Assembly (NCBI RefSeq): GCF_000348945.1 | Contig: NZ_AOCK01000005.1 | Location: 124,001-188,000, forward strand | Reading direction: 5' to 3' | From: Paeniglutamicibacter gangotriensis Lz1y | GTDB taxonomy: Bacteria > Actinomycetota > Actinomycetes > Actinomycetales > Micrococcaceae | Length of the DNA stretch: 64,000 bases | In this document: piece by piece, positions 1 to 64,000 of the stretch | Layout: every line of letters begins with the position of its first letter | Position numbering within the stretch: the stretch's first letter is position 1 | Made by a program: the position numbers and the translations under genes | The notes under the pieces: model-generated | What the model was told of the DNA's origin: nothing | The model's database searches: none | Seen by the model: the letters and a program-made list of their open reading frames with translations, nothing else

Positions 1-1
1 C

Positions 2-1222
2 CTCCCGGCCCTATCGGAATACAAGGAGTGGTCGTTGACGCCGATGGAGCTGGGCGGGCTCGGGGCCTATGCCTTGGTCGGCATGCTCTTTGGTGCATTG
101 TTCATCGGAACTCTCAGCGACATCATCGGCAGGCGCAAGATGCTGCTGCTCTCCATGGTGATCTTCACGATCACACAGGCCGGTGCGGCACTGGCCCCGA
201 CCCCGGAAGTGTTCGGCGCCTTCCGCTTCCTCGGCGGTTTGGGCATGGGCGGCATCATCCCCGTCGCTGCGGCACTGACCATTGAGTACTCGGCTCCCCG
301 GAAGCGTTCGCTTAACTACGGGATCATGTACTCGGGTTACTCACTGGGCATCGTCGCTGCAGCCCTGGTCGCAATGGCGCTGCTTCCCGTTTTGGGCTGG
401 CGCTGGGTGGTAGCCGTGGGCACCTTGCCCGTGTTGATCCTCCCGGTGGTCGCCTGGATGCTTCCCGAATCCCTTGAGTACTTGGTCTCCAAGGGCCGGA
501 TCGCCGAGGCCAAGACCTTGGCCAAGAAGTTGAATGTCCGCGACTACCGTCCCGTGGCACCGGCGAACCCCGGCCGACGCATTCCCTGGCGCGAGGTTAT
601 GGCCTCAATGTTCTCCGCTAAGTACTTGCGATCCACGGTGTTCTTTTGGATCTCACTCTTCTGCGGCATGGTGCTGGTCTATGGCCTAAACACCTGGCTG
701 CCACAGATCATGCGCAAGGCCGGTTACGACCTGGGCTCCTCCTTGGCGTTCCTGCTGGTCTTCTCCCTCGCCTCGGCGGCCGGAGGTCTGGTACTCGGAT
801 CATTGGCCGACAAATTCGGACAAAAACCCATTCTCGTCATTTTCTATCTCTTGGGTGCCGGCGGCATCCTGTTGCTAATGTTCCCGAACACTATGTTCAT
901 CAACCTCTGCTTTGTGGCATTTGCCGGTATCGGGTCAATCTCCACCTCACTGGTACTCACCGGATACATCGCCGATTATTACCCCGCCGCCCAGCGTGGC
1001 ACGGCCACGGGATGGGCCTTGTCCTTCGCCCGCATTGGAGCGATCTCGGGGCCGATCATTGGCGGCTGGATTGCCTCGACCGGCCTGAGCTTCGAGTTCA
1101 ACTTCGTTTTCTTCGCCATCGTCGGGGTGGTTGCAGCCATCGCGGTGGCACTGATCCCCAAACGGGTCGTCGAATCGCCATCCGCGATGCCGAGCCTCGA
1201 GCGCGAGGCCGCGCTGGACTAG
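2..1222 (+). CDS. MFS transporter, aromatic acid:H+ symporter type (5' cut by window edge)
   Basis: The reading frame is open from the first bases, so the true start and first membrane segment lie upstream. The remaining 406 residues show about eleven hydrophobic segments. The MFS motif A (GTLSDIIGRRK) lies in the first cytoplasmic loop, and a PESLEYL segment precedes the central loop, as in the AAHS family (BenK/PcaK/MhpT-like). Such carriers import benzoate-, protocatechuate- or hydroxyphenylacetate-like acids with protons. No aromatic catabolic gene is visible downstream, so the substrate cannot be assigned from here. A two-part hairpin follows the stop, and the next gene is convergent. 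Family assignment is secure; substrate is inference. Confidence 0.85.
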   Translation, partial: LPALSEYKEWSLTPMELGGLGAYALVGMLFGALFIGTLSDIIGRRKMLLLSMVIFTITQAGAALAPTPEVFGAFRFLGGLGMGGIIPVAAALTIEYSAPRKRSLNYGIMYSGYSLGIVAAALVAMALLPVLGWRWVVAVGTLPVLILPVVAWMLPESLEYLVSKGRIAEAKTLAKKLNVRDYRPVAPANPGRRIPWREVMASMFSAKYLRSTVFFWISLFCGMVLVYGLNTWLPQIMRKAGYDLGSSLAFLLVFSLASAAGGLVLGSLADKFGQKPILVIFYLLGAGGILLLMFPNTMFINLCFVAFAGIGSISTSLVLTGYIADYYPAAQRGTATGWALSFARIGAISGPIIGGWIASTGLSFEFNFVFFAIVGVVAAIAVALIPKRVVESPSAMPSLEREAALD

Positions 1223-1237
1223 GACCACAAAGTACCA

Positions 1238-1282
1238 TACCCACCGCCTGTCGCACCACAAAGGTGCGAGGGTCGGTGGGTA
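1238..1282. terminator. Branched hairpin between convergent genes
   Basis: A 9-bp outer stem (TACCCACCG at 1238-1246 with CGGTGGGTA at 1274-1282) encloses a 7-bp inner stem (TCGCACC/GGTGCGA, loop ACAAA). It lies between the stop codons of two convergent genes, so it probably ends transcription from both sides. There is no clear T-tract. Confidence 0.55.
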
Positions 1283-1298
1283 CGGGAGGTCCGAAGCG

Positions 1299-2357
1299 TC
1301 AGGCAGAGATGCGGCCGCGCGCCTGCACCCGGATACGAGCATCCTCAAGCTCCATGCCCGCCACCATGGCAGCGAACCCGCGGTGATTGCGGCTACTCCA
1401 CACCATCACCAGGATCACGATCACCAAGCCGGTGAGCAGTAGCCCACTGAACGGGAAATCCAGTCCGGTGAGGATGCCATAGCCACCGATCCCTGCGACA
1501 AAACGCAGCGGGCGTGCCAGCACCGCGGGAATCCGCGTGGGACGTCCGCGCAACAAGGTGGCGCTTTCACCGACGGTTTGCCCGCTGGCCATGATCCAGA
1601 TCAACTGAACCGCCAGCGGCACCCACAGCGCGAGCATGGTCTGGATGTTTTGGTCGAGCTCTTCAAAGGGGACGTGCAAAATGTACCTCTGCCAGGCTGC
1701 CCAGCCCATAGCCAACAATGAGCCCAACAGCGCCAGGAAGAGCATGTCGCAGAGCATTCCCAGTAGGCGCCTGCCGGCCGTCACTGCACGTGGCTGCGCA
1801 GGGTCGATGCGCGAGGTACGAGGGCGGACGAACACCAGCGCCACAATAGAACCGATGAGCGCTCCGAGGGTGTTGACCATCAGGTCATCTACGTCGAAGA
1901 GTCGGTAGGCGCACGGGAACAATCCCCATACCCCGGTTTTTTGGGTCACCTCTATGAATAGCGAGATGGCCGCCCCGGTCAAGGTCGCTGCCACAATCTC
2001 GCGCCGGAACATGGCCCGCAGCAGGAACCCCAGGGGCATGAACAGTATGAGGTTGAACGCGACCTGCTGGACCGAAGGATTGCGCAGGATTTGCCCGACT
2101 GTGGCATGCGGGAACCCGCGCGCATCATTCACCGAGGCAAAGGGAGTTAGCTGCATCCCGACACAGCGGTAGCCCTCCTGCGGCAGCGGCATCAGCGTGT
2201 AAGTCCACAGCGACATTGCATAGATCGCCAAGGCGATCCAGCCCAGCAGCCACAGCGCACTGATGTGACCGCGCCGTCGATAGCTGATCGCGATAAAGGG
2301 GATGAGTAGGGCCACGGCCGCAAGGACGCCGATCACCATGGCGATGACTCCGAGCAT
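1299..2357 (-). CDS. VanZ-like / RDD membrane protein
   Basis: A 352-residue integral membrane protein. The first half matches the VanZ-like family: several membrane segments, then NLILFMPLGFLLR and a segment with E..Q followed by DVDDLMVNTLGALIG, the conserved VanZ signature. From about residue 190 an RDD-like domain begins (RRLLGMLCDMLF), with further membrane segments and a charged tail. VanZ relatives are linked to low-level teicoplanin resistance and lipid or envelope functions, but most are uncharacterised. An upstream in-frame start at 2489 would add 44 charged residues unlike the family, so the ATG at 2357 is preferred although its ribosome site is weak. It is divergent from the membrane-protein/regulator pair. 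Confidence 0.75.
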   Translation of the reverse strand: MLGVIAMVIGVLAAVALLIPFIAISYRRRGHISALWLLGWIALAIYAMSLWTYTLMPLPQEGYRCVGMQLTPFASVNDARGFPHATVGQILRNPSVQQVAFNLILFMPLGFLLRAMFRREIVAATLTGAAISLFIEVTQKTGVWGLFPCAYRLFDVDDLMVNTLGALIGSIVALVFVRPRTSRIDPAQPRAVTAGRRLLGMLCDMLFLALLGSLLAMGWAAWQRYILHVPFEELDQNIQTMLALWVPLAVQLIWIMASGQTVGESATLLRGRPTRIPAVLARPLRFVAGIGGYGILTGLDFPFSGLLLTGLVIVILVMVWSSRNHRGFAAMVAGMELEDARIRVQARGRISA

Positions 2358-2438
2358 GATTCTGTCTGACAGGCCACCAATTCTAGGGGAATGGCGCCTT
2401 CCGGCACGTCGTCGCCCTCTTGTGGAGAACCAAAACAA

Positions 2439-2475
2439 AAAGTACTTGTTTAAACGGAAAGTACTTGCGTACAAT
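2439..2475 (+). promoter_or_regulatory. Promoter with doubled AAAGTACTTG operator
   Basis: Two identical 10-mers AAAGTACTTG (2439-2448 and 2458-2467) each hold the perfect palindrome AAGTACTT, 19 bp apart. A -35-like TTGTTT (2446-2451) and -10-like TACAAT (2470-2475) are separated by 18 bp. One operator therefore overlaps the -35 box and the other lies in the spacer. This is the arrangement expected for repression by the regulator encoded two genes downstream. Confidence 0.7.
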
Positions 2476-2519
2476 GGAGTCATGCGCACCCCGCGCTACT
2501 TTCCCTCAGGAGACACCCC

Positions 2520-2957
2520 ATGGCCAACAGCAACCTTTCGCCCGCAGCGGCGCAGAACATGCTCAACGAGGCGGGCCGGCTTGGTGCGGCATCCCGCGCC
2601 GGCGCCAGCTGGCCACACGTCACCACGCTGCTGGGCATGGGCGCAATCTCATCGTTGTCGTTGCTTTCGTTCTGGCTGGTCGGCCAATTCAACGAGTCCC
2701 TCATCTGGGTCCCCCTGGTCGGGATGCTCGCCTGGCTAGGCGTGTTCATGGCCACCATGCTGCGCTTCGGCACATCAACCAAAAAGGGATTCAATACCCG
2801 CTGGGGAATCTTCATGGCCATTTGGGCAGTTCTGTGGACCATCGGCTGCGCGATCGGACTCAACTTCTTCCTGGACGACCTGTGGTTCTTCGCTGCGACT
2901 GCCGCGGCCATCATGATCGCGACGGTAATCGGAGCCTGGACCGAGGCCTCCAAATGA
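2520..2957 (+). CDS. Small four-helix membrane protein, unknown function
   Basis: 145 residues with about four hydrophobic segments (roughly 35-55, 60-80, 95-115, 120-140) and a short basic loop after the second (RFGTSTKKGF). The start is supported by a CAGGAG ribosome site seven bases upstream. The stop overlaps the start of the winged-helix regulator by ATGA, so the two are translationally coupled. I do not recognise a functional family. Small membrane proteins with a dedicated MarR-like repressor are common in actinobacteria, but their role is generally unknown. The doubled palindrome upstream suggests tight repression. Confidence 0.75.
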   Translation: MANSNLSPAAAQNMLNEAGRLGAASRAGASWPHVTTLLGMGAISSLSLLSFWLVGQFNESLIWVPLVGMLAWLGVFMATMLRFGTSTKKGFNTRWGIFMAIWAVLWTIGCAIGLNFFLDDLWFFAATAAAIMIATVIGAWTEASK

Positions 2958-3292
2958 GTCTGCGCAAACCTACCTCCACTCCGGAAACGGCTCAGCCGGA
3001 GCACCCGCGCCACCAATTGGCCGAAGACCTTGCCCATCCGGTGAGGTTCTCCCTCACAGCCGCGCTGGCAGCCACCGACGAGACGGAATTCGCGGTGCTC
3101 CGCGACCATCTGCAGGTCAGCGATTCGGTGCTCAGCCGCCAGGCCTCCGCATTGGAGACCTCCGGCATCGTGCGCATCCGCAAGGGCTACATCGGTAAAC
3201 GTCCGCGCACCTGGCTTTCACTGACCAAGGCCGGCCGGGACATCTGGGCCCAGCACCTGGCCGCGCTGCAGGCCATCGCCTCCGGCAGCTGA
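2954..3292 (+). CDS. Winged-helix transcriptional regulator (HTH_27/MarR-like)
   Basis: 112 residues. After a disordered N-terminus comes HPVRFSLTAALAATDETEF, then a recognition region (HLQVSDSVLSRQASALE) and a wing with basic residues (RIRKGYIGKRPRTWLSLT). This is the layout of the stand-alone winged-helix DNA-binding domain family related to MarR/ArsR proteins. The start overlaps the previous stop (ATGA). It is probably the autorepressor that reads the two AAGTACTT palindromes in front of the operon; this is inference from gene order and operator position. No metal- or redox-sensing cysteines are present, so the inducer is unknown. Confidence 0.85.
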   Translation: MSLRKPTSTPETAQPEHPRHQLAEDLAHPVRFSLTAALAATDETEFAVLRDHLQVSDSVLSRQASALETSGIVRIRKGYIGKRPRTWLSLTKAGRDIWAQHLAALQAIASGS

Positions 3293-3298
3293 GTCGCC

Positions 3299-4687
3299 CT
3301 ACCGTCCGGAGATCCGATTGGCCAGACGAGCCAGCGGCGAGGTGGTCATCCGGCCGTCAGCTTCTTGCGCGTCGGCCCGGTGGTAGAGGCCATACATGCC
3401 TTTCACCGCCAACCATCGCAGCGGCTCGGGCTCCCAGCGGCGCACCGTGCGGTTCACCCACGGCATCGCCGTGGCAGCGGTAACCCGGCCCAGCACCAGA
3501 TCCGCCAGTGTCCGACCTGCCAGGTTGGTCGCGGTGACCCCGGTGCCCACATATCCCCCGGCAAATCCCAGGCCCGTGGCCCGGTCGTAGTTCACCGTCG
3601 CCCGCCAGTCTCGAGGCACCCCCAGCACCCCGGACCAGGCATGATCAATGCGTGCCGCGTCCGCCGCGGGGAACATCGAATGCAGGATCTCGGTCAATGC
3701 CTTGACGGTCGCCGGTTGCGTACTTCCATCCATGTCGGTGCGCGAACCGTAGCGGTAAGGCACCCCGCGGCCGCCGATGGCGATGCGGCCATCGTGGGTG
3801 CGCTGCGCATACACGTAGGCGTGCGCAAAGTCTTCTACGGTCTCGAGGCCCTCCCACCCAAGCTGTTCCCAGGTGTCTTCACCCAGCGGGGTGGTCACGA
3901 TCATCGAGGAATTCATCGGCAACCAGTCGCGATGCGCCGAGGCCAGATTCGCGGTGAAGCCCTCGGTGGCCCGCAGCACGTGCCCGGCCCGCACGATTCC
4001 ACGTTCGGTCACCGCGTACGCACTGGCCCCCTTGGCCCCGGGGTGGATCTCGGTGACCAGCGTATTCTCATAGATCTGCACACCGAGGCGCTCCACCGCG
4101 CCGGCTAGACCGCGCACCAGCCGCGCCGGATCAAGGCGCGCACAATGCGGGATGTGGATCGAACCCAGGGCACCTGCGACGTTGATCCGCGCACGAGTCT
4201 GCTCCGCCGAGAGTCGCACCGCTTCATCCTCGGGCCAGGCCGCTTGGTCCGCGGCCATCGCCTCGAGCCGGCCCAGTTGCGCCTGGTTGCGGGCCACCAG
4301 CAGTTCCCCGCCCTTGTGAATGTGCGCCTCGATGCCCTCCGCTGCGGCAACATTGATGACCTCGTCGATGGTGTCGTTGAGCATCCGTTGGAAGTCCCCC
4401 ACTAGGGCGCGGCCATGGCTCTTGACGTACCCGTCGCGTCCACCGGTGATGTTGTTGGCCAACCAGCCACCGTTGCGCCCCGAGGCCCCGAACCCGGCGA
4501 AGCGGGATTCGAGCACCGCGATGCGCAATGTGGGATCGGCCTTGGCCAGGTAATAGGCGCTCCACAGCCCGGTGTACCCCGCCCCGACGATGACCACATC
4601 GACCTCCGCATCCCCGGCGAGCGCGGGGCGCGGGGTCGGCAGCCCATCGGCCGCATACCAAAACGACACGTTTCCGTTGGTGGTCAT
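3299..4687 (-). CDS. FAD-dependent amine/amino-acid oxidoreductase (DAO family)
   Basis: 462 residues. A dinucleotide-binding motif GAGYTG lies at residues 35-40 inside a Rossmann strand. It is followed by ESRFAGFGASGRNGGW, which is typical of gamma-glutamylputrescine oxidase-like members of the DAO family. A late glycine-rich segment (GLGFAGGYVGTGVTATNLAGR) closes the FAD site. Such enzymes oxidise secondary or primary amines, using oxygen or an acceptor. The gene lies 14 bases after the S9 peptidase stop on the same strand. Its AAGGAC ribosome site overlaps that stop, so the two form an operon. Coupling of a peptidase with an amine oxidase suggests use of peptides or polyamine conjugates, but the substrate is not visible in the sequence. 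Confidence 0.85.
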   Translation of the reverse strand: MTTNGNVSFWYAADGLPTPRPALAGDAEVDVVIVGAGYTGLWSAYYLAKADPTLRIAVLESRFAGFGASGRNGGWLANNITGGRDGYVKSHGRALVGDFQRMLNDTIDEVINVAAAEGIEAHIHKGGELLVARNQAQLGRLEAMAADQAAWPEDEAVRLSAEQTRARINVAGALGSIHIPHCARLDPARLVRGLAGAVERLGVQIYENTLVTEIHPGAKGASAYAVTERGIVRAGHVLRATEGFTANLASAHRDWLPMNSSMIVTTPLGEDTWEQLGWEGLETVEDFAHAYVYAQRTHDGRIAIGGRGVPYRYGSRTDMDGSTQPATVKALTEILHSMFPAADAARIDHAWSGVLGVPRDWRATVNYDRATGLGFAGGYVGTGVTATNLAGRTLADLVLGRVTAATAMPWVNRTVRRWEPEPLRWLAVKGMYGLYHRADAQEADGRMTTSPLARLANRISGR

Positions 4688-4701
4688 GGTTCGGCTTGTC
4701 C

Positions 4702-6663
4702 TTAGTTGAGGGTCAGCACCGGGACATCGGCCTCGAAGCCAAAGACCGCGGCATAGAACCCGAGCGAGGTTTCCAACGCGTTGATGATGGTCTCGGCACG
4801 GCGGAAGCCATGCTGCTCACCTTCGTAGAGCACGTAGGCGTGCGGGATGCCGTTGGCGGCCAGCGCGTCGGCGACCACCTGGGACTGGGCCGGGGGCACC
4901 ACCTTGTCCTGGTCCCCCTGCAACAGCAGCACCGGGCAGCTGATGTCCGCCACGTGGTTGATCGGCGCACGCTGGGCGTAGAGCTCCGCGGCCGCCGGGT
5001 AGGGGCCGACCAGCGAGTCCATATAGCGCGATTCGAAGTCGTGCGTGTCGCGCACCAGGCCCACCAGGTCGGAGACCCCATAGCGGGAGATGCCCGCGGA
5101 GAAGGTTGTGGTGGTGGTCAGCGCGGACAGCACGGTCCAGCCTCCGGCGCTTCCACCCTCGATGGCCAGGCGCTGGGGGTCCGCCATGCCCGCCGCCACC
5201 AGGCCCTCGAGCACCGCGACGGTGTCCTGCACATCCACCACGCCCCACTGGCCGTTAAGCCGTTGACGGTAGGCGCGGCCGAAGCCGGTGGAGCCGCCGT
5301 AGTTCACATCCACCACCCCGATGCCGCGGGAAGTGTAGTAGGCGATGGACAGCGAGAGCTGGGCGAAGGCCTGGGACGTGGGCCCACCGTGGACGAAGGC
5401 CACAAAGGGGGGCAGTTCCCCTGCGGGCGCTTTCTGGTGGCCCAGTTTGGGCTCGTACACATGGGCGAAGACCCTCGAGCCGTCGGCCGTGGGAAATTCC
5501 ATGGCTTCTGCCCCGGGCAGTGCCTCGGGATCGGGCAGCTGCGCCAAGGACAGCGAGATGTTTTGTGTCTTGCGGGTGTCCAGGTCGATCAGCCGCAGCC
5601 CGTCGCCTTCCACCAGCGAGGTGGCGGTGGCCAGCAGCTGGTTTCCGGCCAGCGCCGAGGGCGAGATCCGGGTGTAGGGAAGCACCAGCTGCTGGAGGTT
5701 CCCGCTGGGCACATCGAGGGTTGCCAGCGAGGTGCCATGGGTGCCATGGGTGAGCAGCAAGGTGTCCTCATCCATCACCAGGTACCAGCGCTGCCCCACG
5801 GCCCACAGGGGGCCGGCGAATTCTTCGGCACGCTCGCAGAGCTGACGCCCGGTGCCGGTGGCCAGGTTGTGCAGGTAGGGGTTCCACCAGCCGCTGGCAT
5901 CGGAGATGAAGACCAGCCGGTCCTCATCAAGCCATTCCGGCTGCAGCACCGACTCGGTGGCGGATCCGGCCAGCACCGTGTCCTCGGTGGCCCGCAGTGA
6001 GTGGAGGTCGGCTACGTGCAGCTCGGTGCCGTCCCAGGGCATTTGCGGGTGCTCCCAGGAGATCCAGCTGATCCGGGTTGCCGAGGGGTTCAGCCGCGGG
6101 GCTGCGACAAAGCGGGAGGAGGCCGTGACTTCGATCAGTGCCGTGGGGTCGTTGGCCGCCGAACCATCCAGCGGGATCGCGGCGATGTAGCGGCGCAAGT
6201 CCGTGCGGTGGTCTTCGCAGATGGCCAGCACCTCTCCGGGCGTGGGGCCTTCGATGATCTCTGCGAAGCGCAGTTGCACATCTTGCTCGGCTCCGGCGCT
6301 CTCGGGTGTCAGCGGCAGCGGGGTTCCGCCCTCGGCGTCCACGGCGTAGAGGCGCTGGTCGGCGAAGTTCACAAATATCAAGCGGTGTCCGGCGTCGGTT
6401 GCCACGGCGGCCCAGGAGGCCCCACCGTATTCGTTGACGCGGCTTCGGATGTTGAAGGGTGCGGCAACCAGTTCGCGCGGTTCCGCGTCCGGGCCGATTC
6501 CCCGGGCCAACACCGTCATCCGCCCACCCTCGGCGGGGCGACCCTCCAGCCACCAGAGCTCGTCCCCGACGAAGGCACCTCCGCCCACCGGGGTGGTGCC
6601 GGCTGCGACATGCTCGGCGGTGATGGGAGAGGGCCAGGAGCCATAGGGCAAACGCGTATTCAT
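4702..6663 (-). CDS. S9 family prolyl oligopeptidase-like peptidase
   Basis: 653 residues. The N-terminal 380 residues form a WD/beta-propeller-like region with many tryptophan-rich strands. The C-terminal third is an alpha/beta hydrolase domain. The catalytic triad is visible: Ser505 in GGSAGG, Asp586 in GDQDKVVP and His618 in GEQHGFR. This is the dipeptidyl/acylaminoacyl peptidase group of family S9. No signal peptide is present, so it is probably cytoplasmic and acts on short peptides. It is the first gene of a two-gene operon with the FAD oxidoreductase. Function at the class level is secure; the peptide specificity is not. Confidence 0.88.
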   Translation of the reverse strand: MNTRLPYGSWPSPITAEHVAAGTTPVGGGAFVGDELWWLEGRPAEGGRMTVLARGIGPDAEPRELVAAPFNIRSRVNEYGGASWAAVATDAGHRLIFVNFADQRLYAVDAEGGTPLPLTPESAGAEQDVQLRFAEIIEGPTPGEVLAICEDHRTDLRRYIAAIPLDGSAANDPTALIEVTASSRFVAAPRLNPSATRISWISWEHPQMPWDGTELHVADLHSLRATEDTVLAGSATESVLQPEWLDEDRLVFISDASGWWNPYLHNLATGTGRQLCERAEEFAGPLWAVGQRWYLVMDEDTLLLTHGTHGTSLATLDVPSGNLQQLVLPYTRISPSALAGNQLLATATSLVEGDGLRLIDLDTRKTQNISLSLAQLPDPEALPGAEAMEFPTADGSRVFAHVYEPKLGHQKAPAGELPPFVAFVHGGPTSQAFAQLSLSIAYYTSRGIGVVDVNYGGSTGFGRAYRQRLNGQWGVVDVQDTVAVLEGLVAAGMADPQRLAIEGGSAGGWTVLSALTTTTTFSAGISRYGVSDLVGLVRDTHDFESRYMDSLVGPYPAAAELYAQRAPINHVADISCPVLLLQGDQDKVVPPAQSQVVADALAANGIPHAYVLYEGEQHGFRRAETIINALETSLGFYAAVFGFEADVPVLTLN

Positions 6664-7070
6664 GATGCGATCCTAGTCTTCGGGTGCCCGCTGCCGAGCC
6701 TTGCCCGGCACGGCTCGCCGTAGCGGCCTTCGGTGCGCAAAGCTTCGCCGCATGCCGCTGCCTGACTGCTCACGGTGACTTAAGAAAGTGTTAGGAATAG
6801 GGACATGACACTTGCTGTGCGCCCAATCACCTATATCTTGGTGTGTGACAAGGCTCTCGCAGGAAGTGAGTCGACCCTAGATCCGCAAGGACGCGTTCTC
6901 AGGACCGGCTCCCTCCCCTGCACCACCGGCGGACACCATCCGCCACTGAACATCTAACGGGTACTCTGCCGGCCCGAAGGATACGCGGGACCGTGCCGGT
7001 TATGCCCCTTCACTCGCAGGTGGCATCACGTGCACCGACGGCAACGACAACGGTTAGGAACCACAGGCTG
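6664..7070 (+). other. 407-base gene-free leader upstream of Nramp-like gene
   Basis: No coding region is supported. Two clear hairpins are present: CGAGCC/GGCTCG (6695-6717) and GGCGGA-CACCA-TCCGCC (6928-6944), followed by further GC-rich complementary segments up to the start codon. I looked for M-box, yybP-ykoY and NiCo consensus elements and could not match them. The length and structure are compatible with an untranslated regulatory leader for the transporter. Confidence 0.4.
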
Positions 7071-8378
7071 ATGCCAACAGAAGACAAAGTCCCACCGGTC
7101 GGGACATCGCATGCCGACCGCATCGACGACGACGGCGGCAAGGCCGCCAAATGGAAGATCGTCGGCCCCGGCCTGGTCGTCGCGGCCACCGGCGTCGGCG
7201 CCGCCGACATGGTCGCCACCCTGGTGGCCGGTTCCCGCTACGGCTACGCGCTGCTCTGGGCGGTGATCGTCGGCGTCATCCTGAAGATCATTCTGGTCGA
7301 GGGCGCCGGGCGCTTCACCCTGGCCACCGGCAAGACCATCTTCGAGGGCTGGAAGTCCCTGGGCAAGTGGACCACCTGGTACTTCGGCCCGTACATCATC
7401 ATCTGGGGCTTCGTCTACGGCGCCACCGCGATGTCCTCGGCCGCGATGCCGCTGGCGGCCATGTTCCCGGCCGTCGATTTGAAGGTCTTCGCCGTGGCCA
7501 TGGGCCTGGCCGGCTTCGCCATGGTCTGGTTCGGCCGCTACTCCTTCTTCGAAAAGATCACCGCGGTACTGGTGGGCATCATGTTTGTCACGGTCGTCGG
7601 TCTGGCGATCATCGCTGTGCCGAACATCCCCGAGATGTTCAAGGGGTTGATCCCCATGATCCCCTCCGGCGGCGTGGTCTACACCCTGGCACTGGCCGGC
7701 GGTGTGGGCGGCACCATCACCCTGGCCGCGTACGGCTACTGGCTGCGAGAAAAGGGCTGGTACACGCCCAAGTGGATGAAGGTCATGCGGATCGACAACT
7801 CCATGGCCTACGTCCTGACCGGCATCTTCGTGATCGCCATGCTGATCGTCGGCGCCGAGGTCGTGCGCGCTGCAGGCGTCTCGCTGTCCGCCGGCGACGC
7901 CGGCCTGCTGGATCTGACCACGGTGCTGAACGAGAAGTACGGCGACGTGGTGGGCACCGGGTTCCTCATCGGATTCTGGGCAGCCTCCTTCTCCTCGATC
8001 ATCGGGGTGTGGAACGGGGTCTCGCTGATGTTTGCCGACTTCTGGGGCAACATCCGCGGTAAGGAATCCGGGCACCCGGACACCCGCGTGGGCGGCAAGT
8101 ACTTCAAGTTCTACGTCATCTGGCTGACCTTCCCGCCGATGGTCCTGTTCCTGCTGGACCAGCCGATCGGCCTGATCCTGGCCTACGGTGTACTCGGCTC
8201 GCTGTTCATGCCGTTCCTGGCCATCACGCTGCTGGGCCTGCTTAACGGCAAGCGGATCCCCAAGGTGTGGGCCAACAAGCTGCACACCAACATTCTGCTG
8301 GCCATCACTGCGGCACTGTTCATTTCCCTGGGTGTCCAGCAGCTCTACAAGGCTGTCTCACCCCTCTGGGGCGGTTAG
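7071..8378 (+). CDS. Nramp-family transporter with non-canonical ion site
   Basis: 435 residues and about eleven membrane segments. The first helix aligns with Nramp helix 1 over its full length (GPGLVVAATG... then AGSRYGYALLW), and the sixth gives GGVGGTITLAAYGYWLREKGW. The canonical DPGN of helix 1 reads GAAD here, and the canonical MPH of helix 6 reads TLA, so the known Mn/Fe-binding residues are missing. The protein is therefore an Nramp homologue whose substrate may not be Mn2+ or Fe2+. The ATG at 7071 is chosen because AGGAA lies ten bases upstream; a start at 6993 lacks one and adds a non-family tail. A long structured leader precedes it. Confidence 0.85.
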   Translation: MPTEDKVPPVGTSHADRIDDDGGKAAKWKIVGPGLVVAATGVGAADMVATLVAGSRYGYALLWAVIVGVILKIILVEGAGRFTLATGKTIFEGWKSLGKWTTWYFGPYIIIWGFVYGATAMSSAAMPLAAMFPAVDLKVFAVAMGLAGFAMVWFGRYSFFEKITAVLVGIMFVTVVGLAIIAVPNIPEMFKGLIPMIPSGGVVYTLALAGGVGGTITLAAYGYWLREKGWYTPKWMKVMRIDNSMAYVLTGIFVIAMLIVGAEVVRAAGVSLSAGDAGLLDLTTVLNEKYGDVVGTGFLIGFWAASFSSIIGVWNGVSLMFADFWGNIRGKESGHPDTRVGGKYFKFYVIWLTFPPMVLFLLDQPIGLILAYGVLGSLFMPFLAITLLGLLNGKRIPKVWANKLHTNILLAITAALFISLGVQQLYKAVSPLWGG

Positions 8379-8499
8379 CACCCACCGTCCATATTCCTCG
8401 GGGTCCGGCACCGCAAGCACCTTGTGGCACCGGGCCCTGAGGTCTCTCCGGACCTCCTCGACGTGGACAACTATGCGGCAGACGGCGCAGACTGGCCCC

Positions 8500-9051
8500 A
8501 TGGATTTCTACGCGGTGTTCCTGCGCGGTGTGAACGTCGGCGGGGTCAAGGTGCTGATGCAGGAGCTCTCCGCGCTGCTGCACGACGCCGGGTTCAGCCA
8601 CGTGCGGACCTTTTTGGCCAGCGGCAACGTGGTGCTGGGTGCCACGGGGAGCGACCCGGCCCGGATCAAGGAACGGATCGAAGCAGCACTTGACGAACAC
8701 TACGGACGGCAGATCCCGGTGATCGTGCAGGACGCAGCGCAGCTAGGAAAGTTTGTTGCGCAGTATCCCTTCGTGCCGCCTCAAGATGGGATCGCCCGGC
8801 ACCGCTACCTGGTGCTCACCGGCACCCAGGCTGACGCCGCCGCCATTTTCGACAGCGCTCCGGAACCCACCGCCGCCGAGCGCCTGGCGGTGCTGGATCA
8901 CGGCATCTGCTGGGAGGTGCACCGCGGAGAGAGCCTGGGAACCCCTTTGGCCAGGCACTTCGCCATGGTTGCCTCCAAATTCTTGGTGACCACCCGGAAT
9001 ATGAACACCGTCGAAAAGATCGAGGCGGCGCTGCGGGCGGCCTCCGCATAG
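8500..9051 (+). CDS. DUF1697 family protein
   Basis: 183 residues beginning MDFYAVFLRGVNVGG, the hallmark N-terminus of DUF1697, followed by a conserved TFLASGNVVL strand and a C-terminal KFLVTTRNMNTVEKI segment. The family is widespread in bacteria and has no established biochemical role. The ATG at 8500 gives the usual family length; upstream in-frame codons belong to a non-coding extension. It stands alone on the plus strand, 121 bases after the Nramp-like gene, and nothing links it functionally to its neighbours. Confidence 0.88.
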   Translation: MDFYAVFLRGVNVGGVKVLMQELSALLHDAGFSHVRTFLASGNVVLGATGSDPARIKERIEAALDEHYGRQIPVIVQDAAQLGKFVAQYPFVPPQDGIARHRYLVLTGTQADAAAIFDSAPEPTAAERLAVLDHGICWEVHRGESLGTPLARHFAMVASKFLVTTRNMNTVEKIEAALRAASA

Positions 9052-9142
9052 CCATCCGCCCCGAGCCGGCGCCCATGGCGTAATGTGCTGTTGCGTCGGC
9101 TTCGTGATTGTGCGAACCCCAACCAGAGGAAGAGCTCCACCC

Positions 9143-9775
9143 GTGACCATGCCCCTGCTCTTCGATCTGCTCGGCGTTTTCTTCTTTGGCGTCTCCGGGG
9201 CGCTGTTGGCCGCCAGACGCGGCTTCGACATCATCGGCTCGTTGCTGCTGGCCGGGTTGACCGGCATCGGCGGGGGCGTCGTGCGCGATGTCATTCTGGG
9301 CGAGGTACCCACGGCCTTCGCCAACCCGTTCTATTTCATTCCGCCGATCCTCGCGGCATTGCTGGTCTTTTTTATGGCACCCGGGGTGCAACGGCTTAAG
9401 CGTCCGCTGTTGGTCTTTGACGCCGCGGGACTCGCCCTGTTCTGCACCTCCGGGACAATCAAGGCCTTGGAGAGCGGGATGAATCCGTTTGCTGCGACGC
9501 TGCTGGGAGTGACCACCGCGGTGGGCGGTGGACTGTTGCGCGATGTGGTCGCGAACAAGACCCCTTCGATCTTCGACCCGCGAGACATCTATGCTGTCCC
9601 GGCCATCCTCGGCGCCGGACTCGTGGCCGTCATGTGGGTCAGCGGCGTCCATGGCTGGGTCTGGGAACTCGTCGTCGCCGCGGTGGTCTTTTCCCTGCGT
9701 CTGCTCTCACTGAAGTTCCGCTGGCATGTGCCCAAGGCCGTGGGCCCCTGGCATCACGACGCCGAGCTGCAGTGA
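9143..9775 (+). CDS. TRIC / UPF0126 family cation channel-like protein
   Basis: 210 residues from a GTG eight bases after AGAGGAAGAG; the nearby ATG at 9149 is the alternative. Two homologous halves are evident: each has three membrane segments and a glycine motif followed by LRD or VRD (GGGVVRDVILGEVPTAF, then GGGLLRDVVANKTPSIF). This internal repeat is typical of the UPF0126 (YadS/YicG) family, whose prokaryotic members are structurally TRIC-like monovalent cation channels. A seventh segment closes the protein. Physiological role in actinobacteria is undefined. It converges on the MFS gene with only 20 bases between stops. Confidence 0.88.
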   Translation: MTMPLLFDLLGVFFFGVSGALLAARRGFDIIGSLLLAGLTGIGGGVVRDVILGEVPTAFANPFYFIPPILAALLVFFMAPGVQRLKRPLLVFDAAGLALFCTSGTIKALESGMNPFAATLLGVTTAVGGGLLRDVVANKTPSIFDPRDIYAVPAILGAGLVAVMWVSGVHGWVWELVVAAVVFSLRLLSLKFRWHVPKAVGPWHHDAELQ

Positions 9776-9795
9776 GTACCGGCCCCGGGGGCTGA

Positions 9796-11055
9796 TCAGT
9801 TCACGCGTTCGAGCTCGCCAAAGGTCTCCACATCGCCCTTCCGGTCCTCGATCCTGCGCGGCCCGTTGATCATCACCGCACCGGTGAGCATCACCAGCAG
9901 GCACAGGCCCAGCATCGCAAACGAGGCACTCCAGCCGCCGGTGGCGTCCTTGACGATCCCAAAGAGCAACGGCGCGATCGCCGCGCCCGCATAACCGAGT
10001 CCCTGGCTGAAGCCAGCGAGCACTCCCGAGCCGTAGGTGCTGCGCGAGCGCAGGTTCATCATCAGCAGTGCGATCCCGAAGGTTCCCTGGCCCAGACCGG
10101 CAAACACCACCCACAGCAAGGTGTTTTCGGCCGGCGAGAGGTACATGCCCAGGTGCCCGGCGATCCAGAAGGCGGTAAAGACCAGCACCGCGACGATCGG
10201 GTTGCGCAGCTTCGGAACCCACAAAGGCACCAACAGGCTCACCGGCAGCCCGAGGATCGCAAACAGCGCAAGCATCGAGCCGGCGGTCGCCGTGTCCAGC
10301 CCCTGCTCGGAGAGGTACGGCGGGAGCCAGGTGAAGTACACGTAGGTCTGCGCCGAGTTTCCGGCCAGGAAGATCGCTAGGCCCCAGGCGACAGGCGACT
10401 TCCAAGGATTGATGCGCGCCGGAGGCGCCGCGGCCAGGCCGTTGACCAGCGGGGTGTCAGGGCGCGGGTGTTTCCGGTTCCGCTGGATCTGGATGACCCA
10501 CGGCACCAGCACCACTGCCGAAAGCAGCGCCCAGGCCGCAATGGAGGTCCTCCAGTCGCCGGTGGCATCGGACAAGGGCACGGAGAATTGCGGGGCCATC
10601 CAGGTGCCCACCGCCAACATCGTGACGTAGCCGGAGGTGACGATCGCCAGGTAGTCCGGGAAATACTTCTTCACCAGCGGCGGCAACACCACGTTGCCCA
10701 TGCCGTACCCGGCCAGGGTGATGACCGAGAGCAGCAGGAAACTGCTCACGTCTCCCACCACGGCGCGCAGCAGCTGCCCGGCGACCGCCAGCAGCACCGC
10801 GGTGATGAGCACCTTTTCCAATCCCCACCAGCGGATCAGCCGCGGGGTCAGCAGCCCGAAGGCAGCGAATACCACGGGGGCGAGCATGGCCAGCAGGCCG
10901 GTGGAAAACGAATTGAAGCCCAGTTCCGGGCCGATGCTCCCCAGCAGCGGGGGCACCGAAACGACAGCTGCGCGCAGGGACAGCGCCATAAGGAAGATGC
11001 CCAGAAGAGCTCCGATCCGTCCGGCCAGCTGTTGTCGTGGTGGGGTCAGTGCCAT
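9796..11055 (-). CDS. MFS transporter, CynX/NimT type
   Basis: 419 residues with twelve membrane segments. The N-terminus reads LRAAVVSVPPLLGSIGPELGF, a pattern of the CynX/NimT (cyanate permease, nitroimidazole resistance-like) MFS subgroup. The central cytoplasmic loop is basic (RNRKHPRPD). It starts five bases after the TetR stop on the same strand, so it is co-transcribed with that regulator. Members of this subgroup move small organic anions or drugs; the substrate is not evident. The regulatory partner suggests inducible export or uptake of a compound sensed by the TetR protein. Confidence 0.85.
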   Translation of the reverse strand: MALTPPRQQLAGRIGALLGIFLMALSLRAAVVSVPPLLGSIGPELGFNSFSTGLLAMLAPVVFAAFGLLTPRLIRWWGLEKVLITAVLLAVAGQLLRAVVGDVSSFLLLSVITLAGYGMGNVVLPPLVKKYFPDYLAIVTSGYVTMLAVGTWMAPQFSVPLSDATGDWRTSIAAWALLSAVVLVPWVIQIQRNRKHPRPDTPLVNGLAAAPPARINPWKSPVAWGLAIFLAGNSAQTYVYFTWLPPYLSEQGLDTATAGSMLALFAILGLPVSLLVPLWVPKLRNPIVAVLVFTAFWIAGHLGMYLSPAENTLLWVVFAGLGQGTFGIALLMMNLRSRSTYGSGVLAGFSQGLGYAGAAIAPLLFGIVKDATGGWSASFAMLGLCLLVMLTGAVMINGPRRIEDRKGDVETFGELERVN

Positions 11056-11060
11056 GGGGC

Positions 11061-11603
11061 CTAATTACCGTTCTTGAGTCGTTCCACTTGGTTCAGTAGA
11101 TGTTCGAGGTCTTTGGCGAACGTGCCCTGGGACCATGGCCCTGGCAGGGAGGTCTGGTAATACAGGCCCTCGCCGATGAGCATGATGGTTTCGGCCACGT
11201 ATTTGTCCTTGACCTCGACGCGGATCAGGTCCAGCCATCCGGCATGCACCACGTCCAGGGCCTCGATCGATGCCTCGTGCCCGCTCTGGGCCAGGCGCAG
11301 CACGGCCAGGAAGTATCGGTCCAGGTCGCTGCCCATGATGGTGGAGGTGCGCACGAAGTACCGGGCTGCACCTTCCGGGGAGGCGCCCATACGTTCGAGG
11401 TCCTCCGCGTGAGCCTGCAGCAATCCTTCGATGACTCCCTGGGCCAGGGCTTCCTTGGAGGCAAAGTGGTACAACAAGCCACCCTTGGAGACTCCGGCCA
11501 GGGCGGCGGTGGCTTCGATGGTCGCGGCGCGTTCGCCTTCATCGCAGAGCATCGAAGCGTAGGCGTCGACGATCTTTTCCTTGGCTAATGGCGGTCGAGA
11601 CAT
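11061..11603 (-). CDS. TetR family repressor
   Basis: 180 residues. The N-terminal helix-turn-helix reads KEKIVDAYASMLCDEG then ATIEATAALAGVSKGGLLYHFASKEAL, a textbook TetR DNA-binding domain of the group with the LLYHF motif. The C-terminal ligand domain is helical and resembles TetR_C proteins linked to drug efflux. It is the first gene of an operon with the CynX/NimT-like carrier and is divergent from a 14-helix efflux carrier. A perfect 24-bp palindrome sits in the shared promoter, so it probably represses both transporters and itself. Operator assignment is inference from position and symmetry. Confidence 0.92.
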   Translation of the reverse strand: MSRPPLAKEKIVDAYASMLCDEGERAATIEATAALAGVSKGGLLYHFASKEALAQGVIEGLLQAHAEDLERMGASPEGAARYFVRTSTIMGSDLDRYFLAVLRLAQSGHEASIEALDVVHAGWLDLIRVEVKDKYVAETIMLIGEGLYYQTSLPGPWSQGTFAKDLEHLLNQVERLKNGN

Positions 11604-11641
11604 GTAGTGAACCTTATCCTTTTCCTGTCGGCATCGTCACA

Positions 11642-11670
11642 TTGATACTGTACCGTCCGGACGGTACAGT
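11642..11670. promoter_or_regulatory. TetR operator inside divergent promoter
   Basis: A perfect 24-bp palindrome spans 11647-11670 (half site ACTGTACCGTCC). On the plus strand a -35-like TTGATA (11642-11647) and -10-like TACAGT (11665-11670) are 17 bp apart, so the palindrome exactly fills the promoter of the efflux gene. The reverse strand can use the same symmetric TACAGT toward the TetR gene. Confidence 0.85.
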
Positions 11671-11721
11671 TATCTTCATAAAATCCCTGCTCCATCACCC
11701 CCTTTCAGGAAACAGATCATC

Positions 11722-13275
11722 ATGAGCGCACACCACGTGGGGGGCCCCACCCGGAACCCAGAGATCGGCACCATGCACCGCCGACGTTGGGCGGCACTTG
11801 CCGTGCTCATGTTCCCGGTCCTGCTGGTTTCGGTCGACAACACCGTGCTGAGCTTCGCCGTGCCGGCGCTCTCCGAGGCCCTGACCCCCAGCGGCAACCA
11901 GTTGCTGTGGATCATCGACATCTATCCTTTGGTACTCGCCGGGCTCCTGGTGCCCATGGGGTCACTGGGTGACAGGTTCGGACGCCGCAGGATGCTACTC
12001 ATCGGTTCCAGCGGATTCGCCGCCGTCTCGGTGGCCGCGGCCTTTGCCACCAGTGCCGAGCAGCTGGTTGCCGCCCGCGCTCTGCTGGGCATCTTCGGTG
12101 CCATGCTGATGCCCGCCACCCTTTCGCTGATCCGCAACATCTTCACCGATCCGATCGAACGCCGCAAGGCCATTGCCGTGTGGGCCGCCGGGTTCTCCGG
12201 AGGCGCCGCGCTGGGCCCGATCGTCGGAGGCTTCCTGCTGGAGCACTACTGGTGGGGCTCGGTGTTCCTGCTGGCGGTGCCGATGCTGCTGCCACTGCTG
12301 GCCTTTGCCCCCTGGTTGGTGCCCGAGTCCCGCGACCCGAATCCCGGGGCCATCGACGCGATCTCCATCGGTCTGGTCATCATGACCCTGCTGCCGATCG
12401 TCTACGGCATCAAGCAACTCACCTCAGCCTCTTCACCTCTGGTCCCGTGCGTGGCCATCGCCTTGGGCATTGCCGCAGGCGTGAGCTTCACCCGTCGCCA
12501 GCTCAAGCGCAAGAGCCCCATGTTGGATGTGCGGCTGTTCCGCAATGCCAGCTTCTCCTCGGCTCTACTGGTGAACCTCCTGAGCATCTTTGCGATGGTC
12601 GGATTCATTTACTTCATTTCCCAGCACCTGCAGCTGGTGGCCGGCTACACCCCGATGATGGCCGGGATCCTGCTGCTGCCCGGCTTGGGACTGACCATCG
12701 CCTTCGGCCTGCTTGCCGTGGTCCTCACCAAGCGCTTCGCCGTGAAGCATGTGATGGTGTGGGGGCTGGGGCTCAACGCCGCTGCCTATGGCATTGTCAT
12801 GCTCACCGGACAATCGGGCTCGGTCCCGATGCTCATGATCGCCTTCAGCGTCCTGGGTGCAGGCGTGGGCATGAGCGAAACGCTCTCCAATGACCTCGTA
12901 CTCTCCGCCGTCCCACCGGCCCAGGCCGGCGCCGCCTCGGCCATCTCCGAAACCGCCTACGAGGTCGGCTCGGTCTTGGGAACCGCGGTGCTCGGCTCGA
13001 TCCTCAATGCCGTCTACCGGGTTAACGTCGAGGTCCCGGCCCGGCTGGGCGCCGACGCCGTCGAGACCGCCCGCCAGACGCTGGGCGGGGCCCACGAGGT
13101 CGCATCAACCATGAGCGGACCCGCTGGGACCAGATTGCTTGAGTCAGCCGCGCACGCCTTCGACAAGGGCGTGCTGTACACCTCGACGATCGCCATGGTG
13201 CTGGCTCTGGCCTCGGCGATCATCGTCACCATCGTGCTGCGCGACCGCAAGGCTCCCACCGTCACCAACGCTTGA
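11722..13275 (+). CDS. DHA2-type (14-helix) MFS multidrug efflux transporter
   Basis: 517 residues with fourteen predicted membrane segments. Motif A (GSLGDRFGRRRML) and a helix with LLVSVDNTVLSFAVPAL, containing the D-N-T feature of SmvA/QacA/LfrA-like exporters, identify the DHA2 family. These proteins export quaternary ammonium compounds, dyes or antibiotics with protons. The ATG at 11722 has CAGGAAA upstream; a second ATG at 11773 is less well supported. The gene is divergent from the TetR repressor and its promoter is occupied by the palindromic operator. Substrate remains unknown, but a drug-inducible efflux role is the simplest reading. Confidence 0.9.
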   Translation: MSAHHVGGPTRNPEIGTMHRRRWAALAVLMFPVLLVSVDNTVLSFAVPALSEALTPSGNQLLWIIDIYPLVLAGLLVPMGSLGDRFGRRRMLLIGSSGFAAVSVAAAFATSAEQLVAARALLGIFGAMLMPATLSLIRNIFTDPIERRKAIAVWAAGFSGGAALGPIVGGFLLEHYWWGSVFLLAVPMLLPLLAFAPWLVPESRDPNPGAIDAISIGLVIMTLLPIVYGIKQLTSASSPLVPCVAIALGIAAGVSFTRRQLKRKSPMLDVRLFRNASFSSALLVNLLSIFAMVGFIYFISQHLQLVAGYTPMMAGILLLPGLGLTIAFGLLAVVLTKRFAVKHVMVWGLGLNAAAYGIVMLTGQSGSVPMLMIAFSVLGAGVGMSETLSNDLVLSAVPPAQAGAASAISETAYEVGSVLGTAVLGSILNAVYRVNVEVPARLGADAVETARQTLGGAHEVASTMSGPAGTRLLESAAHAFDKGVLYTSTIAMVLALASAIIVTIVLRDRKAPTVTNA

Positions 13276-13639
13276 CCTGTGGAACCCGGCCCTGGTGGCC
13301 AGGGTCACTCCCCCGCATCAACCCCTCCGTTACCGCCGGGGAAGCGCCTGAGATTCAACAGTTCAAGCGCCGTGACGAGGACTTCGCCAGGTAAATACCA
13401 GGGGGTATTCGGGTTAACTTTTTCTCGAAAGAGACCCCGTGGTGGCAAGTGGCCGCCAAGTAGCGTAACGTAGAGCTTGTAGTTCTAGTTTTTCTCGCAG
13501 TAAAGCAGTGCAAATACCCCCTTGCCGGGGCGAGTACCTTTCTGAACCGCGTTGAATCACGTAGCTGCAAGTGGATTCCACAGTGGACTTCACTCCCCTA
13601 CGTCCCATTTCAGGACAGTCTCGAAAGGACACCCCCATC
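13276..13639 (+). other. 364-base gene-free region with cold-shock leader and copper-box-like palindrome
   Basis: A weak hairpin CCCTGG-TGG-CCAGGG (13290-13304) follows the efflux gene. AATACC-AGGG-GGTATT (13394-13409) is a palindrome resembling CsoR-type sites, and a related AATACCCCC stretch lies near 13512-13521. The last ~150 bases are probably the long untranslated leader usual for cspA-type genes. No protein-coding segment is supported. Confidence 0.45.
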
Positions 13640-13843
13640 ATGGCAACAGGTACCGTTAAGTGGTTCAACGCCGAAAAAGGCTTCGGCTTCATCGCTCCGG
13701 ACGACAACTCGGATGATGTCTTTGCACACTACTCCGCCATTCAGTCGAACGGCTTCCGCTCGCTCGAAGAGGGCCAGCGCGTAGAGTTCGAAGTTACCCA
13801 GGGCCAGAAGGGCCTGCAGGCCACCGATATCCGCGCTGTCTAA
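13640..13843 (+). CDS. cspA: Cold-shock protein, CspA family
   Basis: 67 residues: a single cold-shock domain with RNP1 KGFGFI at residues 13-18 and RNP2 VFAH at 27-30, starting [10 protein letters not shown]. It binds single-stranded RNA or DNA and acts as an RNA chaperone. The ATG at 13640 has GAAAGGAC upstream; longer in-frame starts would add a tail absent from the family. A long upstream region probably gives a structured leader, as is common for these genes. A strong hairpin follows directly, so it is monocistronic. The family is certain; the paralogue name is approximate, since actinobacteria carry several. Confidence 0.95.
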
Positions 13844-13875
13844 GCTCGGGCATCACCTGCAGCTTCTAGCTGACT

Positions 13876-13913
13876 AATATGGGCGTCGCTCCTTCGGGAG
13901 TGACGCCCATATT
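13876..13913. terminator. Bidirectional hairpin terminator after csp
   Basis: A 17-bp stem with one G-U pair (13876-13892 with 13897-13913) closed by a TTCG tetraloop, with AT-rich ends on both sides. It serves both the csp gene and the convergent lipoprotein gene. Confidence 0.9.
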
Positions 13914-13928
13914 TGCGTTAACACCGAA

Positions 13929-14594
13929 TTACCAAGTGAACGACCCATGCTCTGCATCCTTGGTCTCCAGATGGAACACCAGATCTTGTTGCCCTTGCGG
14001 CGCCACGATGACGAACCATTCCTCCATTCCGGATGATTCGTCCGCCACGGGCCCAAGCCTGCGCACGACCAGGTTCAAAAACACGCCGTCCTGCGACGTC
14101 GAGGCCCGCTGCACCACCACCAATTCACGCCGGATATTCGTGACGTACCCCTGAGCTCGGGCCGCCTTGAGGTTGTCCAGGTTCTCCCCGATCAGCTCCT
14201 TCCGAAATATCGCCACAGTCTGGTCCCCACCGGCTGCCAAGAGCGCAGACCCGTGAATACCCCCGATGATGTCCGCCAGATCCACCAGACAATGTTCGGG
14301 CAAGTCCGGGTCCGTCCAATCGGGCTCGTTGGCGACCATGGCGCTTCCAGCGTTCGACCACTCATCCACCGCCGTCAACAAGTCGGCGGCACTCTGTGCT
14401 TCGCTTCGGGCATCCAAGCCTTCGGACTCGAGAAGTGAACCTGTTCGAGGGCAATCAGGCGGCAGCTGGGCCAAGCGGTCTGGAACGTGGACGGTGGACG
14501 GCACCGGTTCGGGAGGGTCTGGAACCAGCACGGTGCACGCTCCCAAGAAACCTGCCAGCAGGGTGCCGGCCAGCAGGCGAGCCAGCTGCTTCAT
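13929..14594 (-). CDS. Putative lipoprotein, unknown function
   Basis: 221 residues. The N-terminus is a lipoprotein signal: MKQLARLLAGTLLAGFLGAC, with lipobox LGAC and the lipidated Cys at about residue 20. After a proline-rich linker the mature domain is mixed alpha/beta and has two internal cysteines (PPDC, EHC) that could form a disulfide outside the membrane. No enzymatic motif is visible and I do not recognise the family. The ATG at 14594 gives a proper signal peptide; an upstream start at 14696 would bury it. It is divergent from the LLM oxidoreductase and converges on the cold-shock terminator. Confidence 0.75.
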   Translation of the reverse strand: MKQLARLLAGTLLAGFLGACTVLVPDPPEPVPSTVHVPDRLAQLPPDCPRTGSLLESEGLDARSEAQSAADLLTAVDEWSNAGSAMVANEPDWTDPDLPEHCLVDLADIIGGIHGSALLAAGGDQTVAIFRKELIGENLDNLKAARAQGYVTNIRRELVVVQRASTSQDGVFLNLVVRRLGPVADESSGMEEWFVIVAPQGQQDLVFHLETKDAEHGSFTW

Positions 14595-14683
14595 GGCCCT
14601 GATGATACCCGCGTCCGAGGTAGGCGAGTGTGTTCTTCTATACCTCCGGGAATGAAAACGCGCGAGTGCTCGTTGCCGCAACT

Positions 14684-15682
14684 GTGAGCATTCCATTGTC
14701 GATCCTTGATCTTGCCCCTATCCGCCGCGGCGGCACCGCCGCCGAGACCTTCGCGCAGAGCGTTGAACTGGCGCAAACCGCAGAAGCCACCGGATACAAC
14801 CGTGTCTGGTACGCCGAACACCACAACATGGGCACCATCGCCTCCTCGGCGACCTCGGTGCTCATCGGCCACATCGCCCACCACACCAAGAGCATCCGTC
14901 TGGGTGCCGGTGGCATCATGTTGCCCAACCACTCACCGCTGGTGATCGCCGAACAATTCGGCACCTTGGAAACTATCTTCCCGGGCCGCATCGATCTAGG
15001 GCTGGGACGTGCCCCGGGCACCGACCAGGCGACCTTCCGCGCCCTGCGCCGCGATCCCGCGGCCTCCGACGCATTCCCCCACGATGTCCTAGAGCTCCAG
15101 GGATTCCTCGGGGAAACCTCGCGGATCGCAGGCATCAACGCCTATCCGGGCCGTGGCACCAACGTCCCGCTCTTCATCTTGGGATCAAGCCTTTTCGGCG
15201 CTAAGTTGGCAGCCCAGCTGGGCCTGCCATATTCCTTTGCTTCGCACTTCGCCCCCGATGCCCTCGTCCAGGCCACCACCGTGTACCGCAACGAGTTCCG
15301 GCCTTCCGAGTTCCTGGCCGCGCCGTGGGTGATTGCCGGGGTAGGGGTCGTTGCCGCCCAGACCAACGCGGAGGCACATGCCACCTTCGAGCAGGTACGC
15401 CGCGACCGCATCCGGATGATGCTGGGCCGCAACCGGAGTACCGAATTCACCGACGAAGAGGTGGAAATGCTGCTTGATACCCCGCATGGGGACTCGATCA
15501 TGAACATGCTCAAGTACACCGCCGTCGGCGACGGGGCAACGGTGGCGCAGTACCTCGAGGGGTTCGCTCGTACCGCGCAGGCCGACGAGCTGATCACCGT
15601 ACACAGCACCAGCGATCCCGCCCAGCGCCTCGAATCGGTGAAGATCACCGCCGAGGCCATGTCCTTGGTCCCGGCGAACTAG
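14684..15682 (+). CDS. LLM class flavin-dependent oxidoreductase (luciferase-like)
   Basis: 332 residues. The start [12 protein letters not shown] leads to a luciferase-like barrel with [33 protein letters not shown] and [11 protein letters not shown]. These are characteristic of the MsnO8/YhbW-like group of the bacterial luciferase superfamily. Such proteins use reduced FMN or F420; true light emission is not implied because no lux partner exists here. The GTG at 14684 is chosen for family length, but no strong ribosome site supports it and the start is uncertain by up to 18 codons. A long perfect hairpin terminator follows. Function beyond the class is unknown. Confidence 0.85.
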
Positions 15683-15700
15683 TAACACCCAACAACATGA

Positions 15701-15738
15701 CAACGGCCGCCGGGGAAACTGTTCCCCGGCGGCCGTTG
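15701..15738 (+). terminator. Perfect 17-bp hairpin after LLM gene
   Basis: CAACGGCCGCCGGGGAA pairs perfectly with its complement around a 4-base loop (ACTG). A nearly identical 38-base hairpin recurs at 19256-19293. Confidence 0.9.
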
Positions 15739-15924
15739 CTCTGTCGCGTGTCAGCTAGCTGACCAACGGCCAGTTTTCACTCTTATCTCTCGGGAACATC
15801 CCTGAGCTGTTGCCCCACCTCCGATCCACCCGCGCCAAGGCTCCCCCGCGACACCGGGTCTTTACACCAGCACTCGACCGACGGCATCCGGAAGGTCTAC
15901 GGTTGAAATGGACCCAACGATGAG

Positions 15925-17556
15925 GTGTCAAAGTTGGCGGATTTCAACGAACTGGTGGCCTCGGCGCGGACTGCCTACGTCCGCGGGGATTGGCCTGCCT
16001 CCTATCGATTGCTCAGCAACGCAAGGTCTCAGTCGGAATTGGCCACCGCTGATCTGAATCTTTTGGGCCGTTCGGCATGGTGGATTGGCCGTGTCAGGGA
16101 ATCTTTGGAGATCTCAGAAGAGGTTTTCAACCGTTTCCAAGACGCCGACGATGCACAAGGTACCGCCAGACAGGCACTTAATCTCGCGTTACCGTGGCTC
16201 ATCGGCGGGAACCCGGTCATCGCCTCGGGGTGGGTCAGCCGCGCCCGGAGGATCTTGCAGGAACTGCCCGAGTGCCCCGAACACGGCTACCTGATCTATG
16301 TTGACGCGGCCTTCGCTTTGAGTTTCGGGGATCTGGCCCCGGCACGAGAGGCCGCTGCCGCGCTGCAGGAGATGGGCCGGCGCCTACATGCGCCGGCGCT
16401 CAAGGCATTCGGGCTGGTCATCTCCGGGCTGGTCGACCTCCGCAGCGGCAACACCGTGTCAGGTTTTGCCCAATTAGACGAGGCAATGCTGCCGGTGCTG
16501 GCGGGCCAGCTACCGCCGGAGTGGGCCGGCGACATCTATTGCAACGTGATCCACGCATGCCATGAGCTGGCGGATCTGCACCGGATGCGGGCCTGGACCC
16601 AGGCCACTGAACGATGGTGCGAGCAGTTTCCCGGCGAGGTGGTGTTCTCCGGGATCTGCCGAATCCACCGGCTGCAGCTGCTGAGCCTCGAAGGCGGCTG
16701 GGAATCCGTGGAACATGCCATCGAACAAAGCGGTGCCGAACTCGTGGGCCGGAGCAACTGGGTTGCCGGAGAGGCCTTCTACCAGCTCGGCGAGCTCCGC
16801 AGGTTACGAGGGAATGCCAAGGGCGCACGGAGCGCCTATGACAGAGCCCGCGAGCTGGGAACCGAACCGCAACCCGGGGAGTCGCTGCTCCAGCAAGCCG
16901 CCGGGGACCATGATGCGGCCTGGGCGGGATTGTGCGCGGCGTTGGCCGGGCGGGACAGGCTGGCGGGTGCCCGGCTGTTGGAATCAGGGGTCGGGATCGC
17001 CCTCGAGCTCGGGCAGCTTCAGGATGCCGAACGCCTATGCATGCAGCTCGAGGAAACGGCCGAGGTGTTCGCCACCGGGGGTATAAGAGCGTGGGCCGGC
17101 CGGGCTCGGGCCGCCGTGCTGATTGCCGCCTCGCGGTACGCCGAGGCCCTTCCCCTGTTGCAGGGCGCCGCCCGCGAATACGCAGGGTTGCATTCCCGCC
17201 ATGAAACGGCCAAGACCTACGAGCTGTTCGCGCAGGCGCACCGCGGCCTGGGACAACCCGAAATCGCCGCAGCGGATGAAGCGACGGCACTGGCCATCTA
17301 TCGGGAGCTGGGAGCCCTTCCGGATGCGCGGCGCCTGACCGGTGCAACAAACCCGGGTGGCCTCACCTCCCGGGAAGTTGAGGTCTTGGCATGCATCGTC
17401 GGCGGCTCCACCACCAAGGACACCGCCGAGGCGCTTTTCATCAGTCAGAAGACCGTCGGGCGCCACCTGGCGAACATCTTCACCAAGATCGGTGTCTCCT
17501 CGCGGACCGCTGCTGCTGCGTGGGCCCACGAGCACGGGGTCCAAGCGCGCCGCTGA
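15925..17556 (+). CDS. TPR-type LuxR family transcriptional regulator
   Basis: 543 residues from a GTG. About 460 residues of alternating helical pairs look like tetratricopeptide repeats (for example AKTYELFAQAHRGLGQPEIA). A C-terminal LuxR DNA-binding domain follows: LTSREVEVLACIVGG...TTKDTAEALFISQKTVGRHL. There is no ATPase (STAND) domain in front, so this is a shortened relative of MalT/LAL regulators. It probably binds a peptide or protein partner through its repeats. It lies directly upstream of the PQ-loop/methyltransferase pair, which it may control; that link is inference from position. The ribosome site is weak (GATGAG). Confidence 0.85.
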   Translation: MSKLADFNELVASARTAYVRGDWPASYRLLSNARSQSELATADLNLLGRSAWWIGRVRESLEISEEVFNRFQDADDAQGTARQALNLALPWLIGGNPVIASGWVSRARRILQELPECPEHGYLIYVDAAFALSFGDLAPAREAAAALQEMGRRLHAPALKAFGLVISGLVDLRSGNTVSGFAQLDEAMLPVLAGQLPPEWAGDIYCNVIHACHELADLHRMRAWTQATERWCEQFPGEVVFSGICRIHRLQLLSLEGGWESVEHAIEQSGAELVGRSNWVAGEAFYQLGELRRLRGNAKGARSAYDRARELGTEPQPGESLLQQAAGDHDAAWAGLCAALAGRDRLAGARLLESGVGIALELGQLQDAERLCMQLEETAEVFATGGIRAWAGRARAAVLIAASRYAEALPLLQGAAREYAGLHSRHETAKTYELFAQAHRGLGQPEIAAADEATALAIYRELGALPDARRLTGATNPGGLTSREVEVLACIVGGSTTKDTAEALFISQKTVGRHLANIFTKIGVSSRTAAAAWAHEHGVQARR

Positions 17557-17600
17557 GCACCGCACCGAGAATCAATGCCGAGGCGGTCCACCAAGGATAG

Positions 17601-17628
17601 GTAGGAACCGGCCCTTCCTCGTTCCTAC
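17601..17628. promoter_or_regulatory. Inverted repeat GTAGGAAC-N12-GTTCCTAC
   Basis: Perfect 8-bp arms at 17601-17608 and 17621-17628 lie between the LuxR gene and the PQ-loop gene. They could be a regulator-binding site for the downstream pair or a weak terminator; there is no T-tract after the second arm. Confidence 0.5.
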
Positions 17629-17744
17629 ATGATTCGACCCAGCCCGGCCTTGCCTCACTGGGTATCCTGCCCGACGCGCGGATCCCCGCGGGCGCCTAGC
17701 GTGGAAAGTGCAAGATCCCCACGGAGGAACCAGGAGGACCGGAC

Positions 17745-18143
17745 ATGGACATCGACGCGGCAGTTCTGGCCGGCAGCATCTCCAGCATCATCTTCGTGGG
17801 CAGCGTCTTGCCGATGGTCATCAAGGCGGTGCGTACCCGGGACATGGCTTCGTACAGTCTGGGAAACCTCTTGCTGGCCAACACGGGCAACCTCATCCAT
17901 TCCGTCTATATCTATAGTTTGCCCGTTGGCCCCATCTGGGTACTCCATGGCTTCTACGTGGTCACCACCGGCTTCATGCTGACGATGTATCTGCTCCATG
18001 CGGGCCCCCGGCCACCGCGACAGCCCTCTGCCACGGCCGCTGCGGCAAGACTCAGCGTCCTGGACGCAGGAGCCACGGCCGATCTCGTAGTCGCCGCACA
18101 TCCGGGGCCACTGCGCCCCACCCCAATCAAGGAAGAACCATGA
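17745..18143 (+). CDS. Three-helix PQ-loop/SemiSWEET-like membrane protein
   Basis: 132 residues. Three hydrophobic segments occupy about residues 8-27, 40-60 and 64-85. After the first comes LPMVIKAVRTRDMASYSL, which follows the PQ-loop pattern (proline, basic stretch, then S/D-rich turn) of SemiSWEET-like half-transporters. The tail of about 45 residues is Ala/Pro-rich and probably disordered, an unusual extension. GGAGGACC supports the ATG. The stop overlaps the methyltransferase start (ATGA), so the two are coupled. If it is a SemiSWEET it would dimerise to carry a small sugar-like solute, but the assignment is tentative. Confidence 0.6.
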   Translation: MDIDAAVLAGSISSIIFVGSVLPMVIKAVRTRDMASYSLGNLLLANTGNLIHSVYIYSLPVGPIWVLHGFYVVTTGFMLTMYLLHAGPRPPRQPSATAAAARLSVLDAGATADLVVAAHPGPLRPTPIKEEP

Positions 18144-19243
18144 GCCTCGACCATGAAACCCCCACCCTCTCGACCGAACCTCGGCAATTCGACGCCGAGG
18201 CCGCTTCGGCCTTCGCCGGACGCTTCCTCGGGATCCTCAACGACGCAGCAATCGCCCTGTTGACCAGTATCGGCCACCAGACCGGGCTGTTCGAAACCCT
18301 CGCTGGATTGCCCGCGGCCACCAGCGAGCAGATCGCCCACGCCGCAGATCTTGACGAACGCTACGTGCGTGAATGGCTGGGCGGCATGACGACCGCCCGC
18401 GTCGTTGACTACAACCCCGTAGCCAAGACGTATCTTCTGCCGCGCGAACATGCCGCAGTGCTGACCAGCGCCGCCGGCGCCAGCAACGTTGGCCTGTTGA
18501 TGCAGCACATCTCGATGATGGGCGAAGTGGAGCAACAGATTATCGACAAGTTCCGGCACGGCGGCGGGCTGGCCTACGCCCAATACCCCCGCTTCCACCG
18601 GAACATGGCCGAAACCAGCGCTGCGGTGCACGACACCGCACTGCTGGATTCGATCCTTCCCCTGGCAGCGGACTTGCCGGGGCGGCTGAAGGCCGGAATC
18701 GACGTGGCCGACATCGGCTGCGGCCGCGGCCACGCGGTCAACCTCATGGCCGGGGCCTACCCCGCCAGCAGGTTCACTGGATACGATTTTTCCGAAGACG
18801 CCATCGCAGCCGCCCGCTCCGAAGCCCAGGACCTGGGACTGGCAAACGCTCTCTTCGAGGTGCTCGATGTCGCAGAGCTGGACATCGATTCCGGCTTCGA
18901 CGCGGTGACGGCCTTCGACGCCATCCATGACCAGGCCCATCCGGCCAGGGTGCTGACCATCATCCGGCGGGCGCTGCGACCAGACGGGGTGTTCCTGATG
19001 GTGGATATCAAGGCATCGAGCAAGGTGGAAGAGAATATCGGGGTCCCGTGGGGCAGCTACCTGTACGCGATCTCAACGTTCCACTGCATGAGCGTTTCAC
19101 TTGGGCTCAACGGAGAGGGATTGGGCACGGCCTGGGGATCACAGCTTGCACTGTCGATGCTCGCCGATGCCGGCTTCGGCTCGACCGAGTACAACGAGAT
19201 CGATTGGGACCCCTTCAACGCCTACTTCGTGGCCAGGCCGTAG
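18140..19243 (+). CDS. SAM-dependent methyltransferase with N-terminal winged helix
   Basis: 367 residues. Residues about 20-110 form a dimerisation/winged-helix domain (FAGRFLGILNDAAIALLTSIGHQTGLFETLAG, then YVREWLGGM). After a linker comes a class I methyltransferase domain with VADIGCGRGHAVNLMA as the SAM-binding motif I and FTGYDFSEDAI as motif II. This is the layout of methyltransferases related to the human METTL27/WBSCR27-like and Rv2258c-type proteins. The substrate is unknown. The start overlaps the stop of the PQ-loop-like protein, so they are co-translated, and a TPR-LuxR regulator precedes both. A strong hairpin ends the unit. Confidence 0.85.
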   Translation: MSLDHETPTLSTEPRQFDAEAASAFAGRFLGILNDAAIALLTSIGHQTGLFETLAGLPAATSEQIAHAADLDERYVREWLGGMTTARVVDYNPVAKTYLLPREHAAVLTSAAGASNVGLLMQHISMMGEVEQQIIDKFRHGGGLAYAQYPRFHRNMAETSAAVHDTALLDSILPLAADLPGRLKAGIDVADIGCGRGHAVNLMAGAYPASRFTGYDFSEDAIAAARSEAQDLGLANALFEVLDVAELDIDSGFDAVTAFDAIHDQAHPARVLTIIRRALRPDGVFLMVDIKASSKVEENIGVPWGSYLYAISTFHCMSVSLGLNGEGLGTAWGSQLALSMLADAGFGSTEYNEIDWDPFNAYFVARP

Positions 19244-19255
19244 GGCCCGACCATG

Positions 19256-19293
19256 CAACGGCCGCCGGGAATATATTTCCCCGGCGGCCGCTG
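19256..19293 (+). terminator. Hairpin terminator, near-copy of 15701-15738
   Basis: An 11-bp GC stem (CGGCCGCCGGG with its complement) extends into an A/T-rich loop ATATAT. The 38-base unit starts and ends almost like the hairpin in front of the LuxR block and differs mainly in the loop. Confidence 0.85.
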
Positions 19294-19321
19294 TCATGTC
19301 GGTAGTCATTTCATCGGGCGC

Positions 19322-19816
19322 CTATCTGCCCGGCAGCACCCAGCGGCGTACGCCCATCACCATGAGGGTGATCAGCAGCAGCGTCAGCAGCCCGTCGGCG
19401 GCAATGTAGAAGTAGTGCCAGCTCGATCCGCCGGATTCCACCCCGGCCAGCACGGATTCGGTCCGCTTGGACAAAAACGGCCTGATCAAGGCGACCTTGG
19501 CGAGCAATACCAGACCCAGCGAGGCAACCACCCACAGGTAGGCCCTATCCAAGCCGCGCTTGACGCAGGAGGCGGCCAGCACGATGAAGAAGATGACCTC
19601 CACGATGTTCATCGCCGCGAAAACCAATTGCCCGATCCCCAGGCCCAGGGCCAAGGTCATGCCAGGTCCCAAGAACTTCAACGGGGTTTCGATGAACGAA
19701 ATCCCCATGATGAGTCCCATCCACAGTCCCGGTACCAGGATCCTTCCCGCGGCGGCAAGCAATGCCGGTCGGCTGATGGCCGGGGTAAAGAATCGGGGGG
19801 TTGTGTCACTGTCCAT
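19322..19816 (-). CDS. Four-helix membrane protein, unknown function
   Basis: 164 residues with four hydrophobic segments (about 25-45, 55-80, 90-110, 138-158). The motif IVEVIFFIVLAAS and a late WHYFYIAADGLLTLLLI segment recur in uncharacterised bacterial inner-membrane proteins, but I cannot name a family. No catalytic residues or signal peptide are apparent. It is divergent from the small acidic protein gene, with about 135 bases between, and converges on the methyltransferase terminator. Coding potential is supported by regular hydrophobic periodicity and a clean end before the hairpin. Confidence 0.7.
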   Translation of the reverse strand: MDSDTTPRFFTPAISRPALLAAAGRILVPGLWMGLIMGISFIETPLKFLGPGMTLALGLGIGQLVFAAMNIVEVIFFIVLAASCVKRGLDRAYLWVVASLGLVLLAKVALIRPFLSKRTESVLAGVESGGSSWHYFYIAADGLLTLLLITLMVMGVRRWVLPGR

Positions 19817-19953
19817 ATACTGACCTTACCCCGGCGGAAGAGCCGGATCCGCGCACAAAAAAGTGCCCATTCCCATACGCGTCGATGGGACATAGGCTGT
19901 TATCAAGCGGGGTTCAGTCACATATCCCGGACGTTCGAAGAAAGAGGGACATG

Positions 19954-20208
19954 ATGGGCAACAGCTTTGATGACACCATCTTTGATGAGCCAATTGACGA
20001 TGACATGTACGAGCCCGACGACGGCCGGGACGGACAACCCTATGAAGGTTCCTCCGACAGTCCGGAGTCGATGACGGCCATGGACCCGCTGCGCAAGCAC
20101 CTGTACCTGCTCGACGATGACCTCACCGCCGCGGACACGGATCAGGACGAGGAGACCGTCGAAGAGGAATGGACCGCGGACGAAGTCCTCGAGGAAGAGA
20201 CCCAGTAG
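19954..20208 (+). CDS. Small highly acidic protein, unknown function
   Basis: 84 residues with a very high share of Asp and Glu, few basic residues and no cysteine. Only the centre (MDPLRKHLYLLDDDL) looks able to form a helix. Of two adjacent ATG codons, the second (19954) has the better spacing to AGAGGG. The protein resembles small acidic proteins annotated as hypothetical in many actinobacteria. A role as an RNA-polymerase- or DNA-mimicking partner would be speculation. A hairpin (20234-20261) follows, then a LysR gene. Confidence 0.7.
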   Translation: MGNSFDDTIFDEPIDDDMYEPDDGRDGQPYEGSSDSPESMTAMDPLRKHLYLLDDDLTAADTDQDEETVEEEWTADEVLEEETQ

Positions 20209-20233
20209 GGTCCCCGCCCGTCTAGGATAGGAC

Positions 20234-20261
20234 GAGCGCGGTCAGTAAGAGGTCCGCGCTC
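20234..20261 (+). terminator. Hairpin GAGCGCGG-N12-CCGCGCTC
   Basis: Perfect 8-bp stem just after the acidic protein gene, followed by CACCTCTT. A probable terminator, although the loop is long and the T-tract weak. Confidence 0.6.
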
Positions 20262-20289
20262 TCACCTCTTCCAAGGCACAGGAGCCCTA

Positions 20290-21225
20290 ATGGTCAACCC
20301 GGTACATTTGCGCACCCTGCTGGAAGTGGTGCGACACAAATCCTTTGCCTCTGCCGCGCTGACCCTGGGTTACACCCCCTCTGCGGTCTCCCAGCAGATG
20401 TCAGCGTTGGAACGGGACACCTCGACCACGCTCTTTGCTCGTGGAGCCAAGAGCATCGAGCCGACCCCTGCCGCGCTGACCATGGTGCGGCACGCCAAGC
20501 GCGTGCTCACGGACATCGATGCGCTGGTGGCCGCCACTGCCTCTCCCGACTTGGATCCCAGCGGCAAGCCGCTTCAGGAACTGCGCATCGGGATCTTTCC
20601 GTCCTTGGCCACCTTCGCGCTGCCACGACTGCTTGGCTCCCCCGATTGGGAACAGCTCGGCATCGCGCTACGCGTGAACGTGGGTGAACCGCACCAAACC
20701 ATTGCCGGGCTGCGCCAAGACGGAGACCTGGATCTGGCGCTGATCTTCCAGGTCGGTCAGGCCGGGCTCGCCTGGCCTGCCCAGCTCGAACGCCAGTGGC
20801 TGGGTGACGACGCGTTCCGCGTGGTGGTACCCGCCGCCTGGAAACTCGACGGCAGCTCGGTATTTTCCACGGCCCAGCTCGCCGATATGCCGTGGATCAT
20901 GCACCACCCGGGCACCTCCGATGCCACGATGATTTCCCGGCTCTTCTCCGCCTTCAACGTCCATCCGCGGGTGGTTGCGCACTGCGATGACTTTAATGCC
21001 TCGCTTCACATGGCCAGTGCCGGTCTGGGTGCGGCGTTGGTCCCGGAGCTGGCCATGCTGCAGGCTCCCGAAGGCATCCAGGTAATCAATGCCCCGGAGA
21101 TCCGTCTGGCCCGCAGCATCTTCGCCCTGCGCCCCGAAAACCGGGAAAATCACAAGGTCGGGGTGTTCATGGACCGACTCACCAAGGTCTTGGCCGAATG
21201 GAGCATTGGCCCCCATCGGTCTTAG
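20290..21225 (+). CDS. LysR family transcriptional regulator
   Basis: 311 residues. The N-terminal helix-turn-helix reads LRTLLEVVRHKSFASAALTL then YTPSAVSQQMSALE, the LysR signature. A periplasmic-binding-like effector domain follows (residues about 95-300). ACAGGAG lies upstream of the ATG. No obviously co-regulated divergent gene is present: the upstream neighbour is the small acidic protein and the downstream DUF202 pair is convergent. The target is therefore unassigned. The C-terminal half has the two lobes expected for binding a small metabolite. Confidence 0.92.
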   Translation: MVNPVHLRTLLEVVRHKSFASAALTLGYTPSAVSQQMSALERDTSTTLFARGAKSIEPTPAALTMVRHAKRVLTDIDALVAATASPDLDPSGKPLQELRIGIFPSLATFALPRLLGSPDWEQLGIALRVNVGEPHQTIAGLRQDGDLDLALIFQVGQAGLAWPAQLERQWLGDDAFRVVVPAAWKLDGSSVFSTAQLADMPWIMHHPGTSDATMISRLFSAFNVHPRVVAHCDDFNASLHMASAGLGAALVPELAMLQAPEGIQVINAPEIRLARSIFALRPENRENHKVGVFMDRLTKVLAEWSIGPHRS

Positions 21226-21247
21226 CCCGGCACACCTCCGCCCCGGG

Positions 21248-21583
21248 TTAAACGTCGAGCACCACCAGGATGCCGACAACACCGAGGCATAGCACCGCGG
21301 CACTCATGGAGAATACCGCCACAACATCTGCCCGCAGCCTGTCGGCAGTGATCCCGTGAGAGGCCACGGCGTAACGGTAGCGCTGCGTGGCATAGATGCC
21401 ACCGGCAGCCAGCAGTGCCAACAGGATCATCGCCACGATCCCGATCCCGTAGTGCGGCAGCCAACGCACGAACACCAGGGCGGCCACGCAGAGCGACAGC
21501 GTCGTTCGACCCCAAGACATGACCGTGCGCTCGGGTTGCAGGCCAGGATCCTGGTGCAGGGGTTCGGGCGCGGATACGCTCAT
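21248..21583 (-). CDS. DUF202 membrane protein (second of pair)
   Basis: 111 residues with a short cytoplasmic N-terminus. It contains QPERTVMSWGRTTLSLCVAAL, the conserved DUF202 segment (ER..L.W.RT), followed by two further membrane segments. The start overlaps the stop of the upstream DUF202 gene (ATGA at 21580-21583). The pair of unequal DUF202 proteins is a recurrent actinobacterial arrangement of unknown function, possibly forming a hetero-oligomer in the membrane. The ATG at 21583 is preferred to a longer arginine-rich extension. Confidence 0.85.
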   Translation of the reverse strand: MSVSAPEPLHQDPGLQPERTVMSWGRTTLSLCVAALVFVRWLPHYGIGIVAMILLALLAAGGIYATQRYRYAVASHGITADRLRADVVAVFSMSAAVLCLGVVGILVVLDV

Positions 21584-21969
21584 TGGCTCACGGCGATCAG
21601 CACCGCCACCACGGCCGCGGCCAGCGCGCCGCCCAGTCCCAGAATGGGGATGATCAATGGCAACGGCATCGGCCGCGAATGACGCATGGACATCTCGACG
21701 CCGCGCCAACGCATGGCAGCACCGCCGCTGATCAGCATCCCGATGATGATCAGCAACACCGAGATCCCGGTGCGCAACGGACCCGGGAAGGCGTCCGCCG
21801 CGAAGGCCTCAAGCGCAATGCCTCCGGCCAAAAAGGCCAGCGCGGTGCGGATCCAGGCCAGGAACGTACGTTCGTTGGCCAGCGTGAAGCGCGGGTCGGG
21901 CTCCTTGCCCCCGGGCAACACGCGCCGGGCGATGGACCCACGCTCGTCATTAGGCTCGGTCGATGACAT
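21580..21969 (-). CDS. DUF202/YidH family membrane protein (first of pair)
   Basis: 129 residues. After a charged N-terminus comes DPRFTLANERTFLAWIRTALAFLAGGIALEAF, the full DUF202/YidH signature, then two more membrane segments. The ATG at 21969 has AAGGGAG upstream; an earlier start at 22023 adds 18 unconserved residues. E. coli YidH is an inner-membrane protein without an assigned role. It is coupled by a 4-base overlap to the second DUF202 gene and is divergent from the hydrolase gene. Confidence 0.88.
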   Translation of the reverse strand: MSSTEPNDERGSIARRVLPGGKEPDPRFTLANERTFLAWIRTALAFLAGGIALEAFAADAFPGPLRTGISVLLIIIGMLISGGAAMRWRGVEMSMRHSRPMPLPLIIPILGLGGALAAAVVAVLIAVSQ

Positions 21970-22241
21970 GTACCGGCGTGCTCCCTTGTGGTTTGTCTCC
22001 TCGGAATCGGTGATACCCACCACTACCGGAATTTACTTCTCAGGATACCGGGCAGCCGTAGCTACGCGCCAACCCTCCCACGTCACGTGAACACGCGGTG
22101 TGCAGCGCCCCCAGACAGCTACGGAAGGGAACAAGCCACCAGGAACTGTGGGACTTCGTGTCACTGTCGGGGGTTTCGCCTCGGAGCCAATTCGGCGATA
22201 TCTTGGCATCACCCCCTTCATCGGCATTGCAACGAATCAGG

Positions 22242-23285
22242 ATGATCACGATCACCAGCCACATCCACTCCACCCGCATCGGACCTCTGGGCCTGATTGA
22301 GCTGCGGCGGCCCACGAGCATCAACGCACTGACCTTCTCGATGCTTCAGGAACTGACCCGGGTGTTCACAACCTGGCGGAACGACCCAGCAATCTCGATG
22401 GTGGTACTGCGCGGGTCCGGGGAGCGAGGCTTCTGCGCCGGCGGGGACATCAAGGACTTCCACGCAGCGGTCTCCGGCGGGGGCCATGCGGAGTTCTTGG
22501 CGTTGCTGTCCCTCGAGTTCGATCTCAACGAGATGATCGCTACCTACCCCAAGCCGGTCCTCACGCTGGTCCATGGGTTATGCATGGGCGGCGGGATCGG
22601 GCTGGCATCGCACGCCTCGATCCGTGTCACCACACCGGAGGCAAGCTACGCGATGCCCGAGACCCGCATCGGCTACAGCCCCGATGTGGGCGGGACACAC
22701 CTGCTCGCACGCGCCCCGGGGCATCTGGGCGAGTATCTGGCGCTGACCGCCTCGACATTCACCGGCACCGACGCCGTAGAACTTGGCTTTGCCGACATGT
22801 TGGTGGACCCCACCCGTTTTGCCGAACTCCTCGATTCCTTGGATGACTTTATCGCGATGCCTGCTGCAGAGATCGCTGCCGGGATCGAGGTCCTCTTCGG
22901 GTCCTTCGCCCCCTCGCCGCTGGCCTCCGCACGGCCATGGATCGACGCAGCCTTCAGCGCCCCGGATCTTCCCGGAATCTTGGATCGCCTCGATGAGATG
23001 GTTCATCCTGCCGCGGCGCAGACCGCCGCCGCGATCCGTGCCAACGCCCCGACCTCGCTGGCAGGTGCTCTTGCGGCCGTGCGCGCGGCACGGGCCGAGG
23101 ATCATCTGCGCTCGGCATTGGATCGGGAACTGCGGCTGGCCGACTACCTCATGCACCGCCCAGACCTTGCCGAGGGGATCAGGGCGCAGGTCATCGACAA
23201 GGACCGGAATCCCCGGTGGAACCCGGCGCGTTTCGATGAGGTGGATACCGCAGCAATCGCCGGACTCATCGAGGGCCCTGCCTAA
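22242..23285 (+). CDS. 3-hydroxyisobutyryl-CoA hydrolase (crotonase fold)
   Basis: 347 residues, the usual length for HIBCH-type hydrolases rather than the shorter enoyl-CoA hydratases. Visible motifs are LRRPTSINALT, GERGFCAGGDIKDFH (oxyanion hole and CoA pocket), GLCMGGGIGLASHAS, and PETRIGYSPDVGGTHLLAR with the catalytic Glu/Asp region. The enzyme releases 3-hydroxyisobutyrate from its CoA ester in valine breakdown (EC 3.1.2.4). No other valine genes are adjacent. The first Met of the conserved region is at 22242; its ribosome site is too close to be ideal, so the start is less certain than the family. Confidence 0.85.
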   Translation: MITITSHIHSTRIGPLGLIELRRPTSINALTFSMLQELTRVFTTWRNDPAISMVVLRGSGERGFCAGGDIKDFHAAVSGGGHAEFLALLSLEFDLNEMIATYPKPVLTLVHGLCMGGGIGLASHASIRVTTPEASYAMPETRIGYSPDVGGTHLLARAPGHLGEYLALTASTFTGTDAVELGFADMLVDPTRFAELLDSLDDFIAMPAAEIAAGIEVLFGSFAPSPLASARPWIDAAFSAPDLPGILDRLDEMVHPAAAQTAAAIRANAPTSLAGALAAVRAARAEDHLRSALDRELRLADYLMHRPDLAEGIRAQVIDKDRNPRWNPARFDEVDTAAIAGLIEGPA

Positions 23286-23299
23286 CGGCAGTCAAAGAC

Positions 23300-24487
23300 T
23301 TACTCTTTCATCGAGCGCAGCGGGCGTATCCCGGCTAGCGTTGCCGCGGCCATGGCCGAACCCAACACCAAAAACGCCCCGCCGGCGCCCAGCGCGGTCG
23401 CGAAGATGCCCACGCCCACCGGGATCACCGATTGTCCAAGCCGGTTGCCCAGCAACCTGATCGACATCCAGGTCCCCCGGGTGCCGTCGCTGGCGGCGGT
23501 GGAAACCACCGTCATGCTCAACGGCTGGCCCAGGCCCAGGCCGAGCCCGGCCCCGATAAGCAGCGCCGCCATCAGCGGCACCGGCAGTTCTAGCACCAGC
23601 AATCCGACCAGCACCGCCGAGATACCGGTGGACCCCAGCAGCAACCTGGCTCTGCCCACCGAACGCACCAGAAAATCCATGCCCAGGCGCGAGAGCACCG
23701 TGGCGACGGCACGCAGCGCTAGCAGCATGCCGATGGTTTGGGTGGAGATGCCGCGTTCGACTCCGAGTGCCGGGAGGTAGACCTGCATCAGGTCGATGGT
23801 GCACAGCACCATCATGCTCAGCCCGATGGAGGCGATCAGGGTGTTGCGGGCCGCCGGCTCCACCGCCAGGGCGGCGCGCAGCTTCACCGGCGCCGGTTCC
23901 CTGGTGGCGCTCACCTGCCGGCGGTGCCGCATCATGAAGAAGGTGGCCACCAGCAGTGCCAGCGAGGAGGCCAGGTAGGCGCGCAGCAGCACCGCGGTAT
24001 CCGGGATGACAGCCGCTCCGCCTAAGAATCCGAGCAGCAGTGGCGCCGCGGCCTGCGCCACTGCCGTGACCATGGTGTAAAAACCGAAGACTTTGTCCAT
24101 GTTCCGGCTCTGAGCCGAGGCCAACCGGCTCTGTTCCCCGATCAGGCTCATCAGGTGGCCCACACCCAGGATCAGGTTCCACCCCAGTAGTGCGGGCAGC
24201 GATGGGGAGGCAAAGAGCAATCCGGCCCCCGAGCCGAGCATCAGCAGCGCGCCGAGAAGCAGCACCTGCTTTTCATGCCCGCGGTCGGTGGCCCGTCCGA
24301 TGGTGATGGCTAGGAAAACCGGCAAGATCGAAAAACTGGCCACCACCAGACCCAGCAGCCCGGGGTCCACGCCCAGTTCCAGTGCCCGGTAAGAGGTCGC
24401 CGGGCGCACCAGATACACGGCACCCTGCAGAAAGAAGGCATGGGCGAGCACCGAAGGGAAACCGATACGCGGCGCGTTGGGGTGCAT
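23300..24487 (-). CDS. MFS transporter
   Basis: 395 residues with twelve predicted membrane segments. The first loop holds TIGRATDRGHEKQ, a variant of motif A, and the second half repeats the pattern (LSRLGMDFLVRSVGRARLLL). It resembles sugar- or drug-efflux-like MFS proteins of unknown substrate. The preferred ATG is at 24487; 13 extra upstream residues are possible. It lies 52 bases after the glutamate-synthase-like gene on the same strand and may share its transcript. It converges on the hydrolase gene with a 14-base gap. Confidence 0.8.
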   Translation of the reverse strand: MHPNAPRIGFPSVLAHAFFLQGAVYLVRPATSYRALELGVDPGLLGLVVASFSILPVFLAITIGRATDRGHEKQVLLLGALLMLGSGAGLLFASPSLPALLGWNLILGVGHLMSLIGEQSRLASAQSRNMDKVFGFYTMVTAVAQAAAPLLLGFLGGAAVIPDTAVLLRAYLASSLALLVATFFMMRHRRQVSATREPAPVKLRAALAVEPAARNTLIASIGLSMMVLCTIDLMQVYLPALGVERGISTQTIGMLLALRAVATVLSRLGMDFLVRSVGRARLLLGSTGISAVLVGLLVLELPVPLMAALLIGAGLGLGLGQPLSMTVVSTAASDGTRGTWMSIRLLGNRLGQSVIPVGVGIFATALGAGGAFLVLGSAMAAATLAGIRPLRSMKE

Positions 24488-24539
24488 GGACCTGATTATT
24501 CCGCGCTCCCGAACCGCGCCGCGCATTCATGACGCGTTC

Positions 24540-26297
24540 TCAAAGAGTTGGTGGCGTGACCTTTGCTGCCGGGCGACCTTCGGGGCGTTCGGCGTGCGGG
24601 TGCACCGGGGCGACAATGTGGCGCGTGGAGTCCTTGGGTTCCACGCGCTGTGGCGCCACGGTCCCCACCACGACGGGTTCCGGTTCGCGTTGGGTCGGCC
24701 ACGGCATCGGGGCATGCTCACCGAAGGCGTCGGCGTCGGCTTCCTCCCAATCCATGGCCCAGCCGCGCGGCGGGGCATCGAGCAGTTCGCCGGGGGCCAG
24801 CCAATTGTGCAGGACCGCATAGCTGCGGGTCGTGAGGTGGTCGACGCGTCGGCGCAGCATCCGGGTGTTCAGCTGTGCCGGGGAGCTCACGCCCATGGAG
24901 GCCATTAGCTGCGCCGCTTCCTGAACGGTGAGCTTGTGGTAGTTGTAGACCCGGTTGCCCTTGTCCTCTACATCAAGTGCCCGCATCAGCCGCGGGTCCT
25001 GGGTGGCTACGCCCACGGGGCAGCGGTTGGTGTGGCATTTCTGCGCTTGGATGCAGCCGGTGGCCATCATCATGGAGCGGGCGCTGAAGGTGAAGTCTGC
25101 GCCCTGGATCAGTCGTTTGACCACGTCGGAGCCGGTGGCGATCTTGCCCGCGGCCCCGATCCGGATCTTGCTGCGCAATCCGCAACCGACCAGTGCGGTG
25201 TGCACCAGCATCAGTCCCTCTGTCAGCGGGGTACCCACGTGGTCCTCGTACTCCAACGGAGCTGCTCCGGTGCCGCCCTCAGAACCGTCGATGGTGATGA
25301 AGTCGGGGGTGATGCCCGTTTCCAGCATGGCCTTGCACATTGCCAGCACGTCGGTGCGCGAGCCAACGCAGAATTTGAACCCCACCGGCTTTCCGTCGGA
25401 TAGTGAACGCAGCTTGGCGACGAATTCCATCAACTCACGGGGAGTGGTGAAGGCCGAGTGGGAGGCGGGGGAAATGCAGTCGACGCCCATCGGGACCCCG
25501 CGTGTCATGGCGATTTCTTCGGTGATCTTGGCGGCCGGCAGAACACCGCCGAGGCCGGGCTTCGCACCCTGCGAAAGCTTGATGGTGATGCCTTTAACGC
25601 GTTCATTTGCTGCCTTTTGGGCGAACACCTCCGGGTTGAAGTTCCCTTCCGCGTCGCGGCAGCCGAAGTATCCGGAGCCGATTTCCCAGAAGAGGTCGGC
25701 CCCGTACTCCAGGTGGTAGGAAGCCAACCCGCCCTCTCCAGTTTCCTGGACGAATCCGCCCATCGCGGCACCCTTATTCATGGCCTGCACCGCGTTCTTG
25801 GACAGCGCTCCGAAGCTCATGGAGGAGACATTCATCAACGACATGTCATAGGGCTGGGTGCAGTGCGGTCCCCCGATGCGCACCCGGTGCTGCTCGTCGG
25901 TCACAGCGACGGGGGCAGTGGAGTGCAGCAGGAACTCGTAGCCCACCGCATTCACATCACGTTCGGTACCGAAGGCCTTGTGGCTGTCGGCCCCCTTAGC
26001 CCGTGAGTAGACCAGCGAGCGGGTGTCCCGGTCAAAGGGGCGGCCATCGGTGTTGGGCTCAATGAAATATTGCTGGATTTCTGGGCGAATCGATTCAAAG
26101 AGAAAGCGCATGCGTCCCAGCACAGGGTAGTTCCGCAGGATCGCGTGTTTGGTCTGGAACACATCATGGATCCCTAGCGCAAGCAGCAGGACTGCCACCG
26201 CGGCAATGACCCACCAGCCTTCCGGTCCGACGGATGCCGCCACGATTGTGATGAAGCCGAGCAGGGACAGTAACGCCAAAATCAGAAATCTCACCAT
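24540..26297 (-). CDS. FMN-binding glutamate synthase family protein, membrane-anchored
   Basis: 585 residues. Two N-terminal membrane segments (about 4-22 and 26-44) precede a GltB-like FMN domain. Evidence includes GGTGAAPLEYEDHVGTPL, IRIGAAGKIATGSDVVKRL and a [3Fe-4S] cysteine motif C-x5-C-x4-C (GCIQAQKCHTNRCPVG). It lacks the amidotransferase and FAD/NADPH parts, so it cannot be complete glutamate synthase. Stand-alone archaeal-type FMN domain proteins of this family occur widely without a proven reaction. The membrane anchor suggests electron exchange with the membrane. A Pro/Arg-rich tail of about 45 residues extends beyond the family core. Confidence 0.85.
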   Translation of the reverse strand: MVRFLILALLSLLGFITIVAASVGPEGWWVIAAVAVLLLALGIHDVFQTKHAILRNYPVLGRMRFLFESIRPEIQQYFIEPNTDGRPFDRDTRSLVYSRAKGADSHKAFGTERDVNAVGYEFLLHSTAPVAVTDEQHRVRIGGPHCTQPYDMSLMNVSSMSFGALSKNAVQAMNKGAAMGGFVQETGEGGLASYHLEYGADLFWEIGSGYFGCRDAEGNFNPEVFAQKAANERVKGITIKLSQGAKPGLGGVLPAAKITEEIAMTRGVPMGVDCISPASHSAFTTPRELMEFVAKLRSLSDGKPVGFKFCVGSRTDVLAMCKAMLETGITPDFITIDGSEGGTGAAPLEYEDHVGTPLTEGLMLVHTALVGCGLRSKIRIGAAGKIATGSDVVKRLIQGADFTFSARSMMMATGCIQAQKCHTNRCPVGVATQDPRLMRALDVEDKGNRVYNYHKLTVQEAAQLMASMGVSSPAQLNTRMLRRRVDHLTTRSYAVLHNWLAPGELLDAPPRGWAMDWEEADADAFGEHAPMPWPTQREPEPVVVGTVAPQRVEPKDSTRHIVAPVHPHAERPEGRPAAKVTPPTL

Positions 26298-26391
26298 CGT
26301 TCGAGCCTACAACCTCCAAACCCCTGTTCCATATGATTCAAGGCTTCCAGCCCCCTCGCGACCTCCTGATGCCCCCGAGCATGAACGTCAC

Positions 26392-26455
26392 AACTTACCG
26401 TCGAGTAAGTTTTTTCCTCAAAACCCTTGCAAACCTACCCGCGAGTAAGTTCAAT
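26392..26455 (+). promoter_or_regulatory. Promoter with two TetR-like operators
   Basis: The gene-free region 26298-26625 holds two related inverted repeats: AACTTAC-N6-GTAAGTT (26392-26411) and AACCTAC-N6-GTAAGTT (26432-26451), 40 bp centre to centre. TTGCAA (26427-26432) and TTCAAT (26450-26455), 17 bp apart, form a likely sigma-70-type promoter with the second operator in its spacer. No matching regulator gene lies next to it. Confidence 0.7.
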
Positions 26456-26625
26456 GGTTCTAGTCCATTCTGTTATCCAGATCACACCCTGACCGCGATT
26501 CTGGCCACACCGGCCGCAGGACCACCCAGCTCCACCGGGCCATGGCGCCTGACGTACTTCGGTGCGCCCAAAATCGCCACGGTCTTCCACCGCACCACCA
26601 ACGATTTCAACCCCAAGGAGTCCAG

Positions 26626-29034
26626 TTGAATGCACATCTGGCGGCCAAGCGGCATACATTGCTGCACGCCATCATCACCGTTTTGCTCGGCCTGTTCCTG
26701 ATCGCCTTCGTGGCTTTCTACGCAATGTTTTCCTCGCAGGTTGCCACCGGCGCCTCCGACTTGAACAACGGCATGGGCAAGGCCAATGACGGCGTAGCCA
26801 AGCTTGCTGACGGTTCCACCTCGGCGGCCTCGGGCGCCGAGGAACTCGCAGCTGGGACAAGCGCCTTGTCCTCCGGCTCGCAGGAACTCGCCGATGGTGC
26901 ACAAAGCGCCGCAGATGGAGCCACCAAGCTGGGCGAGGGCGCAACCTCACTGCATGCCGGCACCTCCAAGCTGTCGGTCGGTGCCCAGGATGCAGCCACA
27001 GGATCTTCCAAACTCGGCCGCGGTGCCGCCGACCTGGCAACCGGAGTGAACAAGCTGGCCACCGGATCCAACTCCGTCGATGCGGCCGCCGGACAGCTCG
27101 ATGCCGGGGCCGGCAAGCTGGCCACCGGGGCCAAGGATGCACAGGTAGGCGCCGATGCGCTCAGTGATGGTTCTTCCAAGCTCGCCACCGGAGCCGGAGA
27201 CCTGGCCGCGGGTACCGCCACCTTGGACGCTGGGGCGAAGTCCCTGAAGGACGGTTCACTGAAACTCTCGGCAGGCATGTCAGAGCTGGGAATTGGAGCA
27301 GGTCAGGCTAACGCCGGCGCTCAGGATCTTTCAGCAGGCGCGCAGCAGGTCGCCACCGGTGCAGGTGCAGCCCATGACGGCGCACAAAAACTCGCCGCCG
27401 GAACCGAAGCGGCCAAGGCTGGAGCCGAGAAGCTCGCCGCCGGCACCACGAGTGCAGCAGCAGGTTCCGACGCGCTGGCCGCAGGAAGTGGCAAGCTCCT
27501 CGGAGGCGTGGAAGAACTAGCCAGCAAGGCCCCTGCCCTGCTTGAAGGCGTAGCCTCCCTGAAAAACGGTTCCGGACAGCTGGCCACCGGCAGCACCAAG
27601 CTGGCCAAGGGAACCAAGTCACTGTCCGCCGCCGCTCCGCAGCTGAGCGAAGGCATCGCCGCCGCCAACCAGGGCGCTGCCGGTGTTCAAACCGGTGCCA
27701 AAAACCTGTCCGCCGGATTGACCGAGGCTGATTCGAAGACCGGAGATCTTACCGACGGATCCACGCGTCTGGCCAAGGGCATGGGCGACCTCGCGGCATT
27801 GATGAAGAAGGACCCGGCCGTCCCCGCCGGTCAGCTGATGGAGAAGATCAATGCGCTCAACGAAGATTCCCAGGAACTCAACGGCGGCATGAAGAAACTG
27901 CATGCCGGTACCACGGAGCTGAAGGCCGGGGCCAAGAAACTTGCCACCGGCAGCGACCAGCTCTCCAAGGGCATGGCAACTCTGAAGTCCAGCACCAAGG
28001 ACCTTCCGGCCCAAACCAGCGCGCTGAACGACGGTGCTCAGGCCTTGAAATCCGGTGCCGCCACGCTTGATGGCGGACTGGGTGAACTCAGCGACGGGTC
28101 AAAGGAACTGGGCCAAGGCATTGGGGCTCTGAAGGCCGGAGCCACCGATCTGAACGCCGGTGCCCAGGACCTCAATTCAGGGCTCGGTGCTCTCGATGCG
28201 GGATTCAATGACAAGAAAAAGGGTCTGATGGCCGGCATGGGCTCATTGGGCAACGGCGCCACGGAACTGGCCGAAGGCACCGATGCGCTGGCCGCCGGCA
28301 CCACCAAGCTCAGCACCGGTGCAGGTTCCTTGGCCACGGGAACGGCATCACTTGAGGACGGAGCAGGCAAGCTCACCAACGGTGCCCAGGATCTGGCCGA
28401 AGGCGGGACTACCCTAGCCACGGGCACCTCAAGCCTGAATGACGGTGCCGGCAAGCTGGATTCCGGTGCGAAGGAACTTGCCGCTGGCGGCAAGAAGCTG
28501 GCTGCCGGGACCGATATGCTCGCCAGCGGAACCGGCGAGCTCAAGGCAGGCACCTCCAAGCTGGCGGCTAACACCCCCGCACTGGCCCAGGGCGCAGAAT
28601 CGGCAGCAGCCGGTGCCGCCAAGATCCAGACCGGTGCCAGCAGCTTGGCGGAAGGAAACGCAAAGCTTGCTCGTGGTGCAGGAGATCTGGACGCCGGGGC
28701 AGCCAAGCTGGCCGGCGGAACCGAAACCCTAGAGTTGGGCCTCGAAGCCCTACGCAAGGGGTCCGGGGATCTCTCCACCGGTGCCGTCCGTCTCGACGAA
28801 GGTGCCACCACGTTGGCCGCGGGCAACTCGGAGCTCGCAAACGGCTTGTCCACGTTGTCCGAGGGCTCTACCCAACTGGCCAGCGGCACCTCGAAGTTGG
28901 AGGCCAGCACGCAAGCGGTTTCTGCGGCCAAGATCAGCAGCGGCCCCAGCGCCCTGTTGCTCTTGATCCCGTTGGCACTGTTGCTGATCCCGGCGCTGAT
29001 CATGGCTCGCAACCGTCGCTACCTCCGCCGCTAA
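26626..29034 (+). CDS. Membrane-anchored xxxLxxG heptad-repeat protein (YhgE/Pip-like rod)
   Basis: 802 residues from a TTG start with AAGGAG five bases upstream. One membrane segment lies at the N-terminus (HTLLHAIITVLLGLFLIAF) and one at the C-terminus (LLLLIPLALLLIPALIM). Between them lie about 730 residues of nearly continuous heptads of the pattern L..G, rich in Ala, Gly, Ser, Asp and Lys, about 100 copies. Only short breaks occur (PAVPAGQLMEKINALNEDS and NDKKKGLMAGM). This heptad is the repeat described in YhgE/Pip proteins (TIGR03057), which normally also carry ABC-2-like membrane domains; here these are absent. Both ends should sit in the membrane with a long extracellular coiled rod. 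Two operators precede it and a strong terminator follows. Function unknown. Confidence 0.9.
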   Translation: MNAHLAAKRHTLLHAIITVLLGLFLIAFVAFYAMFSSQVATGASDLNNGMGKANDGVAKLADGSTSAASGAEELAAGTSALSSGSQELADGAQSAADGATKLGEGATSLHAGTSKLSVGAQDAATGSSKLGRGAADLATGVNKLATGSNSVDAAAGQLDAGAGKLATGAKDAQVGADALSDGSSKLATGAGDLAAGTATLDAGAKSLKDGSLKLSAGMSELGIGAGQANAGAQDLSAGAQQVATGAGAAHDGAQKLAAGTEAAKAGAEKLAAGTTSAAAGSDALAAGSGKLLGGVEELASKAPALLEGVASLKNGSGQLATGSTKLAKGTKSLSAAAPQLSEGIAAANQGAAGVQTGAKNLSAGLTEADSKTGDLTDGSTRLAKGMGDLAALMKKDPAVPAGQLMEKINALNEDSQELNGGMKKLHAGTTELKAGAKKLATGSDQLSKGMATLKSSTKDLPAQTSALNDGAQALKSGAATLDGGLGELSDGSKELGQGIGALKAGATDLNAGAQDLNSGLGALDAGFNDKKKGLMAGMGSLGNGATELAEGTDALAAGTTKLSTGAGSLATGTASLEDGAGKLTNGAQDLAEGGTTLATGTSSLNDGAGKLDSGAKELAAGGKKLAAGTDMLASGTGELKAGTSKLAANTPALAQGAESAAAGAAKIQTGASSLAEGNAKLARGAGDLDAGAAKLAGGTETLELGLEALRKGSGDLSTGAVRLDEGATTLAAGNSELANGLSTLSEGSTQLASGTSKLEASTQAVSAAKISSGPSALLLLIPLALLLIPALIMARNRRYLRR

Positions 29035-29069
29035 GCGCTAGCAAAAGAAAGCCGCACCACCGTTGATAC

Positions 29070-29114
29070 GGCCGTGGCCCGCACCGAACGTCCCGGTGCG
29101 GGCCACGGCCTTTT
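29070..29114 (+). terminator. Rho-independent terminator of heptad-repeat gene
   Basis: A perfect 17-bp GC-rich stem (29070-29086 with 29094-29110), 7-base loop, followed by TTTT. Confidence 0.95.
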
Positions 29115-29214
29115 CGGTCGCATCCGTGGGGCGAGTCGTCACTGTAATAGGTCTTCGGTGCGGCAGGCACTAGCGTGGAGCCGGTCGCAAAATTAGTTCG
29201 AAGTGAGGATATTC

Positions 29215-30198
29215 GTGGGAACAACAATCCGCATTGGCATTGCCGGTTATGGAAACCTAGGGCGCGGGGTGCAGTCCGCCATCGCCAAGAACCCCGATAT
29301 GGAATTGGTGGGCGTCTACACCCGCAGGGACCCGGCAACACTGTCCTTGCCCGGGGGTGCCTCAGCCTTCCACATGGATGAGCTGGTCAAGCACACAAAC
29401 GACATCGATGTGCTGATCCTTTGCGGCGGTTCCAAGTCCGATCTGCCCGAACAGACCCCCGCGTTGGCCGCTCTCTTCAACACCGTCGATAGCTTCGACA
29501 CCCACGCGAAGATCCCCGAGCATTTCGCTGCGGTCGACGCCCCGGCCACCACTGCCGGTAAGACCGCGCTGATCTCCGCCGGTTGGGATCCGGGAATGTT
29601 CTCCATCAACCGCGTCTACGGCGAGGCTTTGCTTCCCGACGGCGAAACCTACACATTCTGGGGCCGCGGCCTAAGCCAGGGCCACTCGGATGCCGTCCGC
29701 AGGGTTCCTGGCGTTGCCGCAGGTGTCCAGTACACGATCCCGAGCACCGAGGCCATCGCCAAGGTCCGCGCCGGGGACCGCCCCACGCTCAGCACCCGCG
29801 AGAAGCACGTGCGTGAATGTTTCGTCGTGCTCGAGGACGGTGCCGACGCCGAGGTGGTCAAGACGGCCATCGTGACCATGGAGCACTACTTCGATCAGTA
29901 CGAAACCACGGTGAACTTCATCGATGCAGCCACGCTGGCTTCGGAGCACTCCTCAATGCCGCACGGCGGATTCGTCTTCCGCAGCGGCAACACTTCCGAC
30001 TCCCACGCACAGGTCATCGAGTACTCGCTGACGCTCCAGTCGAATCCTGAATTCACTTCCAGCGTGCTGGTGGCCTATGCCCGCGCGGTGCACAAGATGA
30101 ACCAGGCCGGCCAGATCGGCGCCAAGACGGTCTTCGACGTCGCTCCCGGCCTGCTGTCCCCCAAGTCGCCAGAGCAGCTGCGCGCCGAAATGCTGTAG
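29215..30198 (+). CDS. ddh: meso-Diaminopimelate D-dehydrogenase
   Basis: 327 residues. The protein follows corynebacterial Ddh along its length: an NADPH-binding N-terminus IRIGIAGYGNLGRGVQSAIA, then SAGWDPGMFSINRVYGEA, FWGRGLSQGHSDAVRRVPGV and SSMPHGGFV. It forms meso-diaminopimelate in one step from tetrahydrodipicolinate, ammonia and NADPH (EC 1.4.1.16), bypassing the succinylase branch of lysine synthesis. GAGG lies six bases before the GTG at 29215; an earlier GTG at 29203 is less suitable. It is monocistronic between two hairpins. This enzyme is patchily distributed, so its presence is informative about lineage and lysine supply. Confidence 0.95.
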   Translation: MGTTIRIGIAGYGNLGRGVQSAIAKNPDMELVGVYTRRDPATLSLPGGASAFHMDELVKHTNDIDVLILCGGSKSDLPEQTPALAALFNTVDSFDTHAKIPEHFAAVDAPATTAGKTALISAGWDPGMFSINRVYGEALLPDGETYTFWGRGLSQGHSDAVRRVPGVAAGVQYTIPSTEAIAKVRAGDRPTLSTREKHVRECFVVLEDGADAEVVKTAIVTMEHYFDQYETTVNFIDAATLASEHSSMPHGGFVFRSGNTSDSHAQVIEYSLTLQSNPEFTSSVLVAYARAVHKMNQAGQIGAKTVFDVAPGLLSPKSPEQLRAEML

Positions 30199-30222
30199 TT
30201 CGCACGTTCAACAAGGAGTTCT

Positions 30223-30254
30223 AGTGGGCGCGGGCCATGAGGTCCGCGCCCACT
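30223..30254. terminator. Hairpin between ddh and convergent gene
   Basis: Perfect 11-bp stem AGTGGGCGCGG/CCGCGCCCACT with a 10-base loop between two convergent stops; weak T-tract. Confidence 0.75.
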
Positions 30255-30275
30255 GGCGTTTCCGTGCTCCGGTGA

Positions 30276-30860
30276 TTATTTGCGGCGTTTGACCCGTCGC
30301 GGCTTCTGCAGCCAGCCCCTGAGCAATTGCGTGGTGACGGGCAGGAAGATGTAAGTCATCAGCGGAGTCAGGATGGCGATGTTCAGCAGCACGGCCAACA
30401 CCAGGGGCCAATCGGCCAACAGCGGCATCAACAACAGGTTGGAGAGCAGGCTCAACGGGAAAAACGGGAGGAAGATACTCACCGCTTGTTTCCAACGCGG
30501 CGGAACCACCGTCTCGGTAACGGTCAGCTGGGTGTCTCCGTGTTGCTCGAACCAACCTTCGATCCCCGTACGGTGCTCCACCTTGGTGATTTCAACAAGT
30601 TCTGCAGCGCTGTCAATCCACCAGCTGCGTTCCTCGGATTCGTCCCAGGCTGCCAGCGTTTTCTCCGAGGAGAAGCGGTAAAGCACGTGCCATTCATTGG
30701 AATCAGGTGCCGTGCGGATCCACCCGGACCCAAGATAGCCGTTCCATTCGCGGGCCAGTTCCTGGCCGGCCTGGACCCAGGCATTGAAGCGACGGTGGTG
30801 TTCGGGCAGTACAGTCCGGGTTATGGACACGGTGATGGGGTTCGCTTGTGGCATTCCCAT
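30276..30860 (-). CDS. ABM-domain protein with C-terminal membrane segments
   Basis: 194 residues. Residues about 8-100 form an antibiotic-biosynthesis-monooxygenase-like ferredoxin fold (PITVSITRTVLPEHHRRFNAWVQAGQ, then WHVLYRFSSEKTLAAWDESEER). Two membrane segments follow (about 125-145 and 150-170) and a very basic tail (RRVKRRK). The combination of a soluble ABM domain and a membrane anchor recurs in actinobacterial and proteobacterial proteins of unknown function. A second ATG two codons in is equally possible. It converges on ddh and is divergent from the aldolase-like gene. Confidence 0.8.
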   Translation of the reverse strand: MGMPQANPITVSITRTVLPEHHRRFNAWVQAGQELAREWNGYLGSGWIRTAPDSNEWHVLYRFSSEKTLAAWDESEERSWWIDSAAELVEITKVEHRTGIEGWFEQHGDTQLTVTETVVPPRWKQAVSIFLPFFPLSLLSNLLLMPLLADWPLVLAVLLNIAILTPLMTYIFLPVTTQLLRGWLQKPRRVKRRK

Positions 30861-31041
30861 AATCTAGTGCCTTCGGCCGCCTCCCGGCGACTCTTCCTTG
30901 GCACGGCGGCACCGCAAGAATAGGAGTCTTCGGGGTAACAGAGGATCGGCGGGCCGTCCCCATCACCAGGCGATGCACCAACAGCGCACTAGACTGCACT
31001 TATGCTGGACAATTCGTTCTCGCCGACCGCCAGCTGAAGCC

Positions 31042-31962
31042 GTGCCCACCTTCGTGATTGGACAACCCGTGTTTACCGGCCTCAGTGCTTTCCCGCTCAC
31101 CCCACTGCGCGATGACGCCTTCGACGAGGCCGCTTATGCGGGCCTAGTCACCCGGTTGGCAGAGGCCGGGGTCGACTCCATTGCGGCCCTCGGATCCACC
31201 GGGTCCTACATGTACCTGGAGCGCAACGAGCGCCGTCAGGCCGCCCGGGCCGCGGTGGAACATGCCGGGGCGATCCCCGTCATCGTGGGGATCGGTGCTT
31301 TGCGAACCTCCCAGGTCCAGGCCCTGGCTTACGACGCGCAGGAGGCCGGCGCCTCCGCGGTTCTGCTCGCCCCCGCCACCTACCAGGGGCTCGGGGATGA
31401 CGAGGTGTTCTCTCTGTTCGAGGATGTTACGGCAGGTTTGTCTGTGCCCTTGGTGGTCTACGACAACCCCGGGACCACCCATGTCACGTTCACCGACGAG
31501 CTCCATGCCCGTATCGCTTCCCTGGCCCACGTGGCATCGATCAAGATTCCCCCGGTCTCCACAGATCCCGATGCGGCGGCGGCGAGGGTGCGGAACCTGC
31601 GTGACCGTATCCCGGCCGAAGTGACCATCGGGGTCTCGGGCGATGGTTCGGCGGCGGCCGGCCTCCAGGCCGGATGCGACGCTTGGTACTCGGTCATCGC
31701 AGGCACCCTCCCGGCACCGGCGCTGGCGATCACCCGCGCCGCGCAGGCCGGAGACTTCGAAGCGGCCCTCGCGGAATCAGCCAGGCTGGCTCCCCTGTGG
31801 TCATTATTCGCCGAGCACGGCAGCTACCGGGTCACCGCCGCGATCGCCGAGCAACTGGGCTTGGTCGCCGGGTACAGCCTGCCGCGCCCCGTCCAAGGAC
31901 TCGGGACTGCAGCGCGTGTACGCGTTGCGGAGATCATTGATGAACTGCATCTGGTCCCCTGA
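31042..31962 (+). CDS. Dihydrodipicolinate synthase-family aldolase
   Basis: 306 residues. A TIM barrel starting FTGLSAFPLTPL, with the GSTGS phosphate/pyruvate loop, the catalytic Tyr in LVVYDNPG and the Schiff-base Lys in ASIKIPP. These mark the DapA/NanA family of pyruvate-dependent aldolases. The loop GSTGSYMYL differs from the GTTGE of true DapA, so the physiological reaction is probably another aldol or dehydratase reaction. Proximity to ddh is suggestive of lysine synthesis but not conclusive, because an ABM gene lies between on the other strand. The GTG at 31042 is chosen by family length; no strong ribosome site. Confidence 0.8.
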   Translation: MPTFVIGQPVFTGLSAFPLTPLRDDAFDEAAYAGLVTRLAEAGVDSIAALGSTGSYMYLERNERRQAARAAVEHAGAIPVIVGIGALRTSQVQALAYDAQEAGASAVLLAPATYQGLGDDEVFSLFEDVTAGLSVPLVVYDNPGTTHVTFTDELHARIASLAHVASIKIPPVSTDPDAAAARVRNLRDRIPAEVTIGVSGDGSAAAGLQAGCDAWYSVIAGTLPAPALAITRAAQAGDFEAALAESARLAPLWSLFAEHGSYRVTAAIAEQLGLVAGYSLPRPVQGLGTAARVRVAEIIDELHLVP

Positions 31963-32005
31963 CCGATCAACCGGGCAACCTGGTGATCGGGGCTCTCGGC
32001 GAGCG

Positions 32006-33190
32006 CTACGACCAGCCCACCACTAGCCGCGCAGCCTGCGTAGGTATCGTCGGATCCACCCCGGTGATCTGGGCGAAGCGCTTCAGCCTGTTCATCAGGG
32101 TGTTGCGGTGGCAATACAACCGATCCGCTGCCTGGGCGATGCTGCCGGTTTCTAGATAGGCCACTACCGCTTCGCCAAGCCTGCGTCTCTCGGTGGTCCC
32201 GCAGTCCTCGAGGGAACGTTCAACGTCTCCGAGCCCCGGCGCCCCGGACCGCTCGAGCTCACGGCGAGCCATGCGGGCCCAGCCCCGCGACCAGGTCATC
32301 GCCCCGCGTTCCTCCGGTTCGAGCAGCTTTGCCAACGAGGCGGCGACCGTCGCAGTCTGCGATACCCGCTCAAGGGTGCACCCCTCTCCAATCAATCCGC
32401 AGGTCAACCGTTCAAGGCTTGCATAGAGCCGGCCGGCTCCGGAGCCTGCACGAACCCCCAGTGGAAAGAAGACCACCAGAACGTCGGCCCGTGAATAGCT
32501 CAGCACCTCGTGACCTGCCTGCGCATTGGCTAGCGCCAGGCGCATGGCCGGGATGTTCTCCCACGAAGCGACGGCAACCACGTATTCGGTATCCAGATCC
32601 TGACCCAGCTCTTCGGCAATCCGTTCCAAGTCCGCCGGAGTCAAGTTCTTTTCGCTGAAGAGCGTGGCCAGGTAACCCTGTCGCATGTTTGCCGCTTCGG
32701 CCTGGATCCGACTCAGTTCATCGACGTAGGCCTGCTGGGTCTGGCCCGCGTAACCGTCAACAACTTCCCACACCCTGGCGGTGTGTTCCACCAGCAAGGG
32801 CGCATCCTCCGGTACGGCGATCGAGGTGATAGCCTCCCAGATCACCGAGAAATCCAGCCGGATCGCTGTCATCAACGCCTCGATCGGCACTCCTGCCCTC
32901 GCCCTGGACACCCCCACGTCCAGCGCAATCGCATCACGCTGCTCCAGGTACTCCGGGGCATCGGCATCGACCTTCATCGCCAGGATCAGTGCCTCGAAGG
33001 ATGCGCTGCCGGTGCGCCTGATCTCGCTGATCGGCAGCGGCGACTGCGCATAGACCGGAATGTCACCCAGACGCTCAAGGAATTCTTCGGTCAGGTTCCC
33101 GACATCGAGCCTGTTCAAGAGCGCAGTCCAGCGCTCCTCACCGCCCTTTTGTCTGTTTCGCGTATTTACGATGCCATAATCCGATCCCAT
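32006..33190 (-). CDS. PucR family transcriptional regulator
   Basis: 394 residues. An N-terminal RsbRD-like helical domain (LLNRLDVGNLTEEFLERL) is followed by a GGDEF-like middle region. A C-terminal PucR helix-turn-helix closes it: VVAYLETGSIAQAADRLYCHRNTLMNRLKRF. PucR proteins control purine, ureide and amino-acid catabolic genes, usually as activators. The ATG at 33190 has GGGGTG upstream; a longer frame to 33274 is unlikely. It is divergent from a four-gene catabolic operon 163 bases away and is its probable regulator. Confidence 0.9.
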   Translation of the reverse strand: MGSDYGIVNTRNRQKGGEERWTALLNRLDVGNLTEEFLERLGDIPVYAQSPLPISEIRRTGSASFEALILAMKVDADAPEYLEQRDAIALDVGVSRARAGVPIEALMTAIRLDFSVIWEAITSIAVPEDAPLLVEHTARVWEVVDGYAGQTQQAYVDELSRIQAEAANMRQGYLATLFSEKNLTPADLERIAEELGQDLDTEYVVAVASWENIPAMRLALANAQAGHEVLSYSRADVLVVFFPLGVRAGSGAGRLYASLERLTCGLIGEGCTLERVSQTATVAASLAKLLEPEERGAMTWSRGWARMARRELERSGAPGLGDVERSLEDCGTTERRRLGEAVVAYLETGSIAQAADRLYCHRNTLMNRLKRFAQITGVDPTIPTQAARLVVGWS

Positions 33191-33233
33191 CACCCCATAA
33201 TATGTGCTTTTGCACTGATAGTGGCGTACAACT

Positions 33234-33259
33234 CGTGATGAATCGTGCGCTGCATCACG
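33234..33259. promoter_or_regulatory. Inverted repeat CGTGATG-N12-CATCACG in divergent promoter
   Basis: Perfect 7-bp arms lie between the PucR gene and the carrier gene. It is a candidate PucR site because of position and symmetry only. Confidence 0.4.
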
Positions 33260-33353
33260 CCGAACATTTGGCAAGATGGTCTCAGTCCCCCGGCATTCGG
33301 ATGGCCGACATCAATCCAGCGGCCCTCCCCTTGAGATCAGGCAGAAACTTCCC

Positions 33354-34676
33354 ATGAACCACACTTCAACACTCGAAGCGGGTGCAACCCAACAGATCTC
33401 CGACAAGGAGGCGACCAAGGTTGCCATCGGCGCCCTTATTGGCACGGCCATGGAGTGGTACGACTTCTTCCTCTTCAGCGCCGCAGCCGCGCTGGTGTTC
33501 AACGTCCAGTTCTTTGAAAGCCAGAACGCCACGGCAGCGGCCATGGCAGCCTTCGCAACCTTCGGCGTGGGACTCGTGGCCCGCCCCATCGGCGGCATGA
33601 TCTTCGGTGTGATGGGAGACAAGATCGGGCGCCGCAAGACGCTCATGGTCACCATCGTCGGCATCGGCATCATCACCGGGCTCATCGGTATGCTGCCGAC
33701 CTATGCCGCCATCGGGATCGGCGCGCCGATCCTGCTGGTCTTCCTGCGCATCGCCCAGGGCCTGTTCGTGGGCGGCGAGTGGTCCGGCGCCATGACCATC
33801 GTGGTGGAGAATGCGCCACTGCACCGCCGTGCCCGCTACGCGGCACTGCCGCAGATCGGCTCACCCATCGGCACCATCCTGTCCTCCGGCGGCTTCTTCC
33901 TGATGACGGTGTTCTTCTCCCAGGAAAGCTTCGATGCCTGGGGCTGGCGTGTCCCGTTCCTGGCCGCGATCCCGATGCTGCTGGTGGCTCTCTACATTCG
34001 TAGTCGCCTCGACGAGTCACCGGTCTTCAAGGAACTGGTGGCGAAGGGTGAAACCGAGAAGGCCCCGATCCGCACCACGCTTGTTGAATCCTGGAAGCAC
34101 ATCATCATCGGCATGGCCGCCGGAATGCTCGGGATCGGCGGCTTCTACCTGGTGACGGCCTTCGTGGTCTGGTACGGCGTGAACATCCTTGACTACAAGC
34201 CATCGCTGATGCTGCTCGGTGGCATCATTGCCGCCGTCGTCGAAATCCCGGTGCTGATCCTCGGCGGGCGCCTCGGCGAGCGCTTCGGTTCCTCCAAGGT
34301 CATCACCTACGGAGGCATCCTCTCCGCGATCGTCGCCTGGCCGGCCTTCCTGCTCATCGATTCCGGTAGCGAGGTGCTGGTGGTCGTTGGCATGACCCTG
34401 GCCGTCGCTGCGCTCTCCCTGCCCTACGCCGCTTCCGGCACCGTGCTGACCGGCTTGTTCCCCGCCAAGACCCGCTACACCGGTGTGGGCTTCGCCCAGA
34501 ACACCGCGGGGATGATCTCCGGGTTCATCCCATTGGCCGCCACCGCTCTGGTTGCGTCCGCGTCGGGCCACTGGTGGCCCGCGGCAGCCATGCTCATCTT
34601 CCTCTCGCTGTTCACCGCCGTTGCCGGTGTCATCGCCCCGCGGATGAGCGTCAGCCTTCCCGGGTTCAAGCACTAA
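33354..34676 (+). CDS. MFS transporter, metabolite:H+ symporter (MHS) family
   Basis: 440 residues and twelve membrane segments. AIGALIGTAMEWYDFFLF and GVMGDKIGRRKTL are the hallmarks of the MHS family (citrate, proline/betaine, shikimate and alpha-ketoglutarate carriers). SRLDESPVF after helix six is also typical. It opens the operon controlled by the divergent PucR regulator and probably imports the operon's substrate, a carboxylate or amide-bearing acid. The ATG at 33354 gives a normal N-terminus; 26 upstream codons are unlikely. The next gene starts 94 bases later. Confidence 0.9.
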   Translation: MNHTSTLEAGATQQISDKEATKVAIGALIGTAMEWYDFFLFSAAAALVFNVQFFESQNATAAAMAAFATFGVGLVARPIGGMIFGVMGDKIGRRKTLMVTIVGIGIITGLIGMLPTYAAIGIGAPILLVFLRIAQGLFVGGEWSGAMTIVVENAPLHRRARYAALPQIGSPIGTILSSGGFFLMTVFFSQESFDAWGWRVPFLAAIPMLLVALYIRSRLDESPVFKELVAKGETEKAPIRTTLVESWKHIIIGMAAGMLGIGGFYLVTAFVVWYGVNILDYKPSLMLLGGIIAAVVEIPVLILGGRLGERFGSSKVITYGGILSAIVAWPAFLLIDSGSEVLVVVGMTLAVAALSLPYAASGTVLTGLFPAKTRYTGVGFAQNTAGMISGFIPLAATALVASASGHWWPAAAMLIFLSLFTAVAGVIAPRMSVSLPGFKH

Positions 34677-34770
34677 GCATTGCATCACGGTTTCCCCGCG
34701 TGCCGTGGCCGCGGGGAACCAGGGCTCCATCATCTTTACTACGCTCCACCACAAAGGATCAGCACAGCAC

Positions 34771-36411
34771 ATGACCACCTCAGCCGGACACCTCATCGTC
34801 AAGACCCTCGAATCCCACGGCGTATCGCGCGTCTATGCGGTTCCGGGCGAAAGCTACCTCGACGTGCTTGATGGCCTGCACGATTCGACCATCCACACAG
34901 TGGTCACCCGCCACGAGGGCGGCGCCGGCTTCATGGCGTTGGCCGAGGGCCGACTGAGCTCGACCCCGGGAATCGCCATGGTCACCCGTGGACCCGGTGC
35001 CGCCAATGCCATGATCGCCATCCACACCGCTTGGCAGGACGCCACGGCCATGGTCCTGTTTGTCGGGTTGATCCCGTTGGCTGACCGCGGCCGCGATTCC
35101 TTCCAAGAGTTCAGCCTAGAAGGTTGGTTCTCCACCACCGCCAAGGCCGTCTATGTCCTGGACGACGAACATCAGGCCGGCGATCTGGTGGCCCGCGCCA
35201 TGCGGCTTGCCTCCACCGGGCGTCCGGGACCCGTGGTTGTGGGCCTACCCGAAGACGTCTTGGTCCGGCTGACCGATTCTCCCGTTCCCGCGGTCCTCCC
35301 CCTGCCCGAGGCCGCACCGAGCACGGCTGCGCTTCAGAAGCTGTCCATGATGCTGAGCACCGCACAGCGTCCGGCGATCATCGTGGGAGGAGACGGCTGG
35401 GATGCCGATTCTTCGGCCGCATTAGCGCAGTTCGCCGTCGACGCCCACATCCCGGTGCTGGCTGATTGGCGCGCCTACGATGTCATCGACCACGATTCTC
35501 CGGCCTACGCCGGATGGTTGGGCTATGGCCGGGCCGAGCGCACTGTTGCGGCACTGAACGATGCGGACTTCTTGGTGTTCATTGGCTGCACGCGTTCCGA
35601 TGTGCTCTCCGAGGGCTACAAGGCCGCGTTGGACACCCCCACCGTCGTGGTCTCGCTCGATGCTGAGTTGGTCGGCCATGCCGGACGCATCGACGCGCAA
35701 CTGTGCGTGGGTCCCGCCGAGTTCCTCGCCGCACTGCCCTCCGGCGACACCCTGCGTGGAACCCGTGGAACTGAATGGATACAGCGTCTGCGCACGGAGC
35801 AGCTCGGATTCACCACCCCCGGACCCGACGGCGGCACCGGCGTTGACCTGGGCATCGCCTTCGAAGCACTAGAAGCGGCCCTGGACCAGGACCGAATCAT
35901 CACCTACGGCGCCGGCAACGCCACACTGTGGGGCCACCGCTACCTGTCCCACCATGGACCCCGGTCCCTGGTGGGCCCGCGCAACGGGGCCATGGGGATT
36001 TCCGTTCCGGCCGCTGTGGCCGCGAGCATCATGCACCCGGGACGCCACGTCGTGGCCATCTGCGGTGACGGCGACTTCTTCATGAACGCCCAAGAACTTT
36101 CGGTCGCCTTCGCCCATGGCGGTACTCCGCTCATCATCGTCATCGACAACGGAATCTTCGGCACGATTGTGGCCCACCAACAGCAGCACTACCCGCAACG
36201 ACCCTCCGGCACCTCGATGGAGAACCCGAACTTCGCCGAATGGATCCGAGCATTCGGCGGGCACGGGGAGTTCGTGGAATCCACCGAAGACTTCGCCGCG
36301 GCGCTGGACCGGGCCATGGCCAGCGGGCTGCCGGCAGTGCTCCATCTGAAAACCGATCCCACCACTATGGGCCCGGGCACCGTGGCACACCGTGCGGAGG
36401 TCTCGGCATGA
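34771..36411 (+). CDS. Thiamine diphosphate-dependent enzyme (acetolactate synthase-like)
   Basis: 546 residues with the three-domain layout of the family. The N-terminal domain holds the catalytic Glu49 in RHEGGAGFMALAEG, the middle domain reads RPAIIVGGDGWDAD, and the C-terminal ThDP-Mg site is CGDGDFFMNAQEL...IVIDNG. Relatives include acetolactate synthase, glyoxylate carboligase, benzoylformate decarboxylase and sulfoacetaldehyde acetyltransferase; the sequence alone does not choose. It is the second gene of the PucR-linked operon and overlaps the amidohydrolase gene (ATGA). AAAGGAT supports the start. A decarboxylation or carboligation step on a 2-oxo acid is the likely role. Confidence 0.85.
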   Translation: MTTSAGHLIVKTLESHGVSRVYAVPGESYLDVLDGLHDSTIHTVVTRHEGGAGFMALAEGRLSSTPGIAMVTRGPGAANAMIAIHTAWQDATAMVLFVGLIPLADRGRDSFQEFSLEGWFSTTAKAVYVLDDEHQAGDLVARAMRLASTGRPGPVVVGLPEDVLVRLTDSPVPAVLPLPEAAPSTAALQKLSMMLSTAQRPAIIVGGDGWDADSSAALAQFAVDAHIPVLADWRAYDVIDHDSPAYAGWLGYGRAERTVAALNDADFLVFIGCTRSDVLSEGYKAALDTPTVVVSLDAELVGHAGRIDAQLCVGPAEFLAALPSGDTLRGTRGTEWIQRLRTEQLGFTTPGPDGGTGVDLGIAFEALEAALDQDRIITYGAGNATLWGHRYLSHHGPRSLVGPRNGAMGISVPAAVAASIMHPGRHVVAICGDGDFFMNAQELSVAFAHGGTPLIIVIDNGIFGTIVAHQQQHYPQRPSGTSMENPNFAEWIRAFGGHGEFVESTEDFAAALDRAMASGLPAVLHLKTDPTTMGPGTVAHRAEVSA

Positions 36412-38075
36412 GGCTCGACCTGCTGGTGCGCGCCGGCACCATTCTCACCATGGACGAAGCCCGCCCGACGGCCAGCAGCATGGGAATCATCGGCGGACGC
36501 ATCGTGGGGTTCGACGAGGAACTTGAGGGCTGCACCGCGGATGCCACCGAGGACTTCGGCACGGCATGCATCACCCCGGGGTTCATCGACGCCCATTGCC
36601 ACACCACGTGGTGGGGACTGGGACTTTCCTCCCTTGATCTCTCCGGTGCACGGGGCCTGGAGGAACTCTATGCCCTGCTCGAATCCGAAATGATCAGGCT
36701 CGAATCCCGCCCCGATGCATGGCTCAACGGCACCGGATTCAACCACAAGCACCACGACGGACTGTTCCCGGACATCGCTAGGCTCGATGCGATCACCGGG
36801 GACCGCCCACTGTATTTGCGCCACGTCTCCGGGCATGCTTCCCTCACCAACACCGCCACGCTCCGTCTGGCAGGTGCGTTGGACCCGGGATTCGAGGATC
36901 CCGTGGGAGGTGCGGTGGTGCGTGATGCCCAGGGATCTCCCACCGGGTTGGTCGAGGAAGCAGCCCAGGGGATCATCCAGAAAATGGTGCTTCCGTACTC
37001 CGTGGAGCAGCTCGTTGACGCCGTGGACGCGGCCACCACGCGCTATGCGGCAGAAGGCATCACCTCCTTTACCGAGGCAGGGATCGGCGGCGGATGGATC
37101 GGCCATTCCCCCATCGAAGTCACCGCCTACCAGCAGGCCCTTGCCGCAGGAAAACTGCGTGCCAGGGCACAACTGATGCCGGCCCTCGACGCGTTGCGCC
37201 CCCAGCAGTCACACCCGACAGATGCCCATGGAACGGGGACCGGACGCGGGCTGGACTTGGGTCTGGTCGCGGGATTCGGCAACGAACAGCTTTCTTTGGG
37301 ACCGGTCAAGGTCTTCATGGACGGATCACTTTTGGGCGCCACCGCCGCGGTGACCGAGGATTATTGCGGACACGAGCACAACACCGGGTATCTGCTTGAT
37401 GACCCCCAGGCCTACCGCGAACGAGTGGCCGCCGCCTACCGCTCCGGCTGGCCCATTGCCTTGCATGCCATCGGGGATGCGGCCATCGATTTAGCGATCG
37501 AGATCATTTCCGGGCTGCAGGAAAAGCACGGTCCCAACGCGCTGCCCAACCGTATCGAGCACTTCGGCATCGCCCGGCCCGACCAAGTCGAGGCCGTGGC
37601 CCGGCACGGCATTGCGGTAACCCCGCAAGCCTCCTTCATCGGTCCGCTCGGAGACCAATTCGCCAAGCTGGTCGGCCCCGAGCGCGAGGGTTGGCTCTAT
37701 CGCGGCCAATCACTGCTTGATGCCGGAGTTTTGGCGGCGGGCAGCTCGGATCTCCCCGTGGCGGATAACAACGTGCGTCGGGCCATGGCCTCGGCCGTTG
37801 ACCGCATCACCGACAACGGCAAGGTGTTGGGCGGGGCCTCCGAATGCATCTCCCCTCTCGAAGCTCTCCGTCTCTACACGGTCAATGCCGCCAGGGCCAC
37901 CGGCCTGCTGGCAGACCGCGGATCTTTGGAACGCGGGAAGCTGGCCGACTTCGTGGTGCTTTCCGGTTCCCCGTTGGATGCCACGGATATTGCCGCACTC
38001 CAGGTCCAAGGAACCTTCGTCGGCGGCAAACAGAGCTACGCCGCTACCCATTCCAGCGCATTTGCCGCCAGTTGA
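36408..38075 (+). CDS. YtcJ-type metal-dependent amidohydrolase
   Basis: 555 residues. A composite beta-sandwich/TIM barrel: LVRAGTILTMDEARPTAS, then the metal site ITPGFIDAHCH, later VFMDGSLLGATAA, ALHAIGDAAID and IEHFGIARPDQVEA. This is the amidohydrolase_3 group (YtcJ, N-substituted formamide deformylase-like). The start overlaps the ThDP enzyme stop. Members hydrolyse cyclic or exocyclic amides, often formamides or ureide rings. In this operon it and the following M20 enzyme would give two successive C-N bond cleavages. The exact substrate is unknown. Confidence 0.88.
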   Translation: MRLDLLVRAGTILTMDEARPTASSMGIIGGRIVGFDEELEGCTADATEDFGTACITPGFIDAHCHTTWWGLGLSSLDLSGARGLEELYALLESEMIRLESRPDAWLNGTGFNHKHHDGLFPDIARLDAITGDRPLYLRHVSGHASLTNTATLRLAGALDPGFEDPVGGAVVRDAQGSPTGLVEEAAQGIIQKMVLPYSVEQLVDAVDAATTRYAAEGITSFTEAGIGGGWIGHSPIEVTAYQQALAAGKLRARAQLMPALDALRPQQSHPTDAHGTGTGRGLDLGLVAGFGNEQLSLGPVKVFMDGSLLGATAAVTEDYCGHEHNTGYLLDDPQAYRERVAAAYRSGWPIALHAIGDAAIDLAIEIISGLQEKHGPNALPNRIEHFGIARPDQVEAVARHGIAVTPQASFIGPLGDQFAKLVGPEREGWLYRGQSLLDAGVLAAGSSDLPVADNNVRRAMASAVDRITDNGKVLGGASECISPLEALRLYTVNAARATGLLADRGSLERGKLADFVVLSGSPLDATDIAALQVQGTFVGGKQSYAATHSSAFAAS

Positions 38076-38118
38076 AGCGCTCCCCACAACGTCCTTTCAC
38101 TCATTTGCAGGAGATCTC

Positions 38119-39414
38119 ATGAACCAGTCCAACACTTCATTCCTTGCCGATTTCCGCTCTATGAGCAGCATCGGTGCCACCGCGGGCGGCGGCGTGGACC
38201 GGCAGGCAGCCACCGTGGCAGACGGACAGACCCGCAATTGGTTCCGCGGTCTGGTGGAAGGCCAGGGATTCACGGTGCGCTACGACCAGATCGGCAACCA
38301 ATACTCGATGCTCGAGCTGGTGCCCGGTGCTCCCTGGATTGCGGTCGGGTCCCACCTGGATTCGCAGCCGTTGGGCGGACGCTTTGACGGCGCCTACGGC
38401 GTACTGGCCGGAGCACATGCCGCCCAACGAATCCAAGATTCATTTGCCGTCGCGAAAGATTCCGCGGTCTTCAACATTGTGGTCATCAACTGGTTCAACG
38501 AAGAAGGGTGCCGGTTCAAGCCCTCGATGATGGGCAGTTCCGTCTACACCGGCAAGATCCCCGCTTCCCAGGCGTTGGACACCACGGACCCCGACGGGGT
38601 CACGGTTCGCGAGGCACTCGAAGGCATCGGAACCATTGGCGACTTCGAGCTCCCCGTCTCCGCGTACATCGAGATACACATCGAACAAGGCCGCTCCTTG
38701 GAAGATCGTGGGCTGGGGATCGGGCTGGTCGAATCGACGTGGGGAGCCAACAAATACGAGTTCATCGTGCACGGGGATCAGGCGCACACCGGTGCCACGA
38801 TCATCGCCGACCGCCAGGACGCGCTGCTCGGGGCGTCCGCACTGGTTGTTGCCGCTCGCGAGATCGCCTTGGAGTACTCGACCGACGAGCACATGGTGAT
38901 CACTTCCTGCGGTGAATTCAACGTGTTCCCGAACTCACCGGTGGTGGTGGCCAGCCGAGTGAATTTGTTGGTTGATGTGCGTTCAACAGACCCGGACGTC
39001 CTGGCGGCAGCAGATGCGGCTCTTCACACCAGGGTGTCTCAGATCGAGAAGATGGCGAACGTACGCATTGAGCGCGGCGCTGAGCATGTGTGGGATGCCA
39101 AGTCCTATGATTTGGCCGGGCTAAAGCTCGCCGCGGAGGCGGCCGATTCGCTGGGGCTGAGCCACGGCGTGGTGCGGACTTTGGCGGGCCACGATTCCAC
39201 GAACATGAAAGATGTTGTGCCGACCATCATGCTGTTTGTCCCCAGTGTGGAAGGAATCAGCCATAACGAACGCGAGCTGACACATGATGCGGATATGGTG
39301 GCGGGCGTTGATCTGTTGACGGAGGTGCTGACGCGCGTGGTTCGGGGCGAGTTTGTTTCGGATTCGGCCACGACAAATAGGGCCTCTACAGATTCGGTAT
39401 CGGTCTCCAGATAA
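38119..39414 (+). CDS. M20 family Zn-dependent amidohydrolase (N-carbamoyl/allantoate type)
   Basis: 431 residues. Visible metal ligands are His/Asp in GSHLDSQPLGG, Asp in RFDGAYGVLAG, Glu-Glu in NWFNEEGCRF and His in SHNERELTHDADM. The dimerisation/lid region has GDQAHTGATIIADRQDAL. This pattern is that of hydantoinase/carbamoylase enzymes: allantoate amidohydrolase, ureidoglycolate amidohydrolase, N-carbamoyl-L-amino-acid hydrolase. GCAGGAG precedes the ATG. It is the last gene of the PucR operon and probably removes a carbamoyl or similar group from a linear acid made by the amidohydrolase. Confidence 0.9.
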   Translation: MNQSNTSFLADFRSMSSIGATAGGGVDRQAATVADGQTRNWFRGLVEGQGFTVRYDQIGNQYSMLELVPGAPWIAVGSHLDSQPLGGRFDGAYGVLAGAHAAQRIQDSFAVAKDSAVFNIVVINWFNEEGCRFKPSMMGSSVYTGKIPASQALDTTDPDGVTVREALEGIGTIGDFELPVSAYIEIHIEQGRSLEDRGLGIGLVESTWGANKYEFIVHGDQAHTGATIIADRQDALLGASALVVAAREIALEYSTDEHMVITSCGEFNVFPNSPVVVASRVNLLVDVRSTDPDVLAAADAALHTRVSQIEKMANVRIERGAEHVWDAKSYDLAGLKLAAEAADSLGLSHGVVRTLAGHDSTNMKDVVPTIMLFVPSVEGISHNERELTHDADMVAGVDLLTEVLTRVVRGEFVSDSATTNRASTDSVSVSR

Positions 39415-39421
39415 TTCCTCG

Positions 39422-39458
39422 GCGGGCGCGCTGTTCCCATGATCATGGCTGCGCCCGC
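39422..39458. terminator. Hairpin after catabolic operon
   Basis: GCGGGCGC (39422-39429) pairs with GCGCCCGC (39451-39458), and the loop contains the 12-bp palindrome CCATGATCATGG. It lies between convergent stops, eight bases after the M20 gene and before the HNH gene. Confidence 0.55.
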
Positions 39459-39471
39459 TGGATGCCCGGGG

Positions 39472-40908
39472 TTATTCTCGTTGAGGTCCCGGCCTCCGGG
39501 ACAATGGAGGCGTCAACTTCGTCGGGGTGCTGATCCCCAACAACGGTGGTGCCTTCGAAATATGAGAATGACCGCTCAGGGTGATGATTTGGAAGCTATG
39601 CCGATCCCCCGGCACCGGCATTTCCACCCATCCGGGTGCTTCCTTGTTCTGATTACACGGACCGCACCTAGCTGATGCATTCGCTGCGGTGGTCTTTCCG
39701 TTCTTTCGCACCTGCACCACATGATCCATATCCCGGATCGCCCCGTTGCAATACGGGGTACGGCAATATTGGTCGCGGAAAGAAATAAAACGCTTCAGGT
39801 TCCCACCAAAACGACGGGATTTGGAATCCATCGCCACCAATTCCCCGGTCGTGGGTGCCACGAACAGACGCCTCCACCACGTCTGAACCGGATCTTGGGG
39901 ATCCCCGGCCAGAAGTTTGCGACCCTTCGCCGCACTAATGTATCCGGCACCCGGAAGCAGCACCGGATTGTCGGATCCGCCGCCGAGCGTCGCGTGATCC
40001 ATGACCACCAGCAACTGCACCGGGACACTGCCACCGGCCTTCAGCCCGGTCATCTCCTCATACACCGAATCGATACCGATCTGTGAGGCGTTGCGCTCAT
40101 CATCGGGATTCTCCCGGGCCTCTTCGACCTTGCGGGCGATCACCTGCCTGAGCGCGATGCCTTGCTCTAGTGGGGCGGTGCCGGAGATCCTTACCGAATA
40201 CTTATCGATCTGGTAGATATCCAGGTGCCGGTCCTTCTCGGCTTTCGCCTCGAGGTCCTCTTCGACGGCTGGTTCCAAGATCAGCGCCCAGTAGGTGACC
40301 ATCTCGCGTAGTTTCGCGGTTCCGGCGGTGAAGCAGGTGTGGGTCTCTTCCCAAAGCAGTTCATCGATCATCCTCCGACTGTCCACACTGAGGTGGCGGA
40401 TACCGCTGATGATCACCTTCACCTGCTCCCAGGTCACCTCGCCGTTGCGCATGCCTTGAATGGTCCGGGGAAGATCCTCGACCAGGATCCGGTATTCGTT
40501 GGCTGTTTGCGCTCCGCGGTGCCGGGAGACATGCATGGCCAAAGCAATATCAGCGTTGGAGCCCCATCCGGGGTTCTTCTCCCGCACCCCCAGCTCCCGG
40601 CGGTAGCTGATCAGGGAATCTTGGTAGCTGATCGCGTGTTGGGCCTGCATAGCGGTGACGACAGATTTCAGTGCTTCGCAGGCGCGGACTACGGCCATTG
40701 CTTCGTGGGTGTCGGCTAGGACGCCGAAGGTGTTCACCGCGGCGGCCAGGCCCAGGAGCCCTGCGGGGCCCTGAGCCGTAACATGTTCAACGATTAAGGC
40801 GTCAATGTTTGTGCCGCGGGCTAGAAGTTCTGCGTAGGTCACCTCACCGGCGGGAACGGCCGGGGTTTTCCCGGTCGAGGTGGCCTTGCGAGATGACTTC
40901 TTTGCCAT
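39472..40908 (-). CDS. HNH endonuclease, DUF222 / 13E12 family
   Basis: 478 residues. A long helical DUF222 region (about 20-330) precedes an HNH nuclease domain near residues 390-440: DQYCRTPYCNGAIRDMDHVVQ, then NASARCGPCNQNK, giving the C..C, DMDH, N and C..C zinc/HNH residues. Proteins of the 13E12-repeat family are abundant and often multicopy in actinobacteria and are thought to be selfish or mobile-associated nucleases. The gene stands alone, converging on the catabolic operon, with no visible inverted repeats or intron. Function is inferred from the nuclease motif. Confidence 0.9.
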   Translation of the reverse strand: MAKKSSRKATSTGKTPAVPAGEVTYAELLARGTNIDALIVEHVTAQGPAGLLGLAAAVNTFGVLADTHEAMAVVRACEALKSVVTAMQAQHAISYQDSLISYRRELGVREKNPGWGSNADIALAMHVSRHRGAQTANEYRILVEDLPRTIQGMRNGEVTWEQVKVIISGIRHLSVDSRRMIDELLWEETHTCFTAGTAKLREMVTYWALILEPAVEEDLEAKAEKDRHLDIYQIDKYSVRISGTAPLEQGIALRQVIARKVEEARENPDDERNASQIGIDSVYEEMTGLKAGGSVPVQLLVVMDHATLGGGSDNPVLLPGAGYISAAKGRKLLAGDPQDPVQTWWRRLFVAPTTGELVAMDSKSRRFGGNLKRFISFRDQYCRTPYCNGAIRDMDHVVQVRKNGKTTAANASARCGPCNQNKEAPGWVEMPVPGDRHSFQIITLSGHSHISKAPPLLGISTPTKLTPPLSRRPGPQRE

Positions 40909-40998
40909 ACCTCAATGCTAGAACGTCGCACCGACAGTTTGGATACGAGTTTCGATCTGCACGAAAAAAGATTCGAGTCGTGGTGTTGGCCGTTCCGC

Positions 40999-41844
40999 TT
41001 AGGACCCCAACAGTTGCGCCAACGTCTTCGGCGGGACCCCGGTGATTGCTTCGATGTCTCCACTGACGTTTTCCAAGGCGCCCGAAGCAATCGCCGTATA
41101 GGTCGAGACCCACGCATCAAGTTGCCATTGCGGCACTCCGAACGACGCACGCGAGGTGTACGCCTGCTCGATCGTCTCGTTGACGAATGACACGGGGACC
41201 GGCCCGACCCTGCTGAGAACCTGGGCGACCTCGGTGAATGACAAGGCCTCGGGGCCCGTCAGCTCGTAGGTCATATCAAGGTGCGCATCTGGGGCACGCA
41301 GGATCTCCACTGCGGTTCGGGCAATGTCCTCCCGGGCCACCACTGCTACTTTTCCATCACCGGCGGGACCACGGATGATTCCGTCCGTACCCACCAGCCC
41401 CGTCATGAAATCCGCGTAGAAACTGTCGCGCAGGAACGTGTAATAGAGTCCCGAAGCCCGAATGTATTCCTCGGTGGCGTAGTGGTCTCGAGCCAGGGTG
41501 AATACTGCATCCTGTGCCGCACCGACAAACGACACGTACACCAGGTGGCGCACCCCTGCTGCCACCGCAGCATCAACGAAATCGCAATGCTGATCCAGTC
41601 GATCCCGGCTTTCGGAGGCCGAGACCATGAAGACCGTCTCGGCTCCCAGCAGTGCGGTGCGGGTGGCGGTGGTGTTCTCGTAAGCTGCCTGCAACACCGT
41701 GGCACCAACCAACGGGGGCGCGTTCCGCGGAGTCCGGGCCAGCACCCGTTGCTTCACTCCCGCCTCGGCCAGCAGCGCTGCGACCCTGCCGCCAAGAATC
41801 CCGGTGGAACCAGTCACGGCTAAGGGTGGAGGAACGATGATCAT
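40999..41844 (-). CDS. NmrA-like NAD(P)-binding protein
   Basis: 281 residues. A Rossmann N-terminus LAVTGSTGILGGRVAALLAE with the GxxGxxG motif is followed by VRHLVYVSFVGAA and HYATEEYIRASGLYYTFLRDSFYADF, typical of NmrA/QOR2-like atypical short-chain dehydrogenases. Such proteins act as redox sensors or quinone/NADPH oxidoreductases. The first Met at 41901 would add an implausible Cys-rich tail, so the ATG at 41844 is used. It is divergent from the antitoxin-domain gene. No regulator is adjacent. Confidence 0.82.
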   Translation of the reverse strand: MIIVPPPLAVTGSTGILGGRVAALLAEAGVKQRVLARTPRNAPPLVGATVLQAAYENTTATRTALLGAETVFMVSASESRDRLDQHCDFVDAAVAAGVRHLVYVSFVGAAQDAVFTLARDHYATEEYIRASGLYYTFLRDSFYADFMTGLVGTDGIIRGPAGDGKVAVVAREDIARTAVEILRAPDAHLDMTYELTGPEALSFTEVAQVLSRVGPVPVSFVNETIEQAYTSRASFGVPQWQLDAWVSTYTAIASGALENVSGDIEAITGVPPKTLAQLLGS

Positions 41845-41986
41845 GCCTCCATTGCACCATCGAATCCCGTTCCCGGCACAGCACGCGCGCCTGTATGACA
41901 ACGCGTCGGAATACCCGGGTTAAATTTGTGGAATCAACACGGCAATGCGCATGGATTTTCGGGCCGTGTGGGGAGATGCTTGGAAT

Positions 41987-42367
41987 ATGAAAACGCTCAA
42001 CCACAGCGCCGTGTATGTGGAAACGACACGAGCCAACATCCATGACATCGTCCGCACGCTGATCGATGCCGTCGGCGCGGAGACGGTAGGGCACATCGCC
42101 GGGAGCACGGACGCCACCGCGCCGCACCGTTGGGCGCATCCACAGGGTACGGAATTGGACATCCTGACCAAGGAGCGGTTGCGTCTGGGCTACAGGGTGT
42201 GGCTGACGCTGCAGTCCTTGGAGGACCCACAGGCGGCGGTCGACTGGCTTATGGCGCCCAACCGGGCCCTCGACGAGGAACGGCCCATGGACTTCATTGC
42301 GCGCTTGCATGCGCAGCAGGTGGTAAGCACCGCCGAAACCTTGGTCACCGGGGACGCGACGCGTTAA
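41987..42367 (+). CDS. MbcA/ParS/Xre antitoxin-domain (DUF2384) protein, solitary
   Basis: 126 residues. The C-terminal half matches the toxin-binding domain of MbcA/ParS/Xre antitoxins: KERLRLGYRVWLTLQSL, then AAVDWLMAPNRALDEERPMDFI and a final helix. In the usual systems it blocks a RES-domain NAD-consuming toxin encoded next door. No RES gene is present on either side here. The N-terminus is short and does not show a clear helix-turn-helix. GGGGAGA ten bases upstream supports the ATG at 41987. It may be an orphan antitoxin or a regulator that kept the fold. Confidence 0.7.
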   Translation: MKTLNHSAVYVETTRANIHDIVRTLIDAVGAETVGHIAGSTDATAPHRWAHPQGTELDILTKERLRLGYRVWLTLQSLEDPQAAVDWLMAPNRALDEERPMDFIARLHAQQVVSTAETLVTGDATR

Positions 42368-42494
42368 TCCCGCAACGCCAGGTCCCTGCCCTCGATTTTT
42401 CCCGTTCCCCCGCATAGCCGGCCAGCGTGGTCCGATCAAGCCTGCCCCGGCCTCTGCAGCGCACGGTGCGTCGGACAGGGAACCGCAGTCGCCC

Positions 42495-42867
42495 ATGGGC
42501 ATCGAACAGATGGTCCTGCTCAAGGCCGCAGTGGCGAGCAGGGAGTCTCTTGCCGCCGTCGGGGGAAGACCTCATCGAGGCCGACAAGAACTTCCACCGA
42601 ACCTTCTTTGAACTGCTGGGTAGCCAGCTGCTCAGCAATCCGCCGGGTGCGCTCCGGGATGCTTACTGCACGCTGCACATAAGCATCGGCATCGGCATCG
42701 GCATCAAGGACGAATCCAATCTCCATCTCGCCGAGATCACCCAGGCAAGCCGCGACCCCTTCGAGGAAGTGAAGGCCGGCAACAAGTCACTGGCGAGCGA
42801 ACTACTGAATCGCCATTTCGATGGCTTCCGTGAACAGCTCGCAAGCTTCAACGCATCGGAGTTCTAG
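42495..42867 (+). pseudogene. Remnant of a GntR family (FadR/FCD) regulator
   Basis: Only the effector domain remains. One frame encodes GIEQMVLLKAAVASRESLAA near 42495-42550. After a frame change the next encodes EDLIEADKNFHRTFFELLGSQLL to the stop at 42867, including the FCD metal-site-like pattern and a final helix LNRHFDGFREQL. No DNA-binding domain is present upstream. A (GCATCG) hexanucleotide run at 42683-42705 inserts the odd SIGIGIGIK stretch. Together these point to a frameshifted, truncated regulator gene. Its end overlaps the convergent thioesterase stop by four bases. Confidence 0.65.
42683..42705. repeat. GCATCG hexanucleotide microrepeat
   Basis: Almost four tandem copies of GCATCG, encoding alternating Ile-Gly in the pseudogene frame. 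It is a likely slippage product. Confidence 0.8.
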
Positions 42868-43412
42868 AGCCAGAGATGCGGTGCGGGCTTGCGCGCACCT
42901 GGCAGCGCGGTGTCTTCGCGCCAGCGCGCCACCCAGTCGGGAAGAACCAGGTCCGCCGGGACTTCCACGCCCATCATGGCGAGAATTTCTTCGTTGGACA
43001 CGGGCCCCTTCTTGGAAAGTAGGCGCGTGGCCATGGTCGCCTGGACGTAGATCTCACCGTCGGCCACCATGCGCTGCTCGAAGTAGATGCACTTTTCGTC
43101 CATGCCCAGGATGCGCGTTTCCTGGGTGAATTTCTGGTTGAAGACCACCGATTTGCGGAAGGTGATGGTCTCGGCCTGGACCACCGGGGTCCACTTGTTC
43201 TTCTTCATGACGTCCCACACCCCGGCACGGACCATCAGGTCGAAGCGCCCAAGGTCAAAGAGCGAAAAGTACATGCCGTTATTGATATGGCCGGCCACGT
43301 CGATGTCCGTGATCAGTGCCCTCATGGGTACCGATGAGGTCTCGAACATCGAGAGCTTGGGGCGCTTGCCTGCGGTGGCGAGCAGGAGCAGAAGGCGAAA
43401 AAGTACATGCAT
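42864..43412 (-). CDS. Acyl-CoA thioesterase-like protein (hot-dog fold)
   Basis: 182 residues. A hot-dog thioesterase pattern is clear: DIDVAGHINNGMYFSLFDLGRFDLM (the D..G..NN..Y motif), then QAETITFRKSVVFNQKF and FEQRMVADGEIYVQATMATRL. It resembles the THEM6/YbgC-like 4-hydroxybenzoyl-CoA thioesterase group. A hydrophobic N-terminus (VLFRLLLLLATAG) suggests membrane association. The ATG at 43412 has AGG nine bases upstream; earlier Mets at 43421 and 43454 are less favourable. Nothing adjacent indicates a substrate. Confidence 0.8.
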   Translation of the reverse strand: MHVLFRLLLLLATAGKRPKLSMFETSSVPMRALITDIDVAGHINNGMYFSLFDLGRFDLMVRAGVWDVMKKNKWTPVVQAETITFRKSVVFNQKFTQETRILGMDEKCIYFEQRMVADGEIYVQATMATRLLSKKGPVSNEEILAMMGVEVPADLVLPDWVARWREDTALPGARKPAPHLWL

Positions 43413-43841
43413 AAGCCCCATCCTACTCATGGGTAACTTACTTGTCTGCCACACTTCGAAAAGATAATCATTGACTGGTGCCTATGAGGTCCTTCAAAGT
43501 TGAATCCAAACACCACCGCGCTTCGGTCATTTGCCTAGCGTGACTACCGCATCCTCCTGATGACGATGGCCCTACCCAGCTTTCTCTCGTGACAACCGCG
43601 CCACTAGCAGGCCCGCTGGGATTTATGCTGATCGGAGTCAACACCACGGATCCGATCGGTTGTTTCGCTGGGACAGAAATACCGCGATGTACTCGGGGTT
43701 CATTGGAACAGCGTCGCGGCACCGCCACGGACCGAAGCCTGAGTTGGGCTTTTGAACGCCTGTGGAAAACCTCTGCCAATCACCCCAGGAAGAGGCTACG
43801 ATGGCTGCTAATCGGCACCCAACGAATCGTAGGGACCTGGC
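43413..43841. other. 429-base gene-free region
   Basis: Short open frames exist on both strands (for example 43468-43779) but show no family pattern, signal peptide or ribosome site. I see no hairpin with a T-tract, tRNA or repeat. The region probably holds the promoter of the lipoprotein gene that follows. Confidence 0.4.
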
Positions 43842-44495
43842 ATGTTTGGGAAATATAGGACGATCCTGCTCGTCGCTTGTTCGGGTGCGCTGGTAGTTTC
43901 GGCGACCGGATGTGTTGGAAACGCAGATCCAGTCGACCCCGCTGAGACTTCACCGGCACCAACCACTTCAGCGGCAAGTTCCCCACCTACAGCTTCTCCA
44001 AGTCCGACAGCAAAACCGACGTCCACACCCGTCCCCGCGAGTTCAAATGGGCCGGCCAAGAACTGGCCCGTTCCGAAAATGCCTGAGTCGGCGAAGGAAA
44101 AATCGGAAGAGGGCATCTCAGCCTTTGCTGAGCATTACTACGATCTCGTCAATTACACGATACAAACTAATGACACGAAACCGATCAAAAAAGTCACGAA
44201 TCGATCGTGTACAGAATGTGGCGAAGGGTTCATTGATCCGTTCGACAACAATTTGAAAGCCGGTTCTTGGCTCGCTGGAGCGGATTTTGAAATAACCGTC
44301 ACAAAGTCAATCCTGCAACCGAAAAATGGGGTCGTTCTCTACACCTCAAGCCAAGGTGAAATGGTTGCCTATATGAGTGATGGCACGCGGCAAGGCGTGT
44401 TCCCAGCGAGCACTGAACCGTTTCCGGCTTCGATGCTACTGAGTTGGGACGATGGCTGGCACGTAGAGACGCTTGAATACTTGGAAGTGAAATGA
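43842..44495 (+). CDS. DUF6318 family lipoprotein
   Basis: 217 residues. A lipoprotein signal (TILLVACSGALVVSATGC, lipobox ATGC) is followed by a Thr/Ser/Pro-rich linker of about 45 residues. Then a folded domain begins ISAFAEHYYDLVNYTIQTND with a conserved CTECGEG pair of cysteines and a late PASMLLSWDDGWHVETLEY. This is the layout of DUF6318, an actinobacterial surface family of unknown function. Base composition is visibly lower in GC than the surrounding genes. It is followed one base later by a secreted-protein gene, so the two are co-transcribed. Confidence 0.8.
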   Translation: MFGKYRTILLVACSGALVVSATGCVGNADPVDPAETSPAPTTSAASSPPTASPSPTAKPTSTPVPASSNGPAKNWPVPKMPESAKEKSEEGISAFAEHYYDLVNYTIQTNDTKPIKKVTNRSCTECGEGFIDPFDNNLKAGSWLAGADFEITVTKSILQPKNGVVLYTSSQGEMVAYMSDGTRQGVFPASTEPFPASMLLSWDDGWHVETLEYLEVK

Positions 44496-44496
44496 C

Positions 44497-45441
44497 ATGT
44501 CCCGCCGAATTTGTGGCTTAGCCATAGTTGGCGTTCTTTCAATACTTGTATCCTCCCTCACAGTCGCCGAACCAGCACATGCACAAACGGGGTGCGTAGA
44601 GTACGAGAGAATCGGGGGTCGCCACTTGGTTATAGAGGTCACGTGCCCACCGCAGAATGTTGAGGATTCTTCCAACTTCTCTCATTTACCAGGAAAATCC
44701 AAAACAATATCCAACGGCCCGAAACTCCGCTACGACGTCGAATACTTCAGCGAGTGCACCCCCGATCTCACGCTGCGACTATCATGCAACGCCATCGCAG
44801 ATCCCACCTGCCCGAATGGAGGATATCGAACCATTCGGAGCATCCGAGCAATCAATGGTCCACGAGCCGGGCAAATCATTTCAACGACCCAGTATTGCGA
44901 ATTTGAACCACCGACGACAATTCCCGGCGCAGAAAATGATATCGCCAGAGTTAGCCTGAGCGAGTTTCGCAAACTACCAATCTTGGCATCGAGCATCGTG
45001 AGCCAGCCGGAAGGGTTCTCCCTTCGAAACGGCCACGCGCATATGTATGCGGAATCGACTATTCAAAACTTCAATATCACCCTCTTCGACCAAGACATCC
45101 GGGTGCGTGCAATCCCAGTTTCGTATGTCTGGGGATACGGCGACGGTTCTTCCCGAACATTCGCCTTCCCAGGAGGCCCTGTGGCCCAACGTGGCTTTGA
45201 CGAGGCGACTAGCACCAGCCATGTCTATGCCGATACCGGCAATTTCGGTGTTGGACTCACGACCAGATTCCGCGGAGAATACTCGACTGAAGGCGGCCCG
45301 TGGACCCCGATCCCCGGGGTGGCGAGCGTTCCTAGCGAACAATCCGCGATGAGCGTCTGGCGGACCAAGAAGATCTTGGTCGCCGAAAATTGCAACCAGG
45401 GCCCGAGCTCTCCGGGCTGCGCATCACTGATCGACAGATAG
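44497..45441 (+). CDS. Secreted PKD-like protein, unknown function
   Basis: 314 residues. A Sec signal peptide ends near residue 29 (VAEPAHAQT). The mature protein has eight or so cysteines in the first half (CVEYERI, VTCPP, SECTP, LSCNA, PTCPNGG, YCEF). Its second half resembles a PKD-type domain: SYVWGYGDGSSRTF, then TSHVYADTGNFGVGLTTRF. It starts one base after the DUF6318 stop. Such pairs recur in Micrococcaceae, often near Flp-pilus or secretion genes, which are not seen here. Low GC like its partner suggests shared ancestry by transfer or strong divergence. Confidence 0.75.
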   Translation: MSRRICGLAIVGVLSILVSSLTVAEPAHAQTGCVEYERIGGRHLVIEVTCPPQNVEDSSNFSHLPGKSKTISNGPKLRYDVEYFSECTPDLTLRLSCNAIADPTCPNGGYRTIRSIRAINGPRAGQIISTTQYCEFEPPTTIPGAENDIARVSLSEFRKLPILASSIVSQPEGFSLRNGHAHMYAESTIQNFNITLFDQDIRVRAIPVSYVWGYGDGSSRTFAFPGGPVAQRGFDEATSTSHVYADTGNFGVGLTTRFRGEYSTEGGPWTPIPGVASVPSEQSAMSVWRTKKILVAENCNQGPSSPGCASLIDR

Positions 45442-45487
45442 GCCAGCACTCGCGCGACGGTGCCCCCGCGCCAAATGAACAGGTGTT

Positions 45488-45862
45488 TTATCGGTATGGA
45501 CGGGTGATGAACTCGATGAATTGCCTGGCCGGATCCAGCAGGTAGATACCTCGGCCGCCGTGCTCCGTGTTCGTCTCCCCGGGCCGAGTGCACTGCGGGT
45601 CGGCCCAGTGCTCGATGCCTCGGTCTTGGATCCGGACATGGATGCGTTCGAAGTGGGCATCGTCAACTAAGAAAGAGTCATGCTGCGGCGGAAAGTCGAT
45701 GGGCGGCTCGGCAAATTGCAGCATCACACCATCGTCCAACTGGACGTTGGTGAATGGTCCCCAGCTTTCGACGGGGTGTGCTTCGGCGAGTTCGATGAAG
45801 AAGCGTGCCGAGGCCTCGGCGTCTTTGGCGGCAACGATGGTGTGGTTGAAGGAAATGCTCAT
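45488..45862 (-). CDS. VOC family protein (glyoxalase/bleomycin-resistance fold)
   Basis: 124 residues, a single VOC module: SFNHTIVAAKDAEASARFFIELAEA with the metal-ligand His, LQFAEPP, then GRGIYLLDPARQFIEFITRPY with the terminal Glu ligand. Such proteins are small metal-dependent enzymes or drug-binding resistance proteins. It stands alone, convergent with the secreted-protein gene. No partner indicates its substrate. Confidence 0.9.
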   Translation of the reverse strand: MSISFNHTIVAAKDAEASARFFIELAEAHPVESWGPFTNVQLDDGVMLQFAEPPIDFPPQHDSFLVDDAHFERIHVRIQDRGIEHWADPQCTRPGETNTEHGGRGIYLLDPARQFIEFITRPYR

Positions 45863-46164
45863 CGTGTGGTCCTACTCCAGTTGTTCGGAACGTCCGCAGG
45901 ATGCAGGCAACACATGGCCCTAAAATCTGGCAAAGGTATGAAGTAGAGTGTGCACCGGATTTGGAAGGGCTCTCGCTGAAGGCAAGAACGTCGCCTCCCG
46001 GGATTGCGTCCGCGAACGGCACCCGGAGGCAACAACGTGAGTTGCTTGCTTCTCTTATCAGCTCAGCCCATGGGGCACATCGAAAATTCTTGCACACGCC
46101 GGGGAACCTCTCAAGTGTTCTTCGGCGAGCGCCGAGGCGTGAACCGAATGCCTGCTGCCGGAGC
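45863..46164. other. 302-base gene-free region
   Basis: Between the VOC gene start and the GH15 gene stop I see no supported coding frame, tRNA or clear terminator. It should contain the VOC promoter on the minus strand. Confidence 0.4.
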
Positions 46165-48000
46165 CTAATGGGGGCCGCTGCGTGCCCTGTACGGCCGGGT
46201 GCCTTCTGCCTCGGCGATGGCGTCGGCTGCCCGGATCAGTCCCAGGTGTGAGAGCGCCTGCGGAAAGTTCCCAGCCATGTGTCCCGAGACCGGATCGAAT
46301 TCCTCGGCAATCAATCCCACGTCGTTCACGATCCCGGCCAGCTTGGCAAAGAGCCGCTTGGCATCTTCGAGGCGCTCCGAATGGGCATACTGTTCCACCA
46401 ACCAGCAGGTGCACACCAAAAAGGGGAACTCCCCCGGCGGTAAGCCATCCCCGCTTACCTCGGTGCGGTAGCGGCGGATGTACCCGTGCTCGTCGATGAG
46501 GTCCTTTTCGAGTTGCGCGACGGTGCCCAGCATCCGTGGGTCGGCGTAGTCAACGAACCCGACCTGGGCCAGTACCAGCAACGAGGCGTCCACTTCGGTG
46601 GTGGCATAGGTCTGGGTAAACGAGTCGAGGTCTTGGTTGAAGCCCTTCGTCAGGATCTCCTCGCGCAGTTCATCCCGGGCGCGCTCCCACCTCTGCGTGT
46701 CTCCCGCCTGACCATGGTGTGTCACCGCGCGCACCCCGGCATCCAGAGCTGCCCACATCATGACCCGCGAGTGGGTGAAGTATTGCGGCGTTCCGCGCAT
46801 CTCCCACAAACCGTGGTCCTTGCGTTTGAGGTTGTTGAGCACGTATTTGAGCAGGGCCTTTTGCAGCGGCCAGGAGAAGTGGTCCTCGCGGGCGCCCATG
46901 GTGCGCAGGTCATCCAGCGCCACCATCACCTCCCCGACCACGTCGCCCTGGTATTGGCGCACTGCCGCGTTGCCGATGCGCACCGGCTTGGCTCCCCCGT
47001 ACCCGCCCAGGTGCTGCAGGATCTTCTCGGGCAGCTCTCGCTCCCCGCCGACCCCGTACAAAATCTGCAGGTTCTCGTGGTCGCCGGCGATGGCCCGCAG
47101 CAACCAGTCACGCCACCTCAGGGCCGCTTCCTCGAACCCGTGGGTCATCATCACCTGCAAGGTCATGGCCGCGTCCCGCAACCAGCAGAAGCGGTAGTCC
47201 CAATTGCGTTCCCCGCCAAAGAACTCGGGCAACGAGGTCGTGGGGGCGGCCACGATGCCCCCGGTCTCCCGGTGCGTCAGCGCCTTGAGCACCAACAGCG
47301 AGCGACGCACCAGCGCGTCGTGGGACTCGTGCTGCGGGATCTTCGCGGCCCAGTCCTGCCAGATCCGTGAGGTCTGCGTCATCGCCAACCCCACATCGCT
47401 GGCCGCGGGGATCGCTGCTTCACCCGGATAGCAATTGAACTCGAAGTCGTACACGTCCCCGGCACGGACCTCGAAGGTGTCGCGGTGCGTGTGGTGGCTG
47501 GCCTTGGGCAGCCGTGCGGCATGGAGCACCGCGGCATTCGGGCCGGCGACCGCCACCAACGACTCGGTGCCCTGCACCGGGTCGAAGTTACGCCGCACCC
47601 ACGGCGGCACCTTGCCATATCCGTAGCGCATGACCAGCTCGTGTTCGAAGGTCATGGTGCCCGAGAGCCCCTCGACGCGGCGCATGATGCTGGAGTCGGG
47701 GTCCTCCATGGGCATGAAGTCGGTGACCAGCACCTGCCCGGTGTCGCTGGCCCACAGGGTGCGCAGCACGAAGGAGGAATCAAGGTAGTTGCGGCTCACC
47801 ACCTCGCCGTGAACCGGGGCCAGCAGCCAGCGACCGTTTTCCGGGCCGCCGAGCATCGCAGTGAAGACCGATCCGGAGTCGAACCGTGGGACACAAAACC
47901 AGTCCACCGACCCGTGCTTCGAGACAAGTGCGGCGGTGCGTTGGTTCGAGAGCAACGCGTAGTCCTCAATGAAAGTGCCCATGTGGCCAGCCAATCGCAT
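46165..48000 (-). CDS. Glycoside hydrolase family 15 (glucoamylase/trehalase-like)
   Basis: 611 residues. An N-terminal beta-sandwich (FIEDYALLSNQRTAALVSKHGSVDWFCVPRFDS) is followed by the (alpha/alpha)6 barrel with ERNWDYRFCWLRDAAMT (about 265-280). The second acidic motif is GLIAEEFDP (Glu566/Glu567). This is the GH15 group that includes actinobacterial alpha,alpha-trehalases and glucoamylases; without a starch-binding domain or signal peptide a cytoplasmic trehalase role is plausible. The ATG at 48000 has GGGAG six bases upstream; 47982 is an alternative. It is divergent from the histidine kinase gene with 127 bases between. Confidence 0.88.
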   Translation of the reverse strand: MRLAGHMGTFIEDYALLSNQRTAALVSKHGSVDWFCVPRFDSGSVFTAMLGGPENGRWLLAPVHGEVVSRNYLDSSFVLRTLWASDTGQVLVTDFMPMEDPDSSIMRRVEGLSGTMTFEHELVMRYGYGKVPPWVRRNFDPVQGTESLVAVAGPNAAVLHAARLPKASHHTHRDTFEVRAGDVYDFEFNCYPGEAAIPAASDVGLAMTQTSRIWQDWAAKIPQHESHDALVRRSLLVLKALTHRETGGIVAAPTTSLPEFFGGERNWDYRFCWLRDAAMTLQVMMTHGFEEAALRWRDWLLRAIAGDHENLQILYGVGGERELPEKILQHLGGYGGAKPVRIGNAAVRQYQGDVVGEVMVALDDLRTMGAREDHFSWPLQKALLKYVLNNLKRKDHGLWEMRGTPQYFTHSRVMMWAALDAGVRAVTHHGQAGDTQRWERARDELREEILTKGFNQDLDSFTQTYATTEVDASLLVLAQVGFVDYADPRMLGTVAQLEKDLIDEHGYIRRYRTEVSGDGLPPGEFPFLVCTCWLVEQYAHSERLEDAKRLFAKLAGIVNDVGLIAEEFDPVSGHMAGNFPQALSHLGLIRAADAIAEAEGTRPYRARSGPH

Positions 48001-48127
48001 AAACCGCTCCCAGACAAGGGAATTTTGGTTGCAGTGCCGCAACAAGAAACTCCGGCTCACCTCGCCGTGAGATAAGTTCATGGGTGGGTCCAACACCCAC
48101 CAGTACTTGCACTGCTAAGGACGAGAC

Positions 48128-49504
48128 ATGAAATTCCTGGCCCTGCGCCAACGCTTTTTGCCCGGAAACTTCCCGCCCGAGGGCTGGGAACGCCCGCAAC
48201 CGACCCCCGAGTTGCTGCGCCGGGACATCTGGACGGCACTGGTCATGGCGGCGGTGGCGCTGCTCGGCATGGAAATGATGCTCAGCTTCGGCGACGGGGA
48301 GAACACCCCGGACCGGGCCCTGAGCTACCTGGCCACGGTGGCGCTCATCCTCCCGTTGGCGGTGCGGCGCCGCTTCCCCATCAGCTCCATGCTGGTGCTC
48401 TCGGCGATGTTCATCGGGTTCGGCACCTGGCTTCCGCAGGTGATGATGCAGCTGGCCCCGCAGGTCGCCTACTTCGCCGGACTCTACTCGGCGGCCAGCT
48501 GGGCCAGGGACCGGCGGGCACTGCGCCTGGCGCTGTCCGGGGTGATCATCACGATGTTCCTGTGGCTGGTGGTGGGCCTGACCAACGTCAAGTTGTTCTT
48601 CGGTACGGACCTGGATCTGCCGCAGGCCTTCGAGACCACCGGACTCATCGACCCGGTGGTGGCTTGGGCCGGATACAACTTCCTGGTGAACCTCTTTTAC
48701 TTCGGCGGAGCCATCTATCTGGGGCTGGCCTCCTGGCGCAGCTCCTGGCAGCACGAGGTCGTGGTGGCGCAGGCGGCGCAGCTGCGCGAACAGGCGGCCG
48801 AGCTGGCCCGCCGCGCGGTCATCGACGAACGGCTGCGCATTGCCCGGGAACTGCACGACGTGGTCGCCCACCACATCTCCGCGGTCGGGGTGCAAGCCGC
48901 CGCGGCCCGGATGGTCCAGCCGCGGGACCCGGAACGTGCCACGGAACTGATGCGCGGCATCGAGGAGTCGGCGCGCCACGCGGTGGGCGAGACCCGCTCG
49001 CTGCTGCGCGTGCTGCGCCACGAAGAAGCCGACGGACCGGCACAGCCCGGTCAACGTTCCCCCGAGCCATCGCTGGCCGAGCTGCCGGCCCTGGTGGAGC
49101 AATCGGCCCGCGCCGGGGTGCGCGTCGAGCTGATCACCGTTGAGCACCGAGAAGGGTTCTTGGAGGGAATCGGCGCCGGCCTGGGTTTGGCCCTGTACCG
49201 GATTGCCGCCGAGTCCCTGGCCAACGTGCGTGAACATTCCACCGCACGCAGCGCGGTCCTCTCGCTGCGCAGCGGTAGGGACGATGCCGGGGAATGGGCC
49301 GAGGTCGAGGTGACCGACGACGGCAACGCCCGACCAGGAACTGCCGGAAGTGGCTTCGGTCTGCGCGGGATCACCGAGCGCGCCGAGCTGCACCACGGAC
49401 TGGTGGACATCGGACCGCGCTCCCCCGCCGGTTGGCGCACCCGTGCCCGACTGCGCACCCAGCACACGCTCACTCCCACCCCCGTTGAAGGACAGAGACC
49501 ATGA
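48128..49504 (+). CDS. Sensor histidine kinase, NarL/HisKA_3 type
   Basis: 458 residues. About five membrane segments in the first 210 residues have only short loops, so it probably senses within or near the membrane. The HisKA_3 box RLRIARELHDVVAHHISAVGVQ carries the phospho-accepting His, and the ATPase domain shows EVEVTDDGN and GFGLRGITERAEL. AAGGACG precedes the start. The stop overlaps the response regulator start (ATGA). An ABC exporter follows the pair, suggesting control of envelope stress or antibiotic export, as in LiaSR/DesKR-like systems. Confidence 0.92.
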   Translation: MKFLALRQRFLPGNFPPEGWERPQPTPELLRRDIWTALVMAAVALLGMEMMLSFGDGENTPDRALSYLATVALILPLAVRRRFPISSMLVLSAMFIGFGTWLPQVMMQLAPQVAYFAGLYSAASWARDRRALRLALSGVIITMFLWLVVGLTNVKLFFGTDLDLPQAFETTGLIDPVVAWAGYNFLVNLFYFGGAIYLGLASWRSSWQHEVVVAQAAQLREQAAELARRAVIDERLRIARELHDVVAHHISAVGVQAAAARMVQPRDPERATELMRGIEESARHAVGETRSLLRVLRHEEADGPAQPGQRSPEPSLAELPALVEQSARAGVRVELITVEHREGFLEGIGAGLGLALYRIAAESLANVREHSTARSAVLSLRSGRDDAGEWAEVEVTDDGNARPGTAGSGFGLRGITERAELHHGLVDIGPRSPAGWRTRARLRTQHTLTPTPVEGQRP

Positions 49505-50193
49505 GCCCCATCCGCATCCTGATCTGCGACGACCAGGCTCTGATCCGTTCCTCGCTGGAATTGATCCTGGGCACCGAGGAGTCCTTCGAGGTGGTGGGCA
49601 CCGCCGCCGATGGGCAGGGGGCCGTGGACGCGACCCTGGAACTGCGCCCCGATGTGGTCCTAATGGACATCCAGATGCCGGTTCTCGACGGGGTCGGTGC
49701 CACCGCGAAGATCACCGCCGCCACCGATGCGAAGGTCGTTGTGCTAACCACCTTTGACCGCGACGACTACCTGTTTGCTGCCATCGATGCCGGGGCCAGC
49801 GGCTTCCTGTTGAAGAATACCGAACCGGAAATGATCATCCAGGCCGTGCAGGCTGCCGCCGGAGGCCAAGCGCTGCTCTGCCCCGAGGTCACCTTGCGCA
49901 TCATCCGGCGCGGCACCTCGGGCACGGAGGAGCAGTCCGCGGCAGCACCGCAACCAGCGCTGTCGCCCGAGGACGCGAGGGTGCTCGGGGAGCTGACCAA
50001 TAGGGAACGCGAGGTGCTGATCAAGCTGGCCTCGGGCCTCTCCAACGCCGAAATTGCCGTGGCGTTGTTTGTCTCCGAGGCCACGGTGAAAACGCACCTC
50101 TCCAACGTCCTGGCCAAAGCCGGAGTCAGGGACCGGGTCCAAGCGGTGGTCTTCGCCTACCGTGCCGGACTCATCCCTTCGACGGAGAGCTGA
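49501..50193 (+). CDS. NarL/LuxR-type response regulator
   Basis: 230 residues. Receiver domain with acidic pocket ICDDQ, phospho-accepting Asp in VVLMDIQMPVLDG and Lys in FLLKN. After an Ala/Pro-rich linker comes a LuxR helix-turn-helix: LTNREREVLIKLASGLSNAEIA...VSEATVKTHL. It is translationally coupled to the kinase by an ATGA overlap and is its cognate regulator. Likely targets are the adjacent ABC genes; that is inference from gene order. Confidence 0.95.
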   Translation: MSPIRILICDDQALIRSSLELILGTEESFEVVGTAADGQGAVDATLELRPDVVLMDIQMPVLDGVGATAKITAATDAKVVVLTTFDRDDYLFAAIDAGASGFLLKNTEPEMIIQAVQAAAGGQALLCPEVTLRIIRRGTSGTEEQSAAAPQPALSPEDARVLGELTNREREVLIKLASGLSNAEIAVALFVSEATVKTHLSNVLAKAGVRDRVQAVVFAYRAGLIPSTES

Positions 50194-50334
50194 GCCCCGA
50201 CCCCGCCCGGCGGGGTGCGAAGTTCATTCCTTTGAGCGATCCGTCATAGCGGGCGGCCGCATAGATTAGAAACCAGGCAAGCACGGGCGCTATCAATGGT
50301 CCTGCGCATCAACCCAAGGCAAAGGAAAACACTG

Positions 50335-51216
50335 GTGTTAGAGGTACAGAGTCTCACCCGGAGGTTCGGGGATCGGACGGTGCTGGATGAGGTGTCGTTC
50401 GCGGTTCCGGCCGATGGGATGACAGGGTTCGTCGGCGCCAACGGGGCCGGCAAGACCACCACCATGCGCATCATCATGGGGGTGCTGAAGTCCCATTCCG
50501 GCACCGTGTATTTCAACGGCACGCAGCTGGCCGACACCGACCGGGCCCGCTTCGGCTATATGCCCGAGGAACGTGGCCTCTACCCCAAGCAGCAGGTGCT
50601 CGACCAGCTCCAGTACTTGGGCCAACTGCACGGCATGAGCAGGGCCGATGCCCGCACCGAAGCACTTCAGTTGCTGGATCGCTTTGGCATCGCCGATCGC
50701 ACCAAGGACAAGCTCGAATCGCTCTCCTTGGGCAACCAGCAGCGCGTGCAGGTGGCCGCCTCGCTGATGCACCACCCCACCGCACTGATCTTGGACGAAC
50801 CGTTCTCTGGGCTAGATCCGCTGGCCGTGGATTCGATGACCTCGCTGTTGGCCGAACGCGCAGCGACGGGGGTGCCGATCCTGTTCTCCAGCCACCAGCT
50901 GGATCTGATCGATGCGCTCTGCGACAACCTGGTGGTGCTGGCCGGAGGCAAGATCGTCGCCTCCGGAACCGCTACCGCGTTGCGGGCCCGGGCCAGCGCC
51001 AAACATGTGGTGGTGACACCGCCGGATGCCGGCTGGCTGCGCGAGCAGCCCGGGGTGCGCGTGCTGGATGTCGCGGGCCCGCGCGCGCTGGTCGAGTTCG
51101 ATGATGAAGGCACGGCCCAGCGGATCCTACGCACCGCGGTGGATCGCGGTGCGGTCACCGAGTTCGCCCCGCAACGTCCCTCGTTGGCAGAAATCTACCG
51201 GGAGGTCATCCGATGA
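50335..51216 (+). CDS. ABC transporter ATP-binding protein (NatA-like)
   Basis: 293 residues. Walker A GANGAGKTTTMR, signature LSLGNQQRVQVAASL and Walker B ALILDEPFSGLDP are all present, with a Q-loop in PEERGLYPKQQ. A C-terminal extension of about 80 residues is typical of NatA/DrrA-like exporters. The GTG at 50335 has AAAGGAAA upstream; an earlier start at 50296 is unlikely. The stop overlaps the permease start. It lies 141 bases after the two-component system, behind a small hairpin (50200-50216). Confidence 0.92.
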   Translation: MLEVQSLTRRFGDRTVLDEVSFAVPADGMTGFVGANGAGKTTTMRIIMGVLKSHSGTVYFNGTQLADTDRARFGYMPEERGLYPKQQVLDQLQYLGQLHGMSRADARTEALQLLDRFGIADRTKDKLESLSLGNQQRVQVAASLMHHPTALILDEPFSGLDPLAVDSMTSLLAERAATGVPILFSSHQLDLIDALCDNLVVLAGGKIVASGTATALRARASAKHVVVTPPDAGWLREQPGVRVLDVAGPRALVEFDDEGTAQRILRTAVDRGAVTEFAPQRPSLAEIYREVIR

Positions 51217-52445
51217 GCACCACCAAGCTGGGCACCAGGCCCGCACCCACCCCGACCCCGTCCACCGGCAAGCAAGACGCCCCGTGGCTGATCGTGACGC
51301 TGCGCGAGGTCACGGTGAAGATCCGCGACAAGTCCTTCATCATCTCCACGCTGATCACCCTGGCGCTCATCGTCGGCTCGGTGGTGTTCTCCGGAATCAT
51401 GGCCGACAAGACCACCACCTCAACGATCGCCTTCGCCGAGAACAGCAGCACCGCTGCACTGGTGACTTCGGCCAACCAGCTGGCCCTGGATGATCAGAAG
51501 AACATCGAGTTGATCGCCAACCCGGTGGTCGATGAGGACGCCGGCCTCCAGTTGCTGCGCGACAAGGAAGCCGATCTGGTACTCACGCCCACCCCCGAGG
51601 GCTTCAGCATCACCGGACTCAGTGACGTGCCAGCCAACATCCAGTCCCTGCTCGCCGACGCGGCAGAGACCCAGGCCTTGGACTCCAACGCGGTCAAGCT
51701 TGGCGTCACCCTCGAGGATCTGACCGCAGGGTCCACCGTCACCCAGGTGCTGCTGGAGGGCAGTCAGGAACGTAACTCCATGGCGATGGTCATGGGCTTC
51801 ATCTTCTCGTTCCTCTTCTACATGTCGGCGATGATCTTCGGCATGCCGATCGCCAACTCCGTGGTGGAGGAAAAGCAGAACCGCGTGGTGGAGATCTTGG
51901 CCACCGCCATCCCGATCCGCCAGCTGCTGGCCGGCAAGATTCTAGGCAACCTGATCTTGGCCATGGGGCAGTTGTGTCTGTTCGTCGGCATCGGGCTGCT
52001 CGCGCTGAACATGATGCCCACCGAAATCCCGTTCATCTCGGTGCTCTTTGCCACCGCAGGCTGGTTCCTGGCCTTCTTCCTGGCCGGCTTCCTGATCCTC
52101 GCGGCGGTCTGGGCGGCCTTGGGCGCCATGGCCTCACGCACCGAAGACCTGCAGCAGTCCACGGGTCCGGTGATCATGGTGCTGGTGGCGGTGCTGTTCA
52201 CCGGCATCTACGCCAAGGGCACGTTGCTGGTGGTGGCCTCCTACGTCCCGGTGATTTCCTCGGTGGCCATGCCCATCCGGTTGCTGAGCACCGACGTGCC
52301 GTTGTGGGAGCCGATCGCTTCGCTGGGCGTCGCCATTGCCGCGGCCTGGGTTATGGTGTTGATCGGTGAGCGCATCTACCGCCGGGCCATCATGCAGACC
52401 GGCGGCGCACTGTCCTGGCGCAAGGCTCTGAAGCTCGAAGATTAG
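51213..52445 (+). CDS. ABC-2 type transporter permease (NatB-like)
   Basis: 410 residues. A first membrane segment (about 46-66) is followed by a large extracytoplasmic domain of about 120 residues. Then come five or six membrane segments, with VVEEKQNRVVEILATAIPIRQLLAGKI between the first two of these, the hallmark of NatB/YhaP-like permeases. Together with the ATPase it forms a small-molecule or ion exporter; NatAB of Bacillus extrudes sodium, other members export peptides or drugs. Overlap with the upstream gene (ATGA) shows coupling. A 23-bp terminator follows. Confidence 0.92.
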   Translation: MSTTKLGTRPAPTPTPSTGKQDAPWLIVTLREVTVKIRDKSFIISTLITLALIVGSVVFSGIMADKTTTSTIAFAENSSTAALVTSANQLALDDQKNIELIANPVVDEDAGLQLLRDKEADLVLTPTPEGFSITGLSDVPANIQSLLADAAETQALDSNAVKLGVTLEDLTAGSTVTQVLLEGSQERNSMAMVMGFIFSFLFYMSAMIFGMPIANSVVEEKQNRVVEILATAIPIRQLLAGKILGNLILAMGQLCLFVGIGLLALNMMPTEIPFISVLFATAGWFLAFFLAGFLILAAVWAALGAMASRTEDLQQSTGPVIMVLVAVLFTGIYAKGTLLVVASYVPVISSVAMPIRLLSTDVPLWEPIASLGVAIAAAWVMVLIGERIYRRAIMQTGGALSWRKALKLED

Positions 52446-52462
52446 CCCCCCTCCCAAACCGA

Positions 52463-52512
52463 AACGGCCGTGGTGTGTGATCCCCTGAAGGGGATCACAC
52501 ACCACGGCCGTT
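52463..52512. terminator. Perfect 23-bp hairpin
   Basis: A 23-bp perfect stem (52463-52485 with 52490-52512) and a TGAA loop, followed by CATTTT. It serves the ABC operon and probably also the convergent Xre gene. Confidence 0.95.
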
Positions 52513-52533
52513 CATTTTGCAGTATCACAGGAG

Positions 52534-52770
52534 CTATTTTTCCAGCACTAGCAGCTCACCGATCTCGCATTCCAAGGCTCGGCAGATTGAAACGAGCGTG
52601 CTGAATCGGATGGCCTTCGCCCGGTCATTTTTCAGCACCGAAAGGTTCACAATGCTGACCCCCGCCAGCTCGCCCAGACGGGTCAGTGTCATGACGCGAT
52701 CCTGCAACAGCTCATCGAGTCGACAGTGCACACCACTGCCCAGCTCGATCTCGTCTTTTCGCCGTCCCAT
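52534..52770 (-). CDS. Xre/YozG-type HTH regulator
   Basis: 78 residues, essentially one helix-turn-helix: CRLDELLQDRVMTLTRLGELAGVSIVNLSVLKNDRAKAIRFSTL, then ICRALECEIGELL. This is the short Cro/CI-like (HTH_26, YozG) family that nearly always follows a DUF2975 membrane protein. Its ATG shares one base with the stop of that gene (TGATG), so translation is coupled. It probably autoregulates the pair through the CGAT-rich palindrome upstream. Confidence 0.92.
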   Translation of the reverse strand: MGRRKDEIELGSGVHCRLDELLQDRVMTLTRLGELAGVSIVNLSVLKNDRAKAIRFSTLVSICRALECEIGELLVLEK

Positions 52771-53450
52771 CAAACCAATCCGTCGGTCGCTTGGTGCAGT
52801 TTGATGCCACGTCGCATGACCAGCGACAGCAGGATCAGCACGACGCCGATCGCCAGCAGGGAATGGTTCGCGTCCTGGAAGCTGAATTGCGCGGAGCTGG
52901 CAACCCAGCTGATATCTCCGGGATCCTCCGGCAGTCCAAGTGCAGTACCGGGGAGACCGAGTTCCAGCACGGCCAGATGCGTTGAAACATCCTTGAGCCA
53001 CGGCGCAAGCAGTGCCGCGGCTGCCGCAAGCGCGCCCAAGACAAGAAGGGTCCAATGGACCAGCGCGGTAAATGGTTGGTTTTTCCAGAGCCGTCGGCAG
53101 ATCAGGATGACGGCTACGCAGCCGGAAATAAACACAAGGAAGTACAGGGCTTCGGAAGCCGCCAACGCAAGACGTGGCCCGGCGAGGCTCTCGTAGCTTT
53201 CTATGTTCGCAGTTCCGTAGGTGACGAAGGATTCTCCCGTGGTGCTGCGAAGATCCGGCACCGAATTCAACGGAGTCACCAGGGACGCTTCGAAAAAGAA
53301 GGACTGGGTGAAGTGCACCGCGGTGAACCACACGAGGTATAACACCGCCAGCAACCCTGCCGCCGCCGCAAGTCCAGCCACTGACAGCAAAAATGTCCGG
53401 CCCCCGAGGTGGCCCAGTTTTTGCACCGTGCTATCCACGTTTCTGCTCAC
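52770..53450 (-). CDS. DUF2975 family membrane protein
   Basis: 226 residues. Four membrane segments (about 14-38, 95-115, 125-150, 190-210) with an extracytoplasmic loop of about 60 residues after the first. The central stretch EALYFLVFISGCVAVILICRRLWKNQPF resembles the conserved core of DUF2975. A GTG at 53450 has AAGGTG six bases upstream and is preferred to the GTG at 53459. The gene is coupled to the YozG-type regulator. The pair is conserved across many bacteria without a defined function; the membrane protein may sequester or signal to the regulator. Confidence 0.8.
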   Translation of the reverse strand: MSRNVDSTVQKLGHLGGRTFLLSVAGLAAAAGLLAVLYLVWFTAVHFTQSFFFEASLVTPLNSVPDLRSTTGESFVTYGTANIESYESLAGPRLALAASEALYFLVFISGCVAVILICRRLWKNQPFTALVHWTLLVLGALAAAAALLAPWLKDVSTHLAVLELGLPGTALGLPEDPGDISWVASSAQFSFQDANHSLLAIGVVLILLSLVMRRGIKLHQATDGLV

Positions 53451-53460
53451 AACGCACACC

Positions 53461-53493
53461 TTAACGATTGTCGATAATAACGATAATCGTTAA
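53461..53493 (-). promoter_or_regulatory. CGAT-rich operator of DUF2975/HTH pair
   Basis: Arms TTAACGATT (53461-53469) and AATCGTTAA (53485-53493) enclose CGAT repeats. The sub-element AACGATAATCGTT (53479-53491) is a perfect 13-bp palindrome. It abuts the ribosome site of the membrane-protein gene, so a bound regulator would block transcription or its start. TATTAT (minus strand, 53474-53479) may be the -10 box. Confidence 0.65.
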
Positions 53494-53602
53494 CTTACGT
53501 GGCTGCGCCGATGACGTCAAGCGACAACCACGACCGCAAAAGGGCCCGCGGCCTTCCCTTTTGGAGGAATGCCACGGGCCCTCGTCGCCAGGAGCCTACT
53601 GC

Positions 53603-56600
53603 TTAGATGATCGAATCGCTGAGGTGGTTCGGGGTACCGAAGCGGTGTGCGGTGATGGAGATTGCCTGCTCGCGCAGGAAGGTCAGCATTTCCACACGTC
53701 CCGCGGAGACCACGTTGCTGCCGTAGATGGCAACATCGGGCTTGCCGTCGGTGGCTTCTGCCACGTCCATGACCGAGCCGCCGATCAGGCGGATGCGGGC
53801 GCCGGAGTCAGGGCCGGTCTTGGCTGCCAGACGAGCGGCACGGGTACCGAACGCCTGCGCGTCTTCGATAACAACGACAGCCGAGGATTCGGTCAGCACC
53901 GCACGGATTGCCGCAGGCACTTCGGTCGACGAAGACACCGTGACACGGGATCCGGCGGCGATACCCGCGGCAACCACGCGCACCAGCTCGGCCAGGCCGT
54001 GACCGGAGGTCTCATGCTCGAAGCGAATGGTGACCGGCAGTGCGCGGTAGCGGAACACGTTGCGCTCGGCATGCAGGCCGGAGACGTCCTTGGCGGTGTT
54101 GAACTCGTTGATCCAGGCATCGTTATCCGAGGCCAGTGCGGATTCGAGCCAGGTGAGGTCGGCTTCATCCAGTCCGGATTCGCGCGAGGCCTTCAGCAGT
54201 GCCGCCGAAGTCGCCGAGAGCATGCCCGCGGCGGTGGCCACCGGGGCGTCTTCCCAGGTGCCCATGCCCACCAGGTAGTTCGGTCCGCCGGCCTTGGTGC
54301 CTGCACCGATGGCCGACTTCTTCCAGCCGCCGAAGGGCTGGCGCTGCACGATGGCACCGGTGATGCCGCGGTTGATGTAGAGGTTGCCGGCCTGGATGTT
54401 CTCCAACCAGTAGCCCATCTCCTCGGAGTCCAGCGAGTGCAGGCCCGAGGTGAGCCCGTAATCGATGTCGTTGACGATGGCCACTGCCTCTTCGAGGGTT
54501 TCCGCGGTCATCACGCCGAGGATCGGGCCGAAGTACTCGGTGAGGTGGTACTCGGAGCCGCGCTTGACTCCCGAGCGGACGCCCGGGCTCCACAGCTTGC
54601 CGGACTCGTCGAGCTGCTTGGGCTCAAGCACCCACTTCTCGCCCTCGCCTAGGGTGGTCAACCCGCGCAGCAGCTTGCCCTGCGCTTCTTCGATAACCGG
54701 GCCCATCTGGGTCTGCGGGTCGCTGGGGTAGCCGACCTTCAGCGAGCGGATGTCATCGATGAGCTGGTTGTGGAAGCGCTTGGATTCCGCTGCGGTTCCC
54801 ACCAGGATCACCAACGAGGCTGCCGAACACTTCTGCCCAGCGTGGCCGAAGGCCGAAGCCGCGACATCCTTGGCGGCCAAGTCCAGGTCCGCGTGCGGGG
54901 TAACGATCAGCGCGTTCTTGCCGCTAGTCTCGGCCAACAACGGCAGGTCCTTGCGGAAGGAACGGAACAGCTGGGCCGTCTCATAACCGCCGGTCAGGAT
55001 CAACCGATCAACACTCGGGTGGCTGACCATCGCGGTGCCCAAGGAGCGCTCGGAAAGCTGAACCAGCTGCAACACATCGCGCGGCACGCCTGCTTCCCAC
55101 AATGCCTCGACCATGACGGCGCCGGAGCGTGCGGCTTGGCCTGCGGGCTTGATGATGACCGAGGAACCGGAGGCCAACGCCGAGAGCGTCGAACCTGCCG
55201 GGATAGCCACGGGGAAGTTCCACGGCGGGGTGACGACCGTCAGCTTCGAGGGCACGAAGGTGGCGCCATCGGTCGTTTCCAGATCCAGTCCACGCTGGGC
55301 GTAGTAGTGGGCGAAGTCGATGGCCTCGGAGACCTCGGGGTCGCCCTGGTCCAGGGTCTTGCCACATTCGGAGCCCATGACCTCGAGCAGGTCGGCGCGG
55401 TGCGTTTCCAGTGCTGCACCGGCACGGTGCAGGATGGCGGCGCGGGCGGCGGCGCCCATTCCCTGCCATGAGGCGGAGGCGGCGACGCCCGTCTCGACGA
55501 TCTCGTTGAGCTCATCCTCGGTGCGGATCAGGGCCTTGGCCACCGCTTCCTTGCCGAGGGTGGAGGCTTCCATCTTGTTGACGATGGCCCGGCCCCAGGC
55601 GCGGTTGCCCGGCAGGTCCGGGTCGGTGTCCGGGGTGTTGGAGAAGTCGGCGGTGCCATCGGCCAGTGCGGCCAGTTGGGCTTCGACGGCCTCGGTGTCC
55701 ACGATGTTGCGGTCCTGGATGCGGTGCGGAGCCGGGACGCTGTCATCCAGATCTGCTAGCGAGGCCAAGAAGCGCTGCTTCTCACGCTCGAACAGGGCTT
55801 CGTTCGAATCCAGCTCGAAGACCGCGGACATAAAGTTTTCCTGGCTGGCGCCTTCTTCTAGGCGACGAATCAGGTAGGCAATGGCTACGTCGAACTCGGC
55901 GGGGTGAACCACCGGCGTGTACAGCAGCAGACGCCCGACGTCCTGGCGGACGGCCTCGGCCTGGCCGGTGGCCATGCCCAGCAGCATCTCGAATTCGATG
56001 CCGTCGGTGACGCCGCGGCCCTGGGCCAGCAACCAGGCCAGAGCGATGTCGAAGAGGTTGTGGCCGGCGATGCCGATGCGCACGTTCTTGACATGTTCGG
56101 GGCGCAGCGAGTAGTCGAGTACCGACTTGTAGGAAGTATCCGAATCCTGCTTGGTGTGCCAGGTGGCTACAGGCCAGCCGTGAACGTTTGCTTCGGCCTG
56201 TTCCATCGGAAGGTTTGCACCCTTCACGACGCGCACCTTGATGGGGGCTCCGCCGCGGGCCACGCGCTTGGCTGACCATTCCTGCAGGTGAATCATGGCC
56301 GAAAGGGCATCGGGCAGGTACGCCTGCAAGACGATGCCTGCCTCAAGATCAAGGAATTCCTCGAGGTCCAGGAGCCGGGTGAAGACCGCGATGGTCAAAT
56401 CCAGGTCCTTGTATTCCTCCATGTCCAAGTTGATGAACTTTTTCTTGGGCGCGGAGGAGGCAGCCAGACGGTAAAGCGGAATGAGCTTTTCCACGATGTG
56501 GGCCACGGCCTCGTCGAAGGCCCAGTGGTTGTGCGGGGCAACGGTGGAGGAAACCTTGATGGAGACGTAGTCGACGTCGTCGCGGGCTAGCAGCTGGTGG

Positions 56601-57142
56601 GTTCCCTCGAGGCGGCGGGCGGCTTCGCTCTCGCCGAGGATGGCCTCGCCCAGCAGGTTGAGGTTGAGGTCGATGCCTTCTTTTTTGATCTTGGAGATCG
56701 AGGCGCCGAGCTTCGCGTCGGTGGCGTCGATGATCAGGTGGCCGACCATCTCACGCAGCACGCGGCGGGCGATCGGGACCACGATGCCCGGAAGAATCGG
56801 GGCCATGGTGCCACCCAGTGCCACTGCCTGGCGCATGTACCACGGCAGGAAGGAGGGGACCTTGGGAGCCAGTGACTTGAGGTTGCGAGCAGCAACCTTC
56901 AGGTCTTCGGGGCGGATTACTCCATCAACGAATCCGACGGTGAAGTCCAGCCCACTGGGGTCCTTCAGGACTCCTGCCAGCTGTGCAGCGGAGGCGTCCA
57001 CTGGAAACTTCGACCCCTCAGTGAGCCAACGGCGCACCAATTTGATCGTCTGGTCGGCGAGGTCCTGAGGGCGGACTGACGGCGTGCCGTCGGCATCCAG
57101 GGCCGCCGGAACTACACGTACGTGCGGGGTCGTTAGTGACAC
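53603..57142 (-). CDS. putA: Bifunctional proline dehydrogenase / glutamate-semialdehyde dehydrogenase
   Basis: 1179 residues. The N-terminal proline dehydrogenase barrel (about 110-440) contains DVDYVSIKVSSTVAPHNHW, KKFINLDMEEY, KVRVVKGANLPMEQ and the FAD-region YTPVVHPAEFDVAIAYLIRRLEE-like stretch. The aldehyde dehydrogenase domain (about 530-1010) shows catalytic Glu738 (AETSGKN) and Cys772 (GQKCSA). Together they oxidise proline to glutamate via P5C. There is no N-terminal ribbon-helix-helix domain, so unlike the E. coli protein it does not repress itself; it matches actinobacterial PutA. The GTG start has AAGGAG eight bases upstream. It is divergent from a LysR gene and putP. Confidence 0.96.
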   Translation of the reverse strand: MSLTTPHVRVVPAALDADGTPSVRPQDLADQTIKLVRRWLTEGSKFPVDASAAQLAGVLKDPSGLDFTVGFVDGVIRPEDLKVAARNLKSLAPKVPSFLPWYMRQAVALGGTMAPILPGIVVPIARRVLREMVGHLIIDATDAKLGASISKIKKEGIDLNLNLLGEAILGESEAARRLEGTHQLLARDDVDYVSIKVSSTVAPHNHWAFDEAVAHIVEKLIPLYRLAASSAPKKKFINLDMEEYKDLDLTIAVFTRLLDLEEFLDLEAGIVLQAYLPDALSAMIHLQEWSAKRVARGGAPIKVRVVKGANLPMEQAEANVHGWPVATWHTKQDSDTSYKSVLDYSLRPEHVKNVRIGIAGHNLFDIALAWLLAQGRGVTDGIEFEMLLGMATGQAEAVRQDVGRLLLYTPVVHPAEFDVAIAYLIRRLEEGASQENFMSAVFELDSNEALFEREKQRFLASLADLDDSVPAPHRIQDRNIVDTEAVEAQLAALADGTADFSNTPDTDPDLPGNRAWGRAIVNKMEASTLGKEAVAKALIRTEDELNEIVETGVAASASWQGMGAAARAAILHRAGAALETHRADLLEVMGSECGKTLDQGDPEVSEAIDFAHYYAQRGLDLETTDGATFVPSKLTVVTPPWNFPVAIPAGSTLSALASGSSVIIKPAGQAARSGAVMVEALWEAGVPRDVLQLVQLSERSLGTAMVSHPSVDRLILTGGYETAQLFRSFRKDLPLLAETSGKNALIVTPHADLDLAAKDVAASAFGHAGQKCSAASLVILVGTAAESKRFHNQLIDDIRSLKVGYPSDPQTQMGPVIEEAQGKLLRGLTTLGEGEKWVLEPKQLDESGKLWSPGVRSGVKRGSEYHLTEYFGPILGVMTAETLEEAVAIVNDIDYGLTSGLHSLDSEEMGYWLENIQAGNLYINRGITGAIVQRQPFGGWKKSAIGAGTKAGGPNYLVGMGTWEDAPVATAAGMLSATSAALLKASRESGLDEADLTWLESALASDNDAWINEFNTAKDVSGLHAERNVFRYRALPVTIRFEHETSGHGLAELVRVVAAGIAAGSRVTVSSSTEVPAAIRAVLTESSAVVVIEDAQAFGTRAARLAAKTGPDSGARIRLIGGSVMDVAEATDGKPDVAIYGSNVVSAGRVEMLTFLREQAISITAHRFGTPNHLSDSII

Positions 57143-57280
57143 GTCTGCTACTCCTTACAAGGAATGGGTGGGGTGATGCGGAATACCACTACCCATCTTG
57201 CACGCGTATGACGGCACATTGATAGGTGGGTTCACCAGCAAGTATGGACTGAACCGACACTTAAGCGAAAGTGAATAAAG

Positions 57281-57298
57281 CCGAAGGATTTACTTCGG
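57281..57298. promoter_or_regulatory. Inverted repeat in putA-LysR intergenic region
   Basis: CCGAAG-GATTTA-CTTCGG lies in the 233-base divergent promoter region. A second short repeat GGTG-GGTT-CACC occurs near 57225-57236. Either could be the LysR-type regulator's site; only symmetry supports this. Confidence 0.35.
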
Positions 57299-57375
57299 GT
57301 TTCCCAATGTATTCTAGGACTCACTGAACCTCTCTGTTTGGGGGTTCCCCCTTTGGCCGTCAGGAGCGTCCTCTC

Positions 57376-58314
57376 ATGTTGGAAATCCGCCGTCTGCGAC
57401 TGCTGCGCGAACTGAGCATCCGCGGCACCATCGCCGAAGTTTCCGACGCCCTGAGCTACAGCCCTTCCTCGATATCCCAGCAGCTCTCCCTGCTGGAAAA
57501 AGAAACAGGAGTGCCCCTGCTGCGCAAGGTGGGCAGGCGCTTGCACCTGACCCCGCAGGCCGAGGTGTTAGTCGCCCACACGCACGAGCTGCTTGATTCC
57601 ATGGAGCGCGCTGAGGCAGATCTTGCCTCGACGCAGCCGACAATTGCCGGTACGGTGCGCATGGCCGTCTTCCAGACCGCGGTGCTCTCGCTGATCCCTT
57701 CGATGTTGCGAGAGCTGCGCCAAAATTTCCCGCACCTGCGGGTGGAAATGGTGCAGCACGAGCCAGAAACGGCGCTTCGCGAGACGTGGGCGCGGGATTT
57801 TGATCTGGTTGTCGCCGAGCAGTACCCCGGGCACGCGGCCCCGCACTATGCGGCACTGGACCGCAAGCTCCTGGCGCACGACACCATCCGACTGGCTCTT
57901 CCGGAACGCAACGATGCGATGCCCGCCGAATTCCACCACGTCACCTCGATCGAGGCCGCGGCATCCCTGCCTTGGGTCATGGAACCGAGAGGAGCCGCAT
58001 CACGCCACTGGGCGGAGCAGGCCTGCCGCACCGCAGGCTTCGAACCCGATGTGCGTTATGAAACCGCCGACCTACAGGCCCACGTGCGACTGGTCGAGTC
58101 CGGCAATGCCGTCGCGCTACTTCCGGACCTGGTGTGGGCCGCCCGCACCCGCGAGCTACGCATCGCCGACCTACCAGCGGCGCCGCAGAGAACGATTTTC
58201 ACGGCCATGAGACATTCCTCGACCCAGCACCCCGGGCTGCTTGCCGTGCGTAATGCGTTGCATCAGCAGGCGCAGGGGCTTTCGGGGATCAATCCAGCCG
58301 AACAATCCATGTAA
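57376..58314 (+). CDS. LysR family regulator, probable proline-utilisation regulator
   Basis: 312 residues. Helix-turn-helix LRLLRELSIRGTIAEVSDALSYSPSSISQQLSLLEKETG is of the LysR type. The effector domain begins near residue 95 (GTVRMAVFQTAVLSLIPSML). CAGGAG precedes the ATG. It lies between divergent putA and downstream putP, so it is the natural candidate to sense proline or P5C and control both. This role is inferred from position; LysR-type or other PutR regulators are known near put genes in several bacteria. Confidence 0.88.
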   Translation: MLEIRRLRLLRELSIRGTIAEVSDALSYSPSSISQQLSLLEKETGVPLLRKVGRRLHLTPQAEVLVAHTHELLDSMERAEADLASTQPTIAGTVRMAVFQTAVLSLIPSMLRELRQNFPHLRVEMVQHEPETALRETWARDFDLVVAEQYPGHAAPHYAALDRKLLAHDTIRLALPERNDAMPAEFHHVTSIEAAASLPWVMEPRGAASRHWAEQACRTAGFEPDVRYETADLQAHVRLVESGNAVALLPDLVWAARTRELRIADLPAAPQRTIFTAMRHSSTQHPGLLAVRNALHQQAQGLSGINPAEQSM

Positions 58315-58504
58315 TCCAGGTCACAGGCGTGTAACGGCGCGGGTGCTGCTCTTCGGCGTAGGTTGTTTTTACCGACATATTCATAGACGGTTACTAAACG
58401 ACAGGTACGTGTCGAGCAGCAGCACCATCGCTTCGCCCGGCAACATACATTCCTTTCGGGGATCACTTTTCCCCGGCTCGCCCAACCTTCATGAGGTCCA
58501 CAAC

Positions 58505-60037
58505 ATGTCCGACTCAACATTCCAGCTGATAGCCATTGCGGTGTATCTCGCAGCAATGCTCGGCATCGGTTACTTCGCTTTCAAACGCACCAACAACATC
58601 GACGACTACATGCTCGCAGGCCGCGGTCTGAAGCCCGGGGTTTCGGCGCTCTCGGCCGGCGCCTCGGACATGTCCGGCTGGCTCCTGATGGGCTTGCCCG
58701 GCGCCATCTACCTCAACGGCCTCATCGAAGCCTGGATCGCCATCGGCCTGACCATCGGTGCCTGGCTGAACTGGAAGTTCGTCGCCCCGCGCCTGCGCTC
58801 CTACACCGCGGTGTCGCAGAACGCGATCACCATCCCCAGCTTCTTCGAGAAGCGGCTGAAGGACAACAGCCACTTCCTGCGCATCGCCGCCTCGGTGATC
58901 ATCCTGGCGTTCTTCACCTTCTACGTTTCCTCCGGCATGGTGGCAGCAGGTAAGTTCTTCGAGTCTTCCTTCGGCTGGAACTACTTCACCGGCTTGTTTG
59001 TGGTCGCCGCAGTCACGCTGGTCTACACGCTCTTTGGAGGATTCCTCGGAGCCACCCTGACCGACGTGGCCCAGGGCCTGCTGATGTTTGCCGCACTCAT
59101 TGCGGTACCGATTGTCGCGATCTTCCAGGTGGGCAACATCGAGGATATCGCCAACAAAATCACCACGGTCAACCCGGATGCTCTGAACCTGTTCTCCAGC
59201 TTCAACGGCAGCACCAACGGTTTCCTGGCCGCCGTGGCCATTTTCTCCACCGCAGCCTGGGGGCTGGGCTACTTCGGCCAGCCGCACATCATCGTGCGCT
59301 TCATGGCCCTGCGCTCCCCCTCCGAGGCCAAGACGGCCCGCCGCATCGGCATCGGCTGGATGGCCATGACCGCAATTGGCGCGATCATCACCGCCCTGGT
59401 GGGCATCGCCTACTTCTCCGATAACCCGGCCAAGGAAATCACCGACCCTGAGACCGTATTCCTACTGCTGAGCCAGGTCTTCTTCCACCCGTTTGTTGCA
59501 GGACTGGTACTCGCGGCTGTTTTGGCGGCCATCATGTCCACCATGTCCTCGCAGCTGATCGTGTGCTCCTCGGCCCTGGTCGAGGACCTGTACAACATCG
59601 CCGGCAAGAAGCTGAGCCCGAAGCGCGAAGTCGTGCTCGGACGCACCGGCGTGCTGGTTGTTGCCGTCGTCGCCGCATTGCTGGCGTTGAACCGGAACTC
59701 GAGCATCCTCGAGCTGGTCTCGTTCGCGTGGGCCGGATTCGGTGCCGCGTTCGGCCCGATCGTCTTGCTGAGCCTCTACTGGCGCAAGCTGACCTCCACC
59801 GGCGCCCTGGCGGGCATGATCACCGGTGCGCTGACCGTATTCATTTGGGGCAACATCGACGCGCTTGCCTCGAACATGTACGAGATCGTCCCCGGCTTCG
59901 TGCTGAACCTCGTGGTCACCGTGCTGGTGTCCCGTGCCACCTACAAGCACAACCCACTCATCGAGGAAGAGTTCTCCGCGATGGAGGCCGAAATCGAAGA
60001 AAACGCTCCGTACGTGGCTTCCGAGCCACAGCGGTAG
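58505..60037 (+). CDS. putP: Sodium/proline symporter
   Basis: 510 residues with thirteen predicted helices of the sodium:solute symporter family. Signature segments are DDYMLAGRGLKPGVSALSAGASDMSGWLLMGLPGA, GYFGQPHIIVRFMALRS, and AIMSTMSSQLIVCSSALVEDLY (helix 9 sodium site region). The strong similarity to PutP and the location beside putA make proline uptake the clear role. GAGG lies before the ATG at 58505; earlier in-frame codons are non-coding. It probably belongs to the same regulon as putA. A compact terminator follows. Confidence 0.95.
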   Translation: MSDSTFQLIAIAVYLAAMLGIGYFAFKRTNNIDDYMLAGRGLKPGVSALSAGASDMSGWLLMGLPGAIYLNGLIEAWIAIGLTIGAWLNWKFVAPRLRSYTAVSQNAITIPSFFEKRLKDNSHFLRIAASVIILAFFTFYVSSGMVAAGKFFESSFGWNYFTGLFVVAAVTLVYTLFGGFLGATLTDVAQGLLMFAALIAVPIVAIFQVGNIEDIANKITTVNPDALNLFSSFNGSTNGFLAAVAIFSTAAWGLGYFGQPHIIVRFMALRSPSEAKTARRIGIGWMAMTAIGAIITALVGIAYFSDNPAKEITDPETVFLLLSQVFFHPFVAGLVLAAVLAAIMSTMSSQLIVCSSALVEDLYNIAGKKLSPKREVVLGRTGVLVVAVVAALLALNRNSSILELVSFAWAGFGAAFGPIVLLSLYWRKLTSTGALAGMITGALTVFIWGNIDALASNMYEIVPGFVLNLVVTVLVSRATYKHNPLIEEEFSAMEAEIEENAPYVASEPQR

Positions 60038-60050
60038 TCGCGCAACATGC

Positions 60051-60080
60051 CCCCTCACCGTTTCCGGTGAGGGGCGTTTT
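60051..60080 (+). terminator. Rho-independent terminator of putP
   Basis: CCCCTCACCG pairs with CGGTGAGGGG (10 bp, TTTC loop) followed by CGTTTT. Confidence 0.93.
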
Positions 60081-60146
60081 GTGTTTGACTGGAACCGAAA
60101 GATCATCAATCGCTTATACATAAGTTGAGAAAGGGAGAGTTGACCC

Positions 60147-60548
60147 GTGAAAGAACTTTTTGATTTCAATTTCGACAGCTTTGTAACCCCCAAGATCGTC
60201 AAGATCGTATACGTCTTGATCACCATCGGCCTGGGTATTCTGTACCTGATCATCGTGATCAGTTCCTTCATGTCCGGAGAGACGGCGCTCGGCTTCCTCT
60301 CCATGATCATCATTGGCCCTCTAGTGGTGCTGATCTATCTGGCGCTGGCCCGCATGGGCTTGGAATCGCTGGTCGCCACAATCCGCACCGCTGAGAACAC
60401 CGGTGAACTGGTCCGCCTGTCCGGCGGCACGGCACCGGGAAACACTCCTCCTGCACCCGGCGGCTACCCGGGCGGCCCGTCGTTCGGCGGACCCGTTGAT
60501 CCGCAGGCACCGCCGGCGAACCCGTACCAGACCCCGCCGCAGGCCTAA
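60147..60548 (+). CDS. DUF4282 membrane protein
   Basis: 133 residues from a GTG with GGGAG upstream. The N-terminus MKELFDFNFDSFVTPKIVKIVYVL and the second helix FLSMIIIGPLVVLIYLALARMGLESLVATIRTAENT are characteristic of DUF4282. A Gly/Pro-rich cytoplasmic tail of about 45 residues follows (PGGYPGGPSFGG), as in many actinobacterial members. The family is of unknown function. It is monocistronic between two terminators. Confidence 0.9.
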   Translation: MKELFDFNFDSFVTPKIVKIVYVLITIGLGILYLIIVISSFMSGETALGFLSMIIIGPLVVLIYLALARMGLESLVATIRTAENTGELVRLSGGTAPGNTPPAPGGYPGGPSFGGPVDPQAPPANPYQTPPQA

Positions 60549-60567
60549 TCATTAGCTGACGCAGGCC

Positions 60568-60633
60568 GCCGGGGCGGCGGGCCGGAAAACCACTACTGCA
60601 CGTGGTTTACCGGTCCGTCGCCCCGGCTTTTTT
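60568..60633 (+). terminator. Large rho-independent terminator
   Basis: GCCGGGGCG (60568-60576) pairs with CGCCCCGGC (60619-60627). Further pairing toward an AAACCAC/GTGGTTT inner stem gives a stem of about 25 bp with a few mismatches, then TTTTTT. Confidence 0.93.
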
Positions 60634-60699
60634 CATTCCCGTTTCCTGCCGTCTGCCAGGTACTGCCTGCTGCTGGTCATCGCCGGTAGGATGCACAGC

Positions 60700-62220
60700 A
60701 TGCCCGACGCCCCAGAAGTCACCCCCACCGCAGCAGAGTCCGTCCCCACACCCGAAGTCTCCGATGATTTTGTGATCAAGAGCCACAGCACCGCCTCCGG
60801 GCTGCGCTACACCAGCACCACCGGCCGCATGGTGCTGCGCAAGGAAGAGGACTCGGCGGGTAAAACCAGTGGGTTTACGGCGAAAGCCGAAATCTTTCTC
60901 GTCGCCTACACCGCCGACAGCGCCGCGGATTCCTCGCCGGCAACCGGTACCAAAGCGCGGGCGACCAAGCCTGCCGGTCCGGTGGGTGCCAACCGCCGTC
61001 CGGTGGTGTTCGCCTTCAACGGCGGTCCCGGTTCGGCCAGCCTATGGCTGCACATGGGGCTGCTCGGTCCGCGGATCGTTGACTCGGGCGATGTGGGGAA
61101 CATGGTTCCGGCACCCTACGGCGTGATCGATAACCCCGAGTCCCTGCTGGAGCATGCCGACGTGGTGATGATCGACCCGGTCAATACCGGCTTCTCCCGC
61201 GTCGTTGACGGCGGAACCACCGACGAGTTCCATTCCTTCACCGCCGACCGCGACCTGGTGGCGGAGGTCATCCGGCTCTGGGTGACCCGCAACCAGCGCT
61301 GGCTCTCCCCCAAGTACCTCATCGGGGAGTCCTACGGGACCATGCGCGCCGTGGCGGTGGCCCGCCGCCTGCAGGAAGCCCACGGCATGAACGTGAACGG
61401 GCTCGGGCTCATTTCCACGGTGTTGAACATGTCGACACTGGATTTCGCTCCGGGCAACGACACCCCCTATCCCCTGCATCTGCCGACCTACGCCGCCATC
61501 GCCCACTACCACGGCCGCCATGGCAACCGTCCGCTGCCAGAGGTGCTCCGGGATGCCGAGGACTATGCCTCCGGCGACTATGTGATGGCCCTGCATCTGG
61601 GTAACCGACTCTCCAAGCGCAAGCTCGACTCCGTGGTCAAGCACCTGGCGGAGATCACCACGCTCTCCGAATCCTTCATCCGGCGCACCAACCTGCGCTG
61701 GGACTACATGGAATTCGCCACCGAGCTGCTGCGTGACGAGGGTCTGATGGTCGGGCGCATCGACGGCCGCTTCACCGGGGTTCCCCCGCGTCTGCAGGAG
61801 TCGCACACCTGGCACGATCCGTCGATGCGCGCCATCACCGGGCCCTACGCCGCGGCCATCAACCACTATGTGCGCGCCGAGCTCGGCTACGCCTCGGATT
61901 TGCCCTATGAGGTGCTCACACCGCGGGTGCAACCGTGGAGTTACGATGGGTTCGAGGGCACACCGGTCGATGTCACCGGGGATCTGGAGCGGTTGCTCAT
62001 CGAGATCCCGGAACTGCGGGTACACGTGGACTACGGGTACCACGATGGAGCCACCCCGCACTATGCCGCGGAGTATGTCTGGGCGCATCTCTTAGTCCCC
62101 GCAGCCGCCAGGGAACGTATCACCCACCATTACTACAAGGCCGGGCACATGATGTATCTGGACCCCGCGGTGCGCGCCGCGCAGCTGGCCTCGCTGGCCA
62201 CCTTCGTCACCGGCGAGTAG
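60700..62220 (+). CDS. S10 family serine carboxypeptidase
   Basis: 506 residues. FAFNGGPGSASLWLH is the oxyanion-hole motif. The triad is Ser211 (GESYGT), Asp449 (YHDGATP) and His483 (KAGHMMYL). No signal peptide is evident, so the enzyme may be cytoplasmic, unlike eukaryotic S10 enzymes. Bacterial S10 members are less studied and cleave C-terminal residues of peptides at acidic pH. The ATG at 60700 has GGTAGG nine bases upstream; the ATG at 60691 overlaps that site and is less likely. It converges on ilvD with a hairpin between. Confidence 0.9.
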   Translation: MPDAPEVTPTAAESVPTPEVSDDFVIKSHSTASGLRYTSTTGRMVLRKEEDSAGKTSGFTAKAEIFLVAYTADSAADSSPATGTKARATKPAGPVGANRRPVVFAFNGGPGSASLWLHMGLLGPRIVDSGDVGNMVPAPYGVIDNPESLLEHADVVMIDPVNTGFSRVVDGGTTDEFHSFTADRDLVAEVIRLWVTRNQRWLSPKYLIGESYGTMRAVAVARRLQEAHGMNVNGLGLISTVLNMSTLDFAPGNDTPYPLHLPTYAAIAHYHGRHGNRPLPEVLRDAEDYASGDYVMALHLGNRLSKRKLDSVVKHLAEITTLSESFIRRTNLRWDYMEFATELLRDEGLMVGRIDGRFTGVPPRLQESHTWHDPSMRAITGPYAAAINHYVRAELGYASDLPYEVLTPRVQPWSYDGFEGTPVDVTGDLERLLIEIPELRVHVDYGYHDGATPHYAAEYVWAHLLVPAAARERITHHYYKAGHMMYLDPAVRAAQLASLATFVTGE

Positions 62221-62243
62221 TACAGCGGCCCCTGAGTGGGAAT

Positions 62244-62283
62244 GGTTCCGGGGACGCCGCTGCAGCTTGGCGTCCCCGGAACC
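62244..62283. terminator. Bidirectional hairpin between S10 gene and ilvD
   Basis: Perfect 15-bp stem GGTTCCGGGGACGCC (62244-62258) with its complement (62269-62283), 10-base loop GCTGCAGCTT that is itself partly palindromic. Confidence 0.9.
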
Positions 62284-62293
62284 GCTTGCTGGC

Positions 62294-64000
62294 TTAGGCC
62301 AGGACTCCGCTCGGCTGGTTTAGCAGCGGCACGTGGCGCACCGCGCCCTTGTCTGCCGACTGGGCGAAGGCCGCGTAGGCCCGCAGTGCCGGTGAAACCA
62401 CCCGGTCCCGGTCACGGGGTTGGTAACCGATGCTCGATTCCAGCACGTCCCGGCGCCGGGCCAGTTCCTGGTCAGTGACTTCCAGCGTGATCGAGCGGGC
62501 CGGGATGTCGATGGAGATGGTGTCGCCGTTTTCCACCAGCGCGATGGCGCCCCCTGCCGCGGCCTCGGGCGAGATGTGCCCGATCGAGAGCCCCGAGGTA
62601 CCACCGGAGAAGCGGCCGTCGGTGATCAGCGCGCATTTCGCCCCCAGCCCCAGACCCTTGAGGAAGGAGGTGGGGTAGAGCATTTCCTGCATGCCCGGGC
62701 CACCGCGTGGACCTTCGTAGCGGATCACCACGACGTCGCCGGGGACAATTTCCTTGCTCAGGATCGCGGTGACCGCGTCGTCCTGGGATTCGAAGACCAC
62801 AGCCGGGCCGGAGAAGCGGAAGATCGACTCGTCCACGCCAGCGGTTTTCACCACGCACCCATCCAGGGAGATGTTTCCGCGCAGCACGGCCAGGCCGCCC
62901 TCGACGGAGTGTGCGTGTTCCATCGAGTGGATGCAGCCATTGGCGGCGTCCAGGTCCAAGGTGTCCCACCGTTCGGACTGGGAGAACGCCTCGGCGGAGC
63001 GCACGCAGCCGGGGGCCGCATGGAAAAGCTCGGTCGCGGTGTCCGTGGCCTTGCCGCCGCGGATATCCCAGTCATCGAGCCAGGAACGAAGCTCGGTGCT
63101 GTGAATGGATCGGACATTGTGGTTGAGCATCCCGCCACGGTCCAACTCCCCCAGGATCGCGGGGATGCCCCCGGCGCGGTGGACGTCCTCGACCAGGTAG
63201 TCGCCGTTGGGGGCGACCTTGGTCAGGCAGGGGGTGCGGCGGGAGATCTCATCGATGTCATCGAGCGTGAAGTCCAGCTCGGCCTCCTGCGCGGCTGCCA
63301 ATAGGTGCAGGATCGTATTGGAGGAGCCTCCCATGGCGATGTCCATGGTCATGGCGTTCTCGAACGCGGGGCGGTTGGCGATGGCGCGCGGCAGGACCGA
63401 GACGTCATCGTCGAAATAGTAAGACTTGGTGATGTCCACGATCGCGCGCCCGGCATCCTCGTACAGGTCCTTGCGTGCGGTGTGTGTGGCCAGCGTGGTG
63501 CCGTTGCCCGGCAGGGCCAGGCCCAGGGCTTCGGTGAGGCAGTTCATGGAGTTGGCGGTGAACATCCCCGAGCAGGAACCACAGGTGGGACACGCGGCTT
63601 CCTCGACGCGCAACAGGTCTTCGTCGGAGACCGAGTCGTTGACGGCGTCGGCGATGGCGGAGATCAGGTTCAGGCGCTTGCGCACCGTGCCGTCCACCAG
63701 CACCGCCGTGCCGCCTTCCATCGGTCCGCCGGAAACAAACACGGTGGGGATGTTCAGGCGCATGGCGGCCATCATCATGCCCGGGGTGATCTTGTCGCAG
63801 TTGGAAATGCAGATCAGCGCATCGGCGCAGTGGGCGTTGACCATATATTCGACGGAGTCGGCGATGAGGTCGCGGGAGGGCAGCGAGTACAGCATTCCGC
63901 CGTGGCCCATGGCGATCCCGTCGTCGACGGCGATGGTGTTGAATTCGCGCGGGATTCCCCCGGCCTCGAGGATCGCATCGGAGACGATGCGACCCACCGG
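62294..64000 (-). CDS. ilvD: Dihydroxy-acid dehydratase (5' end beyond window)
   Basis: The frame runs off the right edge; about 80 N-terminal residues are missing compared with E. coli IlvD. The 568 visible residues contain [24 protein letters not shown], the cluster ligands in [10 protein letters not shown] and [19 protein letters not shown], and [19 protein letters not shown] near the end. It dehydrates 2,3-dihydroxy-isovalerate and -methylvalerate in valine, leucine and isoleucine synthesis (EC 4.2.1.9). The cysteine pattern is that of the [4Fe-4S] E. coli-like subgroup. Identity is secure. Confidence 0.97.

Follow-up and report, generated by a model that had tools for sequence, protein, structure and literature searches.

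Proteins of the YhgE/Pip family (TIGR03061, TIGR03057) combine L..G heptads with an ABC-2 membrane domain and roughly six membrane helices; TIGR03062 is presumably a further entry of the same family. In EsaA and YueB the ectodomain follows the first membrane helix and precedes the C-terminal membrane part (PMC9600267). A third system, of different cellular location, is the cytoplasmic hairpin of chemoreceptors, which varies through symmetric seven-residue insertions and deletions (PMC5907407).

Here we analysed a stretch of 64,000 nucleotides of the Paeniglutamicibacter gangotriensis Lz1y genome (contig NZ_AOCK01000005.1, positions 124,001 to 188,000 of the forward strand; henceforth the window), which encodes a heptad-repeat protein with a membrane helix at each end, henceforth the rod. 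Among the open-licence papers listed by our searches, none described such a two-helix rod.

A heptad-repeat protein with a membrane helix at each end

The rod gene and its elements are as follows (coordinates refer to the window).

26626..29034, plus strand: rod gene, 802 amino acids; uninterrupted open reading frame of 802 codons with a TTG start
26615..26628, plus strand: ribosome-binding site AAGGAG (26615-26620) and TTG start; AGGAG and TTG identical across 7 sequences
26659..26715, plus strand: membrane helix 1, residues 12-30 (hydropathy)
26737..27795, plus strand: outgoing arm, about 50 heptads (TIGR03057 heptads; AlphaFold helix 6-395)
27796..27870, plus strand: tip, the non-heptad stretch LAALMKKDPAVPAGQLMEKINALNE at the midpoint (AlphaFold turn 396-401)
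27871..28947, plus strand: returning arm (TIGR03057 heptads; AlphaFold helices 402-456, 460-527 and 534-765)
28951..29007, plus strand: membrane helix 2, residues 776-794, followed by RNRRYLRR (hydropathy)
29070..29110, plus strand: terminator-like 17-bp stem (-42.7 kcal/mol, z -7.4)

By hydropathy the protein has membrane segments at residues 12-30 and 776-794, flanked by the basic residues K8 and R9 before helix 1 and by RNRRYLRR after helix 2. The heptads occupy the region in between, so the initial annotation was right to describe nearly the whole protein as one repeat with a single membrane helix at each end. Its estimate of about 100 heptads was fair: the 736-residue ectodomain amounts to 736/7 = 105 heptad lengths, and the TIGR03057 profile matched the rod in 31 stretches (E 1.1e-74, 243.6 bits against a cut-off of 18.6). 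The motif GxxxLxxG occurs 68 times in the ectodomain, whereas 1000 shuffles gave 2.7 on average and never more than 9. A glycine-to-glycine spacing of seven was seen at 93 glycines, and the glycine phase ran without slip through about the first 330 residues. A Pfam scan of the rod returned no family above cut-off, only weak sub-threshold matches, mostly to coiled coils. Matches to SMC, Rad50 and other coiled-coil proteins fell far under their cut-offs and reflect composition.

The TTG start and the AGGAG motif are invariant in the window and six orthologues, while the leading A of AAGGAG is a C in two of the latter. Since a strong terminator-like stem comes after the gene, it looks monocistronic.

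Two-helix rods in the family and beyond

The initial annotation had proposed a search for orthologues made of only the repeat and two terminal helices, and such proteins are present both within the genus and across the family. Specifically, six orthologues from genomes named Paeniglutamicibacter or Arthrobacter aligned without gaps at 59-78% identity, and retained the TTG start and several neighbour genes. In 13 of the 15 genus genomes drawn we found a match of exactly 2403 bases, the remaining two giving only weaker matches. A search of the family with a rod profile produced matches in 180 of 245 genomes, a number in which YhgE/Pip proteins are counted. We fetched 40 of these family places in which the match came within ~20 positions of either end of the profile; the high share of two-helix proteins among them is thus partly by choice. 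Together with four earlier loci, 41 out of 44 had membrane segments at both ends, with ectodomains of 393-897 residues. Fewer than two helices were found in L081, L092 and L095, which were excluded from the geometry tests. An additional internal hydropathy peak was seen in L087, L094 and L132.

From 18 further places fetched later we omitted L142, L144 and L148 (YhgE-like) as well as L141 and L143 (repeats of L080 and L087). The 12 new rods from this set stand outside the 41-rod midpoint test and inside the 52-rod set (see below). L147 equals L005 in sequence, and the totals of 56 rods (operator and TTG counts) and 54 rods (indel pair set) contain this one duplicate.

An order-wide search gave matches in 96 of 297 genomes. 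Inspection of 29 of these loci revealed 11 two-helix proteins, 17 with several membrane segments and one with a single helix (L169); eight of the 11 came from other families (L150, L151, L155, L162, L164, L173, L176 and L178). A phylum-wide draw of 346 genomes yielded four matches at 1e-40, the source genome among them. Judging from these sequence searches, rods of the same architecture occur throughout the family and some are found in other Micrococcales families.

As the heptads of the rod match TIGR03057, which YhgE/Pip proteins also have, one explanation is that the rod is a truncated or decaying YhgE/Pip gene that has lost its ABC-2 membrane part. We consider this extremely improbable. 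Pfam detected no ABC-2 membrane domain in the rod, which has two helices against about six in YhgE/Pip; the match length is equal in 13 of 15 genus genomes, two-helix rods are spread over many genera, and dN/dS lies at 0.14-0.20 (five orthologue pairs), by which measure the gene is under purifying selection. Moreover, an intact YhgE/Pip protein is separately encoded in the same genome: the single genome match to TIGR03061 (YhgE N-terminal) lies on contig C11, away from the rod, in a protein for which hydropathy gives six segments and Pfam reports ABC-2 matches. The initial annotation had named homologues that all carry the ABC-2 domain, and hence a truncated gene, as the finding that would speak against it; what we found were full-length orthologues without that domain. 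On this comparative evidence, the rod is a real, conserved and distinct two-helix variant of TIGR03057 repeat proteins and not a truncation.

The gene neighbourhood was also as first described, with no transport domain in the rod (i.e., no ABC-2) and no adjacent transporter: by Pfam, the two genes next to it in the window encode Glu_synthase and DAPDH_C proteins. No type VII genes (EssB/EssC/EsxA-type) were found as immediate rod neighbours in the window by Pfam, further ORFs being judged by eye. The neighbouring genes vary from genus to genus, and the neighbourhood maps of the rod loci listed contain no constant partner gene. Transporters adjoin the rod in some loci (MFS-like in L070, L079 and L098-L105; ABC-like in L005 and L109), none of them constant.

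Midpoint tips and paired heptad indels

An antiparallel hairpin would require a turn halfway along the rod and arms that change length jointly. We defined the tip as the longest heptad-free stretch, chosen irrespective of position, and its centre fell at 0.45-0.55 of the ectodomain length in 38 out of 41 rods; shuffles of segment order gave a mean of 5.8 and a maximum of 14 (2000 trials). Arm lengths were correlated (r 0.88, slope 0.94 in the 41 rods; r 0.86 across 16 genus-level means). In the larger family set the tip fell within 0.45-0.55 in 46 of 52 distinct two-helix rods, with the other six at 0.39-0.45, and among the two-helix loci of other families it did so in five of eight (exceptions: L155 at 0.42, L176 at 0.77 and L178 at 0.67). 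The tip, whose sequence is often like NPAVPxGxLLxKL, recurs as the longest non-heptad part in rods whose length varies strongly among genera.

We then considered insertions and deletions between related rods, using paired heptad indels as a sequence-only test for antiparallel pairing. In 40 overlapping pairs with at least 65% identity, 50 of the 77 indels of at least seven residues were multiples of seven, and 38 of the 77 fell into opposite-arm pairs of exactly equal size and sign. Twelve disjoint pairs at the same identity threshold gave 18 multiples of seven among 23 indels, with 10 of the 23 in exact equal pairs. Equal indels with one event per arm include L084/L085 (+42/+42), L074/L077 (+7/+7), L107/L108 (-21/-21) and L106/L107 (+14/+14), the first three being readable directly in the alignments. 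As for the 13 unpaired indels of the disjoint set, five lay within ~50 residues of the tip, seven were near-equal (30/28) or sum-equal (28+14/42), and one (L078/L079, 84 residues, one arm only) was unmatched. Among pairs with at least 55% identity and an indel, net arm changes agreed within 3 residues in 29 of 122 overlapping and 9 of 19 disjoint pairs, and had the same sign in 94 of the 122 overlapping pairs. In 19 overlapping cases, the two events of a pair lay at correlated distances from the tip (rho 0.84, median difference 26 residues); in five disjoint cases the correlation was not significant (rho 0.7, p 0.19). Equal arms with symmetric indels around a tip are not universal: the pattern holds for most rods, with exceptions among both rods and pairs.

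The midpoint tip and the paired indels support an antiparallel, equal-arm hairpin as the likely form of the ectodomain, and we regard this geometry as very probable. The initial annotation had proposed a long hairpin outside the cell with both termini inside; the predicted topology agrees, with the ectodomain presumably exposed outside the cell, and the hairpin is backed by the symmetry of the arms, their paired indels and helix predictions of modest confidence.

Predicted structure and likeness to chemoreceptors

A structure prediction, which the initial annotation had also suggested, returned a nearly all-helical rod. Specifically, AlphaFold (24 sequences) assigned helices to residues 6-395, 402-456, 460-527, 534-765 and 776-801, with a turn at 396-401, at modest confidence (mean pLDDT 68.1, pTM 0.30). 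The short additional breaks at 457-459 and 528-533 have no counterpart in the other arm. In the shorter relative L084 the turn came at 267-273, and further breaks at 149-152 and 386-393 were symmetric around it (mean pLDDT 67.7, pTM 0.30). The predicted helix assignment fits the symmetry test, and the packing of the arms in the models is to be read as a candidate only.

An ectodomain folded as a parallel coiled coil, or extended as a disordered chain, would be compatible with the pTM of only 0.30 in the rod model and with the off-centre tip in six of 52 rods. Against such arrangements stand the midpoint tip, the equal paired indels and the membrane helices at both ends of the rod, and we judge them very unlikely.

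In two Foldseek searches, chemoreceptor entries made up 4/5 and 5/5 of the matches at E <= 0.001; the TM score normalised by query was at most ~0.31, and we take these matches as resemblance only. No MCP signalling domain was detected in the rod with Pfam or NCBIfam. The likeness is thus one of shape and not of kinship, and rods would show a chemoreceptor-like indel pattern presumably for the same geometric reason.

Operators upstream of the rod gene and a candidate FasR link

Upstream of the rod gene lie two palindromes, and a related site precedes a second gene of the window.

26392..26411, no strand: operator 1, AACTTAC-N6-GTAAGTT, a FasR-type palindrome; sole perfect match in the genome, core in 7 aligned genus sequences
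26432..26451, no strand: operator 2, AACCTAC-N6-GTAAGTT, 40 bp downstream of operator 1, over the spacer of the candidate promoter
26427..26455, plus strand: candidate promoter TTGCAA-17-TTCAAT, whose boxes flank operator 2 (putative; second box by eye)
42864..43454, minus strand: thioesterase-like gene (4HBT_2 match), proposed to be co-regulated; true start likely an ATG near 43412
43420..43439, no strand: operator-like site just upstream of the likely start of the thioesterase-like gene; 3 mismatches to the 20-bp pattern, core intact

Allowing up to two mismatches, the 20-bp operator pattern was found in its own genome only upstream of the rod, and both operator cores are kept within the genus. 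Across the family, 53 of 56 rods have the core TACYNNNNRGTA within the 330 bases that precede the gene (absent in L070, L081 and L092), compared with 0-2 of the 56 upstream regions for five control palindromes of the same shape. Rods of Cellulosimicrobium-like relatives have a different palindrome, and the fabD locus (L130, 3.8 kb) contains no match to the core. Counted over its own genome, the core gave 25 strand hits versus 25 for a reversed control, i.e., no excess; a genome-wide operator list is for this reason unusable as a regulon, and only operator sites conserved across genera were used as evidence. In 29 of the 56 rods a TTG starts exactly 8 bases before the operator core and a T-rich box (by eye) comes after it. 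Because these boxes flank the operator, with the TTG at a fixed offset, the operator would lie over the spacer of a candidate promoter; a strict sigma-70 scan reported no promoter.

We found the operator core directly upstream of 13 out of 13 thioesterase-like genes (the window and 12 further loci) in four genera; the sites were read by eye and the genes were selected by sequence pattern within loci already fetched for the rod. Elsewhere in the genome, a core match lies ~110 bases upstream of a TetR gene (L112) that adjoins a DUF3107 gene and a ThiF/MoeB-looking gene (the latter by eye). The best PDB matches of this regulator are 6o6p (E 2.4e-45) and 6o6n/6o6o (3.4e-43), which we take to be M. 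tuberculosis FasR, and its assignment as a FasR orthologue is based on this match and the DUF3107 neighbour. A match to it at E <= 1e-40 was present in 54 of 61 family genomes. In 30 genomes examined out of these 54, the core preceded the fasR-like gene in 19 and was absent in 11, with 0 for the control palindromes.

According to PMC7382501, one strand of the DNA oligo co-crystallised with M. tuberculosis FasR begins TACTGGCGAGT, which is close to the rod operator core, and acyl-CoA of C16 or longer removes FasR from DNA. For C. glutamicum, FasR with acyl-CoA is repressing, according to PMC7851686. Taken together, a link between the rod operators and FasR is likely on the sequence evidence, and the rod probably has a place in a fatty-acid regulon. 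The operator pair, and its sharing with the thioesterase-like and FasR-like regulator genes, goes beyond the initial annotation. Since the operator overlies the candidate promoter, repression is suggested, and a FasR-type regulator would most likely repress the rod gene; given that FasR is a repressor in C. glutamicum and an activator in M. tuberculosis, the direction of this regulation is uncertain.

A proposed role for the rod

Of several explanations for these observations, we favour on balance an acyl-CoA-responsive, wall-spanning hairpin strut. The rod would cross the membrane once at each end and send one antiparallel hairpin of helices out through the cell wall, its conserved, proline-containing tip lying farthest from the membrane; an arm of ~360 residues would measure ~54 nm if fully helical (by arithmetic, at 0.15 nm per residue). 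The arms would pair heptad against heptad and would therefore have to stay equal in length, so that lineages may tune the reach of the tip by gaining or losing equally many heptads in each arm. A FasR-type TetR regulator would bind the two palindromes at the promoter, one of which sits in the spacer separating the candidate -35 and -10 boxes. If it responds as M. tuberculosis FasR does, long-chain acyl-CoA would take it off the DNA, and expression of both the rod and the thioesterase would increase; the thioesterase may in turn drain acyl-CoA. The rod would thus be a length-tuned envelope strut produced at fatty acyl surplus that keeps its tip a fixed distance away from the membrane, level with the wall surface or beyond it, in the service of envelope or lipid homeostasis. 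Taken alone, this strut or lipid-homeostasis role is a tentative proposal.

Alternatively, the rod may serve passively at the surface, as a spacer, an adhesin or a phage receptor that binds through its tip; its lipid regulation would then be incidental. The relatives YueB and Pip serve phages (PMC4999554 and PMC12474301) and EsaA ectodomains are elongated and can span peptidoglycan (PMC9600267), so a receptor role is conceivable. The tip, moreover, is the recurrent longest non-heptad part, and rod length differs strongly between genera. By contrast, incidental regulation fits poorly with a FasR-type core that precedes 53 of 56 rods despite their differing neighbour genes, and we hold this explanation to be unlikely. 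The initial annotation had offered a spacer, a receptor or a mechanical element: its repeat-only hairpin without ABC-2 stood, and each of these functions would be a candidate only.

Another explanation is that the rod acts in trans as a partner of an MMPL/RND or YhgE lipid exporter and scaffolds lipid export across the wall. The rod and a thioesterase-like gene have the operator in common, the genome encodes YhgE/Pip and an MMPL-like protein with a heptad-like segment (by eye), and two loci of Lachnospiraceae encode a heptad protein of secreted appearance next to an RND-like and a TetR-like gene (also by eye). However, no MMPL/RND gene was noticed by eye beside the rod among the maps listed, and the other adjoining transporters (MFS-like and ABC-like) are not constant, which makes this scenario rather improbable.

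The favoured strut could also be extended: the rod may be outside the cell what the chemoreceptor hairpin is inside it, a helical ruler across the wall that is anchored twice, calibrated in length and made on acyl-CoA surplus, and that reports the state of its tip to the membrane. What is measured or transmitted may be wall thickness, strain or a ligand, and the mirror-paired gain and loss of heptads would be a lineage-by-lineage calibration. We put this forward as a speculative idea with a small chance of being right.

What was a repeat protein of unassigned role thus becomes a family whose geometry is defined and for which a candidate regulator can be named. With ectodomains of 393-897 residues, the rods form a natural series of hairpin reaches, raising the question of what the wall-crossing length must match, and, in Gram-positive Actinobacteria, the candidate FasR link would connect the sensing of fatty acids with a surface strut.

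Comparison with known systems

Like the YhgE/Pip family (TIGR03061, TIGR03057), the rod has a membrane helix near its N-terminus and, after it, a predicted extracellular region of L..G heptads; unlike it, the rod has neither the YhgE N-terminal domain nor the ABC-2 domain, and two membrane helices instead of about six. With EsaA/YueB of type VIIb secretion it shares a long ectodomain able to span the wall, and differs in having one C-terminal helix where those proteins have several. The regulatory arrangement resembles the FasR (Rv3208) regulon in its FasR-like TetR gene beside a DUF3107 gene and in its similar operator, whereas the candidate targets, as read from sequence, are the rod and a thioesterase-like gene in place of fas-acpS. 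Finally, the rod and the cytoplasmic hairpin of chemoreceptors (MCPs) have in common a helical hairpin, a membrane-distal tip and symmetric heptad indels, but the rod is predicted to lie outside the cell and to be anchored at both ends.

Upstream palindromes and split frames

A palindrome differing from the FasR-type operator core of the rod family was found upstream of the rods of another Micrococcales group. It reads GTATCAGATAC or TACCTGATAC, is present in one or two copies per rod, and precedes the rods of loci L006, L150, L151, L162, L164 and L169. Separately, two genomes (loci L092 and L095) carry a split rod frame, broken in one of them by a TGA; the split in L095 is possibly an assembly fault, because its contig holds runs of N.

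Gene neighbourhoods and heptads in other proteins

At some loci, spread over four genera, a pair of dynamin-like GTPase genes lies divergent from the rod gene (named from Pfam for the L074 pair):
L074, 10551-14008
L075, L077, L086, L095 and L107

The true YhgE/Pip protein of the organism's own genome (G000) is encoded on contig C11 (L039:7590-10801). The ORF ahead of it looks by eye like an ABC ATPase but had no Pfam match at 1e-5.

On contig C3 of the same genome, a heptad-like segment within an MMPL/RND-like frame (L214, G000:C3:263397-264641; identity judged by eye on the N-terminal sequence) matches the profile built from the rods. At two Lachnospiraceae loci (L009 and L010), a secreted-looking heptad protein has an RND-like protein next to it, together with a TetR-like gene; all three were likewise named by eye.
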